The translations under genes were made by a program, and so were the position numbers. A stretch of 64,000 nucleotides of DNA from Aquisphaera giovannonii (GTDB lineage Bacteria; Planctomycetota; Planctomycetia; Isosphaerales; Isosphaeraceae). The stretch lies in assembly GCF_008087625.1 (NCBI RefSeq), contig NZ_CP042997.1, forward strand, positions 6,076,001-6,140,000, read 5' to 3'. Below are positions 1-64,000 of this stretch, piece by piece. Numbering within the stretch: position 1 is the first letter of the stretch; each line of letters starts with the position of its first letter. Below the pieces are notes generated by a model that saw nothing but the letters and a program-made list of their open reading frames with translations, did not search any database and had not been told where the DNA came from.

Positions 1-87
1 AAGCCACCGGCCTGAACCAGACTCCCTGCTCCCTCGACCAGGCGAAGCTCCGCTTCACCGGCAAGACCCAGTCAGAAAGCAAAGTCC

Positions 88-349
88 GCGGAAAACTGGA
101 CTGACACCGATTTCCCTTCGCTTCCGGAAAACTGAACTGACACCGATTTCCCTCTCGGAAAACTGAACTGACACCGATTTCCCCTCTGAACTGACACCGA
201 TTTCCCCTCCTCCCGCGGAAAACTGAACTGACACCGATTTCCCCTCCCGGAAAACTGAACTGACACCGATTTCCCCTCCTCCCGGAAAACTGAACTGACA
301 CCGATTTCCCCTCGCGGAAAACTGAACTGACACCGATTTCCCCTCGGGT
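88..349. repeat. Tandem repeat array, family A
   Basis: About eight head-to-tail copies of a roughly 30-base unit are visible. Its core reads actgaactgacaccgatttc and is followed by a short C/T tract. The separations are 0-9 bases of C/T/G filler, and one copy (near 187) has lost its 5' third but keeps its 3' end. The array contains stops or low-complexity frames only, so the short reading frames across it are not genes. The spacers are far too short for CRISPR. Confidence 0.9.
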
Positions 350-385
350 GAGCAATCACCCGGGGCGACTCGGCCCGAGGCTCCC

Positions 386-738
386 GCGAAATCTAGCTGC
401 GTCCCCGTTTCGGCTCCTAGCTGCGTCCCCGTTTCGGCTCCCGAAATCTAGCTGCGTCCCCGTTTCGGCTCCCAGAACGGCGATGGTCGTACGAGAAGTA
501 ACTCGAAACTCGGTCTGACCCCGAGGCTCCCGAAACTCGGTCTGACCCCGAGGCTCCCGACCCCGAGGCTCCCCGAGGCTCCCGCGAAATCTAGCTGCGT
601 CCCCGTTTCGGCTCCGCGTCCCCGTTTCGGCTCCTAGCTGCGTCCCCGTTTCGGCTCCCTTTGGACGGCCCCCGTCCCCTTTGGACGGCCCCGTCCCCTT
701 TGGGCGGCCCAGAAGGTGGGTGGCCCTTTTCAGGTCCC
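386..738. repeat. Nested repeat cluster, families B, C and D
   Basis: Three further repeat families are interleaved. Family B has the core tagctgcgtccccgtttcgg, with five to six copies around 391-476 and 590-658. Family C has the core actcggtctgaccccgaggc, with copies around 505-580. Family D has the core tttggacggcccccgtcccc, with three copies at 659-708 that run into a unit ending ggtggcccttttcaggtccc. Several copies are shortened from the 5' side but keep the same 3' end, for example the bare gcgtccccgtttcggctcc near 616. No coding frame of note crosses the region. Confidence 0.85.
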
Positions 739-863
739 AAGCGAAGCGGCTAGCGGGTACATCCGCTCACAGGTATACTTGACTCAGCCTCAACCATGGT
801 CGCTAAGTGGCGTGCTTGGACGGCGAGGCCGGCTGCGGCTAGGACGATCGGAGAAGTTAAGTA

Positions 864-1430
864 GTGGGCTGGAAACGAACCGAAGAAATAGGATCGTTAT
901 CGTATGAATGTGGCCACTGTGGCAGGCTGGTGTCGCCGAAAGAAGGCTACAAGTACGACGGAGCCAATCACAGGATATACATTTGCCCGGGATGTGACAA
1001 GCCGACGTTCAGACAATGGACGACGTACGGTTCAGATAGGTATTATCCTGCTCCCGCCTTCGGACGCAGTGTGGCTCATTTGCCGGATGACGTAAAGATA
1101 GTGTATGAAGAAGCTCGTATGTGTATGACGGTTGCGGCGTATACGTCTGTAACGCTGTGTTGCAGGAAACTCCTCATGAACATCGCCGTTACTGAGGGGG
1201 CGCCTTCAAATGGAAGTTTCGTCCAATATGTGAATTTCCTGGACACCAATAACTATATCCCACCAAAAGGCAAGGCTTGGGTGGACTACATCCGCCTCAA
1301 AGGCAATGAAGCGACCCACGAAATTCATCCAATGAATAAGGAGGATGCAGAGAGCCTACTGACTTTCGTTGAGATGTTGCTGCGGTTTGTTTACGAATTC
1401 CCGATGAAGACTCCGCCTGCCAGCCCATGA
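864..1430 (+). CDS. DUF4145 domain protein with zinc ribbon
   Basis: This 188-aa protein starts at a GTG. Its N-terminus has a probable zinc ribbon, with CGHC at residues 16-19 and CPGC at 41-44. The rest matches DUF4145, with an ARMCMTVAAYTSV helix, a CRKLL segment, and the family signature GNEATHE near residue 150. DUF4145 is an all-helical family usually placed with the HEPN-like folds and is often found near restriction and other defence genes; its activity is not established. Base composition is clearly less GC-rich than the chromosome downstream, which suggests acquisition by transfer. The next gene on the same strand is a DUF4062 protein 262 bases away, so a functional pair is possible but not shown. 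The family call is fairly secure; the role is unknown. Confidence 0.75.
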   Translation: MGWKRTEEIGSLSYECGHCGRLVSPKEGYKYDGANHRIYICPGCDKPTFRQWTTYGSDRYYPAPAFGRSVAHLPDDVKIVYEEARMCMTVAAYTSVTLCCRKLLMNIAVTEGAPSNGSFVQYVNFLDTNNYIPPKGKAWVDYIRLKGNEATHEIHPMNKEDAESLLTFVEMLLRFVYEFPMKTPPASP

Positions 1431-1692
1431 CGTAGAGAAAGCAAATGGGCTTACATATTCATGCACAGGCAAAAGGGATCGCATTCATGCACAGGCACAA
1501 GGGGCCAGGAGCCCAATCGATATTGTCATGGCTTCATCAGGCTATCCTGGCCCGTACTCGCACGTGTTTATCGACTCGTCCGACATTCGTCGATTGATCT
1601 CCCGACCCCTTTCCGCTCAACCATAGGGTGCACGGACACCGTAATGGTTTGCCAAGGCCAATCCATCCTGCGCGATTGAGGGAGCGATCGAG

Positions 1693-2526
1693 ATGCCATA
1701 TCACGCGAACGTGATCAGGATTTTCATTGCCTCACCGGGCGACGTGAATGATGAGCGTAGGGTTATACGCGAAGAGATCCACGAATGGAACGTACGGCAT
1801 TCCGAGAGAGAGCGGACGGTATTGCTTCCTGTCGGTTGGGAAACACACGCCACGCCCGAGATGGGTGAGCGTCCCCAAGCGATCATCAACCGCCAGGTGC
1901 TCGTGGGATGCGACCTTCTGCTGGCGGTCCTTTGGACTCGCATCGGTAGCCCGACGGGCGTTGCCCAGAGCGGTACAATAGAAGAAATCCAAGAGCATCT
2001 GCTAGCAAAGAAGCCCGCAAGGATCTATTTCTCGTCCAGGGCCATACCGCCCGATTTGCTCGATTATAAACAGCGGGGCGCCCTGGATAAGTTTAAAGCG
2101 AGATGCCGGGCAAACAGTGTCTATGACACTTACAGCACGCTCGAAGAATTCAGGAGCAAACTCAACCGCCATCTCGCAATCGACATCCCAAACCTATTCC
2201 CGAACCCCTGGGATGCGCCTAAGGCACAACTTGGAGAGACAAGGCTGCCCCCCCCAACGGCAACGCTTTCGGAGCGGGCTATAATGCTGCTTAAGAAGGC
2301 TGCGATGACTGATGATGGTCAGATCATGGCCATTCAAATGCTAGATGGTTATTTTGTCCAAGTTGGAAATGAGAATGTCGCTCGTGCTTGTGAAGGGCGA
2401 GAGAAAGCGGAATGGAAAGCCGCACTCTCGCAGCTCGAGAGAAACGGCTTGATCGAGGCGATTGGATATGACGGAGATGCATATGAAGTTACCGCCGAGG
2501 GTCATAGGTTGGCGGACCAACTTTGA
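1693..2526 (+). CDS. DUF4062 domain protein
   Basis: This 277-aa protein opens with IRIFIASPGDVNDERRVI, the hallmark of DUF4062, a TIR/SLOG-like alpha/beta domain. The domain runs to about residue 175 (DLLLAVLWTRIGSPTG near 75, EEFRSKLNRHL near 155). The C-terminal 100 residues look like a winged-helix or helical module (LSQLERNGLIEAIG ... YEVTAEGHRLADQL). A ribosome site gggag lies eight bases before the ATG. DUF4062 domains recur as N-terminal modules of STAND NTPases and other conflict-related proteins, but here no NTPase follows. Together with the DUF4145 gene and decayed transposases around it, this suggests a small defence-type islet. That role is inference. Confidence 0.75.
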   Translation: MPYHANVIRIFIASPGDVNDERRVIREEIHEWNVRHSERERTVLLPVGWETHATPEMGERPQAIINRQVLVGCDLLLAVLWTRIGSPTGVAQSGTIEEIQEHLLAKKPARIYFSSRAIPPDLLDYKQRGALDKFKARCRANSVYDTYSTLEEFRSKLNRHLAIDIPNLFPNPWDAPKAQLGETRLPPPTATLSERAIMLLKKAAMTDDGQIMAIQMLDGYFVQVGNENVARACEGREKAEWKAALSQLERNGLIEAIGYDGDAYEVTAEGHRLADQL

Positions 2527-2606
2527 ATATACTCCCTTGATAAAAACTTGTACCTGTATGTCGTCGGCATAAGAGGCTTGTATGCACTTTATAGGGCAAC
2601 GGGTAA

Positions 2607-3400
2607 CTAATCGTGCAATAGCCTGCAGGACTTGACGCTTAGGGCTAGGATTTCCCATGCCTCTCTGACGAACAGCAGGTGGCCGTAGCGGACTCGCATC
2701 CGTCGCAGCCCCTTCAGCCAGCTGTTGGTCCACTCGACTACGCATCGGATCTTCCCCGAGTCGCTGCGGCGCGGCCTGCCCCGCTTGCCGATGTGCGGCT
2801 CGATCGCCAGCCATCGTAGCGGCCCCGGCTCTCCTCGGAAGTCATGGTCTCGATCGGCGAACAGGGCGCCGGGCAGTGCCTTCGGTCGATCCCGCGTGCC
2901 GCAGACCCTCGAGTAGTCGATCACCAACGAGATAAACTGGCGGTCGTCGCTGAAGATGGCCGCGGCGTTCCGAATCACCAGCCGGAGGCCACAGAGGTCG
3001 AGGGGCTGGCACCAGTCGCTTCGTCGCGGCCGAACGCCTGGACCGTCGCTTCGTCGGAGTCCATGTCCGTGTCGAGTTTGCCGGCTCGCTTCAAGGCCCT
3101 GTGGAAGTCAGCATGTAGCCGGACCCACAAGCCCAGAATTCACCTGGCCGGAAGGCAACGGGCCACTGTCCGCGCCGAGTAGCGCTACTCGGCCGGTACC
3201 TTCTTCTAATGGCGGCTGGTCGCCAGGACGAACGTTATGACCTTCAGGATCTTGCGATGCGGAATCAAGGGGCGTTCGCCCCTGTAGTCAACGGGTCGCT
3301 ACGGCAGCAGGTGGTGGGCGACCTGATCGTAGGACTCGTTAAGCATGCGAGCGGCCACGGCGTCGGTCCTCCATGGAGGGATCGATGTCCGTTCGATCAT
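2607..3400 (-). pseudogene. Decayed IS5-type transposase
   Basis: Read on the minus strand, an ATG at 3400 opens MIERTSIPPWRTDAVAARML and meets a TAG after 33 codons. More stops follow near 3180-3200. The coding sense then resumes in another frame as a 123-residue open stretch (2978-2607) containing LFADRDHDFRGEPG, GKRGRPRR and CVVEWTNSWLKGLRRMRVRY. That is the C-terminal part of an IS5/IS1478-like DDE transposase, with the closing Glu in the VVEWTNSW helix. At least one frameshift separates the two parts, so no intact enzyme can be made. No clear terminal inverted repeats could be identified by eye. Confidence 0.8.
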
Positions 3401-3504
3401 CCAGCTTGCAGGCAGGCTCGGAGGTGTGGTCCAAGCCTCTTAAAGTCGCAATTCCTCCATGGATTGAACTTTCTCGAACGATATAGTGGCCTGGCAGAAG
3501 TCCC

Positions 3505-4467
3505 TTACTTCCGAACCGCCGGCCTAGGAAACGCGACCCAATTAACCATCAAAGTATACCGCTCGCTACCATCAAATGGCTTTGAGATTATGGTAAAACC
3601 TTCTGTGGTTACGTCTTTAACGCCTAATTCATGTGCGATTTTTGGCCTTAGCCTCATCAAATTTTCGTCTGTAGTAGTCTGGTTCGGCAGTGGCGTATGA
3701 TAAGCCCCGCCGAGATTGCTCTGAGTTACAGACAATACGATTTGAGGGGGCGCGGAGTAAGGTGATTGGAAATTGATTTGCTTTTCGAACGGTTGGTCGC
3801 CTTTCACAAATGTAGTGATACCGCCGGCTTCTTCTTTAATGTGCGAAATCCTTACAAAGTCGCTCTCGATGTGCCTTAGCTCTTGGAGTTGCGTTACATC
3901 ATTGCCAACTTTCTCGGCCACACTCTTGGCTACAGCTTGTCGAAGTTCTTTGTTCGACGCGATGCGGTCAATGCCTCCATCTAGTGTACCAGCAAGTTTC
4001 TCGAACTTGTCTAGATCACCCTTAAGCTGCTCAAGTCTAGATTGGGCCGCGGCCCTCCTGTTCTCTATGTCTGTAATTTGGCGGCCTATTTCGTCAGCCT
4101 TGGCACTATTATTCGCGACAAGTAGTGTCGACTGCCTGACGGACTCTGCGTAAGTCTTCAGAGCGGTTTCATGAAGCAATTCGATAGATCTTATACTAGC
4201 ATCGAAGGAATTCTTTATAGTTTCATCGTGGTCATGCAGTCTTCCAATAATCAATGCGTTTACGCTTGTCATGAGCAAAAAATATGTGCCCGCCACTCCG
4301 GCCACAACCAGAAGCGCCAGGATGGCAGTGGCTGTTGCGACATACTTCAGAAGTATCCTCCTGGCTGCCTCAACGACTAGAGTTTGATAGTTGGATGGCG
4401 AACCCACGCTTGCCCGTCCTCTGCTCTTATCATCACCGTGTGCGATAGCTTCACCTTTGCCGAGCAT
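3505..4467 (-). CDS. Membrane coiled-coil protein with H-type lectin domain
   Basis: The start is set at the ATG at 4467 because GGAGG lies six bases upstream. A longer frame would add 28 unlikely residues. The 320-aa product has one membrane helix near residues 45-70 (VATATAILALLVVAGVAGTY) and then a long charged coiled coil to about residue 195, rich in Asp/Glu/Lys with IENRRAAAQSRLEQLKGDL. The last 90 residues match H-type lectins: INFQSPYSAPPQIVLSVTQ, then TTEGFTIISKPF and MVNWVAF, the same order as in the snail agglutinin and discoidin C-terminal domain. The protein should be anchored with the lectin on a stalk outside the cytoplasm. Base composition is AT-richer than the chromosome, suggesting transfer. 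It stands alone on this strand. Its ligand and role are unknown. Confidence 0.75.
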   Translation of the reverse strand: MLGKGEAIAHGDDKSRGRASVGSPSNYQTLVVEAARRILLKYVATATAILALLVVAGVAGTYFLLMTSVNALIIGRLHDHDETIKNSFDASIRSIELLHETALKTYAESVRQSTLLVANNSAKADEIGRQITDIENRRAAAQSRLEQLKGDLDKFEKLAGTLDGGIDRIASNKELRQAVAKSVAEKVGNDVTQLQELRHIESDFVRISHIKEEAGGITTFVKGDQPFEKQINFQSPYSAPPQIVLSVTQSNLGGAYHTPLPNQTTTDENLMRLRPKIAHELGVKDVTTEGFTIISKPFDGSERYTLMVNWVAFPRPAVRK

Positions 4468-4844
4468 CTCACACCTCCATGGTTTTCTTGTGGCCTCGGT
4501 GTCGGCGGTTGTCACGTTGAAAGGTGTTTCCGCCGAGTGACATCGCCTCAATACGGAGCACCGATTCTGTTATCGGGAGAGACCGAGCTACCAATCAGGC
4601 ACTATGGTGCATCTTCGATACCTTTCGCCGAACAATCGATATCCCAGACATAACTGGATCGTTTACGTCCAGGCGAGCAAATCGGCTCCAAGAACAATTA
4701 AATAGCCAGTGGGTTTCCTGTGGGGCGCAAACGGGGCAGGACCAGCGCTAACTCTCGGTGGTTTCGGCAAATTAGGTTGAGTTCCCAGGGGCTGTGGATT
4801 CATCTATCATCCTCCGTTTCGAGACGAGCCACGGAGGATGGACC
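4468..4844. other. Intergenic stretch without a recognised gene
   Basis: This 377-base stretch lies upstream of the lectin-domain gene and before the ISAs1 stump. The ribosome site of the lectin gene lies at its left edge. Beyond that only short broken frames are present, with no hairpin or repeat that stands out. Confidence 0.5.
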
Positions 4845-4964
4845 ATGACGGACGTGCGGCGGATCGCCTTGGATGAAGTGGTGCGGCATTTCGAGGAACT
4901 CGAGGACCCGCGGAGCTCCATCAGTCGCGGGCCGAAAAGCGGGCCGAAAAGGGGCCATCGCTAG
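4845..4964 (+). pseudogene. ISAs1-family transposase, N-terminal stump
   Basis: An ATG preceded by acggagg opens MTDVRRIALDEVVRHFEELE followed by DPRSSI. The HFxxLxDPR signature is the start of the ISAs1 transposase-associated domain. After about 28 residues the match ends in a short repeated gggccgaaaag motif, and the frame stops at TAG (39 codons in all). ISAs1 transposases are normally around 370 aa, so this is a remnant. Confidence 0.65.
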
Positions 4965-5290
4965 GGCCGAAAAGAGGCCGAGGGACGGAAAAGGGGCCAT
5001 CGCTATATCTTTCGACGGTCTGGGTAACCTAGGGGACTGCCTGCGAGTGGGCGATCGTTACAGGCGGGCCGGAGCTCCCCATCAGAGATGGGCAACGCGC
5101 ATCGGGCCGTGGCTCGGTCAGTCGCCGAACGAAATGGGGACGGAACGAAGTGGGAACATAGCTCGTTGTTCCTCACCGGGCCCGAAATGGGACCGTTATT
5201 GCCTCGGCCAACGTAACGGACATGCAACTCCGTCGGAGCGGCACCGAAGGTTGGGCCGCCCTGTCCGGCCCGCCGGCGGAGGAATTCCGA
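4965..5290. other. Repeat-rich spacer after the transposase stump
   Basis: Short direct repeats of gccgaaaag and aaaaggggccatcgct are scattered at 4934-5006, and related g/a-rich words (gaaatgggga, gaagtgggaa) follow to about 5200. No gene, RNA or clear inverted repeat is recognisable. The texture resembles the degraded repeat clusters at the left end of the window. Confidence 0.5.
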
Positions 5291-5875
5291 TCACCTCGGC
5301 AGCAGGCCCGCGACGGCGATCTGTGCGACGACCACGCCGTCCAGGACCAGCTCGGCGGAGTCTCCGGGGGCGAGGATCCGGGGATCGGTCCCCGGGCGGA
5401 TGACCTCGAGCCGGCCATGGACGAGGTCGAGGATCCAGCACTCGGGGATGCCGCCGTCGACGAAGATCCTGGCCCGGCGCCGGTCCCGCCGGAGGGAGGT
5501 GTCCGCGACCTCCACGATGAGTCCAACCCGGTCCGGCCGCGGCTGGCCGCCGAAATAGTCGGCCGGCGTGCCGCGGACAACCGAGAAGTCGGGCTCGGGC
5601 ATGCTCTTCTTGCCCGGGATCGCCACCGGCTTCTCGATCCGTACGAACCAGCCGGATCCGGCCAGAGCCGCGATCAGGGCCTGTTGCATCAGGTCGCAGG
5701 CCCCGCAGTGGGCATCCCCCTTGGTCATCTTGCCGACGATCCTCCCCTCGATCAGCTCGACGGGCGCATCCGCATCGATCACCCTCGCCGCGATCAGCTT
5801 CTCGTACTGCTCGACGCTCATCCGCCCTTGCGGCGGGCGGCCCCGGGCCGGCTCGGATCGCTCGATCGTGCTCAT
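5291..5875 (-). CDS. Uma2 family (DUF820) endonuclease-like protein
   Basis: This 194-aa protein begins at the ATG at 5875, preceded by ggagggttgggg; a longer frame reaches 6004 without a better start. The fold is the PD-(D/E)xK-type Uma2 domain. MSVEQYEKLI and VELIEGRIVGKM open it, PEPDFSVV carries the metal-binding Asp, and GLIVEVADTS carries the Glu that follows. IPECWILDLVHGRLEVIRP closes the domain. The usual family length is 180-200 aa, so it is complete. Uma2 proteins are multi-copy in planctomycetes and cyanobacteria. They are predicted nucleases, often associated with mobile DNA, and no target is known. Transposon debris lies on its right side and a repeat block at 6020 on its left. 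Confidence 0.85.
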   Translation of the reverse strand: MSTIERSEPARGRPPQGRMSVEQYEKLIAARVIDADAPVELIEGRIVGKMTKGDAHCGACDLMQQALIAALAGSGWFVRIEKPVAIPGKKSMPEPDFSVVRGTPADYFGGQPRPDRVGLIVEVADTSLRRDRRRARIFVDGGIPECWILDLVHGRLEVIRPGTDPRILAPGDSAELVLDGVVVAQIAVAGLLPR

Positions 5876-6019
5876 CCCCAACCCTCCCGCACATGCCCCG
5901 GCTGGTCGGCGCATCGCCTTCGCGAATCCTACCACAACCTGCCCGATGCCGTCCGCGGGTATGGCGGCCCAAACCCGGGGCCATCCGGCCAAGCGGTGGG
6001 ACATTCCGGGCCACCCACC

Positions 6020-6095
6020 TTTTGGGGCGTAGAAGTCGGGTGGCCCCTTTCAGGTCCTTTTGGGGCGTAGAAGTCGGGTGGCCCCCTCTCAGGTC
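6020..6095. repeat. Two tandem units ending in a tcaggtc motif
   Basis: Two copies of a roughly 38-base unit lie head to tail; the core is ggggcgtagaagtcgggtgg, followed by ccccctttcaggtc. A further shortened tail (cttcaggtcc) follows at 6101. A related unit ends the repeat cluster at 700-738, so the two blocks belong to one dispersed family. Confidence 0.75.
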
Positions 6096-6126
6096 GCCCT
6101 CTTCAGGTCCCTCCGCTCGGTCACGA

Positions 6127-6780
6127 TCAGGGATGGAAGTCACGTCGCTGCCTGCGGACGACCCTCACTCGGCAGAGGAGCCTTGCGATGACCCGGCCAA
6201 GGAGCTCCCGCCACCACCAAGGCCGCGGAAACAGCAAGCCCGTACGCCCCCGGTACGCCCTGAACGCGTCCCCGAACTGCTTGCTCAGGCCCCGCTCTTC
6301 CAGGTAGGTCTTTCGGCCGAAGGCAACCGCCGCCAGGGTGAGGCCCAGGAGGCCATGTCTCTCGCCGGAGACGAGAGCCGTGCCCAGGAACATGCCCAGG
6401 ATGCCCAGGTAGATCGGATGGCGGATGACCCGGAATGGCCCCTCCTCGACGAGCCTCTGCCCGTCGGTCTCGGCGATCCTGCCGCTATACGAGGCTCCCA
6501 TGATTTCCCTGGCGTTGACCGCGAAGCGGATGGAAATCCATTGAAGCACCAGACCGGCGATCGACAGCGCCGTCCAGTCGGGTAGCCAACGCGTCCCGAG
6601 TGGCCCATACGAGATGAGGAGCGACAGGGCCAGGGCCGTCCAGAAGAGGAATAGGTGGAAGGCCCTTGAGAGCGGAGATTCACCCTCCGTTCCCCCGCGC
6701 TCATCCGCCCAGGGCCTCAGCCAGCACGCCAGGAACACCGCCCAGGTCATTCCCGAAATCGAGAGGAGCAGAATCTGCAT
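6127..6780 (-). CDS. Isoprenylcysteine methyltransferase-like membrane protein
   Basis: The likely start is the ATG at 6780 (GGAG ten bases upstream), giving 217 aa. The protein has about five hydrophobic helices. It carries the ICMT/PEMT-type signature: GPFRVIRHPIYLGILGMFLG near residue 125, followed by YLEERGLSKQFGDAFRAYR. Such proteins are SAM-dependent methyltransferases of the inner membrane, or are related to them. Bacterial members act on lipids or unknown substrates, so the true substrate cannot be named. The C-terminus is very Arg-rich (RLLCRVRVVRRQRR). It stands alone, facing away from the DUF1501 gene. Confidence 0.8.
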   Translation of the reverse strand: MQILLLSISGMTWAVFLACWLRPWADERGGTEGESPLSRAFHLFLFWTALALSLLISYGPLGTRWLPDWTALSIAGLVLQWISIRFAVNAREIMGASYSGRIAETDGQRLVEEGPFRVIRHPIYLGILGMFLGTALVSGERHGLLGLTLAAVAFGRKTYLEERGLSKQFGDAFRAYRGRTGLLFPRPWWWRELLGRVIARLLCRVRVVRRQRRDFHP

Positions 6781-7016
6781 GTCAGGCTCCGAATCAAGGT
6801 TTGGCAAGTGGCCGAGCGAACCGGGACGGGAAGGGCGAGAGATAATCACCGACGCTCCGATTGGAAGCTGGCTGCTATGTGCCGCGCCGGGTGCGTGATA
6901 TCCTAATTCGTCGGGTGCCCCGGATCGGATGCCATTCGGAAGGGACGCCCGCGATGCCGCGCCAGCCCTGCCTGCATTCCATCGCTCGCCGGGACGTCCG
7001 GCCGGAGGAGGGGCCG

Positions 7017-8450
7017 ATGCAACCCAGGGGACCGCATTTCCCGCACGCGACGTCGCGCCGCGCGTTCCTCCGGGAGGCGGGCGGGGGCTTCGGCGCGCTG
7101 GCGTTGGCGTGGCTCCTGGAGCAGGAGAAGGCCCGGGCCGGCACCGTACCGGGGCAGGCCGACGGCGTGATGGAGCCGCACTTCCCGGCGAAGGCCCGGC
7201 GCGTCATCTACCTGTTCATGCACGGCGGCCCCAGCCACCTGGAGACGTTCGACCCCAAGCCCGCCCTGCAACGGCTCGCCGGCCAGCCGCTCCCCGCGAG
7301 CTTCGGGCACGTCGCCACGCGTCGGAAGGTCGCCCGGAACCCGCTGCTGGGCACGAAGCGGACGTTCCGGAAGTGCGGCGGGAGCGGCATCGAGATCTCC
7401 GACTTCCTCCCGCACCTGCACGCGTGCGCCGACGACCTCGCCGTGATCCGCTCCTGCTGGGCCGACAGCGTCAACCACCCCCAGGCCGTCTACCAGATGA
7501 ACACCGGCTCGGTGCTCATGGGGAAGCCGAGCCTCGGGAGCTGGGTGAGCTACGGCCTGGGGACCGAGAACCAGGACCTGCCCGCCTTCGTCGTCCTGCC
7601 CGATCCCGCCGGCGGCATCAAGGGCGGGCCGCCGGCCTACGGCGCGGGGTTCCTGCCGGCGAGCCACCAGGGGACCGTCATGCGCGGCGGGGCCTCGCCG
7701 ATCCTCGACCTGCGGCCTCCCGAGGACACGTCCCTGCAAGAGCAGCGTGAGATGCTCGACCTGATCGGCCGGCTCAACGCGAAGCATCGCGAGCGGCACG
7801 GCGAGGACGGCGAGCTCGACGCCCGGATGCGCTCGTACGAGCTGGCCTATCGGATGCAGAGTGCGGCGCCCGAGGCGGTGGAGCTCGCCGACGAGTCGGC
7901 GGAGACGAAGGCGCTCTACGGCCTCGACGACCGCCGCACGGCCGAGTTCGGGACGCGCTGCCTGCTGGCGCGGCGGCTGGTCGAGCGCGGCGTCCGATTC
8001 GTCCAGCTCTACTCGGGCGACGTCAACGGCTGGGACGCGCACGACGACGTCGAGGCGAACCACGCCGCGATGTGCGCCCGCACCGACCGGCCGGTCGCCG
8101 GCCTCCTGATCGACCTGAAGCGTCGCGGGCTGCTCGACAGCACGCTGGTCGTCTGGGGCGGCGAGTTCGGGCGGATGCCGATGTCCGAGGGGGGCAGGGG
8201 GCGCGACCACAACCCGCACGGCTTCTCCTGCTGGCTCGCCGGCGGGGGCGTCCGGGGCGGGGTCGTCCATGGCGCGACCGACGAGGTGGGGCTGCGGGCG
8301 GCGGTCGACCCCGTCCACGTCCACGACCTGCACGCGACGATCCTCCACCTGATGGGCCTCGACCACACCCTCCTCACGTTCCCCCACAACGGCCGCGACG
8401 AGCGGCTGACCGACACGGCGGGGAAGGTCGTCCGTTCCATCCTGGCGTGA
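7017..8450 (+). CDS. DUF1501 domain protein (secreted, Tat-type)
   Basis: The start chosen is the ATG at 7017, preceded by ggaggagg; an in-frame ATG at 6954 has no ribosome site. The 477-aa product carries a twin-arginine type signal (SRRAFLREAGGGFGALALAWLL). It then follows the DUF1501 pattern, a sulfatase/alkaline-phosphatase-like fold: IYLFMHGGPSHLETFDPKP near residue 65, VIRSCWADSVNHPQAVYQMN, LVVWGGEFGRMPMSE with Gly-Gly-Glu-Phe-Gly-Arg, and RDHNPHGFSCWLAGGGVRGG. These proteins are abundant in Planctomycetes and nearly always occur with a DUF1549/DUF1553 partner, here 37 bases or less downstream. They are thought to act in degradation of sulfated or other complex polysaccharides, but the reaction is not established. 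Confidence 0.9.
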   Translation: MQPRGPHFPHATSRRAFLREAGGGFGALALAWLLEQEKARAGTVPGQADGVMEPHFPAKARRVIYLFMHGGPSHLETFDPKPALQRLAGQPLPASFGHVATRRKVARNPLLGTKRTFRKCGGSGIEISDFLPHLHACADDLAVIRSCWADSVNHPQAVYQMNTGSVLMGKPSLGSWVSYGLGTENQDLPAFVVLPDPAGGIKGGPPAYGAGFLPASHQGTVMRGGASPILDLRPPEDTSLQEQREMLDLIGRLNAKHRERHGEDGELDARMRSYELAYRMQSAAPEAVELADESAETKALYGLDDRRTAEFGTRCLLARRLVERGVRFVQLYSGDVNGWDAHDDVEANHAAMCARTDRPVAGLLIDLKRRGLLDSTLVVWGGEFGRMPMSEGGRGRDHNPHGFSCWLAGGGVRGGVVHGATDEVGLRAAVDPVHVHDLHATILHLMGLDHTLLTFPHNGRDERLTDTAGKVVRSILA

Positions 8451-8487
8451 AAGGACGGGAGCCTTGGGCGTCGCCGGGAAACCCACC

Positions 8488-10647
8488 ATGATGCCGGTGC
8501 GAGGACCATTCACCGGGCTCCTCCTGGTCCTCGTCGCGCTCCTCGGCGGCGAGGCCTCCGCCGACGACCCCGGCCATTGGGCCTTCACGCCGCCGAGGCG
8601 CCCGCCGGTCCCCGTCGTCCGGTCGACGGCCCGGGTGCGCAATCCGATCGACGCCTTCGTCGTCAAGAAGCTGGAGGAGGCCGGCCTGGAGCCCGCGCCG
8701 GAGGCCGACCGGGCCACCCTCGTGCGTCGCCTGAGCTTCGACCTGACCGGGCTGCCGCCGTCGCTGGAGCTGCAGGATCGGTACCTCAACGACCCCGCCC
8801 CCGACGCCTACGAGCGGCTCGTCGACCGGCTGCTCGCCAGCCCGCAATACGGCGAGCGATGGGCGCAGCACTGGCTCGACCTGGCCCGCTACGCCGACAC
8901 GGACGGCTTCGAGTTCGACCAGGCCCGGCCCGACGCCTGGCGGTATCGCGACTGGGTCGTGAACGCGCTCAACCGCGACATGCCGTACGACCGGTTCCTC
9001 CGGCTGCAGACGGCCGGCGACGAGGTCGCCCCGGGCGATCCGGACGCGTTCATCGCCACGGGGTTCAACCGCTGCTATCCCGACATGGTGGACCTGAACG
9101 ATCAGGGCCTGCGGCGCCAGAACGCCCTGAACGACATCACCGAGACGACGGGCCTGGTCTTCCTCGGCCTGACGATCGGCTGCGCCCGCTGCCACGACCA
9201 CAAGTCCGACCCGATCTCGCAGGCGGACTTCTACCGGCTGCAGGCCTTCTTCAGCCCGGCCCGATTCCGCGACGACTACCCGATCGCCTCGCCCTCGGCC
9301 CGCGCCGGCCACGAGGCGCGCGTGAAGGCCTGGGAGGAGGCGACGGCCGACGCGCAGGCCGCGATCCTCCGGCTCGAGGCGCCCGTGCGTGCGGCCCTGG
9401 CCCCGGGCGATCCCCCGGGCCTGACCGACGAGGCCGCCGCGGCGATCCGCAAGCCGGAGGCCGAGCGGAGCCCCGCCGAGGTGCGCCTGGCCTACGAGGC
9501 CGTAACGAAGGACGGCCGCATCAAGCCCGAGGTCCTGGCGGCCGCCCTCGGGCCCGTCCGGGTCGCGTCTCGTCGGGCGTTACTCGCGGAGCTGGGCCGC
9601 CTGAAGGCCGCGGCCCCGCCCCCCTTGCCGAAGGCGCGGGGGCTGGACGAGGCGGGCCCGGACGCGCCCCCCACGTTCTTCCTCCGCCGCGGCGAGTTCT
9701 CGGCGAAGGGCGACGAGGTGCATCCCGGGTTCCCGGAGGCGCTCCGGTCGGCGGCCGATGCGTCCCCGGCCATCGTCCCGATGCCGCGCTCGACCGGACG
9801 CCGCAAGGCGCTCGCCGAGTGGCTGACGCGGGCCGACCATCCCCTGACCGGGCGGGTGCTGGTCAATCGCCTCTGGCAGCACCACTTCGGCCGGGGCCTG
9901 GTGGCGACGCCGAGCGACTTCGGCACGATGGGCGAGGAGCCGAGCCACCCCGAGCTGCTCGACTGGCTGGCCTGCGAGCTGGTCGCCCGCGGCTGGAGCC
10001 TCAAGGCGATGCACCGCCTGATGGTCACCAGCGCGACCTATCGCCAATCGTCGCGGGCCTCGGCCGCCGCGCTCGCCGCTGATCCCGACAACACGCTGCT
10101 GTGGCGGCACGGCCGCCTCCGGCTCGACGGCGAGGCGATCCGCGATGCGCTCCTCGCCGTCTCCGGCCGGCTGAACCCCGCGCTCGGGGGCCCGCCGGTC
10201 TTCCCGGAGCTCCCCGACGAGCTGACGAAGCTCAGCAACAAGGGCGCGGTGTGGCCCGTCTCCGACCGACGCCTCGACCGCGATCGGCGGAGCCTCTACG
10301 TCTTCATCCGGCGCAACCTCCGCTACCCCTTCTTCGAGGCCTTCGACCGCCCCGACACGAACGCGAGCTGCCCGCGCCGGCCGACCACGACGATCGCCCC
10401 GCAGGCCCTGACCCTCCTCAACAGCCGCCTCGCGAACGACGCCGCGCACGCCCTCGCCGCCCGGATCGCCTCGACGGCCGGCGCGGACCGCGACGCCCAA
10501 GTCGAGCTCGCCTACCGGATCACCGTGTCGCGCGAGCCCGACGCCGACGAACGGCGGACCGCCCGATCCTTCCTCGCGCACGGCGGCACGTTCCGGCATT
10601 TCTGCCTCGCGCTCCTGAACGCGAACGAGTTCCTGTACGTCGAATGA
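8488..10647 (+). CDS. DUF1549 and DUF1553 domain secreted protein
   Basis: Translation could start at ATG 8488 (used here) or at an upstream TTG at 8464, which has a better-placed gggag. Both give a signal peptide (TGLLLVLVALLGGEASA). The product is about 719 aa. The DUF1549 part is near residues 45-260: NPIDAFVVKKLEEAGL, RRLSFDLTGLPPS, ERWAQHWLDLARYADTDGFE and GCARCHDHKSDPI with a CxxCH haem-like motif. The DUF1553 part is near residues 430-690: LAEWLTRADHPLTGRVLVNR, WQHHFGRGLV and SDFGTMGEEPSHPELLDWLA. The separate N-terminal cytochrome (PSCyt1) domain found in many relatives is absent. It forms an operon with the DUF1501 gene just upstream, in the less usual order with DUF1501 first. Confidence 0.9.
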   Translation: MMPVRGPFTGLLLVLVALLGGEASADDPGHWAFTPPRRPPVPVVRSTARVRNPIDAFVVKKLEEAGLEPAPEADRATLVRRLSFDLTGLPPSLELQDRYLNDPAPDAYERLVDRLLASPQYGERWAQHWLDLARYADTDGFEFDQARPDAWRYRDWVVNALNRDMPYDRFLRLQTAGDEVAPGDPDAFIATGFNRCYPDMVDLNDQGLRRQNALNDITETTGLVFLGLTIGCARCHDHKSDPISQADFYRLQAFFSPARFRDDYPIASPSARAGHEARVKAWEEATADAQAAILRLEAPVRAALAPGDPPGLTDEAAAAIRKPEAERSPAEVRLAYEAVTKDGRIKPEVLAAALGPVRVASRRALLAELGRLKAAAPPPLPKARGLDEAGPDAPPTFFLRRGEFSAKGDEVHPGFPEALRSAADASPAIVPMPRSTGRRKALAEWLTRADHPLTGRVLVNRLWQHHFGRGLVATPSDFGTMGEEPSHPELLDWLACELVARGWSLKAMHRLMVTSATYRQSSRASAAALAADPDNTLLWRHGRLRLDGEAIRDALLAVSGRLNPALGGPPVFPELPDELTKLSNKGAVWPVSDRRLDRDRRSLYVFIRRNLRYPFFEAFDRPDTNASCPRRPTTTIAPQALTLLNSRLANDAAHALAARIASTAGADRDAQVELAYRITVSREPDADERRTARSFLAHGGTFRHFCLALLNANEFLYVE

Positions 10648-11264
10648 GCGCGATGCGACATCTCGTCGGCCGATCGTTGAGGGGGCTAAAGAAAGGGCGG
10701 CGACACCGTCCCGATGCGGCCGGTCCGGCCCCTGGCCGGGGTCGACGGTTGGCGCGGCCTCGCGAGGCCCCGAAGCGTCACGCCCCCGTCTCGCAATCGG
10801 GCGGCCGGGGAGGGGCCGCAGGCGACGCCCCGGGATCGGCGCGGCGGAGGGCGAGCTGACGATGGCGTGGGTCGCCCCGGCCGGATCGGATCGGCGGCGG
10901 CCCCGCGGCGTCGCTGCGCTCCGCCACAGCCACCCGGAGGGCCGACGATCCCGGCCGGCCCCGTGCCGTCGTCGAAGCGTCCCTCCACGGGGGCCGGATT
11001 CGGGACGAGGCCGGCGATTCGTTCGAAGCAGGCGGCGTGACGGCCGGAGCCACGAGGGGGCCTTTGGTGCTCGGGTGACTGTGGTGGGGGCGAGGCGCTC
11101 CCATGGCCGCAGGACTCTCGCGGCGGTCGATGTTGCGTCCGGGAGTGGCGGCTGTTCACCTTGTCAGGGGCGGGATCACGGCTCATAATGGGACTTTCGT
11201 TCCCGCGTGGGGATTCCCTGCGCGTTGTGCAAGAGCTTCAAGCAAAGCGAGTTAGGGAATTGCC
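10648..11264. other. Intergenic stretch of 617 bases
   Basis: The stretch is extremely GC-rich and open in several frames, but none has a ribosome site, a recognised domain or a plausible start. The last 60 bases are less GC-rich (caagcaaagcgagttaggga) and lie just before a small basic gene, so a promoter is likely there. Nothing else is recognisable. Confidence 0.5.
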
Positions 11265-11408
11265 ATGAAGGTCAAGACGCGGCACCGGAAGGGGTCGAAG
11301 TGGAAGAGGCGCGCGAACAGCTCGCCGGTCGCCAAGGGGCGGCGCGTGAAGATTCACGGCGTCCGCAACCCGAAGAAGCGGAAGCACGCCGGCGGCAAGG
11401 GCCTGTGA
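11265..11408 (+). CDS. Small highly basic protein, 47 aa
   Basis: The frame begins MKVKTRHRKGSKWKRR and ends KHAGGKGL. About 40 percent of its residues are Lys or Arg and only one is acidic or none, giving a very high charge. All but one of its codons end in G or C, which supports real coding rather than chance. A weak ribosome site (tagggaa) lies before the ATG. It resembles in character a small ribosome-associated or nucleic-acid-binding protein, but I do not recognise a family. It converges on the large transporter gene that ends 57 bases downstream. No partner on its own strand is evident. Confidence 0.55.
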   Translation: MKVKTRHRKGSKWKRRANSSPVAKGRRVKIHGVRNPKKRKHAGGKGL

Positions 11409-11464
11409 CGTGAGAGGGTTTGGGGCGGACGGAGAGTGTCCGCCCGAGGCCGGGGTCGACGTCG

Positions 11465-14400
11465 CTAGACGACCTGGCGGCTGATCAGCTCCTGGAAGGC
11501 GCCCGGCTCTTCCCGGAGCTGCTCGTAGCGGCCGGACTGGACGATCCGGCCCTGCTTGACCACGTAGATGCGGTCGGCCTCGACGACGGTGGTCAGGCGG
11601 TGGGCGATGACGACGCGGGTGACGCCGCGGAGCTCCCGGGCGATGCTTTGGGTGACGATCGCCTGGGAGAGGTTGTCCAGCGCGCTGGTGGCCTCGTCGA
11701 ACATCAGGATCCGGGGGCTGCGGACCAGGGCGCGGGCGATCAGGAGCCGCTGCCTCTGCCCGCCGGAGAGGCTGGAGCCCCCCTCGCCGACGACCGTGTG
11801 CATCTTCATGGGCATGTCCCGGATCTCCGCGTCCAGGCCGGCGAGCCGGGCGGCCCGCCAGGCGTCGTCCATGGTGAGGCCCGGGGCGAAGCCGACGATG
11901 TTGCTGAAGATGTCGCCCGGCATGAGCTGGGCGTCCTGGAGGACGACCCCGATCTGGCGGCGGACCTCGCGGATGTCCAGCGTCGCGAGGTCGCGGCCGT
12001 CGTAGGTGACCGAGCCGCGGTCCGGGGCCTCGAAGCCGAGCAGCAGCCGGAGGATCGTGGACTTGCCCGAGCCCGAGGCGCCGACGATGGCGATGAACTC
12101 GCCGGGGCGGACCTGGAGGTCCACGCCGTCGAGCACCCGCGCCGCGGTCTCCTGCCCGGGATAGCGGAACGTCACCCCGCTGAGGGCGATCGCCCCGTTC
12201 AGCCGCAGCGGCTCCGGCGCGGCGGCGGGGAACTCCGGGACCGTCTCCAGGACCGGCCGGATCCGCTCGTAGAGCGGCGGGACGTCGAGCAGCCCGAGCG
12301 CCGTGTAGGCCACGGCCAGGACCGAGGCGATCAGGTTGGATAGCGCGATCGAGAGCGCCAGGAAGTCCCCGGTGCTCAGGCGGTCGGGGTCCAGGCGGAT
12401 CGCGCCGTAATAGACGACCATCGCCAGGAGCATCGGGAAGACGGCGAGGAATCGGTGCAGCCGGTTGGCGAACCGGCGGGCCTTGATCATGAGGCCGAGC
12501 TGCTCGCCGTAGAGGTCCGACCAGCGGGCGAAGGCGCGGTTCTCGGCGCCGGCGGTGCGCAGCTTGGCGATGCCGCCGACGACCTCGAACAGGAAGCCGA
12601 TGATCGAACCCTCGACCTGGCGGATCCGCGCCTCCTGGCGGAGCTGGCCGGCGAGCAGGAGGAGGATCGTCAGGGCCATCAGCGCGATCAGGGCCGTGCA
12701 GATGGAGGCGAGACGCCAGCTATACCAGAAGAGGAGGGCGAGGTTGGAGAGGCTGAAGAGCCCGCCGACGAGGGCCGACGCCATGGCGCCGGAGACCTTG
12801 CGGAGGACGACCCCCAGGCCGAGGGTCCGGACGGCGAGGTCGCCCGAGGAGAAGCCGGCGAAGAAGCGGGTGGGGAGCCGCAGCAGGCGGTCCCAGACCG
12901 CCGGCAGGACGGCGGGGACGACCTTGCCCTCGATCCGGAGCAGGGCCATGCCCTCGACGACCTCGAAGATGGCCGTGGCCACGGCCATCGCGGCCAGCAG
13001 CAGGCAGAGGGAGGCCAGGCGGACGCGGCCCTGCGCGGAGATGCCGACCTCGGGGATGACCTGGTCCACGAGGACCCCGGCGCCGACCGGCATGGCCAGG
13101 CCGAGCAGGCCGCCGAGCGCCGCCATCGCCAGGACCAGGCGGACCTCGCGGGAGACGCCCCGCCTGGCGAATCGGGCGAGGTCGCGGAGGGTCAGCGGGC
13201 CGTCCGGGAGGGTCCGGTAGAACGTCCAGGCGGTCCGGGAGAGCCGCGCGGCCTGGTCGCGGCGGATCGGCTCGCGGCGGTCCGTGGCCGGGTCGTAGAG
13301 GTCGTATCGGCGGGCGGCGAACCGGCCTCGGCCGCGGTCGAGGCCGGGTATCAGCGCGACCGGCTGGGGCCGGCCCTCGGCATCGTCCAGGGACGCCAGC
13401 AGGGGCTCGCCGCCGCGTCCGGTCCAGCCGCGGGGCAGGACGACCTGTCGGGCGTGGAAGCCGGAGGAGCGGGCGATCTCCTCGAGCGTCGTCCCGCCGC
13501 CCGGGCGGTCGTCGTCGGTCGCCTTCCGGGGCGCGTGCACCTCGATGCCGAGCTCCCCCCCGACGACCCGGCAGGCGGCGAGCAGGGGATCCTCCTCGAC
13601 CGGCGGCAGGAGGTCCGCCTCGTTGGCCGCGGCGGCGAGCGCGGCGGAGATCCGCCCCACCAGCGTCCGGTCCCCGGTGGTCGCCGCGTGCAGCTCCCCC
13701 CAGCGGCGCGACACCTCGGCGTCCTGCAGCCACGCCAGGTGGTCGAGCGCCGCGCGGTGGAAGTCCATCAGCCCCTGCCAGGGGTCGCCGGACTGGATCA
13801 TCGCCAGGGTGTCCGACGCGACCACGCGGCAGGGGCCGTCGCACGTGAGCCACAGGTGCTCGCTGATCGGGAACCGCGCCCGGTGCTCGGTGACCGGCAG
13901 CGGGTCCTGGCCGAGGAACCGCGAATGCCCGTCGAGGTGGCGGATCCAGGCGACGCCGCCCCGGATGCCGTAGCGGTCCCCGCCCCCCAGCTCGGCCGGT
14001 ACGCCCGCGGCCAGGTCGTGCCGGCCCAGCACCTGGCCCCCGGCGCCGAGGGCCCGCCCGACGCGGAAGATCCAGTCGTCGAGCAGGATGGCGACCTGCT
14101 CGGCCAGGGATTCCTCGAAGCTGAGGCGGATCAGGTCGCCGCGATGGAACTGGATGAGGTCGGCGTCCCCGGCGCCCACGGCGATGAGGCGGCCGCCGAG
14201 GCGGCCCCGGACGCCGCTGATGGCGAAGATCGAGCCCCCCTCGTCCACCCGGCAGAGGTGCCGCCGGCGCCCGGGGCCGCCGTCGGGGCCGGGGACGGTG
14301 AAGAAGACGTCCACCTGGCCGGAGGAGACCCACCAGACCGATTCCGGGTCGTCCAGCGGCAGGGGGCGGTTGGCCGCGGCGGTCTCCGCCCGGCCCGTGG

Positions 14401-16804
14401 CCCGCAGCTCGTCGATGAGGAACCGCGGCCCTTCCCCCGCGGCGGTCGCGGGCGGCGAGGGGGCCAACGGCCCGGCCGGGACCCCGGCGGGGGCCGCGGC
14501 CCGGGGGGCGATGCCCTTCGCCCCGGCCCGCCCCGGCGCCCGTCGGTGCATCGCCACCCTCCCGGGCCGCGCGGCGGGCAGCCCCTGGCCGGCGAGCAGG
14601 CGGGCGTATTCCCCGTCCGCGTCCTCGATCAGGCTGTCGTGCGTCCCCCTCTGGAGGACCCGGCCGCCGGAGAGGACGATGATCTCGTCGCAGTCGCGGA
14701 TCGTGCTCAGGCGGTGGGCGATGATCAGGCAGGTGCAGCCGCGGCGGCGGAGCTGGTCGTCCACGATCAGCTCGGTCTTCGGGTCCAGGGCGCTGGTGGC
14801 CTCGTCCAGGATCAGCAGGCTGGGATCCCGGACGAGCGCCCGGGCGATCTCCAGCCGCTGCCTCTGCCCGCCGGAGAAGTTCCGGGCCCCCTCCGCGACG
14901 GCCGCGTCGTAGCCCCCCCGGCGCTGGAGCAGGTCCAGGTGGATGGCCGCGCCGAGGCCGGCCTGGATGAGGCGCCCGCTGGCGACCTCGTCGTCCCAGA
15001 GCGTCAGGTTCTCCCGCACCGTGCCCTGGAACATGGCGATCCGCTCGTCCACCATCGCCACCGAGTTGACGAAGACCTGGCGGGGGATCTCCGCGATCGG
15101 CCGGCCGTCGTGCAGGACCTCGCCCCCCTGGGGCCGGTAGAGCCCCGCGACCAGCCGGGCGATCGTCGTCTTTCCGCTCCCGGAGCTGCCCACGAGCGCC
15201 ACCCGCTGGCCCGGCTCGACGACCATCGAGAAGCCCCGGATCAGCGGCTCCTCCGCCGTCCGGAAGTAGCTGAAGGTGACGTCTCGCAGCTCGAGCCGCC
15301 CCGAGAGCCGCGGCGATGCGGGGCGGGCGGTGGAGACTCCTTCGGGAAGCCGGCTCGCCGCCGGGCCGCCCGCGGCCGCCTCCTCGCGGCGCTCGAGCAG
15401 CGGGTCGGCGTCGTGGTGGCGGACGTCCTCGATCCGATCCAGGTCCGCCCGCAGCTCCTGCACCTGGGAGCCCAGCCGCGCGATGTCGCGGAACGGCTGG
15501 TGGAAGCTCGCCAGCAGCGTCTGGAAGGCCACCAGCGCCCCGATCGGCAGGACGCCGGCGGCGACCCGGCGCCCGCCCAGTCCCAGCACCGCCACGGTGG
15601 TCAGGGCGGCCAGCAGCGACGGGATCGCCACGAAGACGGCGTCGAACCGGCCGAGCTCCTGCTCGGCGGTCAGCACCCGGGCCTGCTCCCCCGTCCACCG
15701 CACCAGGAGGTCGGACTCCGCGCCGGTCGCCTTGACCGACTCGATCACCTGCACGGCCCACATGATCCCGCCGGCGAGCCGGCCGCGGACCTGCTCGATC
15801 ACGCGGTTCTGGTCGATCCGGCGCCGGCTGAACCATCGCAGCGCGACCAGGTTGAGGCCGCCGATCCCCACGCCCACGGCGGTCAGGACCGGGTCCTGCG
15901 GGAGCATCGCCGCGACGTAGAGGGCCAGGCTCAGGAAGCCCACGGCCGTGGTGGCGAGCTCGCCGGAGATCAGCCGGGCCACGGTCGCCGTGCTGACCAC
16001 CCGGCCGACGATGTCCCCGGCGTACCGCCGCTGGAAGAAGTCGATCGGCAGCCGGAGGACGTGCCGCAGGAACCGCACCGCCTCGGTGAGGGCCAGGCGC
16101 ACCTCCAGCCGGGTGAGGTAGACCTGCTGGAGCGTCACCGCCGCGAGGCGGGCCGCGGCGGTCGCCCCCATCGCCAGCAGCAGGGGGCCCAGCCAGTCCC
16201 GCCGGCCCTGGATGAGGATCTCGTCCACGAAGATCCGCTGGTAGCCCGCCGCCGCCAGCGACGGGATCACCAGCGCCAGCCCCGCGAGGATCACGAACAG
16301 GAGCGCCGCCTTGGAGCCGGCCAGGCGGCCGGCCAGGCTCGGCAGCGTGCTCGGCCGCCGGCCCCCGGGCCGGAAGTCCTCCCCCGGCCGGAACGTGAAG
16401 GCGATCCCGCTGTAGTACCGGGCGAACTCCTCCCGCGAGACCCGCCTCCGCCCGCACGCCGGATCGTTCAGGTAGACCCAGCCCCGGGCGAATCCCTCGA
16501 CCACCAGGAAGTGGTTCCACTGCCAGAGCACCATGAAGGGGGGCTGGCGCGTGTCGATGCCCGCGGCCGACTTCCGGAAGGCATCCACGTCCATCCCGTA
16601 ATGCCGGGCCGCCTCCTTGATGTGGTAGGCATTGCTCCCGTCCCGCGAGACCCCGCAGACGCTCCGGAGCACATCCAGCGGCACGTACAGCCCGTGATAC
16701 TCCAGGATGATCCCGAGCGCGGCGGCCCCGCACTCGACCGCCTCCATCTGGAGCACGACCGGAGTCCGGACGGGCCGATACCTCTTCCTGCGGCTGCTTG
16801 CCAT
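11465..16804 (-). CDS. Fused C39 peptidase/double ABC peptide exporter
   Basis: A single uninterrupted frame of 1779 aa combines what are normally two proteins. Residues 10-135 are a C39 peptidase: Gln19 and Cys25 in QMEAVECGAAALG, His98 in WNHFLVV, Asp114 in LNDP. A membrane domain (165-440) and a first ATPase follow, with GSSGSGKTT near 540, FSGGQRQR and LLILDEATSALD. A Pro/Ala linker near 750-800 leads to a cyclic-nucleotide-binding-like region (VDVFFTVPGPDGG), a second membrane domain (about 1180-1480) and a second ATPase (GASGSGKST near 1575, LSGGQRQR, LMFDEATSALD). The halves correspond to NHLM ABC1 and ABC2, usually encoded by two genes. The protein should cleave double-glycine leaders and export the cargo. 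The HlyD partner (19046-20401) and a GG-leader precursor (20788-20955) lie on the same strand. Confidence 0.88.
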   Translation of the reverse strand: MASSRRKRYRPVRTPVVLQMEAVECGAAALGIILEYHGLYVPLDVLRSVCGVSRDGSNAYHIKEAARHYGMDVDAFRKSAAGIDTRQPPFMVLWQWNHFLVVEGFARGWVYLNDPACGRRRVSREEFARYYSGIAFTFRPGEDFRPGGRRPSTLPSLAGRLAGSKAALLFVILAGLALVIPSLAAAGYQRIFVDEILIQGRRDWLGPLLLAMGATAAARLAAVTLQQVYLTRLEVRLALTEAVRFLRHVLRLPIDFFQRRYAGDIVGRVVSTATVARLISGELATTAVGFLSLALYVAAMLPQDPVLTAVGVGIGGLNLVALRWFSRRRIDQNRVIEQVRGRLAGGIMWAVQVIESVKATGAESDLLVRWTGEQARVLTAEQELGRFDAVFVAIPSLLAALTTVAVLGLGGRRVAAGVLPIGALVAFQTLLASFHQPFRDIARLGSQVQELRADLDRIEDVRHHDADPLLERREEAAAGGPAASRLPEGVSTARPASPRLSGRLELRDVTFSYFRTAEEPLIRGFSMVVEPGQRVALVGSSGSGKTTIARLVAGLYRPQGGEVLHDGRPIAEIPRQVFVNSVAMVDERIAMFQGTVRENLTLWDDEVASGRLIQAGLGAAIHLDLLQRRGGYDAAVAEGARNFSGGQRQRLEIARALVRDPSLLILDEATSALDPKTELIVDDQLRRRGCTCLIIAHRLSTIRDCDEIIVLSGGRVLQRGTHDSLIEDADGEYARLLAGQGLPAARPGRVAMHRRAPGRAGAKGIAPRAAAPAGVPAGPLAPSPPATAAGEGPRFLIDELRATGRAETAAANRPLPLDDPESVWWVSSGQVDVFFTVPGPDGGPGRRRHLCRVDEGGSIFAISGVRGRLGGRLIAVGAGDADLIQFHRGDLIRLSFEESLAEQVAILLDDWIFRVGRALGAGGQVLGRHDLAAGVPAELGGGDRYGIRGGVAWIRHLDGHSRFLGQDPLPVTEHRARFPISEHLWLTCDGPCRVVASDTLAMIQSGDPWQGLMDFHRAALDHLAWLQDAEVSRRWGELHAATTGDRTLVGRISAALAAAANEADLLPPVEEDPLLAACRVVGGELGIEVHAPRKATDDDRPGGGTTLEEIARSSGFHARQVVLPRGWTGRGGEPLLASLDDAEGRPQPVALIPGLDRGRGRFAARRYDLYDPATDRREPIRRDQAARLSRTAWTFYRTLPDGPLTLRDLARFARRGVSREVRLVLAMAALGGLLGLAMPVGAGVLVDQVIPEVGISAQGRVRLASLCLLLAAMAVATAIFEVVEGMALLRIEGKVVPAVLPAVWDRLLRLPTRFFAGFSSGDLAVRTLGLGVVLRKVSGAMASALVGGLFSLSNLALLFWYSWRLASICTALIALMALTILLLLAGQLRQEARIRQVEGSIIGFLFEVVGGIAKLRTAGAENRAFARWSDLYGEQLGLMIKARRFANRLHRFLAVFPMLLAMVVYYGAIRLDPDRLSTGDFLALSIALSNLIASVLAVAYTALGLLDVPPLYERIRPVLETVPEFPAAAPEPLRLNGAIALSGVTFRYPGQETAARVLDGVDLQVRPGEFIAIVGASGSGKSTILRLLLGFEAPDRGSVTYDGRDLATLDIREVRRQIGVVLQDAQLMPGDIFSNIVGFAPGLTMDDAWRAARLAGLDAEIRDMPMKMHTVVGEGGSSLSGGQRQRLLIARALVRSPRILMFDEATSALDNLSQAIVTQSIARELRGVTRVVIAHRLTTVVEADRIYVVKQGRIVQSGRYEQLREEPGAFQELISRQVV

Positions 16805-17382
16805 TCGCCCCGCACCCGTCCCCTGCGCTCGACCGACCCCGCGATCCCGCCGTCCCCGGACGCGTCCCCTGCCGGCCCTATGATCATCGAGGATTCTCCA
16901 TCTGAACTCTACCCATTTTGCCTATTTTAATTCTCCGGGGATCACTGCCGCCGCGAAGCCTCGCCCGGCACGAGTTGATGCGCCCGTGCCGGAGGCGATC
17001 GCATCGGACTCCCTTCATGGGAAGTCACGCCGGCGCGTCGTCATGCGGGCCCGCCGGCGGGACCGGGGCTGCCGGGGATGGTGTGGCCGGGGGGCTCTCG
17101 CGCGGGCGGCCCGCGCACGGGTTGCTCTGCCGTCTCGTCGCGGATGGATCGCCCGATTTCGCGGTCGGACGCGACCGATTGGGGGATTTGGCACGCTTAA
17201 TGCTGAATATCTCGTCATCTGATCAATTGGGCGGGCGGCACCTCGAGACGCATACGCCGCCCGCTCCTCGCCGTGCAATGACCGAAGATCCACGCGAGGG
17301 CCCCACGAGGGCCGACGTCCCCCGTCCGCGCCGGCCCTGCGAACCACGACACCGCACCACAAGCGTTCATGAGGATTTGACG
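16805..17382. other. Divergent promoter region of exporter and repeat protein
   Basis: These 578 bases separate the exporter (leftward) from the Gly/Thr-repeat protein (rightward). AT-rich islands at 16908-16934 (cattttgcctattttaattc) and 17186-17226 (cacgcttaatgctgaatatc) are the likely promoter zones, the first for the exporter and the second for the secreted protein. Open frames here lack domains and ribosome sites. No riboswitch or repeat is recognised. Confidence 0.45.
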
Positions 17383-18948
17383 ATGATGCGCACCAGATCG
17401 GCCCGCATGTCCTTCCGCCCGTCGCTCGGGGGCATCCAGCTCGAGGAGCGGGTCGTGATGAGCACCGCCACCGCGGCCGCCACGGCCCAGGCGACGGTGA
17501 CCCGCCGCGAGCTCAACCAGGCCTACCGGGCGCAGTTGAGGTCGGCGGCCAATGACCTCCGCACCTACGTCAATACGCAGATCGCCGGCGCCTATGCGGG
17601 CGGGACGCCGAGCGCCGAGACGCTGGCGGGCCTCAGGTCGCAGATCGAAGGGGCCGTCAACGCCACGGCATTCCGGGTTTCCAGCCAGCTCGCCCTCCTC
17701 CCCAGGGCCACCGATCGCCTGGTGGCCCGGGTGCAGGACCAGCTCCTCGGCGGCGGGCGGACGAGCCTCACGGGCCGCATCGATTCGCTCATCTCGTCGC
17801 CGCGGACCAGCCGGTCGGCGAATGCCCTGACCGCCGCGGTGGGCCGGGCGATCACCCGCACGACGGCCCTCGAGACCGCCCAGACGAGCAACTTCGTCAG
17901 GACGAGCCCCATCTTCGCCAACGCGATCGACACGACGAGCGGGGCCCGGCTCCCCATCCAGAACTACATGGCCCAGCAGGTGGTCAGCCAGTTCGCCAAC
18001 ACCTTCGGGGCGCTCGGCTCGGGCTTCGGGAACGTCGCCAACACCGCGCTCATAAACAACGGCGCCATGATCACCGACCCGGCCGTCCAGCAGACCTTCG
18101 CCAACCAGTTCAACGCGGCCGTCGGCATTGCGGCCAACCAGCTCGGGAACAACCTCGCCGTCTTCCCGAACGTCCCGAACCTGTTCCTGAGCACGACGAC
18201 CGCGGGCGCGGGGGCGACCGGCGGGACCGGCGCGGCCACCGGCTCCAACCCGCTGACCGGCGTCGGCAACCTCCTCTTCGGCACGACCGCGGGAGGGTCC
18301 CCCACGGCGATCACCACGTTCGCCAGCGCCCTCTCCTCCGCCCCCACCACGGCCACGGACTTCCTGCCCGCCGTGAACACCGCGTTCAACAACACCTTCC
18401 AGAATATCGGCTCCACTCTCGGGTCGTACTTCGGACTGTCGACGCCGGCCGGAGGGTACACCCTGCCCACGAGCAACTTCTCGAGCGTCTTCTCGCCGAC
18501 GTTCGCCAACCTGGGTAACGGCTTCAACGGCGGGAGTTCCATCGGCCCGATCGGATTCGGCACGTTCAATGCGTCGACCGGCACCTCGACCGGCACCAAC
18601 GCCCTCAACAACTACTATTCGAGCCCGTTCGGGTCCGGGTTCTACGGCGCGACCCTCGCCCAGAACACCACGCTCGGGTTCCCGACGTCGACCTTCCTGG
18701 GCTTCGGGCTGAACAGCACCGGCACCGGCACCGGGACGGGCATCGGCGGGACCGGGACTGGCACGGGCATCGGCGGCACGGGCACCGGGACCGGGACGGG
18801 CATCGGCGGGACCGGCACGGGCACCGGGACTGGAACGGGCACCGGGACTGGCACCGGTGGCACCGGCACGGGAACTGGTACGGGCACGGGCACCGGGACT
18901 GGCACCGGTGGCACCGGCACCGGCACCGGGACGAACATGGGCATGTGA
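17383..18948 (+). CDS. Secreted planctomycete protein with Gly/Thr repeat tail
   Basis: The start is the ATG at 17383, seven bases after GAGG; the frame extends upstream but without support. The 521-aa product opens with [18 protein letters not shown], which resembles the LExR-type N-terminal motif of planctomycete exported proteins. A helical Ala-rich region (residues 30-200) follows, then an Asn/Gly/Phe-rich region. The last 75 residues consist almost entirely of Gly-Thr repeats broken by GIGG, encoded by tandem six-base ACCGGG-like units at about 18711-18940. No catalytic motif is visible. It sits divergently between exporter and HlyD genes, so it might be a surface partner or a passenger. 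The repeat tail lacks a GG leader, so it is probably not itself C39 cargo. Function unknown. Confidence 0.7.
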
Positions 18949-18974
18949 GCCGGCGGACTTCGCCGGCCCATACC

Positions 18975-19013
18975 GAGCCCCGGCGTGACTGCCGCGCCGG
19001 GGCTCCTTTCGTT
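18975..19013 (+). terminator. Rho-independent-like hairpin
   Basis: A perfect 11-base stem (gagccccggcg / cgccggggctc) with a 9-base loop is followed by ctttcgttt. It lies 26 bases after the stop of the Gly/Thr-repeat gene and before the 3' end of the convergent HlyD gene, so it may stop transcription from both sides. Confidence 0.65.
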
Positions 19014-19045
19014 TCGAAGGACGGGCGGCAACCGCTGCGCGCCGG

Positions 19046-20401
19046 TCAATGCCAGCCGAGCGTCTTCTTGATCCAGGGGACGACCAGCGAGATGAGTCGC
19101 TGTTCCTCCACCACGATGGCGGCGTCGCAGAGGGTGCCGGTCTTGAGGTGCTGGCCGGACCCCGACGAGGAGGACCAGACGAAGGGGTTGTTTCGGTCCG
19201 GCGGCGTCGAGTCGTGGCCCACGCCGGCCGCGTCCTGCGCCGGGGCCCTCTCGAGCTCGACGTGGACGCGGAGCAGGACCCCCGGGGCGTATCGCTTCAG
19301 GAAGGTCTCCACGAGGTCCGGATGCTGGAGCGCCGCCTCCATGGCCAGGCGCGTGGCGGGCAGCTCGGAGACGGCGACGACCTTGCCCTTGAGGAACCCG
19401 TGCTCTTCCCGCTTCACCGTCGCGGGCATGATCTCGACGGCGTTCCCCTCGTCGATCTTCTTCCCCTCCCCGGCGGGCACGAAGACGATGGACTCGTAGG
19501 GCTTGCCCACGTCGTCCAGGCCCGGCCGCGTCCCCTTGGGCGAGGAGAGGAGGATCACCGGCTGCCCCTCCCGGACGTACTCGTCCCGGGCGGAGAGGAT
19601 CTGCGCCACCCTCCCGCTCGCGTGGCTGACGATCTGCGAGGTGCGGTCGAACTTGGCCTGATCCAGCGTGAGCTTGGTCTTGAGCTTGCTGATCTCGAGC
19701 TGCCGCTGGAGCTTGAGCTTGGCACGTTGGTTCTCGGCGACGAGCTGCGTCAGCTCGAGCTCCTTGAGCCGGGACTGGCCGTCGTCGACGTCCTTCTGGA
19801 TCGAGTACACCTGCTGCCGGTCTTTCAGGTAGTCGAGGTTCGAGAGCTGCCTGATGAGCCGGAGTCGCTCCGATCCCTGGACGATCTTCCGGGCGATGTC
19901 GAGCGCCCGCGTGGAATTCGCGACGGTCGCGTTGATGGCGTCCCTGAGGCGCCCGATGGCCCGCTCCTGGGTCGCCCGCTCGTCGCCCTCGAACTCGGTG
20001 AGCTTCTGGTCCTCGCGCTCGAGCGCGCGGATCCGCTCGGCCGCCTCCCGGATCGTGTCCTGGAGGTCATCCTGGATGATGCGGCCGAGGGCCTGGCCCT
20101 CCGTGACCTCCGCGCCCAGGACCACGCCGAGCTCGTCGATCCGCCCGGTACCCAGGGCCCGGACCTGCGCCAGCCGGTCCTTCTTGATGAGCAGGATGCC
20201 TTCGCCGGTCACCTTCTTGGGGACGCGGTAGACGAAGGCGAAGGCCAGGGCCGCCGCGCAGACCGCGAAGAGGGTGCCGAGCGAGATCCAGGCCTGGATG
20301 GTCGTCACCCGGACCAGGGTGTCGAGCTGCTCGAGGGCCACCGTCGACGCGTCGGACGGGGCGTCGGCGGGCGACTGGGGGGCGATGGCGGGCTCGGTCA
20401 T
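19046..20401 (-). CDS. HlyD-type adaptor of NHLM peptide exporter
   Basis: This 451-aa membrane fusion protein starts at ATG 20401, with gggag seven bases upstream. One membrane helix lies near residues 36-58 (AWISLGTLFAVCAAALAFAFVY). A short beta-barrel/lipoyl strand follows (GEGILLIKKDRLAQVRALGTGRIDEL), then a long coiled-coil hairpin to about residue 270 (LKLQRQLEISKLKTKLTLDQ) and the second lipoyl half (ASGRVAQILSARDEYVREGQPV). The C-terminal barrel ends GTLCDAAIVVEEQRLISLVVPWIKKTLG, as in NHLM secretion proteins. It should bridge the fused ABC exporter and the periplasm or outer membrane. The exporter gene lies beyond the divergent repeat-protein gene, and the precursor gene is 386 bases upstream on the same strand. 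Confidence 0.88.
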   Translation of the reverse strand: MTEPAIAPQSPADAPSDASTVALEQLDTLVRVTTIQAWISLGTLFAVCAAALAFAFVYRVPKKVTGEGILLIKKDRLAQVRALGTGRIDELGVVLGAEVTEGQALGRIIQDDLQDTIREAAERIRALEREDQKLTEFEGDERATQERAIGRLRDAINATVANSTRALDIARKIVQGSERLRLIRQLSNLDYLKDRQQVYSIQKDVDDGQSRLKELELTQLVAENQRAKLKLQRQLEISKLKTKLTLDQAKFDRTSQIVSHASGRVAQILSARDEYVREGQPVILLSSPKGTRPGLDDVGKPYESIVFVPAGEGKKIDEGNAVEIMPATVKREEHGFLKGKVVAVSELPATRLAMEAALQHPDLVETFLKRYAPGVLLRVHVELERAPAQDAAGVGHDSTPPDRNNPFVWSSSSGSGQHLKTGTLCDAAIVVEEQRLISLVVPWIKKTLGWH

Positions 20402-20553
20402 CGAGTGCTCCCGCAGGGGGCCGGAAGGGCGCGGCGATGGGAAGGATCGTGAGGGTCCCGGTCGCCCCGGGGCCTCGCGGCGAGGAGGGCCGTGGCGGGC
20501 GGCCCGGCCGCGGCCCTCGGGGCGGATGACGGCCCCCGATCCCCGGGCTCAGG

Positions 20554-20787
20554 GTCTGTCCCATAAGCAACGCTTCCTGCAATCCCTCTCAAGCAGGCGA
20601 GCCGATTCCGGTTCTCCCCCTTAGGAAGGGGGAGCCAGAGGGGGTGCATCGGTCCGGGCCGAGGCGATCGAAATCACCCCCATGTATCCCCCCTTCGTAA
20701 GGGGGGAAGCGGATCCGGACCTTCCTCTTGCCGGAGGCTGGTCGCGACGAGACGCTGCCCGGGGTACAGGACTCGTGGGACAGTCAC
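20554..20787. repeat. Palindromic dispersed element, copy 1
   Basis: The element is bounded by gtctgtcccataagc on the left and gtgggacagtcac on the right, which are near-inverted. Inside are two hairpins built on ccccctt...aaggggg, around 20617-20636 and 20686-20710. It matches the 44098-44330 copy along most of its length. Its right end abuts the stop codon of the GG-leader precursor gene. It fills the gap between precursor and HlyD genes, where its hairpins could act as a terminator or attenuator. Confidence 0.8.
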
Positions 20788-20955
20788 TCAGTGGGTCGTC
20801 GGGGGCAGCGGGGCCTTGGGAGGTGCGGGGGCGGGCCCCGTCGCGACGCCGGCGCCCCCCGAGATCTTCCGGAGGTCGTCCGCGGAGAGGTGGACGGTCT
20901 CGTCTTCCTTCTTCTTCTTGTCGGGCTGCTCTTGGACGGGCTTGTTCGTGGACAT
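20788..20955 (-). CDS. Double-glycine leader precursor peptide, 55 aa
   Basis: A 55-aa frame starts at ATG 20955 with AGGAGG five to six bases upstream, an excellent ribosome site. The leader is charged and Lys-rich (EQPDKKKKEDETV) and ends LSADDLRKISGG at residue 34. This is the classic L(S)xxDLxxIxGG pattern cut by C39 peptidases after Gly-Gly. The remaining 21 residues begin AGVATGPAPAP and are rich in Pro and Ala, with no Cys, so no lanthionine or disulfide is expected. No modifying enzyme is encoded nearby. The gene is on the same strand as the HlyD adaptor and the fused C39/ABC exporter, so it is the likely cargo. It lies 155 bases after the receptor-kinase gene. Whether the product is a bacteriocin, a signal or a structural peptide cannot be told. 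Confidence 0.78.
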   Translation of the reverse strand: MSTNKPVQEQPDKKKKEDETVHLSADDLRKISGGAGVATGPAPAPPKAPLPPTTH

Positions 20956-21110
20956 GCGTTCCTCCTGGGGAAGGTCGGTTCGCGAGTCGATCTGCAGAGG
21001 AGTACGGACGATCGAACGGGTATCTTACACCGACGCCTTCGCCCCGGCGCATTTCTTTCTTTTTCCGGCGGGCCCGGGCGGCGACGGGCCGCGAGGGGAG
21101 GGGCGGCGGG

Positions 21111-24100
21111 TCAGAGTCGGAACGGCTGCGCGGGGATGTCCGGGAACTCCTCGTCCGGCCAGGCCGGGCCGTCGCGGAGCAGGGGGCCGAGGTCGGGCTG
21201 GGATCGGAGGGCGTCGGGGTCGGGCAGGCCCCTGCGGATGGCGATCCGGAGGTGGGAGATCGCGACGCCGCGATCGGACCGGCGGGCCTCCTCGCCGGCC
21301 GGGGGCAGGGGCGTCTCGCCGTAGCCGATGCAATTCGCCGATGCGGCCTCGCGGGCGGCCAGGTCCAGGGGCTCCCGCGGCGGGCGGGCCTTCCAGAGGT
21401 CGGCCCGCTCCGCCCGGAGCCGATCGGCCCGGGGCCCGTGCGGGCCGGGCCGGGGGAGCCCGGCGAGGTCGCGGAGCGTCTCGGAGAGGGCCCCGCGGAG
21501 GGAGCCGGCGGCCGCCCCGTCGGGGGCCTCGCGGCGGAGGGCCTCGCGGGCGAGCGTCGCGGCGCGCTCCAGCCGGCCGGAGGCCTCCGGGGCCTCCCCT
21601 CGCTCGGCCAGGGCCCTCGCCTCGCGATCGAGCAGCTGCGCCCGGAGGGCGGCCAGCACCCCCTCGTCGGGAGCCGGGGCGGGGATGCGGTCGAGGGCGT
21701 CGCGGGCCCGGGCGAAGGTCGCCGCGGCGGACGACGGGTCGGCCTGCTGGCGCTCGATGTCGCCCATCGCGATCGCCAGGCCGGCGAGCTGCGCCGCGTA
21801 CGCGGGCACGTCCGGCCGGGCCGCGAGCAGGGCGATCCGCCGGTCGAGCGCCTCGCGGAAATGCGGCATCGCCAGGTCGGGACGCCCCATGTCCGCGTGC
21901 GTCTCCCCCAGGTTCGACAGGCTGACGCAGATCTCGTTCTTGAGCTCCGGATCGTCCCCCGCGCCCGGCTCGATCTGCTCCTGGAGGCCCAGTGCCTCCT
22001 CGAACGGCTTGAGGGCCAGGTCGTTCCGGCGGGCCTCGTCGTGGATCACCCCCTCGAGGGTCGCCACGCGGGCGAGCTGCCTCCGGTAGGATGGCTCGTC
22101 CGGGTCGTCGCCGCGGAGCTTCTCGAGGATCGCCCTCGACCGGGCCGCGAGGGCGAGGGCCTCGGCGGGGTGGCCGAGGTCGTGCTCGACGTGGGCCATC
22201 GACCATTCGTTGCGGGCGAGGGCGGCCTGGTATTCGCGGACCGATCCGGCGAGCTCGACCAGCCTGAGGCGATACGACTCGGCCTCCCGGTAGGCCCGGA
22301 GGGCGGACTCGCGGAGCCCCTGGTCGACGCGGATGGCGCCGATGTTCTCGTAGCTGGTCGCCAGCATGTGCTGCAATTCCAGCGGCTTGGGCCCCTCCTT
22401 GACGCCGTCGAAGATCTCGCGGCAGACCTTCTGGAACTCCCCGTAGGACCTCATCGCCGCGTCGCCGCGCCCGCGGTGGTATTCGACGAAGCCCATGCGA
22501 TCGATGACGAAGGCCAGGGCCTTCTTGTAGTCCAGGTCGTCCCCCGGGGCGGCCGCGATGAGGGCCTCGAGGATCTCGCGGGCGCGATGGAGCGCATCCA
22601 TGGCCTCCTCGGGCCTCGAGGCGAGGGAGTGGCGGTAGCCGATCTCGGAGAGGCAGGAGGCGACCATCCGCCGGAAGCGGGGCTCCTGCGGCCGGGCTTC
22701 CGAGGCCCGCTCGTAGATCGTCATGGCCTCGGACAGGCTCGCGACGGCGTCCTCCGAGTGCGCCGCGTCGGTGATCTCGCCGATGGCGAAGAGGCAGTCG
22801 GCGACGCGGAGGCGGCGCGCGGGGTCCTCGGGCGCGGCCGCGGCGAGGGCCCGCCAGAGGTCGAGGGACGAGCGGTAGTACGCCAGGGCCTCGGACGTCG
22901 GGCTGACGAATCGGCTGATGTCCCCGAGGCGGTAATAGGCGCCGGCGAGCTGCTCGCGGAGCCTCGGGTCCTGGCCCCGCTTCTTGACGAACTCCTTGTA
23001 GAAGGGCAGCGCCGTCCCGAGCAGCTCGCGGCGGAGCTCGCTGACGTCCAGCGTGTCGTACTTCTTGAGGAGCTCGTTCTCGCTCACGCCGGTGAGGTAG
23101 CGGTTGACCGCGTCGAGGGCCGCCTCGAAGTTGGCCTCGGCGTCGTTGCGGGCCGCGTCCAGCCGGATCATCGCGGCGGTGGAGATGAGGGTGATCGCCA
23201 CGAGCGAGGCGGCCGCCGCGTAGGTCCAGGTGCGATGCCGGCGGAGCCATCGCGACAGCCGCTGGGTCCGCCCCTCCGGGAACGCGGAGACCGGCTCGTC
23301 GGCGATCCAGTGCTCCAGGTCCAGGGCCAGCTCGCGGGCGGAGGGGTAGCGATCCTCGGGCAGGAAGGCCATGGCCTTGCGGCAGACGGCCTCCAGCGCG
23401 GGCGGGATCGTGGCCAGGACCGCCCGCGGCGGGGGGACGTCCCCGCTCGCCACCCTGACGAGGATCTCGTGCGGCTTCAGGTCCGCGAGCGGCCGCCTGC
23501 CGGCGAGGAGCTCGTAGAGGGTCGCCCCCAGGCTGTAGACGTCGCTGGCCTTCCCCAGCTTGTCGATGTCCCCCCGGGCCTGCTCGGGGCTCATGTACGA
23601 GGGGGTGCCCATCTTCGTCCCCTGCATCGTCCGATCCGCCGGGGGCGTCCCGATGCCCTCGGCCGGGGGCGGCGGGGGCGAGGTCGCCTCCCCGTCGCCC
23701 CCGGCGGGCTCCCCCGCGGCGGGCTCCCCCCCGGCGGCCGGCGGCGCGCCGGCCGCGACGTCCGCCCGGCCCAGCACCTTGGCGAGGCCCCAGTCCACGA
23801 TCAGGGTCTCGCCGTACTCGCCCAGCATGATGTTGGCCGGCTTGAGGTCCCGGTGCAGCACGCCCCGGCTGTGGGCGTACTCCATCGCGTCGCAGACCTC
23901 CAGGAACCGGCGGAGCAGCTGCTGGAACTCCACGCCCCACTCCGACCGCCCGCGACGCCGGCCGGCCGCCGGCTCGTCGCGGCCCCGGTGGAACCTGCGG
24001 ATCGCCTCCGAGAGGCTCTCGCCCCGGATCAGCCGCATCGCGTAGAAGGGGCGGCCCCGGGCATCGCTCCCCAGGCTGTACACCGGCACGATGCCGGGAT

Positions 24101-24761
24101 GCTCCAGGTTGCCCGTGATCTCCGCCTCCAGCAGGAACCGGTCGTTCTGGTCGGCGCGGCCGGCGAACTCCGGCTGGATCTCCTTGAGGGCCACGTCCCG
24201 CTGCAGCTCCAGGTCGCGGGCCCGCCAGACCTGCCCGATCCCCCCCCTCGCGTGGAGGTTGATCCGCTGGAACCGCTGCTCCTGCGTGAGCCGCGGCAGC
24301 TCGCGGGCCCGGCCGGCCCCGGGCCCGGCCCCCGCCGCCGCGCCGGCCCCCGCCGCCGGGCCCGCGCCCAGGGCGGCCGTGGCCTCGGGGTCGTCGCCCG
24401 GGGGCCGCTCCGGGGCCCGGATCGTCGAGCCCAGGGCCTCGGCCAGGGTCTGCGCCAGCAGGGTCCGCGGGGCGGCGTCCTCGATTTCGGTGAGGATCTC
24501 GTGCGTCAGGGTCTCCGCGTTCCACGCCTGCAGGCTCGAGAGGAGGTCGCCGTTGTGCCGCTCCAGGTGGCCGGCCGCCAGCACCCTGAGGGCGCCGATC
24601 CGCGGGCCGTCCAGCAGGCCCTGCTCGCGGAAGACCTCCTCCAGCCGGCCCTCCGGCCGCGCCGACAGCGCGGCCATCGCGGCGTGGAGCTCGTCGCGTC
24701 GCAGGGCGCCGGTCAGCACCGCCAGCGCGGCGAGCAGCAAGTCCTCGTTGATCTCTTGCAC
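21111..24761 (-). CDS. Receptor Ser/Thr protein kinase with TPR domain
   Basis: The 1216-aa protein starts at GTG 24761 (gaggag six bases upstream). After a helical N-terminus and an Ala/Gly/Pro linker, the kinase domain covers about residues 180-470: ARGGIGQVWRA loop, DVALKEI lysine, HRDLKPANIM catalytic loop, GTPSYMSPEQ activation segment. The metal motif is VDWGLAK, with Trp in place of the usual Phe of DFG. A membrane helix lies near 515-535 (AAAASLVAITLISTAAM). The extracytoplasmic half (about 560-1150) is made of TPR-like helical repeats with many Tyr/Ala pairs. This architecture is common in Planctomycetes and its ligands are unknown. It lies divergently from the sufR-like gene and upstream of the precursor peptide on the same strand. 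Confidence 0.92.
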   Translation of the reverse strand: MQEINEDLLLAALAVLTGALRRDELHAAMAALSARPEGRLEEVFREQGLLDGPRIGALRVLAAGHLERHNGDLLSSLQAWNAETLTHEILTEIEDAAPRTLLAQTLAEALGSTIRAPERPPGDDPEATAALGAGPAAGAGAAAGAGPGAGRARELPRLTQEQRFQRINLHARGGIGQVWRARDLELQRDVALKEIQPEFAGRADQNDRFLLEAEITGNLEHPGIVPVYSLGSDARGRPFYAMRLIRGESLSEAIRRFHRGRDEPAAGRRRGRSEWGVEFQQLLRRFLEVCDAMEYAHSRGVLHRDLKPANIMLGEYGETLIVDWGLAKVLGRADVAAGAPPAAGGEPAAGEPAGGDGEATSPPPPPAEGIGTPPADRTMQGTKMGTPSYMSPEQARGDIDKLGKASDVYSLGATLYELLAGRRPLADLKPHEILVRVASGDVPPPRAVLATIPPALEAVCRKAMAFLPEDRYPSARELALDLEHWIADEPVSAFPEGRTQRLSRWLRRHRTWTYAAAASLVAITLISTAAMIRLDAARNDAEANFEAALDAVNRYLTGVSENELLKKYDTLDVSELRRELLGTALPFYKEFVKKRGQDPRLREQLAGAYYRLGDISRFVSPTSEALAYYRSSLDLWRALAAAAPEDPARRLRVADCLFAIGEITDAAHSEDAVASLSEAMTIYERASEARPQEPRFRRMVASCLSEIGYRHSLASRPEEAMDALHRAREILEALIAAAPGDDLDYKKALAFVIDRMGFVEYHRGRGDAAMRSYGEFQKVCREIFDGVKEGPKPLELQHMLATSYENIGAIRVDQGLRESALRAYREAESYRLRLVELAGSVREYQAALARNEWSMAHVEHDLGHPAEALALAARSRAILEKLRGDDPDEPSYRRQLARVATLEGVIHDEARRNDLALKPFEEALGLQEQIEPGAGDDPELKNEICVSLSNLGETHADMGRPDLAMPHFREALDRRIALLAARPDVPAYAAQLAGLAIAMGDIERQQADPSSAAATFARARDALDRIPAPAPDEGVLAALRAQLLDREARALAERGEAPEASGRLERAATLAREALRREAPDGAAAGSLRGALSETLRDLAGLPRPGPHGPRADRLRAERADLWKARPPREPLDLAAREAASANCIGYGETPLPPAGEEARRSDRGVAISHLRIAIRRGLPDPDALRSQPDLGPLLRDGPAWPDEEFPDIPAQPFRL

Positions 24762-25005
24762 GCGGAACTCCTCGGTCGGCCCGCCGCCTCGTCACCCCGC
24801 ACCTCATTGCGACGAGGCACCCCGGCCCGGCCCGCGATCAACCCGCCGCGATTTTTTACATTTTATCTTGCGAATAAGGCGAAAATCGACGTCGGGGCGA
24901 TGGACGGGGGGCGGGGCCGGCCTTACAATAATAACCTGCGGAGGGGGTTGCGTGCATCGGGCGGGCGCCGGCGCGAGGCCCCCTCGGGGATCGGGAGGCG
25001 GGGCG
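24762..25005. promoter_or_regulatory. Divergent kinase/suf control region
   Basis: This 244-base gap between divergent genes contains the most AT-rich stretch nearby, about 24850-24893 (ttttttacattttatcttgc). Words resembling a -35/-10 pair for both strands occur there, and an imperfect inverted repeat ttat...ataa flanks cttgcga. A second AT patch (cttacaataataacc) lies at 24922-24937, 70 bases before the regulator start. These are plausible sites for autoregulation by the SufR-like protein, but no consensus operator is recognised. Confidence 0.4.
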
Positions 25006-25659
25006 ATGGCGGAATCCTCGGATCGCGACCTTCTGGACCTCATCCGCCGCCGCGGCCCGATGACCGTGCCGGAGATGTCCGACGCCCTCGGGGTCACGGG
25101 GACGGCGGTCCGGAATCGCCTGGGCCGCCTCCTGGGCACCGGCCTGGTGGAGCGGAAGGCGGAGCACGTGGGCCGGGGGCGGCCCCGGCACCGCTACGGT
25201 GTGAGCGTGGAGGCGCACAGGCGGCTCGGCCAGAACTACGCCGACCTGGCCGTGGCGCTCTGGGAGGAGATGATGGCCGGCGTGGCCGACCGCAAGCTCC
25301 GCCGCATCCTCTTCACGAGGATCACCGACCGCCTGGCCGAGGCCTATCGCAGCAAGCTCACGGGGGATGCCTGGGAGGGGCGGCTCGTCCAGCTCAGCCG
25401 GGTCCTCCACGACCGCGGGGTCGAGGCCGAGGTGGCCCTCGACGGCGCCGGGCTGGCCGCGTTCCTCCGCCAGCATTCCTGCCCGTACTACGAGCTCGCC
25501 GAGGCCGACCGGGCGATCTGCTCGCTCGAGACGAAGATGCTGGAGAAGGTGCTGGGGCGGGCCCTGCGGCTCAGCCAGTGCCGGCTCGACGGCGACCGCT
25601 CGTGCGACTTCCGGCCCAAGGCCGACCCGCCGGCCCTCCCCGAGGCGGCCGCCGGCTAG
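25006..25659 (+). CDS. SufR-like iron-sulfur regulator
   Basis: The 217-aa protein begins at ATG 25006, with GGAGG seven bases upstream. The first 75 residues form a winged helix-turn-helix: LLDLIRRRGPMTVPEMSDAL, GTAVRNRLGRLL, VGRGRPRHRYGVS. The C-terminal part carries four Cys in the pattern C-x12-C-x19-C-x7-C (HSCPYYEL, AICSLE, LSQCRL, DRSCDF). These are candidate ligands for an Fe-S cluster, as in cyanobacterial and actinobacterial SufR. It lies directly upstream of sufC and should repress the suf operon when clusters are plentiful. The reading frame stays open far upstream into the kinase region, but the ribosome site and domain start support this shorter form. Confidence 0.85.
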   Translation: MAESSDRDLLDLIRRRGPMTVPEMSDALGVTGTAVRNRLGRLLGTGLVERKAEHVGRGRPRHRYGVSVEAHRRLGQNYADLAVALWEEMMAGVADRKLRRILFTRITDRLAEAYRSKLTGDAWEGRLVQLSRVLHDRGVEAEVALDGAGLAAFLRQHSCPYYELAEADRAICSLETKMLEKVLGRALRLSQCRLDGDRSCDFRPKADPPALPEAAAG

Positions 25660-25791
25660 CCGCCGGTCGCCGCGGCCCCCGCCGGGCCCCCCTTTACCCG
25701 AACACGACGGCTTCCCTACGCAACGGTGACGAGCCGCCCCGCCGCACGCGGCCGGGGCGCGGACCTGAACAGGAAACAGGGCAATCGACTG

Positions 25792-26637
25792 ATGACCAAG
25801 GAACTTCGCATCGAGGACCTGCGGGTCGGGATCGACGGCAAGGAGATCCTCCGCGGCGTGAACCTGACGATCCGCCAGGGGGAGGTCCACGCGCTGATGG
25901 GCCCCAACGGCTCGGGCAAGAGCACCCTCAGCTACGCCCTCGCCGGCCACCCCAACTACGAGGTCCTCGGCGGCTCGGCCACGATCGACGGGGCCGACCT
26001 GCTGGGCATGGAGGCGGACGAGCGGGCCAAGGCCGGGCTCTTCCTGGCCTTCCAGTACCCCACGTCGATCCCCGGCGTCACGGTCGCCAACTTCCTCCGC
26101 CACGCCGTCACCAACGTCCGCAACCCCGACCGCAAGGAGGGCGAGGAGCTCATCCCGATGCGGGACTTCCGCAAGGAGCTCCGCGAGCAGATGGCCGAGC
26201 TGGGCATGGACCAGGAGTTCGCCCGCCGCTACCTCAACGAGGGCTTCTCCGGCGGCGAGAAGAAGCGCGCCGAGATCCTCCAGCTCGCCATGCTCCGCCC
26301 GGCCTTCGCCATCCTGGACGAGACCGACAGCGGCCTCGACATCGACGCCGTCCGGATCGCCTCCGAGGGGGTCAACCGCGTCGCCGCCAAGCACAGCACC
26401 GGCATCCTGGTGATCACCCACTACGAGCGGATCCTCACCTACATCAAGCCGCAGTTCGTGCACATCCTCTTCGGCGGCCAGATCGTCGAGAGCGGCGGCC
26501 CGGAGCTGGTCACCCACCTCGAGAAGGAGGGCTACGACTGGGTCCGCGAGAAGTACCCCGAGGCCGCCCGCAACGAGCAGGCCATGGAGGACTCCGCCCG
26601 CCAGCAGCTCCAGGGCGCCGGCCAGGGCTCCGCCTGA
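25792..26637 (+). CDS. sufC: SufC, Fe-S assembly ATPase
   Basis: The 281-aa cytoplasmic ATPase powers the SufBCD scaffold. Walker A is [11 protein letters not shown] near residue 40, the signature is [16 protein letters not shown], and Walker B is [16 protein letters not shown] with the SufC-specific Asp-Glu-Thr-Asp-Ser-Gly-Leu. ITHYERIL supplies the switch His. The C-terminus is about 25 residues longer than in Escherichia coli, with an unremarkable Gln/Ala tail. The ATG at 25792 is preceded by a weak aggaaacagg. The gene is first of the structural suf genes and is followed after 79 bases by sufB. Confidence 0.95.
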
Positions 26638-26716
26638 CCGCGGGCCCGGCGCCCGGCCGCCTCCGCCGTCCACCACGAATCAAGCCATATAAGCGAACCG
26701 CAAAGGATCACCGATC

Positions 26717-28132
26717 ATGTCGACCGACCTCAACCTCCAGGTGGCCGGGATCAAGGACGAGTACAAGTACGGCTTCCGCGACTCCGACGAGCACTACTCC
26801 TTCAAGAGCGGCCGGGGCCTGACCCGCTCGATCGTCGAGCAGATCTCCGAGATGAAGTCCGAGCCGGACTGGATGCGCCGGTTCCGCCTCGAGGCCCTGG
26901 AGGCCTTCCAGCAGAAGCCGATGCCCAACTGGGGCGGCCAGCTCTCCGAGCTGAACTTCGACGATATCCACTACTACATGAAGGCCGCCGACCGCCAGGG
27001 CAAGTCCTGGGACGACGTCCCGGCCGACATCAAGAACACCTTCGACAAGCTGGGCATCCCCGAGGCCGAGCGGAAGTTCCTCGCCGGCGTCGGCGCCCAG
27101 TACGAGTCGGAGGTGGTCTACCACAGCCTCCGCGAGGACCTCCAGAAGAAGGGGGTCATCTTCGTCGACACCGACACCGCCGTCCGCGAGCACCCGGACC
27201 TGGTGCGGGAGTACTTCGGGACGATCATCCCGATCCACGACAACAAGTTCGCGGCCCTGAACTCGGCCGTCTGGAGCGGCGGCTCGTTCGTCTACATCCC
27301 GGCCGGCGTGAAGGTGGACATCCCCCTCCAGGCGTACTTCCGCATCAACGCCCAGAACATGGGCCAGTTCGAGCGGACGCTGATGATCGTCGAGGAGGGG
27401 GCCCAGGTCCACTACGTCGAGGGCTGCACCGCCCCGATGTACTCCACCGAGAGCCTCCACTCGGCGGTCGTCGAGATCGTCGTCAAGAAGGGGGGCCGCT
27501 GCCGCTACACGACCATCCAGAACTGGGCGAACAACATCTACAACCTCGTGACCAAGCGCGCGGTCGCCCACGAGGACGCCCTGATGGAGTGGGTCGACGG
27601 CAACCTCGGCAGCAGGCTGACGATGAAGTACCCGGCCGTCTACATGATGGGCAAGGGGGCCCGCGGCGAGATCCTCTCGATCGCGTTCGCCGGCAAGGGC
27701 CAGCACCAGGACGCCGGCGCCAAGGTCGTCCACGCGGCGCCCTACACGAGCTCCCGGATCATCTCCAAGAGCATCAGCAAGAACGGCGGGCGGGCGAGCT
27801 ACCGCGGCCTCCTCAAGGTCGCCGACGGCGCCAAGGGCTCGAAGTCGAACGTCGTCTGCGACGCCCTGATCCTCGACCCGCTCAGCCGGTCCGACACCTA
27901 CCCCTACATCGAGATCGACGAGGACGACGTCAAGATCGGCCACGAGGCCAGCGTCTCCAAGATCGGGGAGGAGCAGCTCTTCTACCTGATGAGCCGCGGC
28001 CTCTCCGAGGCGGAGGCCTCCACCCTGATCGTCAGCGGCTTCATCGAGCCCCTGGTCAAGGAGCTGCCGATGGAGTACGCCGTCGAGATGAACAAGCTGA
28101 TCCAGCTCCAGATGGAAGGCTCCGTGGGCTGA
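26717..28132 (+). CDS. sufB: SufB, Fe-S scaffold subunit
   Basis: This 471-aa subunit holds the nascent Fe-S cluster in the SufBC2D complex. It shows the family sequence from [20 protein letters not shown] through [48 protein letters not shown] (conserved Cys) and [11 protein letters not shown] to [20 protein letters not shown]. Its length and content match complete SufB. AAGGA stands nine bases before the ATG. The gene follows sufC and is separated from sufD by a degenerate palindromic repeat that begins right after its stop codon. Confidence 0.96.
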
Positions 28133-28268
28133 GCGGCTGTTCGAGAAGACCCCCCTGCATACACCCCTGGCGAGAGGGGGGGCCGATCCGGCCCTCCCCC
28201 TCACCACGGGGGAGTTGGAGGGGGCGAATGGACCGAGCCGAGGCAGTCTTCTGGGACAGACTCATACC
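28133..28268. repeat. Palindromic dispersed element, degenerate copy 2
   Basis: Starting right after the sufB stop codon, gcggctgttcgagaag resembles one end of the element. The right end reads ctgggacagactc, matching the other end in reverse. Between them are two hairpins, built on ccccctg..gaggggg and cctccccctcaccacggggg. Compared with the 44098 copy, the two hairpin halves lie in swapped order, as expected of a nearly palindromic unit inserted the other way round. Confidence 0.65.
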
Positions 28269-28286
28269 CCCCGAACCGAATCCAAC

Positions 28287-29624
28287 ATGAGCAGCGCATC
28301 CGTGAGCACCACGATCCCGGGCGGGTTCGCCGAGCCCGCCTTCGAAGCGTTCCTCGGGCGTCGCGACGAGCCCGCCTGGCTCGTCGCCCGCCGCCGCGAG
28401 GCCTTCGCGCGCTTCCGCGCGTTCGCCTGGCCGACCGGCCGCGACGAGGAATGGCGGCGGACCGACATCCGCGCCCTCAAGCTCGACCAGTTCTCGCCCG
28501 TCGCGGGCGACGCCGCGGCGGGCGCGGCGGCCCCGGCCCTCGATCGCGTCTGGGAAGGCCTGGCCGCCCACTACGCCACCGGGATCCAGCACGTCAACGG
28601 CGAGGCCGTCCGCCACGCCGACGCCGGCAAGCTCGGCGGCGCGGTCTTCCTCGACCTGGGCCGCGCCGTCCGGGAGTGCCCCGAGGTCCTCGAGCGGCAC
28701 CTCATGACCACCGCGGTCAAGGCCTCCGACGACGTCTTCGCCGCCCTCCACGGCGCCTTCTGGTCCGGCGGCACCCTGCTGTACGTCCCGAAGGGGGTCC
28801 GGGTCGAGGGCCCGCTGTTCAGCGTCGCCGGCATGGCCGGGGCGGGGAACGTCGACCTCGGCCACACGCTCGTCGTCCTGGAGGAGGGGGCCGAGGCCAC
28901 CCTCGTCAGGGAGACGGCCTCCGCCGGCCGGGGCGAGGCGCAGGCGCTGCACGTCGGGGCCCTGGAGGTCATCCAGGCGCCCGGCTCGCGGTTCCGCCTG
29001 GTGAACATCCAGAACTGGGACGACTCCACCTGGCACATCAGCCGCGAGCGGGCCGTCCTGGGCCGCGACGCGTCCATCCAGTGGACCGTCGGCGCCGTCG
29101 GCGCCCGGCTCGCCAAGGTCAACCAGGAGGTGGCCCTCGCCGGCCGGGGGGCGGACGCCCAGGTCAACGGCGTCATGTTCACCGCCGGCCGCCAGCACCT
29201 GGCCTACTTCACCCGCCAGGACCACATCGCCCCCAACACCACCAGCGACCTGCTCTACAAGGGCGGGCTCAAGGGCCGATCCCGGGTCGTCTGGAAGGGC
29301 ATGATCCGCGTCGAGAAGGACGCCCAGCGCACCGACGCCTACCAGAAGGACGACAACCTGATCCTCTCCGACGCCGCCCGGGCCGACTCGATCCCGGGGC
29401 TGGAGATCGAGGCCAACGACGTCCGCTGCACCCACGGGGCGACCGCCGGCCGCGTGGACGAGGACATGATCTTCTACTCCCAGGCCCGCGGCGTCCCCCG
29501 CGCCGAGGCCGTCCGCCTCATCGTCGAGGGCTTCTTCGCCAACGTCTACGACCGGATCACCCTGGAGCCGGTCCGGGAGACCCTTCGCCAGGCCGTCGCC
29601 GCCAAGCTGGGCATCGCCGACTGA
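28287..29624 (+). CDS. sufD: SufD, Fe-S scaffold subunit
   Basis: This 445-aa partner of SufB starts at ATG 28287 and shares the same beta-helix core. The N-terminal helices include [14 protein letters not shown] near residue 55. [39 protein letters not shown] and [20 protein letters not shown] follow, and the C-terminal helices include [20 protein letters not shown] with [13 protein letters not shown] conserved His occurs in [10 protein letters not shown]. It should form the SufB-SufD interface where the cluster assembles. The upstream gap of about 150 bases is filled by the repeat element. Confidence 0.94.
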
Positions 29625-29656
29625 GCCCGCGCCGGCCCACGATCAAGGAGAGAACC

Positions 29657-30511
29657 ATGGCAGAATCGTACGCCCATCCCGAGGCCCTCGTCTCCGCCGA
29701 CTGGGTCCAGGAGCACCTGGACGACCCCAAGGTCCGGGTCGTCGAGAGCGACGAGGACATCCTCCTGTACGACCTCGGCCACGTCCCGGGCGCCGTCCGG
29801 ATCGACTGGCAGGGGGACCTCCAGGACCAGATCGTCCGGGACTACATCAACCCGGAGAAGTTCGCCGAGCTCTGCTCCCGCAGCGGCATCGCCCCGGACA
29901 CGACCGTCGTCTTCTACGGCGACAAGTCGAACTGGTGGGCCTGCTACGCCTTCTGGGCCTTCACGCTCTTCGGCCACGAGCGCTGCAAGGTCATGAACGG
30001 CGGCCGGAAGCTCTGGATGGACCAGAAGCGGCCGACCTCCACCGAGGTCCCGAGCTACCCGCCGACGAAGTACCACGTCGCCGGCGACCGCGAGCCCCAG
30101 ATCCGCGCCTTCCGCGACGAGGTCCTCGCGCACCTGAAGGCGAAGCGGCCGCTCATCGACGTCCGCAGCCCCAAGGAGTTCACCGGCGAGATGCTCCACA
30201 TGGAGGACTACCCCCAGGAGGGCTCGCTCCGCGGCGGCCACATCCCCGGGGCGAAGAACGTCCCCTGGTCGCGCGCCGTCAACGAGGACGGGACGTTCAA
30301 GTCGGCGGCGGAGCTGAGGGCGATCTTCGAGCAGGAGGCCGGGCTGAAGCCCGCCGACGACGTCATCGCCTACTGCCGGATCGGCGAGCGGTCCAGCCTG
30401 ACCTGGTTCGTCCTGACGTACCTGCTGGGCTACTCGCACGTCCGGAATTATGATGGGTCGTGGACCGAGTGGGGCAACCTCGTCCGCGTGCCGATCGCCA
30501 CGGGCGCCTGA
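29657..30511 (+). CDS. Rhodanese-type sulfurtransferase, two domains
   Basis: The 284-aa protein has two rhodanese domains. The N-terminal one is the inactive-type half ([32 protein letters not shown]). The C-terminal one carries the active loop [13 protein letters not shown] with Cys near residue 237, preceded by [13 protein letters not shown] and [16 protein letters not shown]. This is the SseA / thiosulfate or mercaptopyruvate sulfurtransferase architecture of usual length. A ribosome site (aaggagagaacc) directly precedes the ATG. It sits between sufD and sufE, where many operons encode the cysteine desulfurase SufS, so it may supply persulfide sulfur to SufE or act in sulfur trafficking. 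That link is inferred from position only. Confidence 0.9.
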
Positions 30512-30552
30512 CCGCGCCGCGCCCGAGCCCGCCAGGAGACCTCGAGGACGAC

Positions 30553-31029
30553 ATGCCGGCCGCACTCGACGCGATCGTCGCGGAGCTGAGCGAGTCCGAT
30601 CGCCAGGAGCGCATCGACCTGCTCATCGACTTCGCCAGGAACCTCCCCCCGCTCCCGGATCGCCTGGCGGCCCACAAGGACGCCGGCCATCGGGTCGAGG
30701 AATGCCAGTCGCCCGTCTACCTCTTCGTGGAGCTGGTGGGCGACCGGGCCGCCCTCTACGCCGACGCGCCGATGGAGGCCCCCACCGTGCGGGGCTTCGT
30801 CTCGCTCCTCCTGGAGGGGCTGAACGGGTCGACCGTCGAGGAGATCCTGGAGGTGCCCAACGACCTCGTGGCCCGCTGCGGGCTCCAGGAGGTCCTGGGC
30901 ATGCTCCGCGTCCGGGGCCTCGCCGGGGTGCTCCGCCGCATCAAGGCGGAGGTCACCCGGGCCGCCATGGGGCAGGCCCAGCCCCAGGCCGCCGCGGGCC
31001 CCCCGCCGGGGCCCGCCGCCGGCCCCTGA
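30553..31029 (+). CDS. sufE: SufE-family sulfur acceptor
   Basis: The 158-aa protein is a SufE homologue. ERIDLLIDFARNLPPLPDRL opens the domain, and HRVEECQSPVYLFVEL carries the persulfide-accepting Cys near residue 51. FVSLLLEGLNGSTVEEILEV and the closing helix LGMLRVRGLAGVLRRIK complete it. A 20-residue Ala/Pro/Gln tail follows. SufE normally takes sulfur from SufS and hands it to SufB, and no sufS is in this operon. The gene starts 41 bases after the rhodanese gene, with a ggagacc sequence upstream. Confidence 0.92.
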   Translation: MPAALDAIVAELSESDRQERIDLLIDFARNLPPLPDRLAAHKDAGHRVEECQSPVYLFVELVGDRAALYADAPMEAPTVRGFVSLLLEGLNGSTVEEILEVPNDLVARCGLQEVLGMLRVRGLAGVLRRIKAEVTRAAMGQAQPQAAAGPPPGPAAGP

Positions 31030-31109
31030 GGCCAACCTTCCGGGCCGGCCCCTCCATCCCGCATCGCACCGCACGCACCGCACAGCACGCACGAAAGGGA
31101 CAGCCAACG

Positions 31110-31424
31110 ATGCCAGGGCCCGTCAAGGTCGCCGCCCGAGCGGACATCCCCCCCGGCGGCAAGCTGCTCGCCGAGGTCGACGGCCGGGCGATCGCCGTCC
31201 TCCGCGTCGGCGACGACTTCTATGCCATCGACGACGTCTGCACGCACGACGGCGGCCCGCTCGCCGAGGGGGAGCTCCGGGGCTGCGAGATCCGCTGCCC
31301 CCGCCACGGCGCCCGGTTCGACGTCCGCGACGGCCGGGCCCTGAGCTTCCCGGCCGTCGAGCCCGTCCCGACCCATCGCGTCGAGATCCGCGGCGACGAC
31401 GTGCTCGTCCACGTCGACGACTGA
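31110..31424 (+). CDS. Rieske [2Fe-2S] ferredoxin
   Basis: This 104-aa soluble protein has the two Rieske boxes CTHDGG (Cys and His near residues 46-48) and CPRHGARFD (near 65-73). These supply the two Cys and two His ligands of a Rieske-type cluster. It has no signal peptide and no oxygenase partner, as in NirD-like or biphenyl-type ferredoxins. The position between sufE and the DUF59 gene suggests it is either a cluster recipient or an electron donor within the Suf pathway. This placement is frequently seen in SUF operons of other bacteria. Confidence 0.92.
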   Translation: MPGPVKVAARADIPPGGKLLAEVDGRAIAVLRVGDDFYAIDDVCTHDGGPLAEGELRGCEIRCPRHGARFDVRDGRALSFPAVEPVPTHRVEIRGDDVLVHVDD

Positions 31425-31497
31425 CGCCCGCTCGCCGCGGCCGGACACTCGCCCACCGTTTCATCCTTTCAAGCACCCCCCGCCGGAGGAGGCCCCC

Positions 31498-31800
31498 ATG
31501 GCGGCCGATCAGGAAGCGCTCGTCTCCGCCCTCAAGACCGTCAAGGACCCGGAGCTGAACGTCAACGTCGTGGACCTCGGCCTGGTCTACTCGATCCAGA
31601 GCCGGGAGGACGAGGTGGACGTGGAGATGACCCTCACCTCGCCCGCCTGCCCGGTCGGCCCGGAGATGCTCCGCAGCGCCGTCACCGCGCTGGAGAAGGT
31701 CGAGGGCGTCTCCAAGGCCAACGTCCGCCTCGTCATGTCCCCCCCCTGGTCGCCCGATCGCATGAGCGACGACGCCCGCGACGAGCTGGGCTACTTCTGA
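31498..31800 (+). CDS. DUF59 / MIP18 (SufT-like) assembly factor
   Basis: This 100-aa protein is a single MIP18-type domain: LKTVKDPELNVNVVDLGLVY opens it, and MTLTSPACPVGPEMLRSAV carries the conserved Cys. VRLVMSPPWSPDRMSDDARDELGYF closes it. Members assist in Fe-S cluster assembly or delivery. This one has the compact form without the extra N-terminal part of SufT. It closes the operon, 73 bases after the Rieske gene, and its ribosome site is a strong ggaggagg. Confidence 0.9.
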   Translation: MAADQEALVSALKTVKDPELNVNVVDLGLVYSIQSREDEVDVEMTLTSPACPVGPEMLRSAVTALEKVEGVSKANVRLVMSPPWSPDRMSDDARDELGYF

Positions 31801-31932
31801 CGCCCGCCCGCCCGCGCCCGCCCCGACGCGCCTCGGGCGATCCGCCGACGCCTCGCCGGTCGAAAATGTGCCGCGAAGACACCCGCCATCGTCGAGGTGA
31901 TGTCGGGAATATGCGCAACTCGTCGGTTTTTT

Positions 31933-31949
31933 ACAGCAGAGTGTGCTGT
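31933..31949. promoter_or_regulatory. Inverted repeat, candidate operator 1
   Basis: ACAGCA and TGCTGT are separated by gagtg in an AT-rich patch (gttttttacagcagag) between the end of the suf operon and the repressor gene. A -10-like TATGCT lies 22 bases on. It may be the promoter-operator of the downstream S24-like regulator. The rest of the 349-base gap (31801-32149) shows no gene. Confidence 0.4.
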
Positions 31950-32125
31950 GCGTGACTTCTATTCGAGTTTATGCTAGCTTGCACCAGCGTGGCGGAGGCT
32001 AAGCAGACGTCGTTTGAACCCGATGCAGGGCACGGCTCGCGCGGAACCGCGGGCGAGGGCCCGGTGCGGCCTCGCCTTTCCCCAATATCTTCGACGAAGT
32101 GGCCCAACCCACCGTCCCCGGAGGT

Positions 32126-32141
32126 ATCCCGCTTGCGGGAT
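32126..32141. promoter_or_regulatory. Perfect inverted repeat, candidate operator 2
   Basis: ATCCCGC-TT-GCGGGAT is a perfect 7+7 base inverted repeat centred 16 bases before the GTG at 32150. Such a palindrome directly ahead of a repressor gene is the usual arrangement of an autoregulatory operator. It also favours the GTG at 32150 as the true start, because a longer frame from 32099 would run through it. Confidence 0.4.
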
Positions 32142-32149
32142 CGAGCGCC

Positions 32150-32950
32150 GTGGCTCGCAAGAAGACACCGAAAGTCCGCGTCCACCTCAAGGCATCGCTC
32201 TCTCGCCGGCTGCGCGAGATCCGGCAGGAGATCTTCGGCGAGCACGGCGGCCCCGAGCTGGCCCGCCGCCTCGGCCTCCCGGCGCGGACCTGGTACAACT
32301 ACGAGACGGGCGTCACCGTCCCGGCCGAGGTGCTGCTCAGCTTCATCGAGCAGACCGGGGCCAACCCGATGTACCTGATCTCCGGCGAGGGCCCGCGCTA
32401 CCGCAGGGCCGAGTCCCCGCTGGCGGACCTCAGCCCGCTGGCCATGATCCGCCGCGGCCTCGAGGAGCTCGAGCGGTCCCCCGCCGAGGCGGTCTTCATC
32501 CCGAGGGCCGACAACCTCCCCTCGGAGCACGCCCCGGATTTCGCCGCGATCCCGGTGTATCCCCCGGAGGCGATCGGCCGATCGACGCCCCACCCGTCGC
32601 AGGCCGAGGGCTACGTGATGGCCTACCGGCGCTGGCTCCCCAACCCGTCCCGGACCATCGGCTTGCGGATCCGGGATGACTCGATGAGCCCGATCCTGCC
32701 CCCCGGCTCCGTCGCGGCCATGGACGCCTCGAGCAGCGACCCGTACCAGCTCCACGGCCGGATCGTCGTGGCGCGGGCCGAGGACGTGCCCGTCGTCCGC
32801 TGGCTCGAGGTCAGCGGACGCCACATCATCCTCCGGCCCAACTCCACGTCCCGCGAGTACCCGCTGATCCCCAGGGACCTGGACGGGCCGCTCGACGACG
32901 TCATCCTCGGCCAGGTCGTCTGGTCCTGGAGCCTCTTCCGCGAGACCTGA
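32150..32950 (+). CDS. HTH / S24 LexA-like repressor
   Basis: With the GTG at 32150 the protein has 266 aa; a GTG at 32099 would add 17 residues. Residues 12-75 are a helix-turn-helix (LREIRQEIFGEHGGPELARRL, ARTWYNYETGVTVPAEVLL). After a linker, residues 165-260 form an S24-type domain with the Ser motif RIRDDSMSPILPPGSVAAMD. The second part of the catalytic pair is altered: GRIVVARAEDVPVVRWL has Arg where LexA-type proteins have the general-base Lys. It may therefore bind DNA without self-cleavage. Two palindromes precede it. It resembles phage or stress repressors; the targets are unknown. Confidence 0.8.
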   Translation: MARKKTPKVRVHLKASLSRRLREIRQEIFGEHGGPELARRLGLPARTWYNYETGVTVPAEVLLSFIEQTGANPMYLISGEGPRYRRAESPLADLSPLAMIRRGLEELERSPAEAVFIPRADNLPSEHAPDFAAIPVYPPEAIGRSTPHPSQAEGYVMAYRRWLPNPSRTIGLRIRDDSMSPILPPGSVAAMDASSSDPYQLHGRIVVARAEDVPVVRWLEVSGRHIILRPNSTSREYPLIPRDLDGPLDDVILGQVVWSWSLFRET

Positions 32951-33063
32951 CGGCAGACCGCTCACGCGGGCCGGCGTCCTTGGCCCGGCCCCTCGATCAG
33001 GCCCGACCGCACCCCGTCAGGCCGTGATCGTCGTCGACGCGAGGTCAGCACTCTCCTGCCATC

Positions 33064-33522
33064 GTGCGAACGGCATTGCGGAGGCATCCCGGACCGGCGA
33101 TCATTGCGTCCATAACCCCCCGCCCGGACGAGCCGGCGAGTCCGAAGCCGGTCTTCTGGGTGGCATCGGCCCGCAAGGACGTTAGGGGGTTCCCCCGACG
33201 TGTAAGACAGACGGTCGGCCAGGCCCTGTTCGATGCACAAGCAGGCGAGAAGCACCCCGATGCGAAGCCCTTGAAAGGGTTCGGAGGGGCAGGGGTCCTG
33301 GAAATTGTCGAGGACCATGACGGCCGGACCTATCGCGCCGTTTACACCGTCCGCTTCGCGGGCGTGGTCTACGTGCTCCACGCCTTCGAGAAGAAGTCGC
33401 ACAAAGGCATCAAGACGCCGCCCGAGGAGATGGATAAAGTCCGACGACGGTTGAAAGAGGCGGAGGACGATTATGCCCGATGGATCTCGCAGCAAGAGCC
33501 GGGGGGGCAAGGCCGGGGCTGA
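33064..33522 (+). CDS. HigB/Gp49-type toxin (RelE superfamily)
   Basis: The family domain begins KPVFWVASARKDVRGFPRRV near residue 28. It continues through VGQALFDAQAGEKHPDAKPL, GVLEIVEDHDGRTYRAVYTV and VYVLHAFEKKSHKGIKTP, a very typical phage-derived Gp49-like toxin that cuts mRNA on the ribosome. A GTG at 33064 gives 152 aa; relatives are about 115-125 aa, so the first 25 residues may not be translated. The gene overlaps the antitoxin gene by 50 bases, the usual toxin-first order of HigBA systems. Confidence 0.88.
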   Translation: MRTALRRHPGPAIIASITPRPDEPASPKPVFWVASARKDVRGFPRRVRQTVGQALFDAQAGEKHPDAKPLKGFGGAGVLEIVEDHDGRTYRAVYTVRFAGVVYVLHAFEKKSHKGIKTPPEEMDKVRRRLKEAEDDYARWISQQEPGGQGRG

Positions 33523-33841
33523 GAGGATCGCGACCGTCGAGAGGGGCAGCGGGAACGTCTTCGCGGACCTAGGGCTCCCAGATCCCGACCTGGCCCTCGC
33601 GAAAGCCGAACTCGTGCAGCGCATTCGCGGCCTCATCGAGGAGCGGCGGCTAACGTCCGCCGGCGCCGCGGAGTTGCTCGGTCTCGACCAGCCGAAGCTC
33701 GAATCGCTGATCCGGGGGGGCACCTCACGGTACAGCATGGACCGCCTCTTTCGCTTCCTCAACGCGCTGGGTCAGCGGGTCGAAATAGCCGTCCGCCCGG
33801 ATTCCAGGAGGGAAGGGATAAGGTCTGTCATCGTGACGTGA
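33473..33841 (+). CDS. HigA-type antitoxin, XRE/HTH_37 family
   Basis: This 122-aa protein has a helix-turn-helix of the HTH_37/XRE type: LALAKAELVQRIRGLIEERR, TSAGAAELLGLDQPKLESLI and YSMDRLFRFLNALGQRVEIA. It follows and overlaps the HigB-type toxin gene. It should neutralise the toxin and repress the operon through its own DNA binding. Its 3' end overlaps by 70 bases the convergent PEP-CTERM gene. Confidence 0.88.
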   Translation: MPDGSRSKSRGGKAGAERIATVERGSGNVFADLGLPDPDLALAKAELVQRIRGLIEERRLTSAGAAELLGLDQPKLESLIRGGTSRYSMDRLFRFLNALGQRVEIAVRPDSRREGIRSVIVT

Positions 33842-34710
33842 CCTCTTCGATGTGACGGTCCTCGTCTCGGCGTCTCCTCGTCCCGCTGCCTGGCCTCCTG
33901 TGCCCCGAGCCAGTGAACGTCGAAGGCCCCCTTCTCGTCAGGGTTGTCGCCTGGCTGGAGGGCCTCTTCCACGAGGCCCGACGGATCGTACGCGGCCTGG
34001 GATCGGGCCGTGGGCCTCGCCCCGGCCCGGCGTGGCCTCGGGATCAGCAAGCCCAGCCCGGCGACCAGCGTGAGCAGGACGCTGGGCTCGGGGACCTCGT
34101 TCGCCGATGTCGGGTCGAAGGTCACAGATGCCTGGAGGTAGTTAGGAAAGCCTCCGGTCACGAGGACCGAAACGTGGACATGGTCCGGATGCTTGAGCGC
34201 ATCCTGGAGCACCGCGGGGAGCTGAGACGTATCCTGGGAGAGCCCGGGCACCGCGTTGAACGTCACGAACGTGGCCGTGCCGCCATATCCCCCCGACCAT
34301 CCCCCCGCCAAGTCCCCGCCCTTCGGCCCATCCAGCGAGCCCGACATGATGCCGGCGAGGACGACCTCGGGCCCTCCGAACTGATCCGTGGTCCCCGGTG
34401 TGAGCAACCGCAAAGTGAGGCGGAATTGCCCCACGATCGGATAGGTCTGGTCGGGGTAAGCCTTCCCTGGAGAGAAGAGGGACGAGGTGATGGGCAGGTC
34501 GATGGAGCCCCCTCCCTGGGGGGATTCGACGAGGGTCGTGGGGAGCCATGGGGGCAACGAGACCGACCCCAGGCCCCCGACGTCGCTCGTATAAGGGCCC
34601 GTCGAGATCGTGCCCTGATAGATCGACACCGGGATCACAGCCGCGCCGGCGTCGGCGCTAAGGGTCCCGAGCATGGCCAGCGGGAACGCCAGAGCGAAAC
34701 GGCAACGCAT
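33772..34710 (-). CDS. PEP-CTERM surface protein with extra tail
   Basis: The 312-aa product starts at ATG 34710 (gggagggg five bases upstream). It has a signal peptide (FALAFPLAMLGTLSADAGA), a Gly/Ser-rich extracellular part (VSIYQGTISTGPYTSDVGGL, GSLDGPKGGDLAGGWSGGYG), and near residue 225 the sorting signal VPEPSVLLTLVAGLGLLIP with the Arg cluster RPRR. Such signals normally end the protein and are cut by an exosortase. Here about 70 more charged residues follow (DEKGAFDVHWLG), running into the antisense of the antitoxin gene. Loss of an earlier stop codon by mutation or a sequencing slip is likely. Confidence 0.75.
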   Translation of the reverse strand: MRCRFALAFPLAMLGTLSADAGAAVIPVSIYQGTISTGPYTSDVGGLGSVSLPPWLPTTLVESPQGGGSIDLPITSSLFSPGKAYPDQTYPIVGQFRLTLRLLTPGTTDQFGGPEVVLAGIMSGSLDGPKGGDLAGGWSGGYGGTATFVTFNAVPGLSQDTSQLPAVLQDALKHPDHVHVSVLVTGGFPNYLQASVTFDPTSANEVPEPSVLLTLVAGLGLLIPRPRRAGARPTARSQAAYDPSGLVEEALQPGDNPDEKGAFDVHWLGAQEARQRDEETPRRGPSHRRGHVTMTDLIPSLLESGRTAISTR

Positions 34711-35075
34711 TGTACCCCTCCCTGGGAGGAATGGCGTGTGGAGTGATGCGAGTCGTTTACCCATTCCTCGGGGAACCGTCAAGCGTTCCGCGACTCTCGT
34801 TGGCTCGATATTCCGCAGCATGGCGCGCGGAGCCCGAAGGACGAGGGCGTCATGGGACCGGCCTGGAGCTGGGCACCCCCGGATGCTCACCACCGGTGGG
34901 GGCCGTCTCTCGCCCTCGGGCCCTGGGCCCGACGACGCGGAACCCGGCGGTTGACCGCTTTTTTCTTGCCTTGGGGCGCGGGGCGAGCGATGTTGAGCGG
35001 GCGGCGGCGAGGCGAGGTCGTGGGCGCCGCGGCGGGCCCCGGCCCCCTCCCGGCAACCAGGGTGAAGCACATCCC
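34711..35075. other. Divergent intergenic stretch, 365 bases
   Basis: This lies between the leftward PEP-CTERM gene and the rightward PAS-AAA gene. Its left edge holds the ribosome site of the former. The remainder is open in several frames, but these lack domains and good starts. No obvious hairpin, repeat or promoter consensus is visible. Confidence 0.45.
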
Positions 35076-36647
35076 ATGGCGGTCACACGCGGCTCCGCTT
35101 TCCGTCCCGAACAGCTCTGGCAGCAGGCGCGGGAGCCGATGTTCTGGCTCGACCCCGCGCTCCGCATCGTCTGGGTCAATCGCGCCTGGGAGGCCCTCAC
35201 GGGGCAATCCGCCGAGGCCGTGATCGGCCGGACCTGCGGGGCCCACGGGCCCGACCGTGGGGGCGACCCGATCGAGCTGGCGGCCAGCCTGTCGCCGCCG
35301 CCGGAGGCCCTCGCCGGCGCCCCCGCGGGGACCACGGCACTGGTCCCGATAGCCGGGGGCGAGCCGACGTGGCGTCGCCTCGAATTCTGGCCGTTCCGCG
35401 ACCAGCAGGGCGCGACGCTCGGCCTGCTCGGCCAGGTCCGGCCCGCCGAGGAGGCGGCGAGCGTCCCGGAGTCCCGCGCCCACGCCCTCCGCGTCCGTCT
35501 GATGGAGCTGCGGGAGCGGCTGCACCGGGACCACGGCATCGATTCCCTGATCGGCTCCGGCCCGGCGCACGATCGGCTGATGGAGCAAGTGAAGGTGGCC
35601 GGCGCGTCGGACGCCCCCGTGCTCCTCGTCGGCGAGCCGGGGACTGGCAAGCGGCTGGTCGCCCGGGTCATCCACGGGCTCGGCCAGCGGAGGCATCGGC
35701 CGCTCGTCCCCATCGACTGCGAGGCCCTGCCGGCCGACGTCCTCGAACGCGAGCTCTTCGCCTCGCCCCGGCCCGGCGCGGCCGACGACGGGGCGGACGG
35801 CCCGCCCGCCGACGGTCCCGCCCGCCTGGCGATGCCCGAGGGCTCGGCCCTGCTCCTCGGCGACATCCTCGCCACGCCCCGCGACCTCCAGGCCCGGCTG
35901 GCCGCGGCGATCCAGCCCGGCGGCCGCGCCCGCGACCCGCTCGCCGGGGCGCACGACGGTCCGGCCGAGGGCCCCGAGGTCGGCCGCGGCCCGCGCGGCG
36001 TCCGGGTGATCGCCACCACGGCCGGGGACTTCGAGGAGGCCTCGCGGCGCGGCCTGATCCGGCCCGACTTCTCCTGCGCGGTCAGCGTCCTGGTGCTCCG
36101 CCTGCCGCCGCTCCGCGAGCGGGCGCACGACCTGCCGGTGCTGGCGCAGCACTTCCTGGAGAGGGCCAATCGCCGGACCGGCGGCCTCGCGTCGGGGTTT
36201 ACGGCCAGGGCCATGGCGGCCCTCCGGGCCTACGACTGGCCGGGCAACCTCCGCGAGCTCGACCGGGTCGTCGCCGCCGCGGAGCGGAGGTTCGGCGAGC
36301 GGCAGGAGGGGGCCCCCGCCTCGGCCGCCGACGGCGGGCCGGCCCTGGTCGACGTCGCCGACCTGCCCGCCTCGATCCGAGGCCACCTCGCGGGCTCCTA
36401 CCTGCCCCCGGCCGCGCCCCGCGGCATCCAGCCGCTCGACGAGCTGCTCACCGAGATCGAGCGGCGGCTCATCGAGTCGGCGCTCAGCAAGGCGAGGCAG
36501 AACAAGTCCCGGGCCGCCGAGATCCTCGGCATCTCCCGCCCCCGCCTCTACCGCCGCATCAAGGAGCTCAACCTGCCGGACGCCGACGACGCCGACCCCG
36601 GCGTCGGCGAGAAGGCGGAGGGCAGGGAAGTGAAGATCGAGAAATGA
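35076..36647 (+). CDS. PAS-AAA-Fis regulator with degenerate ATPase
   Basis: This 523-aa protein resembles an NtrC-type activator. A PAS domain (residues 10-125; PMFWLDPALRIVWVNRAWEA) is followed by a sigma-54-type AAA module. Walker A is intact (VGEPGTGKRLVARVI near 190), but the GAFTGA loop is absent: ELFASPRPGAADDGADG stands in its place. Walker B reads GSALLLGDIL in place of the usual GxLFLDEI. LPPLRERAHDLPVL carries the Arg-finger region. The C-terminal Fis helix-turn-helix (SRAAEILGISRPRLYRRIKE) is good. It probably binds DNA but cannot work as a normal sigma-54 activator. The start is unsure because no clear ribosome site precedes the ATG. Confidence 0.8.
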   Translation: MAVTRGSAFRPEQLWQQAREPMFWLDPALRIVWVNRAWEALTGQSAEAVIGRTCGAHGPDRGGDPIELAASLSPPPEALAGAPAGTTALVPIAGGEPTWRRLEFWPFRDQQGATLGLLGQVRPAEEAASVPESRAHALRVRLMELRERLHRDHGIDSLIGSGPAHDRLMEQVKVAGASDAPVLLVGEPGTGKRLVARVIHGLGQRRHRPLVPIDCEALPADVLERELFASPRPGAADDGADGPPADGPARLAMPEGSALLLGDILATPRDLQARLAAAIQPGGRARDPLAGAHDGPAEGPEVGRGPRGVRVIATTAGDFEEASRRGLIRPDFSCAVSVLVLRLPPLRERAHDLPVLAQHFLERANRRTGGLASGFTARAMAALRAYDWPGNLRELDRVVAAAERRFGERQEGAPASAADGGPALVDVADLPASIRGHLAGSYLPPAAPRGIQPLDELLTEIERRLIESALSKARQNKSRAAEILGISRPRLYRRIKELNLPDADDADPGVGEKAEGREVKIEK

Positions 36648-36867
36648 GGGCGCCTGCCCGACCCCTCGGCCCGGCCCCGAGCACAGGGCGTCCTTCGCCT
36701 CACCGAGCGCTCGTCGGCCGGCGTCGAGGCGAAGGGCCCTCGTTTGGCGTGCCGGGCCCGGCCCCGCGACCGCCGAAGGCGCGGGCCGGGGCCGGCGCAC
36801 TCGGCGGCGGGGGCGGATTTCCGCGAGGGGCGTGCGCCGTCCGCCCGCGCCGCGGCCCCGGCGGCGA

Positions 36868-37572
36868 TCACTCGCCGATCTTGAGGAGCTGGACTTCGAA
36901 GGTGAGGACGGCGTTGGGGCCGATGGGGCCGCCCGGGCGCGGGTTCGCGCCGTAGGCGAGCTCGCTGGGGATGAAGAACTGGTAGGTCGAGCCCACGGGC
37001 ATGAGCTGGACGCCCTCGGTCCACCCCTTGATGACGCCGTTGAGGGGGAACGCGATCGGCTCCCCGCGCTTGATGGAGCTGTCGAAGACGGTGCCGTCGA
37101 GGAGCTTGCCCTCGTAGTGGACGGTCACCGTGTCGCTGGCCTTCGGCTTGGGGCCGGTGCCCTGCTTGATGACCTTGTACTGGAGGCCGCTGGGGGTGGT
37201 GACGACGCCCGGCTTCTTCTTGTTGGCGGCCAGGAACTTCTCGCCCTCGGCCTTGTTGCTGGCGGCGGCCTGGCCGGCCATGCCGGCCTGCTTCGCCTGG
37301 ATCTGCTTGGCGAACTCCTGGATGCTGGCCTGGATCTCCGCGTCCTTCATGAGGGCCTCGCTGCCGCCGAGGCCGTCGGCGAGGCCCTTGGCGAGGATCG
37401 CCGGATCCAGGTCGATGCCCTGCGTCTTCATGTTCCGGCCCATGGAGTAGCCGTAGCCGTAGCTCGCCTTGTCCTTCAGGCTCTTGAGCTGGGCCGGAGC
37501 GGCCGGTTCCTGGGCCATCGCGGAGGCCGCGAGTAGCCCCGTCGCGACCGCGACACACAGCGAAACCTTCAT
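36868..37572 (-). CDS. FKBP-type peptidyl-prolyl isomerase, secreted
   Basis: The 234-aa protein starts at ATG 37572 with AAGGA seven bases upstream. A signal peptide (VAVATGLLAASAMAQ) is followed by an FKBP N-terminal dimerisation domain (KASYGYGYSMGRNMKTQGID ... KFLAANKKKPGVV). The FKBP domain begins GLQYKVIKQGTGPKPKASDT, continues VTVHYEGKLLDGTVFDSSI and ends FQ-type IPSELAYGANPRPGGPIGPN. It should speed prolyl isomerisation during folding of exported proteins. It matches the Mip/FkpA architecture and length. It stands alone; a longer overlapping frame on the same strand reflects high GC only. Confidence 0.93.
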   Translation of the reverse strand: MKVSLCVAVATGLLAASAMAQEPAAPAQLKSLKDKASYGYGYSMGRNMKTQGIDLDPAILAKGLADGLGGSEALMKDAEIQASIQEFAKQIQAKQAGMAGQAAASNKAEGEKFLAANKKKPGVVTTPSGLQYKVIKQGTGPKPKASDTVTVHYEGKLLDGTVFDSSIKRGEPIAFPLNGVIKGWTEGVQLMPVGSTYQFFIPSELAYGANPRPGGPIGPNAVLTFEVQLLKIGE

Positions 37573-37742
37573 CGAACATCCTTTCTGTCTGCGGTGGGAG
37601 GGCCCCGGCGATCCGCCGGACGGCCCGTGGGCGCCTGCCCCGCAGGCGCCGGAACGCGCGATTGTACCGAGGAATAGGCCCGGAAGCCTACCCGTGGCGG
37701 CCCATTCCCCGGTTTCTGCATCCCGGCGCGGGAGGGGCCCCC

Positions 37743-40091
37743 TCAGGGCCCCGGGGATCGCCCGGGCTCCAGCTCGCCCACGACCATCGAGTGGACCTCC
37801 AGCCGGGGGACCACGACCCGGGAGCCCCCGGCAACCCGCTCGACGGCCAGGTCGATGCCCTCCGGCTCCAGGTGGACCCGGCCCAGGCGATAGTCCGGGC
37901 CGAACGTGACGCGGATGTCCGGGATGGGCACGGCCTCCTCGCGGAGCGGCACGTCCCGGTCGGGCAGGGCGTGGAAGGCCGTCGTGTTCAGGTCGCTGAA
38001 GAGGTGCAGCACCAGCCGCTCGCCGTCCTTCACCTGCCGCATCAGGCTCGCGTGGACGCACATGGGCGCCTCCACCTCCACCGGCGGCGGGGCCGAGGCC
38101 GCCCACCGGATCGCGGAGGCCAGCACGAGCCGGTGGTACGGGTAGGCATACAGGTAATAGGCCGCGTCGAAGCCCGCCGCGAGGTACACCACCTTCCCCT
38201 TGCCGTGCCGGCGGACGACCACCGCGGGGATCGGACGATCCGCCGCGCCGGGGGCCTCGCCGGGCCGCGGGTGCAACGTCCCGATCGCGGAGGCCCCGTC
38301 CCCGGAGGGGACGACGCGCACGGCCGGCCCCTTGAAGACGACCGGCTCGCGGCCGACGTAGGCCTCCATCCGCCCCCGGTTCAGGAACGAGGACGGATCC
38401 TGGCGGTAATCGAACACATCCTTGCGCTTTTCCCAGTAGTCCGGGCCGATCGCCTTGGCGAAGTTGACGTCCAGCCCCTCGCGGCGGGCCTGACCCGCGG
38501 CCGCCCCGCCTCCGAACTCCGGCAGGCCGCGGTAGGAGACGCCAAGCGCCGGGCCGAGCGCGAAGCCGTCGCGAGGCTCGCCGAACTCGTCGAACAGCGA
38601 CGCGTCCAGGCTGGCGACGAGCCCGCCCCCTCCGCGGACGAACGCGTCGATGCCCGCGGCCTGCGCGGCGTCCAGGCAGGCGGTGTTCGGGAGGACCAGG
38701 ACCTTGAACTTCGCGAGGTCCCGCGCGTTCAGGTCCCAGTCGTTGACGATCGTCGAGGGCAGGTGCTCCTCGACCGCGGCGCGGAAGGCGCCCAGGACGT
38801 GGGCGAGGTAGCGCTCCTCCACCTTCGCGGGGTCGCGGCCGTAGAAGTTGCGCGTGTTGTCGCTGAGCGCGATCGCCGCCCAGGGCTCCGGCCGCTTGCG
38901 GCCGAGCCACGGCTTGCGCCGCTTCACCTCGCGAAGCCCCGCCTCGACGGCCCCGCGCAGGGTCTCCGGCTGGCCGACGGCGATGCTCGGCGAGGCGCCG
39001 TAGGTGAGGGCCAGCATCATCCGGCGGAGGACCTCGTGGGCCGGGAAGCTGTCCTTGCCGTAGGGGTTGCCGTGCGACATCAGGTAGGGCTCGCTGAACG
39101 CGACGCGATGGCCGGTCATCGCCCAGATCGTGGCGTTCGCGAGCGCGGGGACGATCGTCGCGCCGCGGTTGGTCTCGTCGAGCCAGAATTCCTGGTCCGG
39201 GGCGTCCAGCAGGAGGTTCATCCGCGCGGGCATGTTGCGCGGGATGCTCAGGAAGTGCCCGAACCGCCCCGCGTTGGTCGTCCAGGTCACGAGGGCGACG
39301 CCCGGCTTGATCCGCTTGAGCCGGGCCTGCATGCGGACGATCAGGCCCTCCATTCGGCGGTCCGCCCAGTGCTGGTAGCGGCGGAAGGCCGGGTCGTCCA
39401 TGTCGGCCTTCGGGATCTCGCCGCCGGTCGCCCGCCGGAAGGCCGCCCGGCAATTTCCGCAGTAGCAGACGCCCGCATAGTGCAGCCCGTCGAAGCTGAA
39501 GGCGTCCACGTCGGGGAACTTCGCCAGGATCTCGGCGAGGACGTCGATGAAGAAGTCGCCGTAGGGGCCCAGCAGGCAGAGCATCCCGCCGTGTGGATAT
39601 TTCTTCATGTCCACCTGGGGGATCGGGCCGTCCTTCTCCGCGATCCGCCGCCAGTCCGGGTGCAGCTCGTAGACCTCGCCCTGGAGGCACGGCGGATACA
39701 CGCCCAGGATGCGGACGCCCAGCCGCCTGTACTCGGCGATGTCGCGGTCGATGCGGTCGAGCGGGACGTGCGGGCTCCGCCGCTTCAGGAGCTTGCTGTC
39801 GTAGTACGCATAGAACGGATCGACGAACCCGAGCTCGCTGATGCCGACGCCCAGCGCGGCGGCCCTCTCCCGGCCCTTGGAGTCCATCCCGGAGAGCGTG
39901 TAGCCGCACCCCGTGACGTCCTCGAGCCAGTCCGGGACGCGGACCTCGCGGAAGGGCCCGGAGTCGAACGGCTGGGCCATGATCGTCCGGCCCCAGATCG
40001 AAGGATCTGCCTCCTGGGCCGGGCAGGGGAAGGAGGAGGCGATCGCCGCCAGGCCGACCCAGAGGGATGCCGTCGCCGCGCAGTGCCTCAT
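37743..40091 (-). CDS. Secreted GH42-like glycoside hydrolase
   Basis: With ATG 40091 the protein has 782 aa and a signal peptide (ATASLWVGLAAIASSFPCPA). Residues 30-400 look like a TIM barrel of the GH42/beta-galactosidase-like group: VDAFSFDGLHYAGVCYCGNC with a Cys-x-Cys-x2-Cys set, EFWLDETNRGATIVPALANA with candidate acidic residues, and GASPSIAVGQPE. Residues about 420-640 form a GATase-like (trimerisation) domain (FKVLVLPNTACLDAAQAAGI, FVRGGGGLVASLDASLFDEF). A beta-rich C-terminus follows. Related planctomycete proteins are of unknown specificity, so the substrate cannot be named. It is not in an evident operon. Confidence 0.75.
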   Translation of the reverse strand: MRHCAATASLWVGLAAIASSFPCPAQEADPSIWGRTIMAQPFDSGPFREVRVPDWLEDVTGCGYTLSGMDSKGRERAAALGVGISELGFVDPFYAYYDSKLLKRRSPHVPLDRIDRDIAEYRRLGVRILGVYPPCLQGEVYELHPDWRRIAEKDGPIPQVDMKKYPHGGMLCLLGPYGDFFIDVLAEILAKFPDVDAFSFDGLHYAGVCYCGNCRAAFRRATGGEIPKADMDDPAFRRYQHWADRRMEGLIVRMQARLKRIKPGVALVTWTTNAGRFGHFLSIPRNMPARMNLLLDAPDQEFWLDETNRGATIVPALANATIWAMTGHRVAFSEPYLMSHGNPYGKDSFPAHEVLRRMMLALTYGASPSIAVGQPETLRGAVEAGLREVKRRKPWLGRKRPEPWAAIALSDNTRNFYGRDPAKVEERYLAHVLGAFRAAVEEHLPSTIVNDWDLNARDLAKFKVLVLPNTACLDAAQAAGIDAFVRGGGGLVASLDASLFDEFGEPRDGFALGPALGVSYRGLPEFGGGAAAGQARREGLDVNFAKAIGPDYWEKRKDVFDYRQDPSSFLNRGRMEAYVGREPVVFKGPAVRVVPSGDGASAIGTLHPRPGEAPGAADRPIPAVVVRRHGKGKVVYLAAGFDAAYYLYAYPYHRLVLASAIRWAASAPPPVEVEAPMCVHASLMRQVKDGERLVLHLFSDLNTTAFHALPDRDVPLREEAVPIPDIRVTFGPDYRLGRVHLEPEGIDLAVERVAGGSRVVVPRLEVHSMVVGELEPGRSPGP

Positions 40092-40221
40092 CGCCGGCTC
40101 CTCCTCGGTGCCCGCCGCGGCCGGTGCCATCGCCTCCATCGTCCCGGCATTATCGCGGCGTCGGGCGCGAGAGGGAACGACCTACCCCTCCGCCTCTCGC
40201 CGTCTCGCCGTCGGCCACGCA

Positions 40222-41673
40222 TCATTTGCCGGGCTCGACCCTGGGGCGGATCATCCAGTCCCCCTGCTTGAAGGGGCGGAACTCCTCGCCGGGGAGGCCC
40301 ACGAACGAGGTCCCGCCGGATTGTGCGTCGTGGCTGACGAAGACGCCCTTGGTCTGGGCGGGGTCGAAGTCCACCCCCAGGACGAACCTGCGGGGCACCT
40401 TCGTCGGCTTGATCTCGAGCGTGACCCATCGCGAATCGCCGCGCTCGAATCGGGCGTAAGGGAACTCGAACTCGGCGATCTTCTGGAACTTCTCGTCGCA
40501 GAGGAAGACCGCGAAGTTCTCGCGAGGCGCGCGGGGATAGCCGTAGCGGGCGCCGTGGATCCGGACCGAGGTGAGGGTCCAATCGTCGCCCGGGGCCTCG
40601 AAGCGGACCGCATGGCCGCCGCCGGCGATGCTCCGCTTGCCGGCCATCTTGCCGTCGTCGAGGGCCAGCTCGCGCGAGGGGTCCTTGCGGTCGCTCGCGA
40701 CCGCCGGGGGCTTCGACCCGGCCCGCGGGAGGGTGATCTCCTGCGTCGGCGAGGGGACCGGGGCGGACGTCGCGGGGGCCGGGGGCGACACGCCGGGGCC
40801 GGGCTCGGGCCCGCGGGCCGCGGCGCGGAGGCCGCCCCCGAGGGCGAGCCCGCCCAGGACCAGTGAGGCCGCCGCGGCGACCAAGGCCTTCTTCGCGATC
40901 ATCGTCGTCAACGCTCCTTCCGCCAGGGACAGGGCGGCGGCCGAGGCCACCCCGGCCGCGGCGGACCGACCTTTCGTGTACGCGGAGCCGGCCAGGATGG
41001 TGGCCTCCAGCCAGGCGGCCGGGGCCTCGGGGATCGCGGCGAGCGAGGCCGCGACGAGGGCCGCCGACGGGACCACGCCCCGCCGCAGCAGCGTCTCGCG
41101 GAGCCGGGCCCGCCCGCGGGCCAGGCGGGTCTCGACCGTCCTCCGGGGGCAGCCGAGCCGGCTCGCCGCCTGCTCGTGGGTCAGCCCCTCCAGGTAGCAG
41201 AGGACCAGCGGCGCCCGGTACCGCTCCGGCAGCCGGTCCAGCTCCTCGTGGAGCTCGGCCGCCGGGACGTCCTGCGCGCCATCGGCCCCGGACGGCGGCC
41301 TCGCCCCGCCCGCGAGCGCCTCGACCTCGCGCCGGCGGGCCGAGGCGACCCGCGAGCGGACCGCGATCCGCCGGGCCACCCGGTACAGCCAGCCGGCCGC
41401 CGAGCCCCGCCGTTCGATCGAGCCGGCGCGGCGGGCCAGGACGAGGAAGGCCGCCTGCGCGGCGTCCTCCGCCTCGTGCCGGTCGCCGAGGACCCCCCGG
41501 CAGACCCGCAGGACCATCGGCCCGTGCCGGTCCACGATCGCCGCGAAGGCCCGGTCGTCCCGCCCCGAGGCGAACCGACCCAGCAGCTCCCCGTCCGTCA
41601 GGTCCCCCGCCGGCCCGATCTCGAAGACCGCCTCCAGCCGCCTCAGGGCCGCTCCCTTCGCCGTCTCCGCCAT
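40222..41673 (-). CDS. ECF sigma factor fused to membrane and C-terminal domain
   Basis: This 483-aa protein begins with a sigma-70 family ECF module. Region 2 (DDRAFAAIVDRHGPMVLRVC, AEDAAQAAFLVLARRA) and region 4 (LPERYRAPLVLCYLEGLTHE, AASRLGCPRRTVETRLARGR) span residues 35-190. A hydrophobic helix near 265-285 (ALVAAAASLVLGGLALGG) and a Pro-rich linker follow. The last 150 residues form a globular domain (YGYPRAPRENFAVFLCDEKF, SRWVTLEIKPTKVPRRFVLG). Fusions of ECF factors to a membrane segment and C-terminal domain are common in Planctomycetes, and the membrane part probably takes the place of an anti-sigma factor. The signal sensed is unknown. No target promoter is apparent. Confidence 0.88.
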   Translation of the reverse strand: MAETAKGAALRRLEAVFEIGPAGDLTDGELLGRFASGRDDRAFAAIVDRHGPMVLRVCRGVLGDRHEAEDAAQAAFLVLARRAGSIERRGSAAGWLYRVARRIAVRSRVASARRREVEALAGGARPPSGADGAQDVPAAELHEELDRLPERYRAPLVLCYLEGLTHEQAASRLGCPRRTVETRLARGRARLRETLLRRGVVPSAALVAASLAAIPEAPAAWLEATILAGSAYTKGRSAAAGVASAAALSLAEGALTTMIAKKALVAAAASLVLGGLALGGGLRAAARGPEPGPGVSPPAPATSAPVPSPTQEITLPRAGSKPPAVASDRKDPSRELALDDGKMAGKRSIAGGGHAVRFEAPGDDWTLTSVRIHGARYGYPRAPRENFAVFLCDEKFQKIAEFEFPYARFERGDSRWVTLEIKPTKVPRRFVLGVDFDPAQTKGVFVSHDAQSGGTSFVGLPGEEFRPFKQGDWMIRPRVEPGK

Positions 41674-41903
41674 GAAACCCCCGACCGCTGCCAGTGAGGC
41701 TCACCACCGGGAAGAGGCGCCCCGGCCGGGCACCTACGTCAAGATTCCGAGCTTTTTCCCCCGGGCCCGCGGATCGTCCGCGGAGGAGGTTGATCCCGCG
41801 CCCCCTCGATGATACGGTATGACATCTGTCATACGGCCGCCCCGGATCGTCGCCGGCCTTCGACCTCGGCCCCGCGGCGGGCGCCCTCGCCCGGAGATTC
41901 CCC

Positions 41904-44024
41904 ATGAGCCGATCGACCCTTCTCCGCTCCGTCGTCGCCCTGCTCGCGGGGGCATGCTGCCTGGCCGGCCCCGCATCCGGCGATCCGCCGGGCCCCGGCG
42001 GCCGGGCGGTCCTCTCCGGGAAGATCGTCGACGGTTCCGGGGCGCCCGTCGCCGGGGCGCGGCTGACGCTCCATCACCTGGTCTTGGCGAACGGCCGATG
42101 GGGTCGCTTCCGGGTCGCCAGGGAGAGGCCCGCGACCGACGCGTCCGGGGCCTATCGCTTCGCGGACCTCGAGGACGGCTATTACATGACGTCGGTGGAG
42201 AAGGAGGGCTTCGCCCGGGTGCTCCGCCCCGCGAGCATCCAGGAGGGGGCGTCGCAGGCGGCCGACGTCGTGCTGAGGCCGCCGGCCTCGCCCGTGTTCC
42301 ACGTCGAGGACCGGGACGGGAAGCCGGTGGCCGGCGCGAGGGTCCGCGAGCTGACCCTCCGCGGCGTGAACGGGGAGTGCAAGCTCACGCAGCTCTGGAT
42401 GCCCTCGCTGGGGGTCTCCATCCCGCCGAGCGACGAGCGGGGGGACCTGAGGCTGCCGGCGGTGCCGTCGGGCGATCTCATCAGCGCCACGATCGAGCAC
42501 GCCCTCCTCGCGCCGGCCCGGACCGGCGAGCTGAAGGCGGGCCCCGAGGCGCGAGCGACCGTGCGGATGCAGCCCGGCGTGCCCGTCACGCTGCACATCC
42601 CGATTGACACCTCGGCCGATCGGGTCTCGACCGCGGTCGTGGACCTGCGGCACGAGCCGTTCGACGACCCCTCGACGATCATCCAGTATGAGGTGAGCTT
42701 CGATTCCGCGGGCACGGCGCGGCTGACGGTCGCGCCGGGGGACTATTCGTGGTTCCTGCTTCAGAACGAGCGTGCCTTCCTCACGCCCGTCTACTCGGCG
42801 AACCATCGGAAGAAGGACTGGCTGCGGATCGAGCCGGGCCGGAACCAGGACCTGCACGTCGAGGTCCGCCGGAAGGTCCCCGCGCGCGGCCGGGTCGTGG
42901 ACGCGGAGACGGGCAAGCCCGTGCGCGGCATGGCGGTGATGGGGGAGCTCGCCAACGGCGATCCGCAGGGATGGGCCGACCCGCCGGGCCGATGGAGCTT
43001 CGCCGGATGGGGCGAGAGCGACGCCGAGGGCCGCTACACGATCGACCTCGCCCCCGGGCTCGCGCGGCTCTCCTTCGAGGGGGAGAAGCGGATCCCGGAG
43101 CGTGACAAATACGAGGTCACCGTCGCGTCCGACGGCTCGACCGTCCTCCCCGACATCAAGGTCCGCCCCCTGGCGAAGGTCGTGGGCATCGTCCGGAACC
43201 CCGACGGCAGCCCCGCCGCCCGCGTCCTCGTCCGGCCCCGCGGTCTCTACATGAAAGGCGTCCAGCCGGTCCTCACGGACGACGCGGGCCGGTTCGAGTT
43301 CCAGCCCGAGTTCCTCCCCGTCGACGCGGAGACGGGCGAGCGGCTGGTCTTCCACCCGGTGGTCGCCATGGACCCGTACCGCCCCCTGGCCGCCCGGGGC
43401 GAGTTCCGGCTCGACCGGCCCGGCCCGCTGGTGCTGACGCTGGAGCCCCACGAGCCCGGCTGGCCGCTCTCCGCGTTCCCGTCCGAGCTCTCGGAATGGG
43501 AGCGAGGCGTCGTGGACCCTGCCAGGGCCGCCAAGGGCGCGGCGGTCTCCCTGCGGGGGCAGGCACCGCCGGAGATCGACGCCGCGGCCTGGCTGAACAC
43601 CGACGGCCGCGCCCTCACGTCCGCCGACCTCCGCGGGAAGTATGTCCTCCTCGACTTCTGGTTCATCGGCTGCGGCCCCTGCCACGGCGACTTCCCGTCG
43701 GTCAAGCTGATCCACGAGCTGTACGGCGACCGGGGCGTCCGGGTCATCGGCATCCACAACAACTCCAGCACGCCGGACGCCGTCCGCGAGCACGTGGCGA
43801 GGATCGGCCTGCCCTTCGCCGTGGCCGTGGACCATGCCGACGGCCGGACCGTCGCCCGCTTCGAGGAGCACGGCCTCCCGAACGGCTACCCCGATTACGT
43901 CCTGCTCTCGCCCGAGGGGAAGGTCCTCCTCGACGACCGAACCATCCCGCATCCGACCCTGCGAGGGTACAAGCTGGAGGTCGTCCGCAGGTTCGTCCTC
44001 GAGTCTCAGGCGAAGGGCAAGTAG
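41904..44024 (+). CDS. Secreted TlpA-like thioredoxin with carboxypeptidase-like repeats
   Basis: This 706-aa exported protein has a signal peptide (LLRSVVALLAGACCLAGPAS). Several carboxypeptidase-regulatory-like beta domains cover residues 30-480 (GKIVDGSGAPVAGARLTLHH, GRVVDAETGKPVRGMAVMGE). A thioredoxin-fold domain follows at about 560-690, with DLRGKYVLLDFWFIGCGPCHG containing the CGPC redox pair and VRVIGIHNNSSTPDAVREHV. The family is TlpA/redoxin, and this composite form is typical of Planctomycetes. It probably catalyses thiol-disulfide exchange on the cell surface or in the periplasm. Confidence 0.88.
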   Translation: MSRSTLLRSVVALLAGACCLAGPASGDPPGPGGRAVLSGKIVDGSGAPVAGARLTLHHLVLANGRWGRFRVARERPATDASGAYRFADLEDGYYMTSVEKEGFARVLRPASIQEGASQAADVVLRPPASPVFHVEDRDGKPVAGARVRELTLRGVNGECKLTQLWMPSLGVSIPPSDERGDLRLPAVPSGDLISATIEHALLAPARTGELKAGPEARATVRMQPGVPVTLHIPIDTSADRVSTAVVDLRHEPFDDPSTIIQYEVSFDSAGTARLTVAPGDYSWFLLQNERAFLTPVYSANHRKKDWLRIEPGRNQDLHVEVRRKVPARGRVVDAETGKPVRGMAVMGELANGDPQGWADPPGRWSFAGWGESDAEGRYTIDLAPGLARLSFEGEKRIPERDKYEVTVASDGSTVLPDIKVRPLAKVVGIVRNPDGSPAARVLVRPRGLYMKGVQPVLTDDAGRFEFQPEFLPVDAETGERLVFHPVVAMDPYRPLAARGEFRLDRPGPLVLTLEPHEPGWPLSAFPSELSEWERGVVDPARAAKGAAVSLRGQAPPEIDAAAWLNTDGRALTSADLRGKYVLLDFWFIGCGPCHGDFPSVKLIHELYGDRGVRVIGIHNNSSTPDAVREHVARIGLPFAVAVDHADGRTVARFEEHGLPNGYPDYVLLSPEGKVLLDDRTIPHPTLRGYKLEVVRRFVLESQAKGK

Positions 44025-44033
44025 AACCCTCGG

Positions 44034-44060
44034 TGGGAGCCGGCTCCGTCCGGCGACCGC
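44034..44060 (+). repeat. 27-base dispersed repeat, copy 1
   Basis: The sequence gtgggagccggctccgtccg plus gcgaccg lies 10 bases after a stop codon. It contains the perfect 12-base palindrome ggagccggctcc. Near-identical copies are at 54106 (same strand) and 55338 (opposite strand). Confidence 0.7.
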
Positions 44061-44097
44061 GCCGGCCTCGGTCGGCCCCCGCGGCCCGCCGTTCAGA

Positions 44098-44330
44098 GTC
44101 TGTCCCATAAGCGACGCTTCCCGGAAGCCTCGTGGAGAAGGCCGGCCGATCCCGGTTCTCCCCCTTACGAAGGGGGAGTCAGAGGGGGTGTATCGGTCCA
44201 GGCCGAGGCGATCGAACTCACCCCCCTGTATCCCCCCTTCGTAAGGGGGGAAGCGGGTCCGGCCCTCCGCGATGACCGGGGCACTCCGAAGGAGTCAGGG
44301 GCCCTCGGCGCGGGCTTATGAGACAGTCAC
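44098..44330. repeat. Palindromic dispersed element, copy 3
   Basis: This is the best-preserved copy. The left end gtctgtcccataagc and the right end gcttatgagacagtcac are inverted matches. Two internal hairpins carry the same ccccctt...aaggggg stems (44160-44180, 44229-44251) as the 20554 copy. The last four codons and the TAA of the Gfo/Idh/MocA gene lie inside the right end, so the element supplies that gene's 3' terminus. Confidence 0.85.
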
Positions 44331-45779
44331 TCTGCCCGTCACCTTCATCGCGACCGGGTCCCATCCCTTGACCGCTCCGGTGGCCTGGCTCTCGTTGCAG
44401 AGCAGGGCGGGGGCGGCGGCGCGGAGGCCGAAGGTGGCGTCCTCGTAGACGGGCGTCTTCTCGCGGACGGACGCGAAGAAGTTGACGAAGTGGTCGTACC
44501 GCTCGTCGTAGCCGGCGGGGACCCGGAACTTCTCCGGGTAGGAGGCGGCGCCGGTCCTGGGGGCGACGAACGGCGGGTCGACCTTCAGCGTCTCGGCGAG
44601 CCGCTTCTGCATGGCGTCCGAGAACGTGACGACCGAGTTGTAGCCCTTGAGCACGGCCTCGCGGGTCGGCTCCTTGATGCCGGTGCGGTCCAGGGTCAGC
44701 TCGGTGAAGTTGACGCGGAGGACGCCGTCGCTGCCGACGAACCGGAAGAGCGTGCCGTCGCCGCCGCCGTCCTCGAAGTTGCACTGGAGGGCCAGCGTGA
44801 AGGCCGGGTGCTCCTTCGACTCGGGGTATTCGAGCAGGCCCATGATGAAGTCGTAGACGTCCCGGCCGTCCTTCCAGTAGCGCAGGCCGCCGGTGCCGAA
44901 GACCCGGTTCGGGCCGAGCGAGCCGGTCGCCTTGTGGATGCCGGTGAGCAGGTGGACGAAGAGGTCGCCCGCGACGGCGGTCCCGTAGTCCTTGAAGTTC
45001 CGCCAGCGGAAGAACCGCTCGGCGTCGAACGGCCGCTTCGGTGCCGAGCCGAGGAACCGGTCCCAGTCCACGGTCTCCGGCGAGGCGTCCGGCGGGATCG
45101 TGTACCGCCAGGCCCCCAGCGGCGTGTTGCGGTTGTACCGGGCCTCCACCGAATTGATCGCGCCGATGGCGCCGGCGGCGATCAGCTCGCGGGCCTTCTC
45201 GTAGACGAGCGAGCTGGCGAACTGGCTGCCGACCTGGAAGACGGACTTGGTCTGCTCCTCCGCGGCGATGACCTCGCGGCCCTCCGGGATCTTCTGCACC
45301 ATCGGCTTCTCGCAGTAGACGGCCTTGCCGGCCTTCATCGCGTCGATGGACATCCTCGCGTGCCAGTGGTCGGGCACGCAGAGCAGCACGGCGTCCACGT
45401 CCGGCCGGGCGAGGACCTCGCGGTAATCGACGTACGCCTTGACGTGGTCGCCGAACGCCTCGCGGGCGTGGACCCGGCGCCCCTCGTACAGGTCGGCGAC
45501 GGCGACCAGCTCCGTCCCCGGGACCTTCAGCGCGGTCCTCGTGTCGATGAACCCGATGATCCCCATGCCGACCGTCGCGATCCGCACCCGGTCATTCGGC
45601 CCGGCGGGCCGGCCCGCCGCCGATCCCTCGCGGCGGATCTCGAAGACGTTGGCCCCCAGGGCCGTCGTCGCCACCGCCGGCAATGCCGTGGCGACCGCCG
45701 TCGACTTCAGGAAGGACCTCCGCGTCGCCTCCGCCTTGCCGTCCGCTTGGCCCGATCCGGGACCCCTCGTCGTCGTCAT
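44316..45779 (-). CDS. Gfo/Idh/MocA family oxidoreductase, Tat-exported
   Basis: ATG 45779, seven bases after GGAGG, gives 487 aa. An N-terminal twin-arginine signal (ATRRSFLKSTAVATALPAVA) precedes the NAD(P)-binding fold (VRIATVGMGIIGFIDTRTAL). The family motif GKAVYCEKPMVQKIPEG carries the catalytic-loop Lys. The C-terminal beta-sheet domain follows from about residue 190 (AVAGDLFVHLLTGIHKATG). Such exported oxidoreductases act on sugars or related compounds; the substrate is unknown. The reading frame ends inside a palindromic repeat, which supplies the closing VTVS and stop codon. Confidence 0.9.
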   Translation of the reverse strand: MTTTRGPGSGQADGKAEATRRSFLKSTAVATALPAVATTALGANVFEIRREGSAAGRPAGPNDRVRIATVGMGIIGFIDTRTALKVPGTELVAVADLYEGRRVHAREAFGDHVKAYVDYREVLARPDVDAVLLCVPDHWHARMSIDAMKAGKAVYCEKPMVQKIPEGREVIAAEEQTKSVFQVGSQFASSLVYEKARELIAAGAIGAINSVEARYNRNTPLGAWRYTIPPDASPETVDWDRFLGSAPKRPFDAERFFRWRNFKDYGTAVAGDLFVHLLTGIHKATGSLGPNRVFGTGGLRYWKDGRDVYDFIMGLLEYPESKEHPAFTLALQCNFEDGGGDGTLFRFVGSDGVLRVNFTELTLDRTGIKEPTREAVLKGYNSVVTFSDAMQKRLAETLKVDPPFVAPRTGAASYPEKFRVPAGYDERYDHFVNFFASVREKTPVYEDATFGLRAAAPALLCNESQATGAVKGWDPVAMKVTGRVTVS

Positions 45780-46389
45780 GTTCGCTCCTCCTCGCGGGCG
45801 CCTCGGGCCCCTTGTCATCCGGTGCGGCCCGACGGCGACTCGCTCCAGGGTAACCGCCCCCGTGGCCGAATCCCATGGCGGGCCGGGGGAGGCGGCCCCC
45901 CTCGCCCCCGGCGGGGCGAGCGGGCGGCCGGGAGACGGTGGGCGATCTCCGAATTATTTAGGGCCGGCGGGGCGAAGAATGTCGCCGACATCGTCCAGGA
46001 GGAGCCCCCGCGTTGCAACCTCGTCCCGTCGGCCCCTCCGGCGATTCCGGGAGCCTTCTCCGAAAGATTTAGGACTTCGCCTTGAATTGGCCCTTCGCCC
46101 CGCCTACGATTTCCGCGACGTTCCCGCCGCAGGGCGATCCGGGCGGCGAGCCGAGATGAAGGCCATGCGCCGCCGGGGGGGCGGGGATCGGGGCTGCCTC
46201 CATGCCTCGGACCGGGCTCCGCGGGGCCTCAGCCCCCGGGCGATCGCCGGGCCGCATCGAGATCCGGCCCGGGGATCGGCGTCGCCAATTAAATGAAAAT
46301 TTGTTCAATATTGGAATTGGCATCGTTCGCGGGCCCCGCCCCCGCGGGCGCCTCGTCGAGCGTGCGCGCGGGCCTATCGAGGGTCATCC
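45780..46389. other. Divergent intergenic stretch, 610 bases
   Basis: The stretch lies between the leftward oxidoreductase gene and the rightward CRTAC1 gene. It holds two short AT-rich islets: one at 45950-45962 (gaattatttaggg) and one at 46285-46320 described separately. Open frames across it have no domains. No RNA gene is recognised. Confidence 0.45.
46285..46320. promoter_or_regulatory. AT-rich inverted repeat before CRTAC1 gene
   Basis: CCAATT and AATTGG flank a region that contains the palindrome CAATATTG and ttgttcaatattgg. It is by far the most AT-rich sequence within several hundred bases and lies 70 bases before the CRTAC1 start. It is a plausible promoter or operator, but no factor is known. 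Confidence 0.35.
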
Positions 46390-48726
46390 ATGGTGCAGCA
46401 TCCGCCGTACGCCAGGAGTCCGGCGCAGGTGGGCGTGATCGCCGCGATCACGCTGGGGTCGATCCTCGCCCTCGCGGTGGGGGCCGGGCACCTGAGGGGG
46501 AGCAGGGCGGACGAGCGGGGCGTCCGGCATGACCGGGCCGGGGACCACGGCGGGCCGCGTCATCCGGACGGTTCCCGCCCGGTGTACCGGCCCCGGGAGG
46601 CGTCCGACATGGCCCTGATCGGGCCGCTGGCGGAATCCCTCGACGCATGGCCGCCGGGGGCCTCGCTCCGCGAGGTCGCCGACGCGAGGCGGCGGCTGGC
46701 CCCCGCGCTGCTCTCGAAGATCTCCCCCGCGATCGACGACGCCCGGGCCCGCGGGGACCGGAGGGGCCTCGTCGCCTGGCTCATCTGCCGGTCCATGATC
46801 CTCCAGGGGGAGGGCGACCCGGTCCGGGCCTACGCGGACCTGGCGGAGGCCCGGTCGGTCGCGGAGCGGGACCTGGCCCTGGCGGAGGAGCGCCTCTGCA
46901 CGATCCTGTACTATCAGGGGCTCGCCGCGATGCGGCGGGGCGAGAACGAGAACTGCGTCGAGTGCCGCGGCGAGAGCTCGTGCATCCTGCCGATCTCCGC
47001 GGCCGCCGTGCATCGCAAGACCGCCGGCTCCGAGGCGGCGGTCCGGCACTTCACCGAGTACCTGGAGCATTTCCCTCTCGACCTCGAGGTCCGGTGGCTG
47101 CTCAACATCGCCCACATGACGCTGGGACAATACCCGGATCGCCTCGACCGCCGGTATCTCGTGCCGCTGGACCGGTTCCGGAATTCCGAGTTCGACATCG
47201 GCCGGTTCCGCGACGTCGGGGCGCAGGTCGGGGTGAACCGGTTCAACCAGGCCGGCGGCGCGATCATGGAGGACTTCGACAACGACGGACTCCTCGACCT
47301 GGCCGTCTCCTGCTACGACACGGCCCAGCCGCTCTCCATCTACAGGAACCGCGGCGACGGCACCTTCGAGGACCGGAGCGAGGCCGCCGGCGTGACGGGG
47401 CAGCTCGGTGGCCTCTACTGCGTCCAGGCCGACTACGACAACGACGGCCTCATGGACATCTTCATCACCCGCGGCGCCTGGTTCACGAGCCCGATCCGCC
47501 CGAGCCTGCTGCGGAACAAGGGCGACGGCACCTTCGAGGACGTGACGGAGGCGGCCGGCCTGATGGACCCGGCGAACAGCATCTCGGCCTCGTGGGCGGA
47601 CTACGACAACGACGGCTGGCTGGACCTGTTCGTCTGCTGCGAGCGGCAGCCGCAGCGGCTCTACCACAACCGGCGGGACGGGACCTTCGAGGAGGTCGCC
47701 GCCCGGGCCGGCCTGCACGCGGGGTCCGCGGCGCCATTCGTGGGGAAGGGCTCCGCCTGGATCGACGCCGATGACGACGACGACCCCGACCTGTTCGTGA
47801 ACAATCTGGAAGGTGCGCCGATTTTCTTCCGCAACAACGGCGACGGCACGTTCGCGGACGCCACCCGGGAGATGGGGATCGCCGGCCCGATGCACGGGTT
47901 CTCGTGCTGGGCGTGGGACTACGACAACGACGGCCGGCTCGACCTCTTCGCCACCAGCTACGCGCACACCATCGCCGATGCGGTCAAGGGGCTCATGGGG
48001 GAGCCCCACGCCGTGCCGACGAGCAAGCTCCTCCGCAACCTCGGCGGTGGCCGGGGCTTCGAGGACAGGACGGCCGAGGCCGGCCTCGACGGCGTCTACG
48101 TCTGCATGGGCAGCAATTTCGCCGACTTCGACAACGACGGCTTCCTGGACTTCTACCTGGGGACGGGCAATCCCAGCCTCGCCAGCCTGGTCCCCAACCG
48201 GATGTTCCGGAACGTCGCCGGCGAGCGGTTCGCCGAGATCACCGGCACGTCGGGCACCGGCCACCTCCAGAAGGGCCACGGCATCGCCTGCGGCGACTGG
48301 GACCGCGACGGCGACGTCGACCTCTTCCTCCAGGCGGGGGGCGCGGTGGACGGCGACAAGTACCACAACGTCCTGTTCCAGAACCCCGGCCAGGGGAACC
48401 GCTCCGTGACGATCAAGCTGCGGGGTGTGAAGTCGAACCGCGCGGCGATCGGGGCGAGGATCAAGCTGGTCACCGCGGGGGCCGAACCCCTCACGGTGCA
48501 TCGGCTGATCTCCTCCGGCAGCAGCTTCGGCGCCAACCCGCTGGAGCAGACCATCGGCCTGGCAGGCGCGGACCGCGTCGCCACGCTCGAGGTGCACTGG
48601 CCGACCAGCAAGTCGACGCAGGTGTTCCATGACCTGCCTGCCGGCGGGATCGTGGAGATCACCGAGCTGTCGGACGACATCAAGATCGCGCCCCGCAAGC
48701 CGCTCCCGCAACCGCCCGCGGAGTGA
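46390..48726 (+). CDS. CRTAC1 family FG-GAP/UnbV surface protein
   Basis: This 778-aa protein has an N-terminal hydrophobic helix (VGVIAAITLGSILALAVGAG). A helical region with a Cys set (NENCVECRGESSCILPISAA near residue 200) and HMTLGQYP leads into a beta-propeller of FG-GAP/VCBS repeats. Each repeat carries a calcium-binding DxDxDG-type loop (EDFDNDGLLDLAV, ADYDNDGLMDIFI, ADYDNDGWLDLFV, WDYDNDGRLDLFA, ADFDNDGFLDFYL). The C-terminal ASPIC/UnbV domain closes it (RAAIGARIKLVTAGAEPLTV). The group is abundant in Planctomycetes and is thought to be extracellular. The ligand is unknown. GAGGG stands six bases before the ATG. Confidence 0.9.
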   Translation: MVQHPPYARSPAQVGVIAAITLGSILALAVGAGHLRGSRADERGVRHDRAGDHGGPRHPDGSRPVYRPREASDMALIGPLAESLDAWPPGASLREVADARRRLAPALLSKISPAIDDARARGDRRGLVAWLICRSMILQGEGDPVRAYADLAEARSVAERDLALAEERLCTILYYQGLAAMRRGENENCVECRGESSCILPISAAAVHRKTAGSEAAVRHFTEYLEHFPLDLEVRWLLNIAHMTLGQYPDRLDRRYLVPLDRFRNSEFDIGRFRDVGAQVGVNRFNQAGGAIMEDFDNDGLLDLAVSCYDTAQPLSIYRNRGDGTFEDRSEAAGVTGQLGGLYCVQADYDNDGLMDIFITRGAWFTSPIRPSLLRNKGDGTFEDVTEAAGLMDPANSISASWADYDNDGWLDLFVCCERQPQRLYHNRRDGTFEEVAARAGLHAGSAAPFVGKGSAWIDADDDDDPDLFVNNLEGAPIFFRNNGDGTFADATREMGIAGPMHGFSCWAWDYDNDGRLDLFATSYAHTIADAVKGLMGEPHAVPTSKLLRNLGGGRGFEDRTAEAGLDGVYVCMGSNFADFDNDGFLDFYLGTGNPSLASLVPNRMFRNVAGERFAEITGTSGTGHLQKGHGIACGDWDRDGDVDLFLQAGGAVDGDKYHNVLFQNPGQGNRSVTIKLRGVKSNRAAIGARIKLVTAGAEPLTVHRLISSGSSFGANPLEQTIGLAGADRVATLEVHWPTSKSTQVFHDLPAGGIVEITELSDDIKIAPRKPLPQPPAE

Positions 48727-48837
48727 GGTCGGCGGAAGCCGGCCGGCGAGGGCCGCGGCCTACTCACCGCCGCCCAGGCGGGCGTGTCGAGGGCCCCGCG
48801 CAGCCCGAACCGGCCGGGGAGGATCGACCGGGCTCGT

Positions 48838-49605
48838 TCACTCCGCGACGACGCGGGCCGCATCGGCCTGCTGCGTCGCGGATGCCCGGGGCACGGGGAG
48901 GGGGCTGGCGCGATCCGGCACCGTCGCCGGCTTCCGGGGACGCCACATGTTGACCGAGAGGCAGAGCGCGACGACGGCGAACCGCAGCAGCCACGCGGCC
49001 CAGGCGGGGAAGGCGCTCGTGCCGTCGTGGCCGTCGCCGCCGGCCATCAGGGAGAAGTCCTTGGCCATCATGTCGGCGGCCGTCCAGGCGAGGACCGCGG
49101 CGCCGAGGAAGGCGATCCATCGGTAGCGGGCCATGACCTCCATGATGACGGCGCTCAGCAGCAGGAGCATCGAGATCGAGAGCACCAGGCCGATCATCAC
49201 GCGGGCCGGGTCGGAGTCGCTGGCCCCGGCGATCGCCAGGACGTTGTCCAGGCTCATGATGAAGTCGGCCATGGCGATCCGGACGATCGCCTTCCACAGG
49301 GTCGTCGGCGATTCGTCGGGCTCCTCCCCGGCATCGGCCCCCTCCTGGAGGAGCTTGGCGGCGATCCAGGCGAGCATGAGGCCGCCGACCAGCCGGAGGC
49401 CGGGCACGAGCAGGAGCTGCGCGACCACCAGGGTGAGCGAGACCCGCATCAGGATGGCCACCCCGCAGCCCCAGAGCATCGCCTTGCGACGATGACGGGG
49501 CGGCAGCAGGTGCGCCGCCAGGCCGATGACGACCGCGTTGTCGCCGGAGAGGACCAGGTCGATCAGGACCAGCTTCAGGATCGATCCGATGTATTCCGCG
49601 GTCAT
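48838..49605 (-). CDS. TerC/YjbE family membrane protein
   Basis: ATG 49605 gives 255 aa; a longer frame to 49683 adds a charged, unlikely start. Seven or so membrane helices include the family signatures KLVLIDLVLSGDNAVVIGLA and VRIAMADFIMSLDNVLAIAG, each with a conserved intramembrane Asp-Asn pair. The C-terminal 25 residues are hydrophilic. TerC-type proteins transport or export metal ions, in several cases manganese, in concert with metal-requiring exoenzymes. It stands alone and faces away from the ApbE gene. Confidence 0.9.
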   Translation of the reverse strand: MTAEYIGSILKLVLIDLVLSGDNAVVIGLAAHLLPPRHRRKAMLWGCGVAILMRVSLTLVVAQLLLVPGLRLVGGLMLAWIAAKLLQEGADAGEEPDESPTTLWKAIVRIAMADFIMSLDNVLAIAGASDSDPARVMIGLVLSISMLLLLSAVIMEVMARYRWIAFLGAAVLAWTAADMMAKDFSLMAGGDGHDGTSAFPAWAAWLLRFAVVALCLSVNMWRPRKPATVPDRASPLPVPRASATQQADAARVVAE

Positions 49606-49968
49606 GGACGACTCGTACTTCCGTTCCGTTCCGCTCCGTTCCCGGTCACCGCGCCGGCAGGCCGCGAGGGGGCACGGTCGCACCGCCGCGCCCGGCCGAG
49701 GGCCGGCGGACGCCTCGACGGGATCCGGGCCTCCCCTCTCCCCCAGTGTCGCCCACCCGTCGCCTCAGCACAAGCCTGACAAGGGCGGCCGGCGGCCGCC
49801 TCAACCGTCGTTGTGCCCCGGGGACGACTTCTGTTAGCCTCGATCCCGGCCCATGACACGCAATCCGGAGGCCGCGACGCCCCCCGCCTCGGCCGAGGCC
49901 TCCACCTTCCCCGGCCGCCCGGGCCCTCGAGGCGAGGCGCCCCGCGCGAGCCGGATCGGGATCCACCC
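49606..49968. other. Divergent intergenic stretch, 363 bases
   Basis: This lies between the TerC gene and the ApbE gene. Directly ahead of TerC is a short ccgttccgttccgctccgtt tandem (about 49620-49640). The rest is open in several frames without domains, ribosome sites or clear hairpins. Confidence 0.45.
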
Positions 49969-51546
49969 ATGCTCATCCTCCCCGTAATGCTCGCCTGCTC
50001 GCTCGGCCTCGCCGGCGACCCACCTTCGCCCCCCGCCGAGGCCCGGGAGTGGTCCTTCTTCCACGAGGACGTGATGGGGACCTCGCTCGAGCTCCGCGTC
50101 CGCGCCGACGGCGAGGCCGCCGCGCGAGGCGCGGAGGCGCGGGTGCTCGCCGAGATCGACCGCCTGTCGCGCGTCTTCAGCTCGTACGACGACTCGAGCG
50201 AGCTGCGACGGTGGCTGGCCGGGCCGTCGGGGCCCGTTCGGCTCTCCCCCGAGCTCCGGGCGATGCTCGCGGCCTGCGACGGCTGGCGGGAGCGGAGCGG
50301 GGGCGCCTTCGACGTCCGGGCGGAGGTCTTCTCGCGGATCTGGGCGGCGGCCGAGCGGCGGGGATCGCCCCCCTCGGCGGCCGAGCTCGCCGCGGGCCGC
50401 GCGACGCTCGGCCGGCCCGCCTGGCGGCTCGACCCCGACGCGGGGACGGCGGAGCGGCCGGCGGACGTGCCGATCTCGCTCAACGCGATCGCGAAGGGCC
50501 ACATCGTGGGCCGTGCCGCCGCGGCGGGGCTCGCGGCCGGCGCCGGGGCCGGCGTGCACGGCCTCGTCATGAACGTCGGCGGCGACCTGCGGGCGATGGG
50601 CGAGATCGAGGCGAAAGTCGGCGTGGTCGCCCCCTGGAACGACTCCGAAGGGGCCGACCCGCTGACGGTGCTCTCGGTCCGGGATCGGGCCGTCGCCACG
50701 AGCGGGCGATCCCAGCGTGGGTTCCGCATCGGCGGCCGCTGGTACTCCCACATCCTCGACCCGAGGACCGGCGAACCCGCCCGCGAGGCCGCCGCGGCCA
50801 CGGTCGTCGCCCCCCGGTCCGACGACGCGGACGCCCTCGCGACGGCCTGCTGCGTCCTGCCGCCCGAGGACGGACTGCGGCTCGTCGCCGGCGTGCCGGG
50901 GGCCGAGTGCCTGATCGTCGATCGGGATGGGGCCGCCGTCCGCAGCCCGGGCTTCTCGCGGTACGAGCTCGCCATGGCCTCCCAGGAGGGGGAGAAGCCC
51001 GCGGCGAAGGAGGGCGCGAGGCCGAAGGACGGCGCGGCGGCCGCGTGGAACAGGGACCACGAGCTGCTGATCGACTTCGAGATCAACGCGCCGGAGGGAT
51101 CGGGCCGGCGGTATCGGCGACCTTACGTGGCGATCTGGGTGGAGGACGCGGACGGGACGGTCGTCCGGAACCTGACGCTATGGGTATCCATGGGGGGCGC
51201 CGGGCCCTTCCAGTGGATGCCCGACCTGAAGCGCTGGTACCGCGCCGAGCAGGCCCGCAAGAAGATCGAGAAGAAGGACCTGTTCTTCACCCTGGCCCGC
51301 CCGACGCGGCCGCCGGGCAAGTACAAGGTCGCCTGGGACGGCAAGGACACGCAGGGCCGGCCGGTGCCCCGCGGCGAGTACACCATCCTCATCGACGCGG
51401 TCCGCGAGCACGGGACGTACCAGCACCTGCAGAAGAAGGTCGAGCTCGGCGACGCCCCGTTCCGCGAGGAGCTGAAGGGGGACGTCGAGATCAAGTCCGC
51501 GACGATCGAATACCGCCGCAAGGACGCGGCGAAGCCGGCCCGATGA
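49969..51546 (+). CDS. ApbE FMN transferase fused to DUF2271
   Basis: The 525-aa protein starts at ATG 49969. The N-terminal 330 residues are an FAD:protein FMN transferase: FFHEDVMGTSLELRVRADGE, LSRVFSSYDDSSELRRWL, DVPISLNAIAKGHIVGRAAA, VMNVGGDLRAMG and WYSHILDPRTGEPA. The remaining part from about 355 is a DUF2271 domain (YVAIWVEDADGTVVRNLTLW, PPGKYKVAWDGKDTQGRPVP). ApbE attaches FMN to Thr or Ser of exported redox proteins and is itself usually outside the cytoplasm. A short hydrophobic N-terminus (MLILPVMLACSLGLAG) could serve as signal or lipoprotein anchor. The PepSY-type membrane gene follows 18 bases later, suggesting one flavin-transfer unit. Confidence 0.9.
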   Translation: MLILPVMLACSLGLAGDPPSPPAEAREWSFFHEDVMGTSLELRVRADGEAAARGAEARVLAEIDRLSRVFSSYDDSSELRRWLAGPSGPVRLSPELRAMLAACDGWRERSGGAFDVRAEVFSRIWAAAERRGSPPSAAELAAGRATLGRPAWRLDPDAGTAERPADVPISLNAIAKGHIVGRAAAAGLAAGAGAGVHGLVMNVGGDLRAMGEIEAKVGVVAPWNDSEGADPLTVLSVRDRAVATSGRSQRGFRIGGRWYSHILDPRTGEPAREAAAATVVAPRSDDADALATACCVLPPEDGLRLVAGVPGAECLIVDRDGAAVRSPGFSRYELAMASQEGEKPAAKEGARPKDGAAAAWNRDHELLIDFEINAPEGSGRRYRRPYVAIWVEDADGTVVRNLTLWVSMGGAGPFQWMPDLKRWYRAEQARKKIEKKDLFFTLARPTRPPGKYKVAWDGKDTQGRPVPRGEYTILIDAVREHGTYQHLQKKVELGDAPFREELKGDVEIKSATIEYRRKDAAKPAR

Positions 51547-51564
51547 GATGAGGTGAGCGGCCCG

Positions 51565-52272
51565 ATGGCGACGACCCATTCGCAACACGTCCGCCGCCAG
51601 CTCTCGCTGCGCGTCGTCAAGGTTGCCCGATGGCTGCATATCTACGCGTCGATGCTCGGCCTGGCGGCCGTGCTCTTCTTCAGCGCGACGGGGATCACGC
51701 TCAACCACCCGGACTGGTTCTTCGGCGAGCGGGCGTCGAGCACGTCCGCGGAGGGGACGATCGACCTCGCCCTGCTCCACGTGAAGACCGCCGCCCCGGG
51801 GCCCGCGCGGCCGCCGTCGGAACCGTCCGATCCCGCGGAGCCCGCCGAGGATCCGCCGCCCCCGGACCTCTCGGCGGAGGTGGCGAAGCTCGAGGTCGTC
51901 GAGGCGCTGCGGACGGCCCACGGCATCGGCGGGGCGCTCGTCGACTTCAAGGTGGACGAGCAGGAGTGCTCCGTCACGTTCAAGGGGCCGGGCTATTCGG
52001 CGGATGCGTTCATCGACCGGGAGTCGGGCAAGTACACGCTGACGGAATCGCGCCACGGCGTCGTCGCCGTGCTCAATGACCTGCACAAGGGGCGCGACAC
52101 CGGCCCGGTCTGGTCCGCGGTCATCGACGTGTCGGCCGTCGTCCTCGTCTTCATCTCGCTGACGGGCCTGATCCTCCTCTTCTACCTCAAGCTACGCCGC
52201 GTGCCCGGCGTGGTCGTGGCGATCGCCGGCACGCTCCTCGTCCTGGCCCTCTACTACTGGGGCGTGCCCTGA
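51565..52272 (+). CDS. PepSY-associated membrane protein
   Basis: The 235-aa protein has a first membrane helix (WLHIYASMLGLAAVLFFSAT near residues 20-42) containing the conserved His and GITLNHPDW. An extracytoplasmic loop with an Ala/Pro/Glu linker carries a PepSY-like fold (ALVDFKVDEQECSVTF). Two more helices close the protein (AVIDVSAVVLVFISLTGLIL and VVVAIAGTLLVLALYY). This is the PepSY-TM architecture found with ApbE and DUF2271 proteins in extracytoplasmic flavin or electron transfer. The start could be at GTG 51553 as well. It forms an operon with the ApbE fusion. Confidence 0.82.
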   Translation: MATTHSQHVRRQLSLRVVKVARWLHIYASMLGLAAVLFFSATGITLNHPDWFFGERASSTSAEGTIDLALLHVKTAAPGPARPPSEPSDPAEPAEDPPPPDLSAEVAKLEVVEALRTAHGIGGALVDFKVDEQECSVTFKGPGYSADAFIDRESGKYTLTESRHGVVAVLNDLHKGRDTGPVWSAVIDVSAVVLVFISLTGLILLFYLKLRRVPGVVVAIAGTLLVLALYYWGVP

Positions 52273-52595
52273 TCGCGAGCGTCCTCGGCGGGAGCCGCCT
52301 CCGTGCGGCGGCCGGGTGGACTTGGCCGGCGTCCCCGCGAGAGCCATCGGGTGGCTGTGGTGGAGCGTAGCGACACCACGGGACCGCCTCCGCCTACGCG
52401 AACGGCGCAGGCCCGCCCCGAAGGCCGAGGCGATGCCCCCTCTGCGAGTCTGCCACCCCCGACGCGGGCTTCAGCCGGATGAACCGCGACTCCCTGCAAC
52501 ACGATCCCCGGCGAACCCGATCCGCCCCGACGTGTCATTACCGCTCGGCGGGAGCAGGTGCTCAGCATGGGTCCGGGGACGATCGGGGCGGCGAG
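52273..52595. other. Intergenic stretch, 323 bases
   Basis: This lies between the PepSY gene and the PcfJ-like gene on the same strand. It has no recognised gene and no strong hairpin. A frame open from 52479 runs into the PcfJ gene, but the ribosome site and initial residues favour the start at 52596. Confidence 0.45.
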
Positions 52596-54023
52596 ATGGA
52601 CGCCAGGCCGAAGTCGAACAAGCAGAAGCGACAGGAGCTGAAGGAGAAGCAGGCCCGCAGGGCCGTGCGCGCGGCGGAGCAGCGGGAAAGCCCCCGGGCC
52701 AAGGCCGCGGCGCTCACGGCCCGCGCCGACTGGTCGCTCCGGCGGGCGAAGGGCATGCACCGCAACCTGCCCCGGTTCCTGGAGCGGCTCGAGGCCGAGA
52801 CCATGCCCAGCACGCGGGCGGCCAACGGGCTGGAGCACCTCGCGGCGCTCTACGGCACGGTGAACCGGGCGAAGCCCAACCAGTACCCGCTGGTGCCCGA
52901 CGCGGCGGCCTTCCGCCGCCTCGTCGAGGTCTGCTGGGAGCGGACGGACTTCCTCCGCGGCCAGGACGCCGGGACCTTCGGGAATGCGCTGCTGGCCCTC
53001 TCCGCGCACGCGGGGGCCTGGGTCCGGCTGCCGGGCCCCTGGACCCCGAAGACCCACAACGCGTCCCGGCAGTTCCACTCGCTGCTGCGGCACCTGCTGG
53101 CACTCTACGACGTGCCGACGTTCCTGAACTCGGCCTGGACCGAGGGGCTCACGCCGGCCGGCGTGGTGCACCAGCGATGGTTCATCCGGGTCGCCCAGGG
53201 CCGGAACCTGCGCGACGCGGAGGGCCTGCCGTTCCCGCTCACGAAGAAGCAGGCGCACTACTACCTCCAGGCGCCCTCCGACTTCGACGCGATGCGGGCC
53301 TTCCGGTGGGCCCAGCTCCGGGACATGGGGGCGGATGAGCGGTTCATCCGCCACGTCGTCGCCACGCGGCTCGGGCAGTCGTTCGATCACGAGGACTTCT
53401 GGGTCACCGTGCTCCGCTGGCTCGTCGACCAGCCGATGCTCGACCACACGCAGTACGGGCCGATCGTGGACTACCTGCACAACCGCCGCTTCGTCGCGAA
53501 CACGCCCAACCCGCTGGGGAACCAGCCGGGGCAGCCGCTGCTCGTGCCGTCGCAGCCGAACCTGTCGATGAAGGGCCGCGACGCCGAGGGCCTCCTCCGC
53601 GCCGTGGCCGACTGGCACCGCCGGCTCGGCGGCGCCGGGCACGGGCCGGACTTCTCCTGGACCCCCGTCATGCTGCCGGCGTTCCAGCACGAGGAGGGCG
53701 AGGGCAAGTCCAGGAAGGTCTACGTCATCACCCAGCTCACGAGCGCGCACGCCCTCCAGGGCGAGGGCCGGGTCATGGGGCACTGCGTGGCGTCCTACGC
53801 CCAGTCGTGCCGCGCGGGCCGGTGCTCGATCTGGTCGCTGCGGATGATCGACGCGATGGGCCTGGAAACGAGGCTCGTCACCCTCGAGGTGGACAATGCC
53901 TCCCGCCAGGTCGTCCAGGCCCGGCGGAAGTTCAACGCCATGCCGGGCGAGAAGGAGCTCCTCCTCCTCCACCGCTGGGCCTCCGCCGGCGGGCCTACCC
54001 TGTCGCGGTGGGCCACCCGCTGA
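52596..54023 (+). CDS. PcfJ-like domain protein
   Basis: This 475-aa cytoplasmic protein has a Lys/Arg-rich N-terminus (NKQKRQELKEKQARRAVRAA) and a long helical middle. The PcfJ-like C-terminal domain begins near residue 375 with ITQLTSAHALQGEGRVMGHC. It includes HCVASYAQSCRAGRCSIWSL (conserved His and Cys) and VTLEVDNASRQVVQARRKFN. PcfJ homologues occur on plasmids, phages and chromosomes; their function is not known. The start is the ATG at 52596 (cggcgag upstream). No transfer genes are nearby. It is not in an evident operon. Confidence 0.8.
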   Translation: MDARPKSNKQKRQELKEKQARRAVRAAEQRESPRAKAAALTARADWSLRRAKGMHRNLPRFLERLEAETMPSTRAANGLEHLAALYGTVNRAKPNQYPLVPDAAAFRRLVEVCWERTDFLRGQDAGTFGNALLALSAHAGAWVRLPGPWTPKTHNASRQFHSLLRHLLALYDVPTFLNSAWTEGLTPAGVVHQRWFIRVAQGRNLRDAEGLPFPLTKKQAHYYLQAPSDFDAMRAFRWAQLRDMGADERFIRHVVATRLGQSFDHEDFWVTVLRWLVDQPMLDHTQYGPIVDYLHNRRFVANTPNPLGNQPGQPLLVPSQPNLSMKGRDAEGLLRAVADWHRRLGGAGHGPDFSWTPVMLPAFQHEEGEGKSRKVYVITQLTSAHALQGEGRVMGHCVASYAQSCRAGRCSIWSLRMIDAMGLETRLVTLEVDNASRQVVQARRKFNAMPGEKELLLLHRWASAGGPTLSRWATR

Positions 54024-54105
54024 GGGGGCGATAGCTCGGCATCCCGGAGGCCTCGGCGAATGCCCGTTCGCCGAGGCCCTCCGACCGGATCGGGTCACCT
54101 CCTCC

Positions 54106-54132
54106 GTGGGAGCCGGCTCCGTCCGGCGACCG
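54106..54132 (+). repeat. 27-base dispersed repeat, copy 2
   Basis: gtgggagccggctccgtccg plus gcgaccg matches the copies at 44034 and, inverted, 55338. It lies between the convergent ends of the PcfJ-like and VOC genes. Confidence 0.7.
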
Positions 54133-54178
54133 GGCGAGCGCCGGCCGATGGTAGGGCCCCGCCGCCCCGTGGCCGTCC

Positions 54179-54598
54179 CTACCTCGCCGGCCGGTAGGTC
54201 CCGAACGTCCAGAGGTAGCCCTCCGGATCCCTCGCGCTGTATTCCCGCGAGCCATAGTCGGTGTCGTACGGCTCGGCCGTGACCACGGCGCCGGCGGCGC
54301 GGGCCCTCTCGTGATGTCCGTCCACGTCGTCGAGGGCGATGTAGACGCTCTGCCACGCCTCGCGGGGCCCGGGCGGGGGCGTGGGGATGTTCCCCTCCGC
54401 GTCCTTGTGGGCCGAGCCGAGCATGACGTACCCCGGCCCGAGCTTCAGCTCGGCGTGGGCGATCGTGCCGTCGGGGTTCTCCATGGCCATCCGCTCCTCG
54501 AACCCGAAGACCTCCTCCAGCCAGGCGATGGCCGCGACGGCATCGCGATAGCGGAGGCACGGATAGACGCTCGGCGTGGCATCGTGCGGCGCTGGCAT
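54179..54598 (-). CDS. VOC/glyoxalase-type protein
   Basis: ATG 54598, six bases after GGAG, gives 139 aa; a longer frame to 54958 has no support. The vicinal oxygen chelate fold opens YPCLRYRDAVAAIAWLEEVF and continues AHAELKLGPGYVMLG. It ends VVTAEPYDTDYGSREYSARD with EGYLWTFGTYRP. The YDTDYGSREYSARDPEG ending is typical of the glyoxalase/bleomycin-resistance-like group related to PhnB. The substrate is unknown. It converges on the PcfJ-like gene. Confidence 0.88.
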   Translation of the reverse strand: MPAPHDATPSVYPCLRYRDAVAAIAWLEEVFGFEERMAMENPDGTIAHAELKLGPGYVMLGSAHKDAEGNIPTPPPGPREAWQSVYIALDDVDGHHERARAAGAVVTAEPYDTDYGSREYSARDPEGYLWTFGTYRPAR

Positions 54599-54773
54599 GA
54601 TAGGCTCCTCGTCGTGAGCGGCGGATCTCTCGGCGGCCCGGTCCCGATCCCCGGGCCGTTCCTCCCGTCGAGGAAGGTGGACAAAACTACATCCCAATTG
54701 GCGGTCGGGCAAGTCGCCCTGGCATCCGTTGCCGGCGATTCTCGATGCGTGCAGGGACACGGAGTGCTCCGCG

Positions 54774-55301
54774 ATGCCGATCCTGAGACAGATCGCCCAG
54801 CTCGGCCAGCCGGTCCTCCGCGAGCCGGCGCGGGAGGTTGAGCTGCCGGCCGGCGAGGAGGTCCGCGGCCTCTGCCAGGACATGCTGGCGACGCTCCGCG
54901 AGGCCAACGGCGTGGGGATCGCCGCGCCGCAGGTGTACTCGCCCCTCGCGATCTTCATCGTCGCCTCGCGGCCGAACGCGCGCTACCCCGACGCGCCGCA
55001 GATGGAGCCGGAGGTCGTCATCAACCCGGAGATCGTCGAGCGGTCGGCCGAGATGGCGAAGGACTGGGAAGGCTGCCTGAGCATCCCCGGGATCCGCGGC
55101 CAGGTCCCGCGCCATCGCCGCATCGTCGCCCGCTACCGGACCCTCGACGGCGAGCACGTCGAGCGTGCGTTCACCGACTTCGTCGCCCGGGTCTTCCAGC
55201 ACGAGGACGACCACCTCCGCGGCATCGTCTTCCTCGACCGCCTGGAGAGCCCCCGCGACATCATCACCGAGCGTGAGTTCCAGCGGTTGATCGCGAAGTG
55301 A
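54774..55301 (+). CDS. def: Peptide deformylase
   Basis: This 175-aa enzyme removes the formyl group from nascent proteins. All three motifs are present: GVGIAAPQV (G-x-G-x-A-A-x-Q), EGCLSIPG with the metal-binding Cys, and QHEDDHLRG with the HExxH metal site. A short insert (SRPNARYPDAPQME) lies between motifs 1 and 2. The start is the ATG at 54774, with ggag nine bases upstream. The gene stands alone and is not next to fmt in this window, so it may be one of several def copies. Confidence 0.95.
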   Translation: MPILRQIAQLGQPVLREPAREVELPAGEEVRGLCQDMLATLREANGVGIAAPQVYSPLAIFIVASRPNARYPDAPQMEPEVVINPEIVERSAEMAKDWEGCLSIPGIRGQVPRHRRIVARYRTLDGEHVERAFTDFVARVFQHEDDHLRGIVFLDRLESPRDIITEREFQRLIAK

Positions 55302-55337
55302 TGTCCTCCCGCAGCCGGATGCTCGCGAAGGCTCACC

Positions 55338-55364
55338 CGGTCGCCGGACGGAGCCGGCTCCCAC
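55338..55364 (-). repeat. 27-base dispersed repeat, copy 3
   Basis: This is the same 27-base unit as at 44034 and 54106, here inverted (cggtcgccggacggagccgg). It carries the palindrome ggagccggctcc. It lies between the deformylase and methyltransferase genes. Confidence 0.7.
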
Positions 55365-55413
55365 GAGATGACGCCGCGACACGAAGGCCAGCGGCATGAG
55401 GGAGGAGAGACGC

Positions 55414-56268
55414 ATGCCGCCCGAGTCGAGCGAGTCCAGCGAATCCAACGAGCCGGGGCTCCCCGCCTACGCGGCGACGATGGCGGCGTATCATCGCGCC
55501 TTCGAGCCGGAGCTGGTCGAGATCGTCGAGTCCCTGCCGATCCGTCGTGGCCAGACCGTGCTGGACTTCGCCTGCGGCGACGGGGCGTACGCGGGTTGGC
55601 TCGCCCGCCGGGTGGGGGCGTCGGGCCGCGTGATCGCGATGGACCTCTCGCCGGCCTACCTGGGGGCGGCCCGGCGCAACCTCGCGGCGCGGCCCGAGCT
55701 GGCGGCCCGGGTGCGGCTCGTCCGGGCGGACGCGGGGCGTTCGCCGCTCCGGGACGGCTCGGTCGACCTGACCTGGTGCGCCCAGAGCCTCTACAGCCTC
55801 CCGGATCCCGTGGAGGCGATCCGGCGGATGGCCGCCGCGACCCGGCCCGGCGGGCTCGTCGCGGTCTTCGAGAACGACGAGATGCACCACGTCCTGTTCC
55901 CCTGGCCGGCGGAGGCGGAGCTGGCCTTCCGCCGGGCCGAGCTCGCGGGGTTCTCGGCCGAGTCCGACCGGCCCTGGAAGTTCTACGTCGGCCGGCGGCT
56001 CCTGCGCGTCTTCCGCGAGGCCGGCCTCGCCGACGTCGCCCTGCGGTGCTTCGCCTTCACCCGGCAGGCGCCGCTGGATGCGGCCGCGCGGGAGTTCTTC
56101 GCGGGGTTCCTGGAGAACCTCCGCGACCGCGCCGGGCTGTTCCTGGAACCGGACCTGCGCACGCTGCTCGAGGGCATGACCACGCCGGGTTCGGGCCGAT
56201 TCCTCCTGGACGACCCCGACCTCTGCGTGACGTGCGTGAACCACGTGGCGGTCGGCGTCAGGCCGTGA
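55414..56268 (+). CDS. Class I SAM-dependent methyltransferase
   Basis: ATG 55414, six bases after GGAGGAG, gives 284 aa; an earlier ATG at 55396 is weaker. SAM-binding motifs are VLDFACGDGAYAGWLARRV (motif I), VIAMDLSPAYLGAARRNLAA (post I) and DLTWCAQSLYSLPDPVEAIR (motif II/III). The C-terminal 120 residues are a substrate-binding cap with many aromatic residues. It matches the UbiE/methyltransf-11 type. The substrate cannot be told. The last 11 bases overlap the convergent phosphoesterase gene. Confidence 0.88.
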   Translation: MPPESSESSESNEPGLPAYAATMAAYHRAFEPELVEIVESLPIRRGQTVLDFACGDGAYAGWLARRVGASGRVIAMDLSPAYLGAARRNLAARPELAARVRLVRADAGRSPLRDGSVDLTWCAQSLYSLPDPVEAIRRMAAATRPGGLVAVFENDEMHHVLFPWPAEAELAFRRAELAGFSAESDRPWKFYVGRRLLRVFREAGLADVALRCFAFTRQAPLDAAAREFFAGFLENLRDRAGLFLEPDLRTLLEGMTTPGSGRFLLDDPDLCVTCVNHVAVGVRP

Positions 56269-57166
56269 GCGACGGGGTGGCCATCGGCCACAGCACGTCC
56301 TCGGTCATCGGCACGACCTTCCAGTCCGAGCCGGTCCAGGCGTGGTGGCGGACCTCCACGCGGATGCCGTCCAGGACGATCTCCAGGAAGCCGGGCTGCC
56401 TCAGCCCGGTCGGGTCGATCATGGTCGGCGAGCCGGAGTTCACGCAGAGCTGGTTGGGGATCTCCGGGGGGCGGAAGGCCCAGGGGGCGTGGACGTGGCC
56501 GCAGCAGTAGAGGTGCGGGCCCAGCTCCTTCAGCCAGGCGCGGACGGCGGGCTCGTTCTCCAGGCGCTTGAAGGCCAGCTCCACGCGGTAGAGCGGCGGG
56601 GCGGCGACCGGGTAGTGGCAGGCGATGATCAGGCGGCGGGGCAGGGTGGCGGGGTCGGACGTCAGCACCCGGGCCGCGGCGAGCTGGGCGTCGGGGAGGT
56701 AGCCCCTGGGCGAGAAATGCCAGTGCCAGCGCGTGGCGTCCAGGCCCAGGATCGCCGTCTCGGCGTCGAGCCAGCGGAGCCAGGGGAAGTTGGCCGAGGG
56801 CATGAACTCGCCGAAGGTCGCCTCGAACCGCCGGGTCAGGTAGGACCGGCGCGTGGTCCGGTCGTGATTCCCCGGGATCATGGTGACGCGGGACTTGTCG
56901 GCGAGGATCGGCCCGAGCAGGCGCCGGGCCTCCTGGAACTCGGAGGGCAGGGCGGTGGTGGTGAGGTCGCCGGTGATGAGGATGTGGTCCGGGGCCAGCG
57001 ACCGGACCCGGTCCACCACCTCGCCGAACCGGCCCAGCGGGAACCGCCGGGCCCGGCCCATCAGGAGCTCCGTGATCCCGAGGATCCGGAGCCCGAACAG
57101 CCGCTTCGCGTTCCAGGTGTACCGCCAGACGTGGATGTCCGAGAGCTGGACGAGCCGCAACGCCAT
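56258..57166 (-). CDS. Metallophosphoesterase
   Basis: This 302-aa calcineurin-like enzyme has all five metal-binding blocks: LSDIHVW, ITGDLTTTAL, IPGNHDRTT, ACHYPV and YCCGHVHAPW. It is most like the CpdA/Icc phosphodiesterase group, but the substrate is not certain. Ahead on the same strand and only 18 bases away is the diacylglycerol-kinase-like gene. The two may form one operon for lipid or nucleotide turnover. Confidence 0.92.
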   Translation of the reverse strand: MALRLVQLSDIHVWRYTWNAKRLFGLRILGITELLMGRARRFPLGRFGEVVDRVRSLAPDHILITGDLTTTALPSEFQEARRLLGPILADKSRVTMIPGNHDRTTRRSYLTRRFEATFGEFMPSANFPWLRWLDAETAILGLDATRWHWHFSPRGYLPDAQLAAARVLTSDPATLPRRLIIACHYPVAAPPLYRVELAFKRLENEPAVRAWLKELGPHLYCCGHVHAPWAFRPPEIPNQLCVNSGSPTMIDPTGLRQPGFLEIVLDGIRVEVRHHAWTGSDWKVVPMTEDVLWPMATPSLTA

Positions 57167-57184
57167 CGCCGGGTCACTCCTGGT

Positions 57185-58105
57185 TCATCCGGCCTTGGGG
57201 GGGACGACGACGCGGAGGGCCCGCGGGACGACCTGGACCTCGATGGGCGTCTCGCCGACGACCTCCCCATCCCCCTGGACCGGCAAGGGCCGCTCGGACT
57301 GGATCGCCACGACGCGGGCGGCCTTCTGGTACGAGGTGGCGGGATCCTGGCGATGGCGGCCGAGCACGAAGTTCGAGGCCACGCGCAGGTGGCTGAGCAG
57401 GCTCGCCGCGCGGAGGACCAGGACGTCGATGCGGCCGTCGTTGATCGCGATGTCCGGCCCCCACCGCAGGCCCGAGGTGCCGAGCGCCCCGCAGTTCGCC
57501 AGCAGGACCTGGACCGCCTTGGGCCGCGACGTCTTGCCGTCCACGGAGACCGAGAACCGGTGGGGCTGGAAGCCGACGGCCTTCTTGACCGCCGTCCAGA
57601 CGTAGGCCAGCACGCCCAGCCGCTTCTTGTCCTCGGTCTTCGTGTCGCGGATCATCAGCGCGTCCAGGCCGACGCCGATCTGCGTGAAGTAATGCTTGTT
57701 CCTGTACGCCATGGCGTCGATGGCGTCCACCTCGTGCGGGCCGTTCACCAGGTCGCTGGCCCCCTGGACCTCGATCGGGATGCCGAGCTCCCTCGCCAGC
57801 ACGTTGGCCGTCCCCAGCGGGATGATGGCGAGCTTCGCCTTCGTGCCCACCAGCGCCCCGGCCACCGCCGAGACCGTGCCGTCCCCGCCGGCCGCGACGA
57901 CCGTGTCATACCCCTCCGCCGCCGCCAGCCGGACGGCCTCCACGATGTCCTCCCCCTCGCCAGGCTGCCAGATCCACTGGTCCTCCGGCCGCCCCTTCCA
58001 GCCCTCCCGCATCGCCCGGCGCACCTCGTCCGGGGAGGCGTTCCCGGACTTCACGTTGATCACCACGAACATCCGCGACGTTTCGACTTCCGACGCCATC
58101 GTCAT
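57185..58105 (-). CDS. Diacylglycerol/lipid kinase family protein
   Basis: The protein has about 306 aa from ATG 58105, with ATGs at 58108 and 58099 as alternatives. The family signature is TVVAAGGDGTVSAVAGALVG near residue 70, with IPLGTANVLARELGIP following. VGLDALMIRDTKTEDKKRLG and LPVQGDGEVVGETPIEVQVV lie in the C-terminal half. It belongs to the YegS/DgkB/LCB5 lipid-kinase family and phosphorylates diacylglycerol or related lipids. It is followed by the phosphoesterase gene. Confidence 0.92.
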   Translation of the reverse strand: MTMASEVETSRMFVVINVKSGNASPDEVRRAMREGWKGRPEDQWIWQPGEGEDIVEAVRLAAAEGYDTVVAAGGDGTVSAVAGALVGTKAKLAIIPLGTANVLARELGIPIEVQGASDLVNGPHEVDAIDAMAYRNKHYFTQIGVGLDALMIRDTKTEDKKRLGVLAYVWTAVKKAVGFQPHRFSVSVDGKTSRPKAVQVLLANCGALGTSGLRWGPDIAINDGRIDVLVLRAASLLSHLRVASNFVLGRHRQDPATSYQKAARVVAIQSERPLPVQGDGEVVGETPIEVQVVPRALRVVVPPKAG

Positions 58106-58194
58106 CATCCCTATCCTCGGCGAGGTCTCGGCGGGCCGACTCCGCGACGGCCGTTGTGCAATTCCGGGGCCAAGGTGACCATACCCGGATGGTG

Positions 58195-58611
58195 TCATCC
58201 CAGCCCAGGTGGATCTTGGAAGTCGAAGGTGCCCGGCGGGGCGAAGGCGGAGGCGTCGAATCGGCCGGGGTCGGTGATCCTGGCAAGGCCGTCGGGGCGG
58301 ATGTCCAGGGACCAGGAGTCGCCCGCCAGCAGGCCGACCTCCCGGATTTCGCCCTGGTTCGATCCCAGGAAGCGGATGCCGTCCGGATGGCTCACGGCGA
58401 ACCAAAGGTCGCCCCCGAGGTCGCCGACCAGGACCTGGTCCTGGAGGGAGGACGAAAATGGCTCCTCCCAGTTGGGATACGCGCCGGCCCAGATCGGGGA
58501 CGCCTCGGCCCGCGAGGCCTCTCCAGGTCCGCCATCCGGCGATCCGGGGTCGGGGCTCAGTCGAGCGCGAATCGAGGGGGCTCGGCCATGGATTCCCTCC
58601 GTCGCCGTCAA
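58195..58611 (-). CDS. Hypothetical protein, 138 aa
   Basis: The frame lies directly after the large secreted-protein gene and overlaps its stop codon by four bases. Its only start there is a TTG (T TGA overlap). The product has a disordered Pro/Ser/Gly-rich N-terminus and a more ordered C-terminus (VLVGDLGGDLWFAVSHPDGI, DIRPDGLARITDPG) reminiscent of small SMI1/DUF-like domains, but no family is recognised. It may be a coupled small gene or a chance frame. Confidence 0.4.
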   Translation of the reverse strand: MTATEGIHGRAPSIRARLSPDPGSPDGGPGEASRAEASPIWAGAYPNWEEPFSSSLQDQVLVGDLGGDLWFAVSHPDGIRFLGSNQGEIREVGLLAGDSWSLDIRPDGLARITDPGRFDASAFAPPGTFDFQDPPGLG

Positions 58612-61013
58612 CGGTCCAGCGAGATCACCGCGACGTCCTCGCCGTCGAGCGTGAGGCTTGCGGCCCCGTCCTTCCAGGCGATGGGGAGGTCGCGGACGAG
58701 GTCGCGGGAGGAGGCGGGGGGCGTGCGTTCCAGGCGGATCGTGGCCGTGCGGCGTTCGCGGCTATCGTTGAAGACGGTCAGGTAGGCCGGCTCGCCGCCC
58801 TCGCCGCCGAACCGCTCGACGTGGACCTCCGGGTCGCTCGATCGGGCCCGCGTGATCGGCTCCCAGCCGGGCTCGGCGACGCGCCTGCAGAGCGGGACGT
58901 ACTTGCGGAAGAGCGGGCGGTCCCGGTCGTAGAGCTCGGGCCGGGTGAAGTAGTGGCCCTCCGAGGCGTTCTGGCTGAAGAAGCCCGGGAAGAAGCCGTA
59001 GGCGAGCGACCGCTTCATGTACCTTTCGACGAGCTCGGGCGGGAACTTCGCGAAGTCCGTGTTTTGCAGGAAGCAGAACGGCTTGCCCTTGCAGAGGGCG
59101 CGGCGGTAGAGCATGTCGGCGTCGTCCATCGGCCGCCAGCGGCCGCCGTGGTTCCAGTCCGTCTCGGTGCCCATCACGTCGAGCAAGGGGGCCAGCCAGC
59201 AGAGGCGGTCCGGGGTGGCGTTGGCCATCATCAGGCGGCCCATGGCGTGGACGTCGCGCTCGATCGCGCGGACGTACTCGAAGGCGATCAGGCCGCGGAA
59301 GATCGCCGGCTTGAAGGACCCCGGTGCGAACGTGAGCGGGGTGTCGGCGGCGGCGAAGTGGTCGCGGCGGTAGTCCAGCTCGTCGGTGACGTAGCCCTCG
59401 CTGGAATCGACGTACTCGCCGTCGAGGTCCCCCTTGCGCTTCTCGCCGTAGAGCCGCTCCTTGATCGCGGGGTTCCACTTGGTGCGGAAGTCGGTGTGCT
59501 CGCCGGAGAGGCCGGGCATCGAGTTCATGCTCCAGACGGCGCCGTGGTTCCAGGGCTCGTCGCGGAAGAGGGCCGGCGGGTTGCCGTCGGCGTCGTGGTA
59601 GACGCTGCTCGCGAACGCGCGGGCCTCGCGCCGACCTTGCTCGGCGAGCCGCTTCGCCTCGGCGACCGCGGCGGGGATCGTCCGCGGGGCGTCCTTCTTC
59701 ATGGGCATCCACCAGGTGAGCGGCTCGGTATAGCGGAAGGTGAGGATGCCGTGCGCGTCGTCCCAGGCGGTCTCGTCGTTCCCCTCCTTGATCCGGAATC
59801 CGAAGTCCTCCCACCCCGGCACGGCGCTGATCTTCGCGAAGGGCATCCACAGGCCCTGCTCCTTGACCCGCCGCGTGAAGGCGTCGGGGAAGGCCTTGTA
59901 GTAGGAGTCGAGGGCGGCGCGGAAGCCCCAGGAGGGGTCGAACCCGAACCGGCAGATGCGGACATGGGCCTCGGGCTTCTCGGGCGTGAGGCCCAGGTCG
60001 AAGGCGATCCAGAGCTCGCCCGTGCCCGCGTGATAGCCGGCCCGGTAGAGCGCCGGGAAGGCCATGTCCAGGCCGATGGCCGCCCCCTTGCCGTCGCCCG
60101 TCGCGACTGCGGCGAAGGGATACGTCGAGAGCCGGCCGGAGCCGGCGCGGGTGGGCCGAGCGTGGACGTATTCGCGGCCGGCCGCGACGGGGCGAGTCGT
60201 CCGCGGGTCGTCCAGCCACGAGGCGCCGGCGGGAGGGATCGGGAGGGCGTACAGCAGGGTGATCGCGCGGTCCTTGCCCGTCGTGTCGCGGATGGTGACG
60301 TCCTGGAGCTCCACGCCGGCCCGGATCGCGGGGCGTGCCTCCAGCTTGAGCCCGGGCGCCTCCTCGCCGATGCGGACGTAGTCCCCGCCCGAGGCGACGT
60401 CGCGGACCTGGAATCCTTCGACGGCCGGCCCCTTCGGGACGACGGGTACGCCGTCGAAGAGGACCGCGCCGGCGGGGAGGGTCGGCGATCGGAGCGTCGC
60501 GCCGCGGAACGAGACCCTGCCCGCGTGCCGACGGAGCAGCAGGTTGACCGTGACGGACTTGATGGGCTTCTCGGGGAAGACCGCGACCTGGGCCTCCTGC
60601 CAGTCGTGCGTCCCGACGCGGAAGTCCGCCGTCTGGCCCCAGAGCTCGGTGCCGTCCGCGAAGGTGAGGTCGAGGTAGAGCGAGTAATCGTCGTCGGCCG
60701 AGCCGGAAACCCCCTCCGCCTTGCTCCAGGCGGCGGCCACGATCGGCCGCGGCTCCGGCTGGTTCAGCTCCACGCGCTGGAGGACCCCGAGGCGCTTGCC
60801 GGTCGCCGCGCCGCCGTCGCAGACGAAGGCGTCCCCCTCGCGGCGGACGCCCGGGCCCTCGGTCCGCCAGCGATCGTCGCTCAGCAGGTTGGCGGACTCG
60901 TCCGATCCCAGGCGGAGCACCGCCTTGCTCGTCAGGGCGTCGGCGCGGGCCGGGATCGCGAAGGCGGGAAATGTGAAGGCGAGCACGACGGCGAACGCGC
61001 GGCGATGGACCAT
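58608..61013 (-). CDS. Large secreted protein, probable glycoside hydrolase-like
   Basis: ATG 61013, eight bases after GGGAG, gives 801 aa with a signal peptide (AFAVVLAFTFPAFAIPARA). An N-terminal beta-rich part (residues 30-250; LYLDLTFADGTELWGQTADF) is followed by a larger domain with TIM-barrel-like features. These include TTRPVAAGREYVHARP, PALYRAGYHAGTGELWIAFD, YYKAFPDAFTRRVKEQGLWM, DGEYVDSSEGYVTDELDYRR and GTETDWNHGGRWRPMDDADM. These acidic and aromatic clusters fit a sugar-cleaving enzyme, but no named family is recognised. It lies downstream of the DUF1559 protein and small lipoprotein genes on the same strand. Confidence 0.7.
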   Translation of the reverse strand: MVHRRAFAVVLAFTFPAFAIPARADALTSKAVLRLGSDESANLLSDDRWRTEGPGVRREGDAFVCDGGAATGKRLGVLQRVELNQPEPRPIVAAAWSKAEGVSGSADDDYSLYLDLTFADGTELWGQTADFRVGTHDWQEAQVAVFPEKPIKSVTVNLLLRRHAGRVSFRGATLRSPTLPAGAVLFDGVPVVPKGPAVEGFQVRDVASGGDYVRIGEEAPGLKLEARPAIRAGVELQDVTIRDTTGKDRAITLLYALPIPPAGASWLDDPRTTRPVAAGREYVHARPTRAGSGRLSTYPFAAVATGDGKGAAIGLDMAFPALYRAGYHAGTGELWIAFDLGLTPEKPEAHVRICRFGFDPSWGFRAALDSYYKAFPDAFTRRVKEQGLWMPFAKISAVPGWEDFGFRIKEGNDETAWDDAHGILTFRYTEPLTWWMPMKKDAPRTIPAAVAEAKRLAEQGRREARAFASSVYHDADGNPPALFRDEPWNHGAVWSMNSMPGLSGEHTDFRTKWNPAIKERLYGEKRKGDLDGEYVDSSEGYVTDELDYRRDHFAAADTPLTFAPGSFKPAIFRGLIAFEYVRAIERDVHAMGRLMMANATPDRLCWLAPLLDVMGTETDWNHGGRWRPMDDADMLYRRALCKGKPFCFLQNTDFAKFPPELVERYMKRSLAYGFFPGFFSQNASEGHYFTRPELYDRDRPLFRKYVPLCRRVAEPGWEPITRARSSDPEVHVERFGGEGGEPAYLTVFNDSRERRTATIRLERTPPASSRDLVRDLPIAWKDGAASLTLDGEDVAVISLDR

Positions 61014-61136
61014 GGCGAGGCTCCCGGCGGGCGGCGTCGGCGGGCCCGCGGAAGTCCGGCCGCCATCCCGCTCGTCCGGGTCTCGATCATGACGCACGGC
61101 GATGCGCGAACCAAGGGGGCCCCGGCCGGGGGAGAC

Positions 61137-61463
61137 TCATCGCCGCTGGGCTTCCATGAACGAGGCGAGCCGCTCCTGGGCACGCTCCCATCCGCCCGCC
61201 TTCGCCTCGTCGATCATCGCGACGAGCGACCGGAACGGGGCCTCGGGGAGCTTCTCGGCGGCCCGCAATTCCTGGAGCCGGCCCGCGCAACCGTCCACGA
61301 GCTTCGCGTCCCGGAGCGAGACCGCCGTGTACAGGGCGTCCACCGCCTTGAAGGTGTCGCGGTCCGGGCCGATCTGGGCCGGCCCGCAGCCGGCGATCGC
61401 CGCGCAAAGGGCCACCGCGGACGCCGCCCGGCCGACGAGGCGTCGCATCGTCATCGCTCCCAT
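61137..61463 (-). CDS. Small lipoprotein
   Basis: The likely start is ATG 61463 (gaggag eight bases upstream), giving 108 aa. A lipoprotein signal (AASAVALCAAIAGCGPAQIG) carries the lipobox Cys. The mature part is helical with an Arg/Glu-rich C-terminus (EAKAGGWERAQERLASFMEA). It follows the DUF1559 gene after 12 bases, a pairing often seen in planctomycete DUF1559 loci. Function unknown. Confidence 0.75.
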   Translation of the reverse strand: MGAMTMRRLVGRAASAVALCAAIAGCGPAQIGPDRDTFKAVDALYTAVSLRDAKLVDGCAGRLQELRAAEKLPEAPFRSLVAMIDEAKAGGWERAQERLASFMEAQRR

Positions 61464-61475
61464 CGCCGTCACTCC

Positions 61476-62531
61476 TCACTGATCTGCGCTGATGACCTCG
61501 CCGCCGTTCCGCGTGCAGAGCGAGACCCAGGTCCACGGGTAGATCGTCTTCTTGATGAACCGGACCGAGCCGTCCCCCATGAGGATGTTGCTGCCGTCGC
61601 CGTCCTCGGAGTACATCTCGTCGGTGTGGCCGAAGGGGTGGTTCGGGGCGTGGATGATGACCTGGGGATGGTCGTGGACGTCGGGCCCGCTGTGGCTGCC
61701 GACGAGGTCGCCGGCGCTGTTGGGGTCCGACGGCCAGCCCGGCTTCGGCCAGACGCTCGCAAACGGGACGACGCCGACCCAGGTGCCGTCGCAGAGCTTC
61801 GAGGTCCGCTCGCCCAGGAAGACCGTGTTCGAAAGCCCGTCCGCCACGGCCGCGATGCTCGTCCGCGAGTTGCGATAGAACGGCCCGTTGATCACCGCGG
61901 AGAGCCCGTTCGGCAGGGGCTCGGGCACGTCGAAGTCGCTCGAATAGGCCGGCGACCGCCCCCACGGCTGGTTCACGCCCGCGTTCGTCACGTAGTGCGA
62001 GTGTCCGAACCGGATCTCGGGCGAGAAGGGCCCGCCGTCGTCCGGCGCCTGGGAGTCGCCGTTGGTGTACCGGTGGACCGCGAACCCGTCGTCGCCCCCG
62101 GTCGCCGACGGGCAGAGGAACACGCTCAGCTTGGTCCTCGCCGCCGTCGTGTTGTCCGGCGCCCAGCAGGGGAGGTTGAAGTTGAACGCCGCGTGCACGG
62201 GAGCCTGCTCGAGCTGCGGCAGGATCAGCGCCCCCCACGCGAACCCGGACAGCGTGTTCCCGTTGGGATCCGGGTAGCTCACGCCGAACGCCGCGCCCGA
62301 CGCCTTCGGGTCACCCAGGTAGGCCGGCGGGAACGCCCGGTGCGCGGACTCATAATTCGCGAGCCCCAGCCCGAGCTGCTTCAGGTTGTTCACGCACTGG
62401 ATCCGCCTCGCCGACGCCCTCGCCGCCTGCACCGCCGGCAGCAGCAGGCTGACGAGCACCCCGATGATCGCGATCACGACGAGAAGTTCGATCAGGGTGA
62501 AGGCCCTGCGTGCGCGGTCGGCCGGACACAT
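61476..62531 (-). CDS. DUF1559 prepilin-like protein
   Basis: The 351-aa protein opens with a type IV prepilin signal (RRAFTLIELLVVIAIIGVLV). The planctomycete DUF1559 domain follows: RRIQCVNNLKQLGLGLANYE, FPPAYL and SGFAWGALILPQL, with the closing NILMGDGSVRFIKKTIYPW. These proteins are very numerous in Planctomycetes and are presumed pseudopilins of cell-surface structures or secretion. The ribosome site gagga lies six bases upstream of the ATG. The gene is followed by a small lipoprotein and a large secreted protein on the same strand. Confidence 0.93.
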   Translation of the reverse strand: MCPADRARRAFTLIELLVVIAIIGVLVSLLLPAVQAARASARRIQCVNNLKQLGLGLANYESAHRAFPPAYLGDPKASGAAFGVSYPDPNGNTLSGFAWGALILPQLEQAPVHAAFNFNLPCWAPDNTTAARTKLSVFLCPSATGGDDGFAVHRYTNGDSQAPDDGGPFSPEIRFGHSHYVTNAGVNQPWGRSPAYSSDFDVPEPLPNGLSAVINGPFYRNSRTSIAAVADGLSNTVFLGERTSKLCDGTWVGVVPFASVWPKPGWPSDPNSAGDLVGSHSGPDVHDHPQVIIHAPNHPFGHTDEMYSEDGDGSNILMGDGSVRFIKKTIYPWTWVSLCTRNGGEVISADQ

Positions 62532-62816
62532 GGAAATCCTCGTGGTTTAGGAGGGGTGAAATCGTATGCTAGGGAATACTAAGCTGTCTTGCGTGGGAGG
62601 GAAAGCAGAAATTCGTCGGACGCCATAATTTTTTTTGGATGACCAAAATTCGAGGTTGGGAGGCTTCCACTCCGGCAGGCGCAGCAAATGCGGTGGCATG
62701 GTTGGCGGGCGTCGCGGCATAATCGCCGGTTTACCAAGCCATTGCGACAGGGGCGGCGTGGGGCGGGCCGATCCGGCCCTCCCGGCCGGGCCGCCCGGAT
62801 TGAGGAGCATCTCCAC

Positions 62817-64000
62817 GTGTCGGATCATGCGGATCGGCCGGCGAACAGGCTGGCGGGGGAGACGAGCCCGTACCTGCTCCAGCACGCGCACAACCCGGTG
62901 GACTGGTATCCCTGGGGGGCCGAGGCGCTGGAGCGGGCGAAGGTGGAGGACCGGCCGATCTTCCTGTCGGTCGGCTATTCGGCCTGCCACTGGTGCCACG
63001 TCATGGAGCGGGAGAGCTTCGAGGACCCGGACATCGCCGCGCTCATGAATGAGCACTTCATCAACATCAAGGTGGACCGCGAGGAGCGGCCGGACCTCGA
63101 CCAGGTCTACATGAGCGCGGTGCAGGCGATGACGGGGCACGGCGGCTGGCCGATGTCGGTCTTCCTGACGCCGGACCTGCAGCCGTTCTTCGGCGGCACC
63201 TACTTCCCGCCGGCCGACTCGCGGGGCATGCCGGGCTTCCCGCGCGTCCTGATGGGCGTGCACCAGGCCTGGGCCGAGCGTCGGGACCAGATCCTCTCCT
63301 CGGCGGCCGCGATGACCGAGCAGCTCCGCTCGATGGAGGCCCTCGCGCCGGGCCGGCCCGGGGGGCTCGGCTTCCGGCACGTCAACGCCGCCGTGAAGAA
63401 GCTGCTGGGCGAATTCGACGCCCGGCACGGCGGCTTCGGCGAGGCCCCCAAGTTCCCGCACGCGATGGACCTCCGCCTCCTGCTCCGACAGCACGCCCGC
63501 ACGGGCGACGACCGCAGCCTGCACGCCGCCCGACTGACCCTGGAGAAGATGGCCCGGGGCGGCATCTACGACCACCTTGGCGGCGGATTCGCCCGGTACT
63601 CCACCGACGAGCGCTGGCTGGTCCCGCACTTCGAGAAGATGCTCTACGACAATGCGCTCCTCGCCACGACGTATGTCGAGGCCTACCAGCTGACCCGCGA
63701 GCCGGAGTTCGCCCGGGTCGCGGCCGAGACGCTCGACTACGTGCTCGGCCGGATGACCGACGAGGCCGGAGGCTTCTACTCCACGGAGGACGCCGACAGC
63801 GAGGGCGTGGAGGGGAAGTACTACGTCTGGACCCTCGCCGAGGTCCTCGAGGTCCTGGGGCCCGATCGGGGCAAGACCTTCGCGGAGGTCTACGACGTCA
63901 CCGAGTCCGGGAACTGGGAGCGACGGAACATCCTGAACCTCCCGCGCCCGGCCTCGCAGGCGGCCCGCGTGCTGGGCCGAGACGAGGCGGAGCTCGCCGC
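62817..64000 (+). CDS. DUF255 thioredoxin-domain protein (truncated at window end)
   Basis: The frame starts at GTG 62817 (gaggag upstream) and runs off the right edge after about 394 codons. The N-terminal thioredoxin-like DUF255 domain is unmistakable: [40 protein letters not shown] (CHWCH motif), [20 protein letters not shown] and [15 protein letters not shown] helical alpha/alpha-barrel part follows ([60 protein letters not shown]). Family members, related to YyaL and human SPATA20, are about 680 aa, so roughly 40 percent is missing. The function is not established. The 285 bases before it hold no gene. Confidence 0.9.

Follow-up and report, generated by a model that had tools for sequence, protein, structure and literature searches.

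A double-glycine precursor peptide candidate beside a fused C39 ABC exporter and HlyD adaptor in Aquisphaera giovannonii

Results

Organization of the locus

The window analysed here, a 64,000-nucleotide stretch of the Aquisphaera giovannonii genome (3 contigs, 10,526,296 bases), carries on one strand a short gene, then an HlyD-type adaptor (20401-19046) and then a large exporter (16804-11465) (Table 1). A preliminary description of this DNA had reported a 55-residue frame at 20788-20955 without naming its strand. The frame exists and lies on the minus strand, where it reads MSTNKPVQEQPDKKKKEDETVHLSADDLRKISGG-AGVATGPAPAPPKAPLPPTTH; the plus strand at the same positions holds unrelated sequence. 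Minus-strand translation also bears out the Cys-free 21-residue tail claimed to follow a double-glycine (GG) leader, and the strong ribosome site ascribed to the gene is an AGGAGG 5 nt before the ATG.

Table 1. Features of the locus, in window coordinates.
Feature	Position	Strand	Basis
Fused exporter, 1779 aa: C39 peptidase and ABC1 half, CNB-like region, ABC2 half	11465..16804	(-)	TIGR03796 and TIGR03797
Predicted tandem cyclic-nucleotide-binding-like (CNB-like) fold, residues ~792-1051	13652..14431	(-)	AlphaFold2 and Foldseek
Peptidase_C39 domain, residues 14-141, with Q19, C25, H98 and D114	16382..16765	(-)	PF03412, E 1.2e-27
Low-complexity gene with C-terminal Gly-Thr repeat, between HlyD and exporter	17383-18948	(+)	No Pfam or NCBIfam match
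HlyD-type adaptor NHLM_micro_HlyD (TIGR03794)	19046..20401	(-)	219.7 bits against a cut-off of 156.2
Predicted double-glycine precursor peptide, 55 aa	20788..20955, stop codon included	(-)	Sequence; orthologs
Predicted released tail, 21 aa, AGVATGPAPAPPKAPLPPTTH	20791..20853	(-)	Sequence; composition; fast change relative to leader
Leader, residues 1-34, ending in VHLSADDLRKISGG	20854..20955	(-)	10 invariant residues in 6 sequences; short helix 25-31 (AlphaFold2)
Ribosome-binding site AGGAGG, ATG 5 nt on	20961..20966	(-)	Sequence; same in A. insulae
Possible -10 element TGTAAGAT, weak	21022..21029	(-)	Also precedes the genes of A. insulae and G006
Ser/Thr kinase with TPRs, doubtful member of the system	21111..24761	(-)	PF00069; 4/6 peptide loci

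The leader pattern occurs in one short open reading frame of the window and in 0/40 first-order Markov windows. Neither Pfam nor NCBIfam matched the peptide at E <= 10, solved structures gave two weak matches (best E 0.93), and its own genome contains no further copies, the next profile match there scoring E 1.33. Its AlphaFold2 model, of modest confidence (mean pLDDT 70.6), contains a single helix at residues 25-31, which are positions -10 to -4 counted back from the predicted cleavage site.

A dispersed repeat made of two palindromes (CCCCCTT..GAAGGGGG) 73 bp apart occurs twice in the window, at 20615-20706 and 44159-44250; the palindrome pattern has a genome count of 58 + 47, and its reversed control a count of 0. 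The copy at 20615-20706 sits between the peptide gene and HlyD, a spacing that in A. insulae is merely ~100 bp. Because this palindromic repeat separates the two genes, and because a sigma-70 scan of the region recovered no promoter, transcription of the peptide gene is not assured.

Upstream of the peptide is a gene for a Ser/Thr kinase, in which the kinase domain is followed by a hydrophobic stretch near residue 514 and then by TPRs. It is next upstream, on the same strand, at 4/6 loci that carry the peptide and is missing at the other two (G037 and G041; we refer to genomes by handles where they must be told apart). Relatives occur in G015, G036, G040 and G044, genomes in which our HlyD search found nothing, and such kinases are common in planctomycetes. 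We therefore dropped the kinase as an obligatory partner, given its absence from two peptide loci and its presence in genomes lacking the exporter. The low-complexity gene between HlyD and exporter was also considered as encoding the true substrate and rejected: among the loci compared, only A. insulae has a relative at this place, and the protein has no family match. The other neighbors are Uma2, DUF1501, PSCyt2/PSD1, a helix-turn-helix protein, SufC/B/D and rhodanese. In agreement with the earlier statement that no modifying enzyme is encoded nearby, a scan of about 5.3-30.5 kb of the window found no tailoring enzyme among 11 neighbor proteins by Pfam or among 5 (SufC and four of the 11) by NCBIfam, and no recognizable immunity gene among the same proteins.

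A fused exporter with a predicted CNB-like region

All three families of the NHLM export system score above cut-off at this locus. Besides TIGR03794, which substantiates the HlyD/NHLM adaptor named in the preliminary description, TIGR03796 (ABC1 with peptidase) reached 1244.3 bits against a cut-off of 853.3, with its best stretch at residues 13-737, and TIGR03797 (ABC2) reached 1077.1 bits against 709.4, with its best stretch at 1071-1778. The C39 and ABC parts of the exporter had thus been recognized correctly, but its make-up of two fused half-transporters (ABC1-ABC2) with a predicted CNB-like region had been missed. The catalytic residues claimed for the C39 domain (Gln19, Cys25, His98 and Asp114) are present and identical in 6/6 aligned exporters, an alignment that does not include G037. 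The nearest solved relative of the domain is 6mpz (E 2.7e-35), the double-glycine-motif protease domain of an AMS/PCAT transporter, which we infer to be the LahT structure of PMC6363468.

We modelled exporter region 752-1175 with AlphaFold2 (mean pLDDT 67.7). Over model residues 41-290, roughly 792-1041 of the exporter, block means ranged from 60 to 93; after model residue 300 (about 1051) most were below 60. Foldseek matched this region to the tandem CNB domains of PKA regulatory subunits, with a best E of 9.4e-9 and probability 1.00. The query TM-scores were low, 0.12-0.23 in the best 50 Foldseek rows, and the CNB assignment is for this reason one of fold, not of ligand; such low scores can arise when two modelled domains turn against each other. 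None of the 25 Pfam families listed is a CNB family.

Similarly long exporter frames, of 1793 to 1948 aa, are found in G002, G006, G029, G037 and G021. At eight other planctomycete NHLM loci, ABC1 and ABC2 lie beside HlyD in separate frames in seven, and the contig of the eighth holds ABC1 only. The idea that the ABC1-ABC2 fusion is confined to the Isosphaeraceae was ruled out by a frame at one of these eight loci (in genome G240, L152:1975-6810, plus strand) that matches both halves. This second exporter of G240 is a 1612-aa frame with a C39 domain and two ABC halves, both below their cut-offs (ABC1 598.5 bits, ABC2 597.5 bits); its two halves are spaced too closely to leave much room for a CNB region, and it represents a second kind of fused exporter. 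On a Nostoc plasmid, ABC1 and ABC2 are split into two frames, and an 86-aa GG frame directly precedes HlyD.

The peptide gene accompanies the HlyD gene in six genomes

Orthologs of the peptide lie upstream of the HlyD adaptor in 6/45 genomes of the family Isosphaeraceae, the same six that have a close relative of this HlyD. Searching 99 genomes with the single peptide sequence ranked the window genome (G000), G002, G006, G029, G041 and G037 first, with E values from 1.4e-31 to 9.3e-4; the next match (E 0.009) was a frame with no HlyD match in 1.5 kb on either side. A profile search of the 45 family genomes returned six matches at E <= 2.6e-22, the next being 0.011. Since this profile was built from the six orthologs themselves, it is the single-sequence search that serves as the independent test. 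The six sequences all come from one family.

All six peptide genes are found upstream of the same kind of HlyD gene, at a distance of about 90 to 420 bp. HlyD itself had seven matches at E <= 1e-10 in the 45 genomes, six of them with the peptide, and the 38 genomes without HlyD held no peptide match better than E 0.011. Fisher's exact test for the co-occurrence (six of six vs 0/39) gives 1.2e-7, a value that overstates the case because the genomes are related. The exporter is on the contig of the peptide in 5/6; the G037 contig ends inside the exporter start, and most of that exporter is on another contig. In G041 (L042) the peptide has no start codon where the others start and the exporter frame contains one in-frame stop; at a contig coverage of 1.3, error and decay are indistinguishable here. 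A fused exporter is also present in a seventh family genome, G021, whose HlyD is more divergent and follows an unrelated gene; we found no GG peptide there, either by pattern in a 19.9-kb stretch or by reading 9.8-13.5 kb of that stretch. Viral contigs contained no relative of this HlyD.

We also looked for the leader elsewhere in the related genomes. Seven weaker frames were read, some of them with ISGG or a leader-like stretch, and none combines hydrophobic residues at -4, -7 and -12 with GG.

The leader is conserved and fits published rules for C39 substrates

The preliminary description had proposed conservation of the leader and GG site in related genomes as a check on its reading. The six orthologs, every one of them followed by an HlyD of one kind, pass it: neither GG nor any key leader residue varies among them, and the invariant columns are K15, K16, T20, V21, L23, L28, I31, S32, G33 and G34. 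When A. giovannonii is compared with A. insulae, 12 of the last 20 leader codons are identical, 8 differ silently and 0 are replaced, vs 4 identical, 4 silent and 10 replaced among the first 18 tail codons (ungapped). With an expected silent fraction of 0.258 for random changes in the leader, 8/8 silent changes have a chance of about 2e-5. The leader is thus under purifying selection, and the combination of conserved leader and variable tail is the usual pattern of a leader that is read and a product that runs free.

Counted back from Gly34, I31 is position -4, L28 is -7 and L23 is -12. In the account of LahT150 available to us (PMC6363468), the residues at -4, -7 and -12 occupy hydrophobic pockets, residues -4 to -11 make a short helix, and substrates with a charged replacement at -4 or -7 are not processed. 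The leader described here has the hydrophobic residues at these three positions and the Gly-Gly/Ala/Ser cleavage site of that account, all of it invariant in the six orthologs, and a cognate C39 ABC exporter with intact catalytic residues is encoded alongside.

Tails and other candidate substrates

The six tails are 18-27 aa long and consist to 67-91% of Pro, Thr, Ser, Gly, Ala and Asn. All lack Cys, Asp and Glu, contain one Lys each and have Thr/Ser; there is one aromatic residue, in 1/6 tails, and GRAVY ranges from -0.20 to -0.97 (n=6). By this composition they are unlike a membrane-active peptide or a lanthipeptide core. In NCBIfam and Pfam, the best profile match of the orthologs is CCRG-2 RiPP (NF033456; E 5e-4), found for 2/6 members, the window peptide not among them. 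Weaker matches were to a pheromone VP1 model (best E 0.016, 3/6 orthologs), a lactococcin G-beta model (best E 0.061, 3/6) and TIGR01847 (best E 0.06, 2/6). In our reading, these weak matches to leader-bearing models reflect resemblance at the level of the leader.

The window genome contains no NHLP (TIGR03793) or Nif11 (TIGR03798) precursor at E <= 0.001, the best NHLP match being E 0.377, and on this ground we rejected such a precursor as the real substrate. Leaders of either kind were likewise absent at this threshold from G002, G006, G029 and G021; G037 and G041 have NHLP-like frames elsewhere in the genome. Across the 33 genomes examined at E <= 0.001, NHLP matches occur in 7 and Nif11 matches in 8. 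A Nif11 match is on the contig of HlyD in G103, G114, G161, G240, G337 and G421, and an NHLP match in G166 and G436. By these match listings the leaders differ, and therefore the same kind of export machine pairs with different leaders in different families.

Short GG-leader frames lie 0.8-1.1 kb upstream of HlyD at 5 of 28 other planctomycete HlyD loci, in two families: four in f26 (G403, G376, G140 and G408), e.g. MSDENKISDADLEGVAGG with a Lys/Asp/Pro-rich tail, and one in f14 (G101), MPKNRPINDEDLKKVSGA with a Thr/Pro/Gly-rich tail. These candidates were called by pattern alone, conservation forming no part of the call, and because the scan is by pattern the count is a lower bound (at least 5/28). 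The gap to HlyD leaves room for another gene. Not every GG peptide near a more distant HlyD gene has a hydrophilic tail: in G316 (L111:1008-1172, minus strand), a 54-aa GG frame, MKTISNEDMSKVEGG followed by a hydrophobic tail, lies beside an HlyD below the NHLM cut-off and would seem more bacteriocin-like than the window peptide.

Discussion

The 55-aa frame is, very probably, a precursor exported by the adjacent exporter, a judgement that covers precursor and export and not function. It is based on conservation, linkage, the presence of catalytic residues and fit to published C39 rules, and the invariant GG leader, the HlyD linkage and the NHLM scores together back the earlier proposal of a double-glycine precursor served by the adjoining C39/ABC exporter and HlyD. 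That the frame arose by chance beside an exporter of other substrates is very improbable: short Pro/Ala-rich frames are common in high-GC genomes and the G041 copy lacks its start, but the leader pattern is absent from Markov windows, the orthologs occupy the same place in five other genomes and the changes in the leader are silent.

We propose that the product of 20788-20955 is a dedicated substrate of the adjacent exporter. Its short leader helix would bind the N-terminal C39 domain of the 1779-aa ABC1-ABC2 protein by way of Ile(-4), Leu(-7) and Leu(-12); Cys25, His98 and Asp114 would cut after Gly34, and the fused transporter together with HlyD would then carry the 21-residue tail outward. 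Any outer-membrane channel would have to be supplied from another source. Lying between the two ABC halves, the CNB-like region probably gates transport in response to a small cytoplasmic ligand. The product would be a short, unmodified, disordered and species-variable peptide rich in Pro, Thr, Ala and Gly. To judge from sequence, export of the tail is well supported; cleavage, secretion, gating and lack of modification are what we infer from it.

Outside the cell, the released peptide may act as a signal or as a surface or matrix (aggregation) peptide. We give this joint function slightly better than an even chance; some other function, or a hidden modification, is the less probable outcome, though one to be reckoned with. 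A signal or surface/matrix peptide also appears more likely than a membrane-active bacteriocin. If the tail were a class II-type bacteriocin that kills competitors, the label 'NHLM bacteriocin export' could be taken literally, and the family names of exporter and adaptor, the weak matches to lactococcin G-beta and TIGR01847 and the differences between the tails of different species would all fit. We consider this unlikely: a class II core is amphipathic or hydrophobic, and short tails with no Cys, one aromatic residue in six sequences, one Lys each and negative GRAVY speak against it, as does the lack of a recognized immunity gene among the neighbors scanned. Few aromatics, a single Lys and a negative GRAVY, with no Cys, are not the make-up of a membrane-active peptide.

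About equally unlikely is that the frame encodes a RiPP precursor and that an enzyme from another locus modifies its tail, for instance by glycosylation or phosphorylation of Thr/Ser, residues that all six tails contain. A Ser/Thr kinase next upstream at four of the six loci would suit such a scheme. However, two peptide loci do not have this kinase, and four genomes that lack the exporter contain relatives of it. Its matches to lanthionine synthetases are limited to the kinase domain and score far under the cut-off, and the neighbors scanned include no tailoring enzyme, so that any such enzyme would lie farther off. The kinase could instead be a receptor and the peptide its ligand, making an autocrine signalling pair from one locus. 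Its kinase domain, hydrophobic stretch and TPRs, and its adjoining, co-oriented position at most of the loci, would agree with this; the same two absences, and the same four genomes with a kinase relative and no exporter, make it a little less likely still.

The exported, unmodified peptide that we favor has counterparts in several described systems. Closest in architecture are the cyanobacterial group VII clusters of Wang, Fewer and Sivonen 2011 (PMC3140520; also PMC4558948), in which, in the parts of these papers available, a single large exporter joins a C39-ABC to a peptidase-less CAP_ED (CNB) ABC, with HlyD and small double-glycine precursors of 50-116 aa nearby (PMC3140520). The Aquisphaera locus likewise has a fused C39-ABC/CAP_ED-type exporter, an HlyD and a GG precursor, and its fusion is a single 1779-aa frame with both halves above cut-off and a CNB-like fold assigned by predicted structure only. 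It differs from group VII as described there in its planctomycete host and in its one precursor with a Pro/Thr-rich tail (18-27 aa across the orthologs). The likeness, as described, would be one of architecture. The NHLM transport cluster of three genes was described by Haft et al. 2010 (PMC2887384); all three of its families score above cut-off here, but the short 34-aa leader belongs to neither of the NHLP and Nif11 families that accompany such systems in the available account.

In Synechococcus elongatus, the small GG proteins EbfG1-4 need the C39 peptidase PteB for efficient secretion and are required for biofilm, according to the text available of PMC4997328. Pro, Tyr and Ser abound at the N-termini of two of the mature EbfG proteins; in that account, however, the mature proteins are 6-7 kDa and there are four of them with suggested redundancy, and we claim no sequence relation. 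HetC of Nostoc PCC 7120 is a C39 ABC exporter with a cyclic-nucleotide-binding domain, for which export of a differentiation signal peptide has been proposed (PMC10986499). According to the available text of that paper, neither a membrane-fusion protein nor a GG peptide is encoded near hetC, and its substrate is not known; the HetC CNB domain is N-terminal and binds ppGpp in vitro, whereas the CNB-like region here lies between the ABC halves. CCRG-2 peptides, cyanobacterial and related to prochlorosins, have similar precursors in some other clusters, as far as the accessible text of PMC8120280 goes. The two orthologs matching that model presumably do so on the leader; the window peptide itself does not match it even at E <= 10. 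The literature matches listed, from a search with most subscription journals outside its scope, contained no description of this peptide or of a secreted planctomycete peptide signal. In the accessible part of the Tautonia paper, A. giovannonii is credited with one 'bacteriocin' cluster and P. borealis with none; because P. borealis, which we take to be G029, has the locus too, that count cannot be tied to it.

The precursor family is, by its sequence, new, and the kind of system is known. NHLM exporters are named 'bacteriocin export' by the family model, and conservation here points to a substrate that is neither NHLP, Nif11 nor bacteriocin-like. As a tentative generalization, more doubtful than the function proposed above, single short unmodified GG peptides encoded beside NHLM exporters may serve Planctomycetota as signals or matrix peptides outside the cell, and a nucleotide-like ligand may switch their export by acting on the CNB-like region between the ABC halves. 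If true, the phylum would have a peptide-based cell-cell or surface system. The GG frames with hydrophilic Cys-free tails at 5/28 loci in two other planctomycete families point toward it, and the hydrophobic tail beside the sub-cut-off HlyD of G316 points the other way. Biofilm formation is one use to which such peptides can be put, as EbfG1-4 indicate (PMC4997328, in the part available), and HetC is a precedent for a developmental role of a C39 exporter that carries a CNB domain (PMC10986499, likewise). The 21-residue tail is a synthetic target for direct tests of what NHLM exporters do in planctomycetes, and substrates of the orphan exporters of the phylum are to be sought upstream of HlyD.

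Two further frames are worth recording. One, in G408 (L085:164-424, in the orientation of HlyD), is an 86-aa frame upstream of HlyD with two GG-like sites, WDLDKVAGG and GLQKIDGG, and is possibly a double precursor. The other (L157:113-355, minus strand) is an odd GG-type candidate near another planctomycete NHLM locus, an 80-aa frame in which LSDDDLESVVGG is followed by an Arg run and Gly/Asp repeats.
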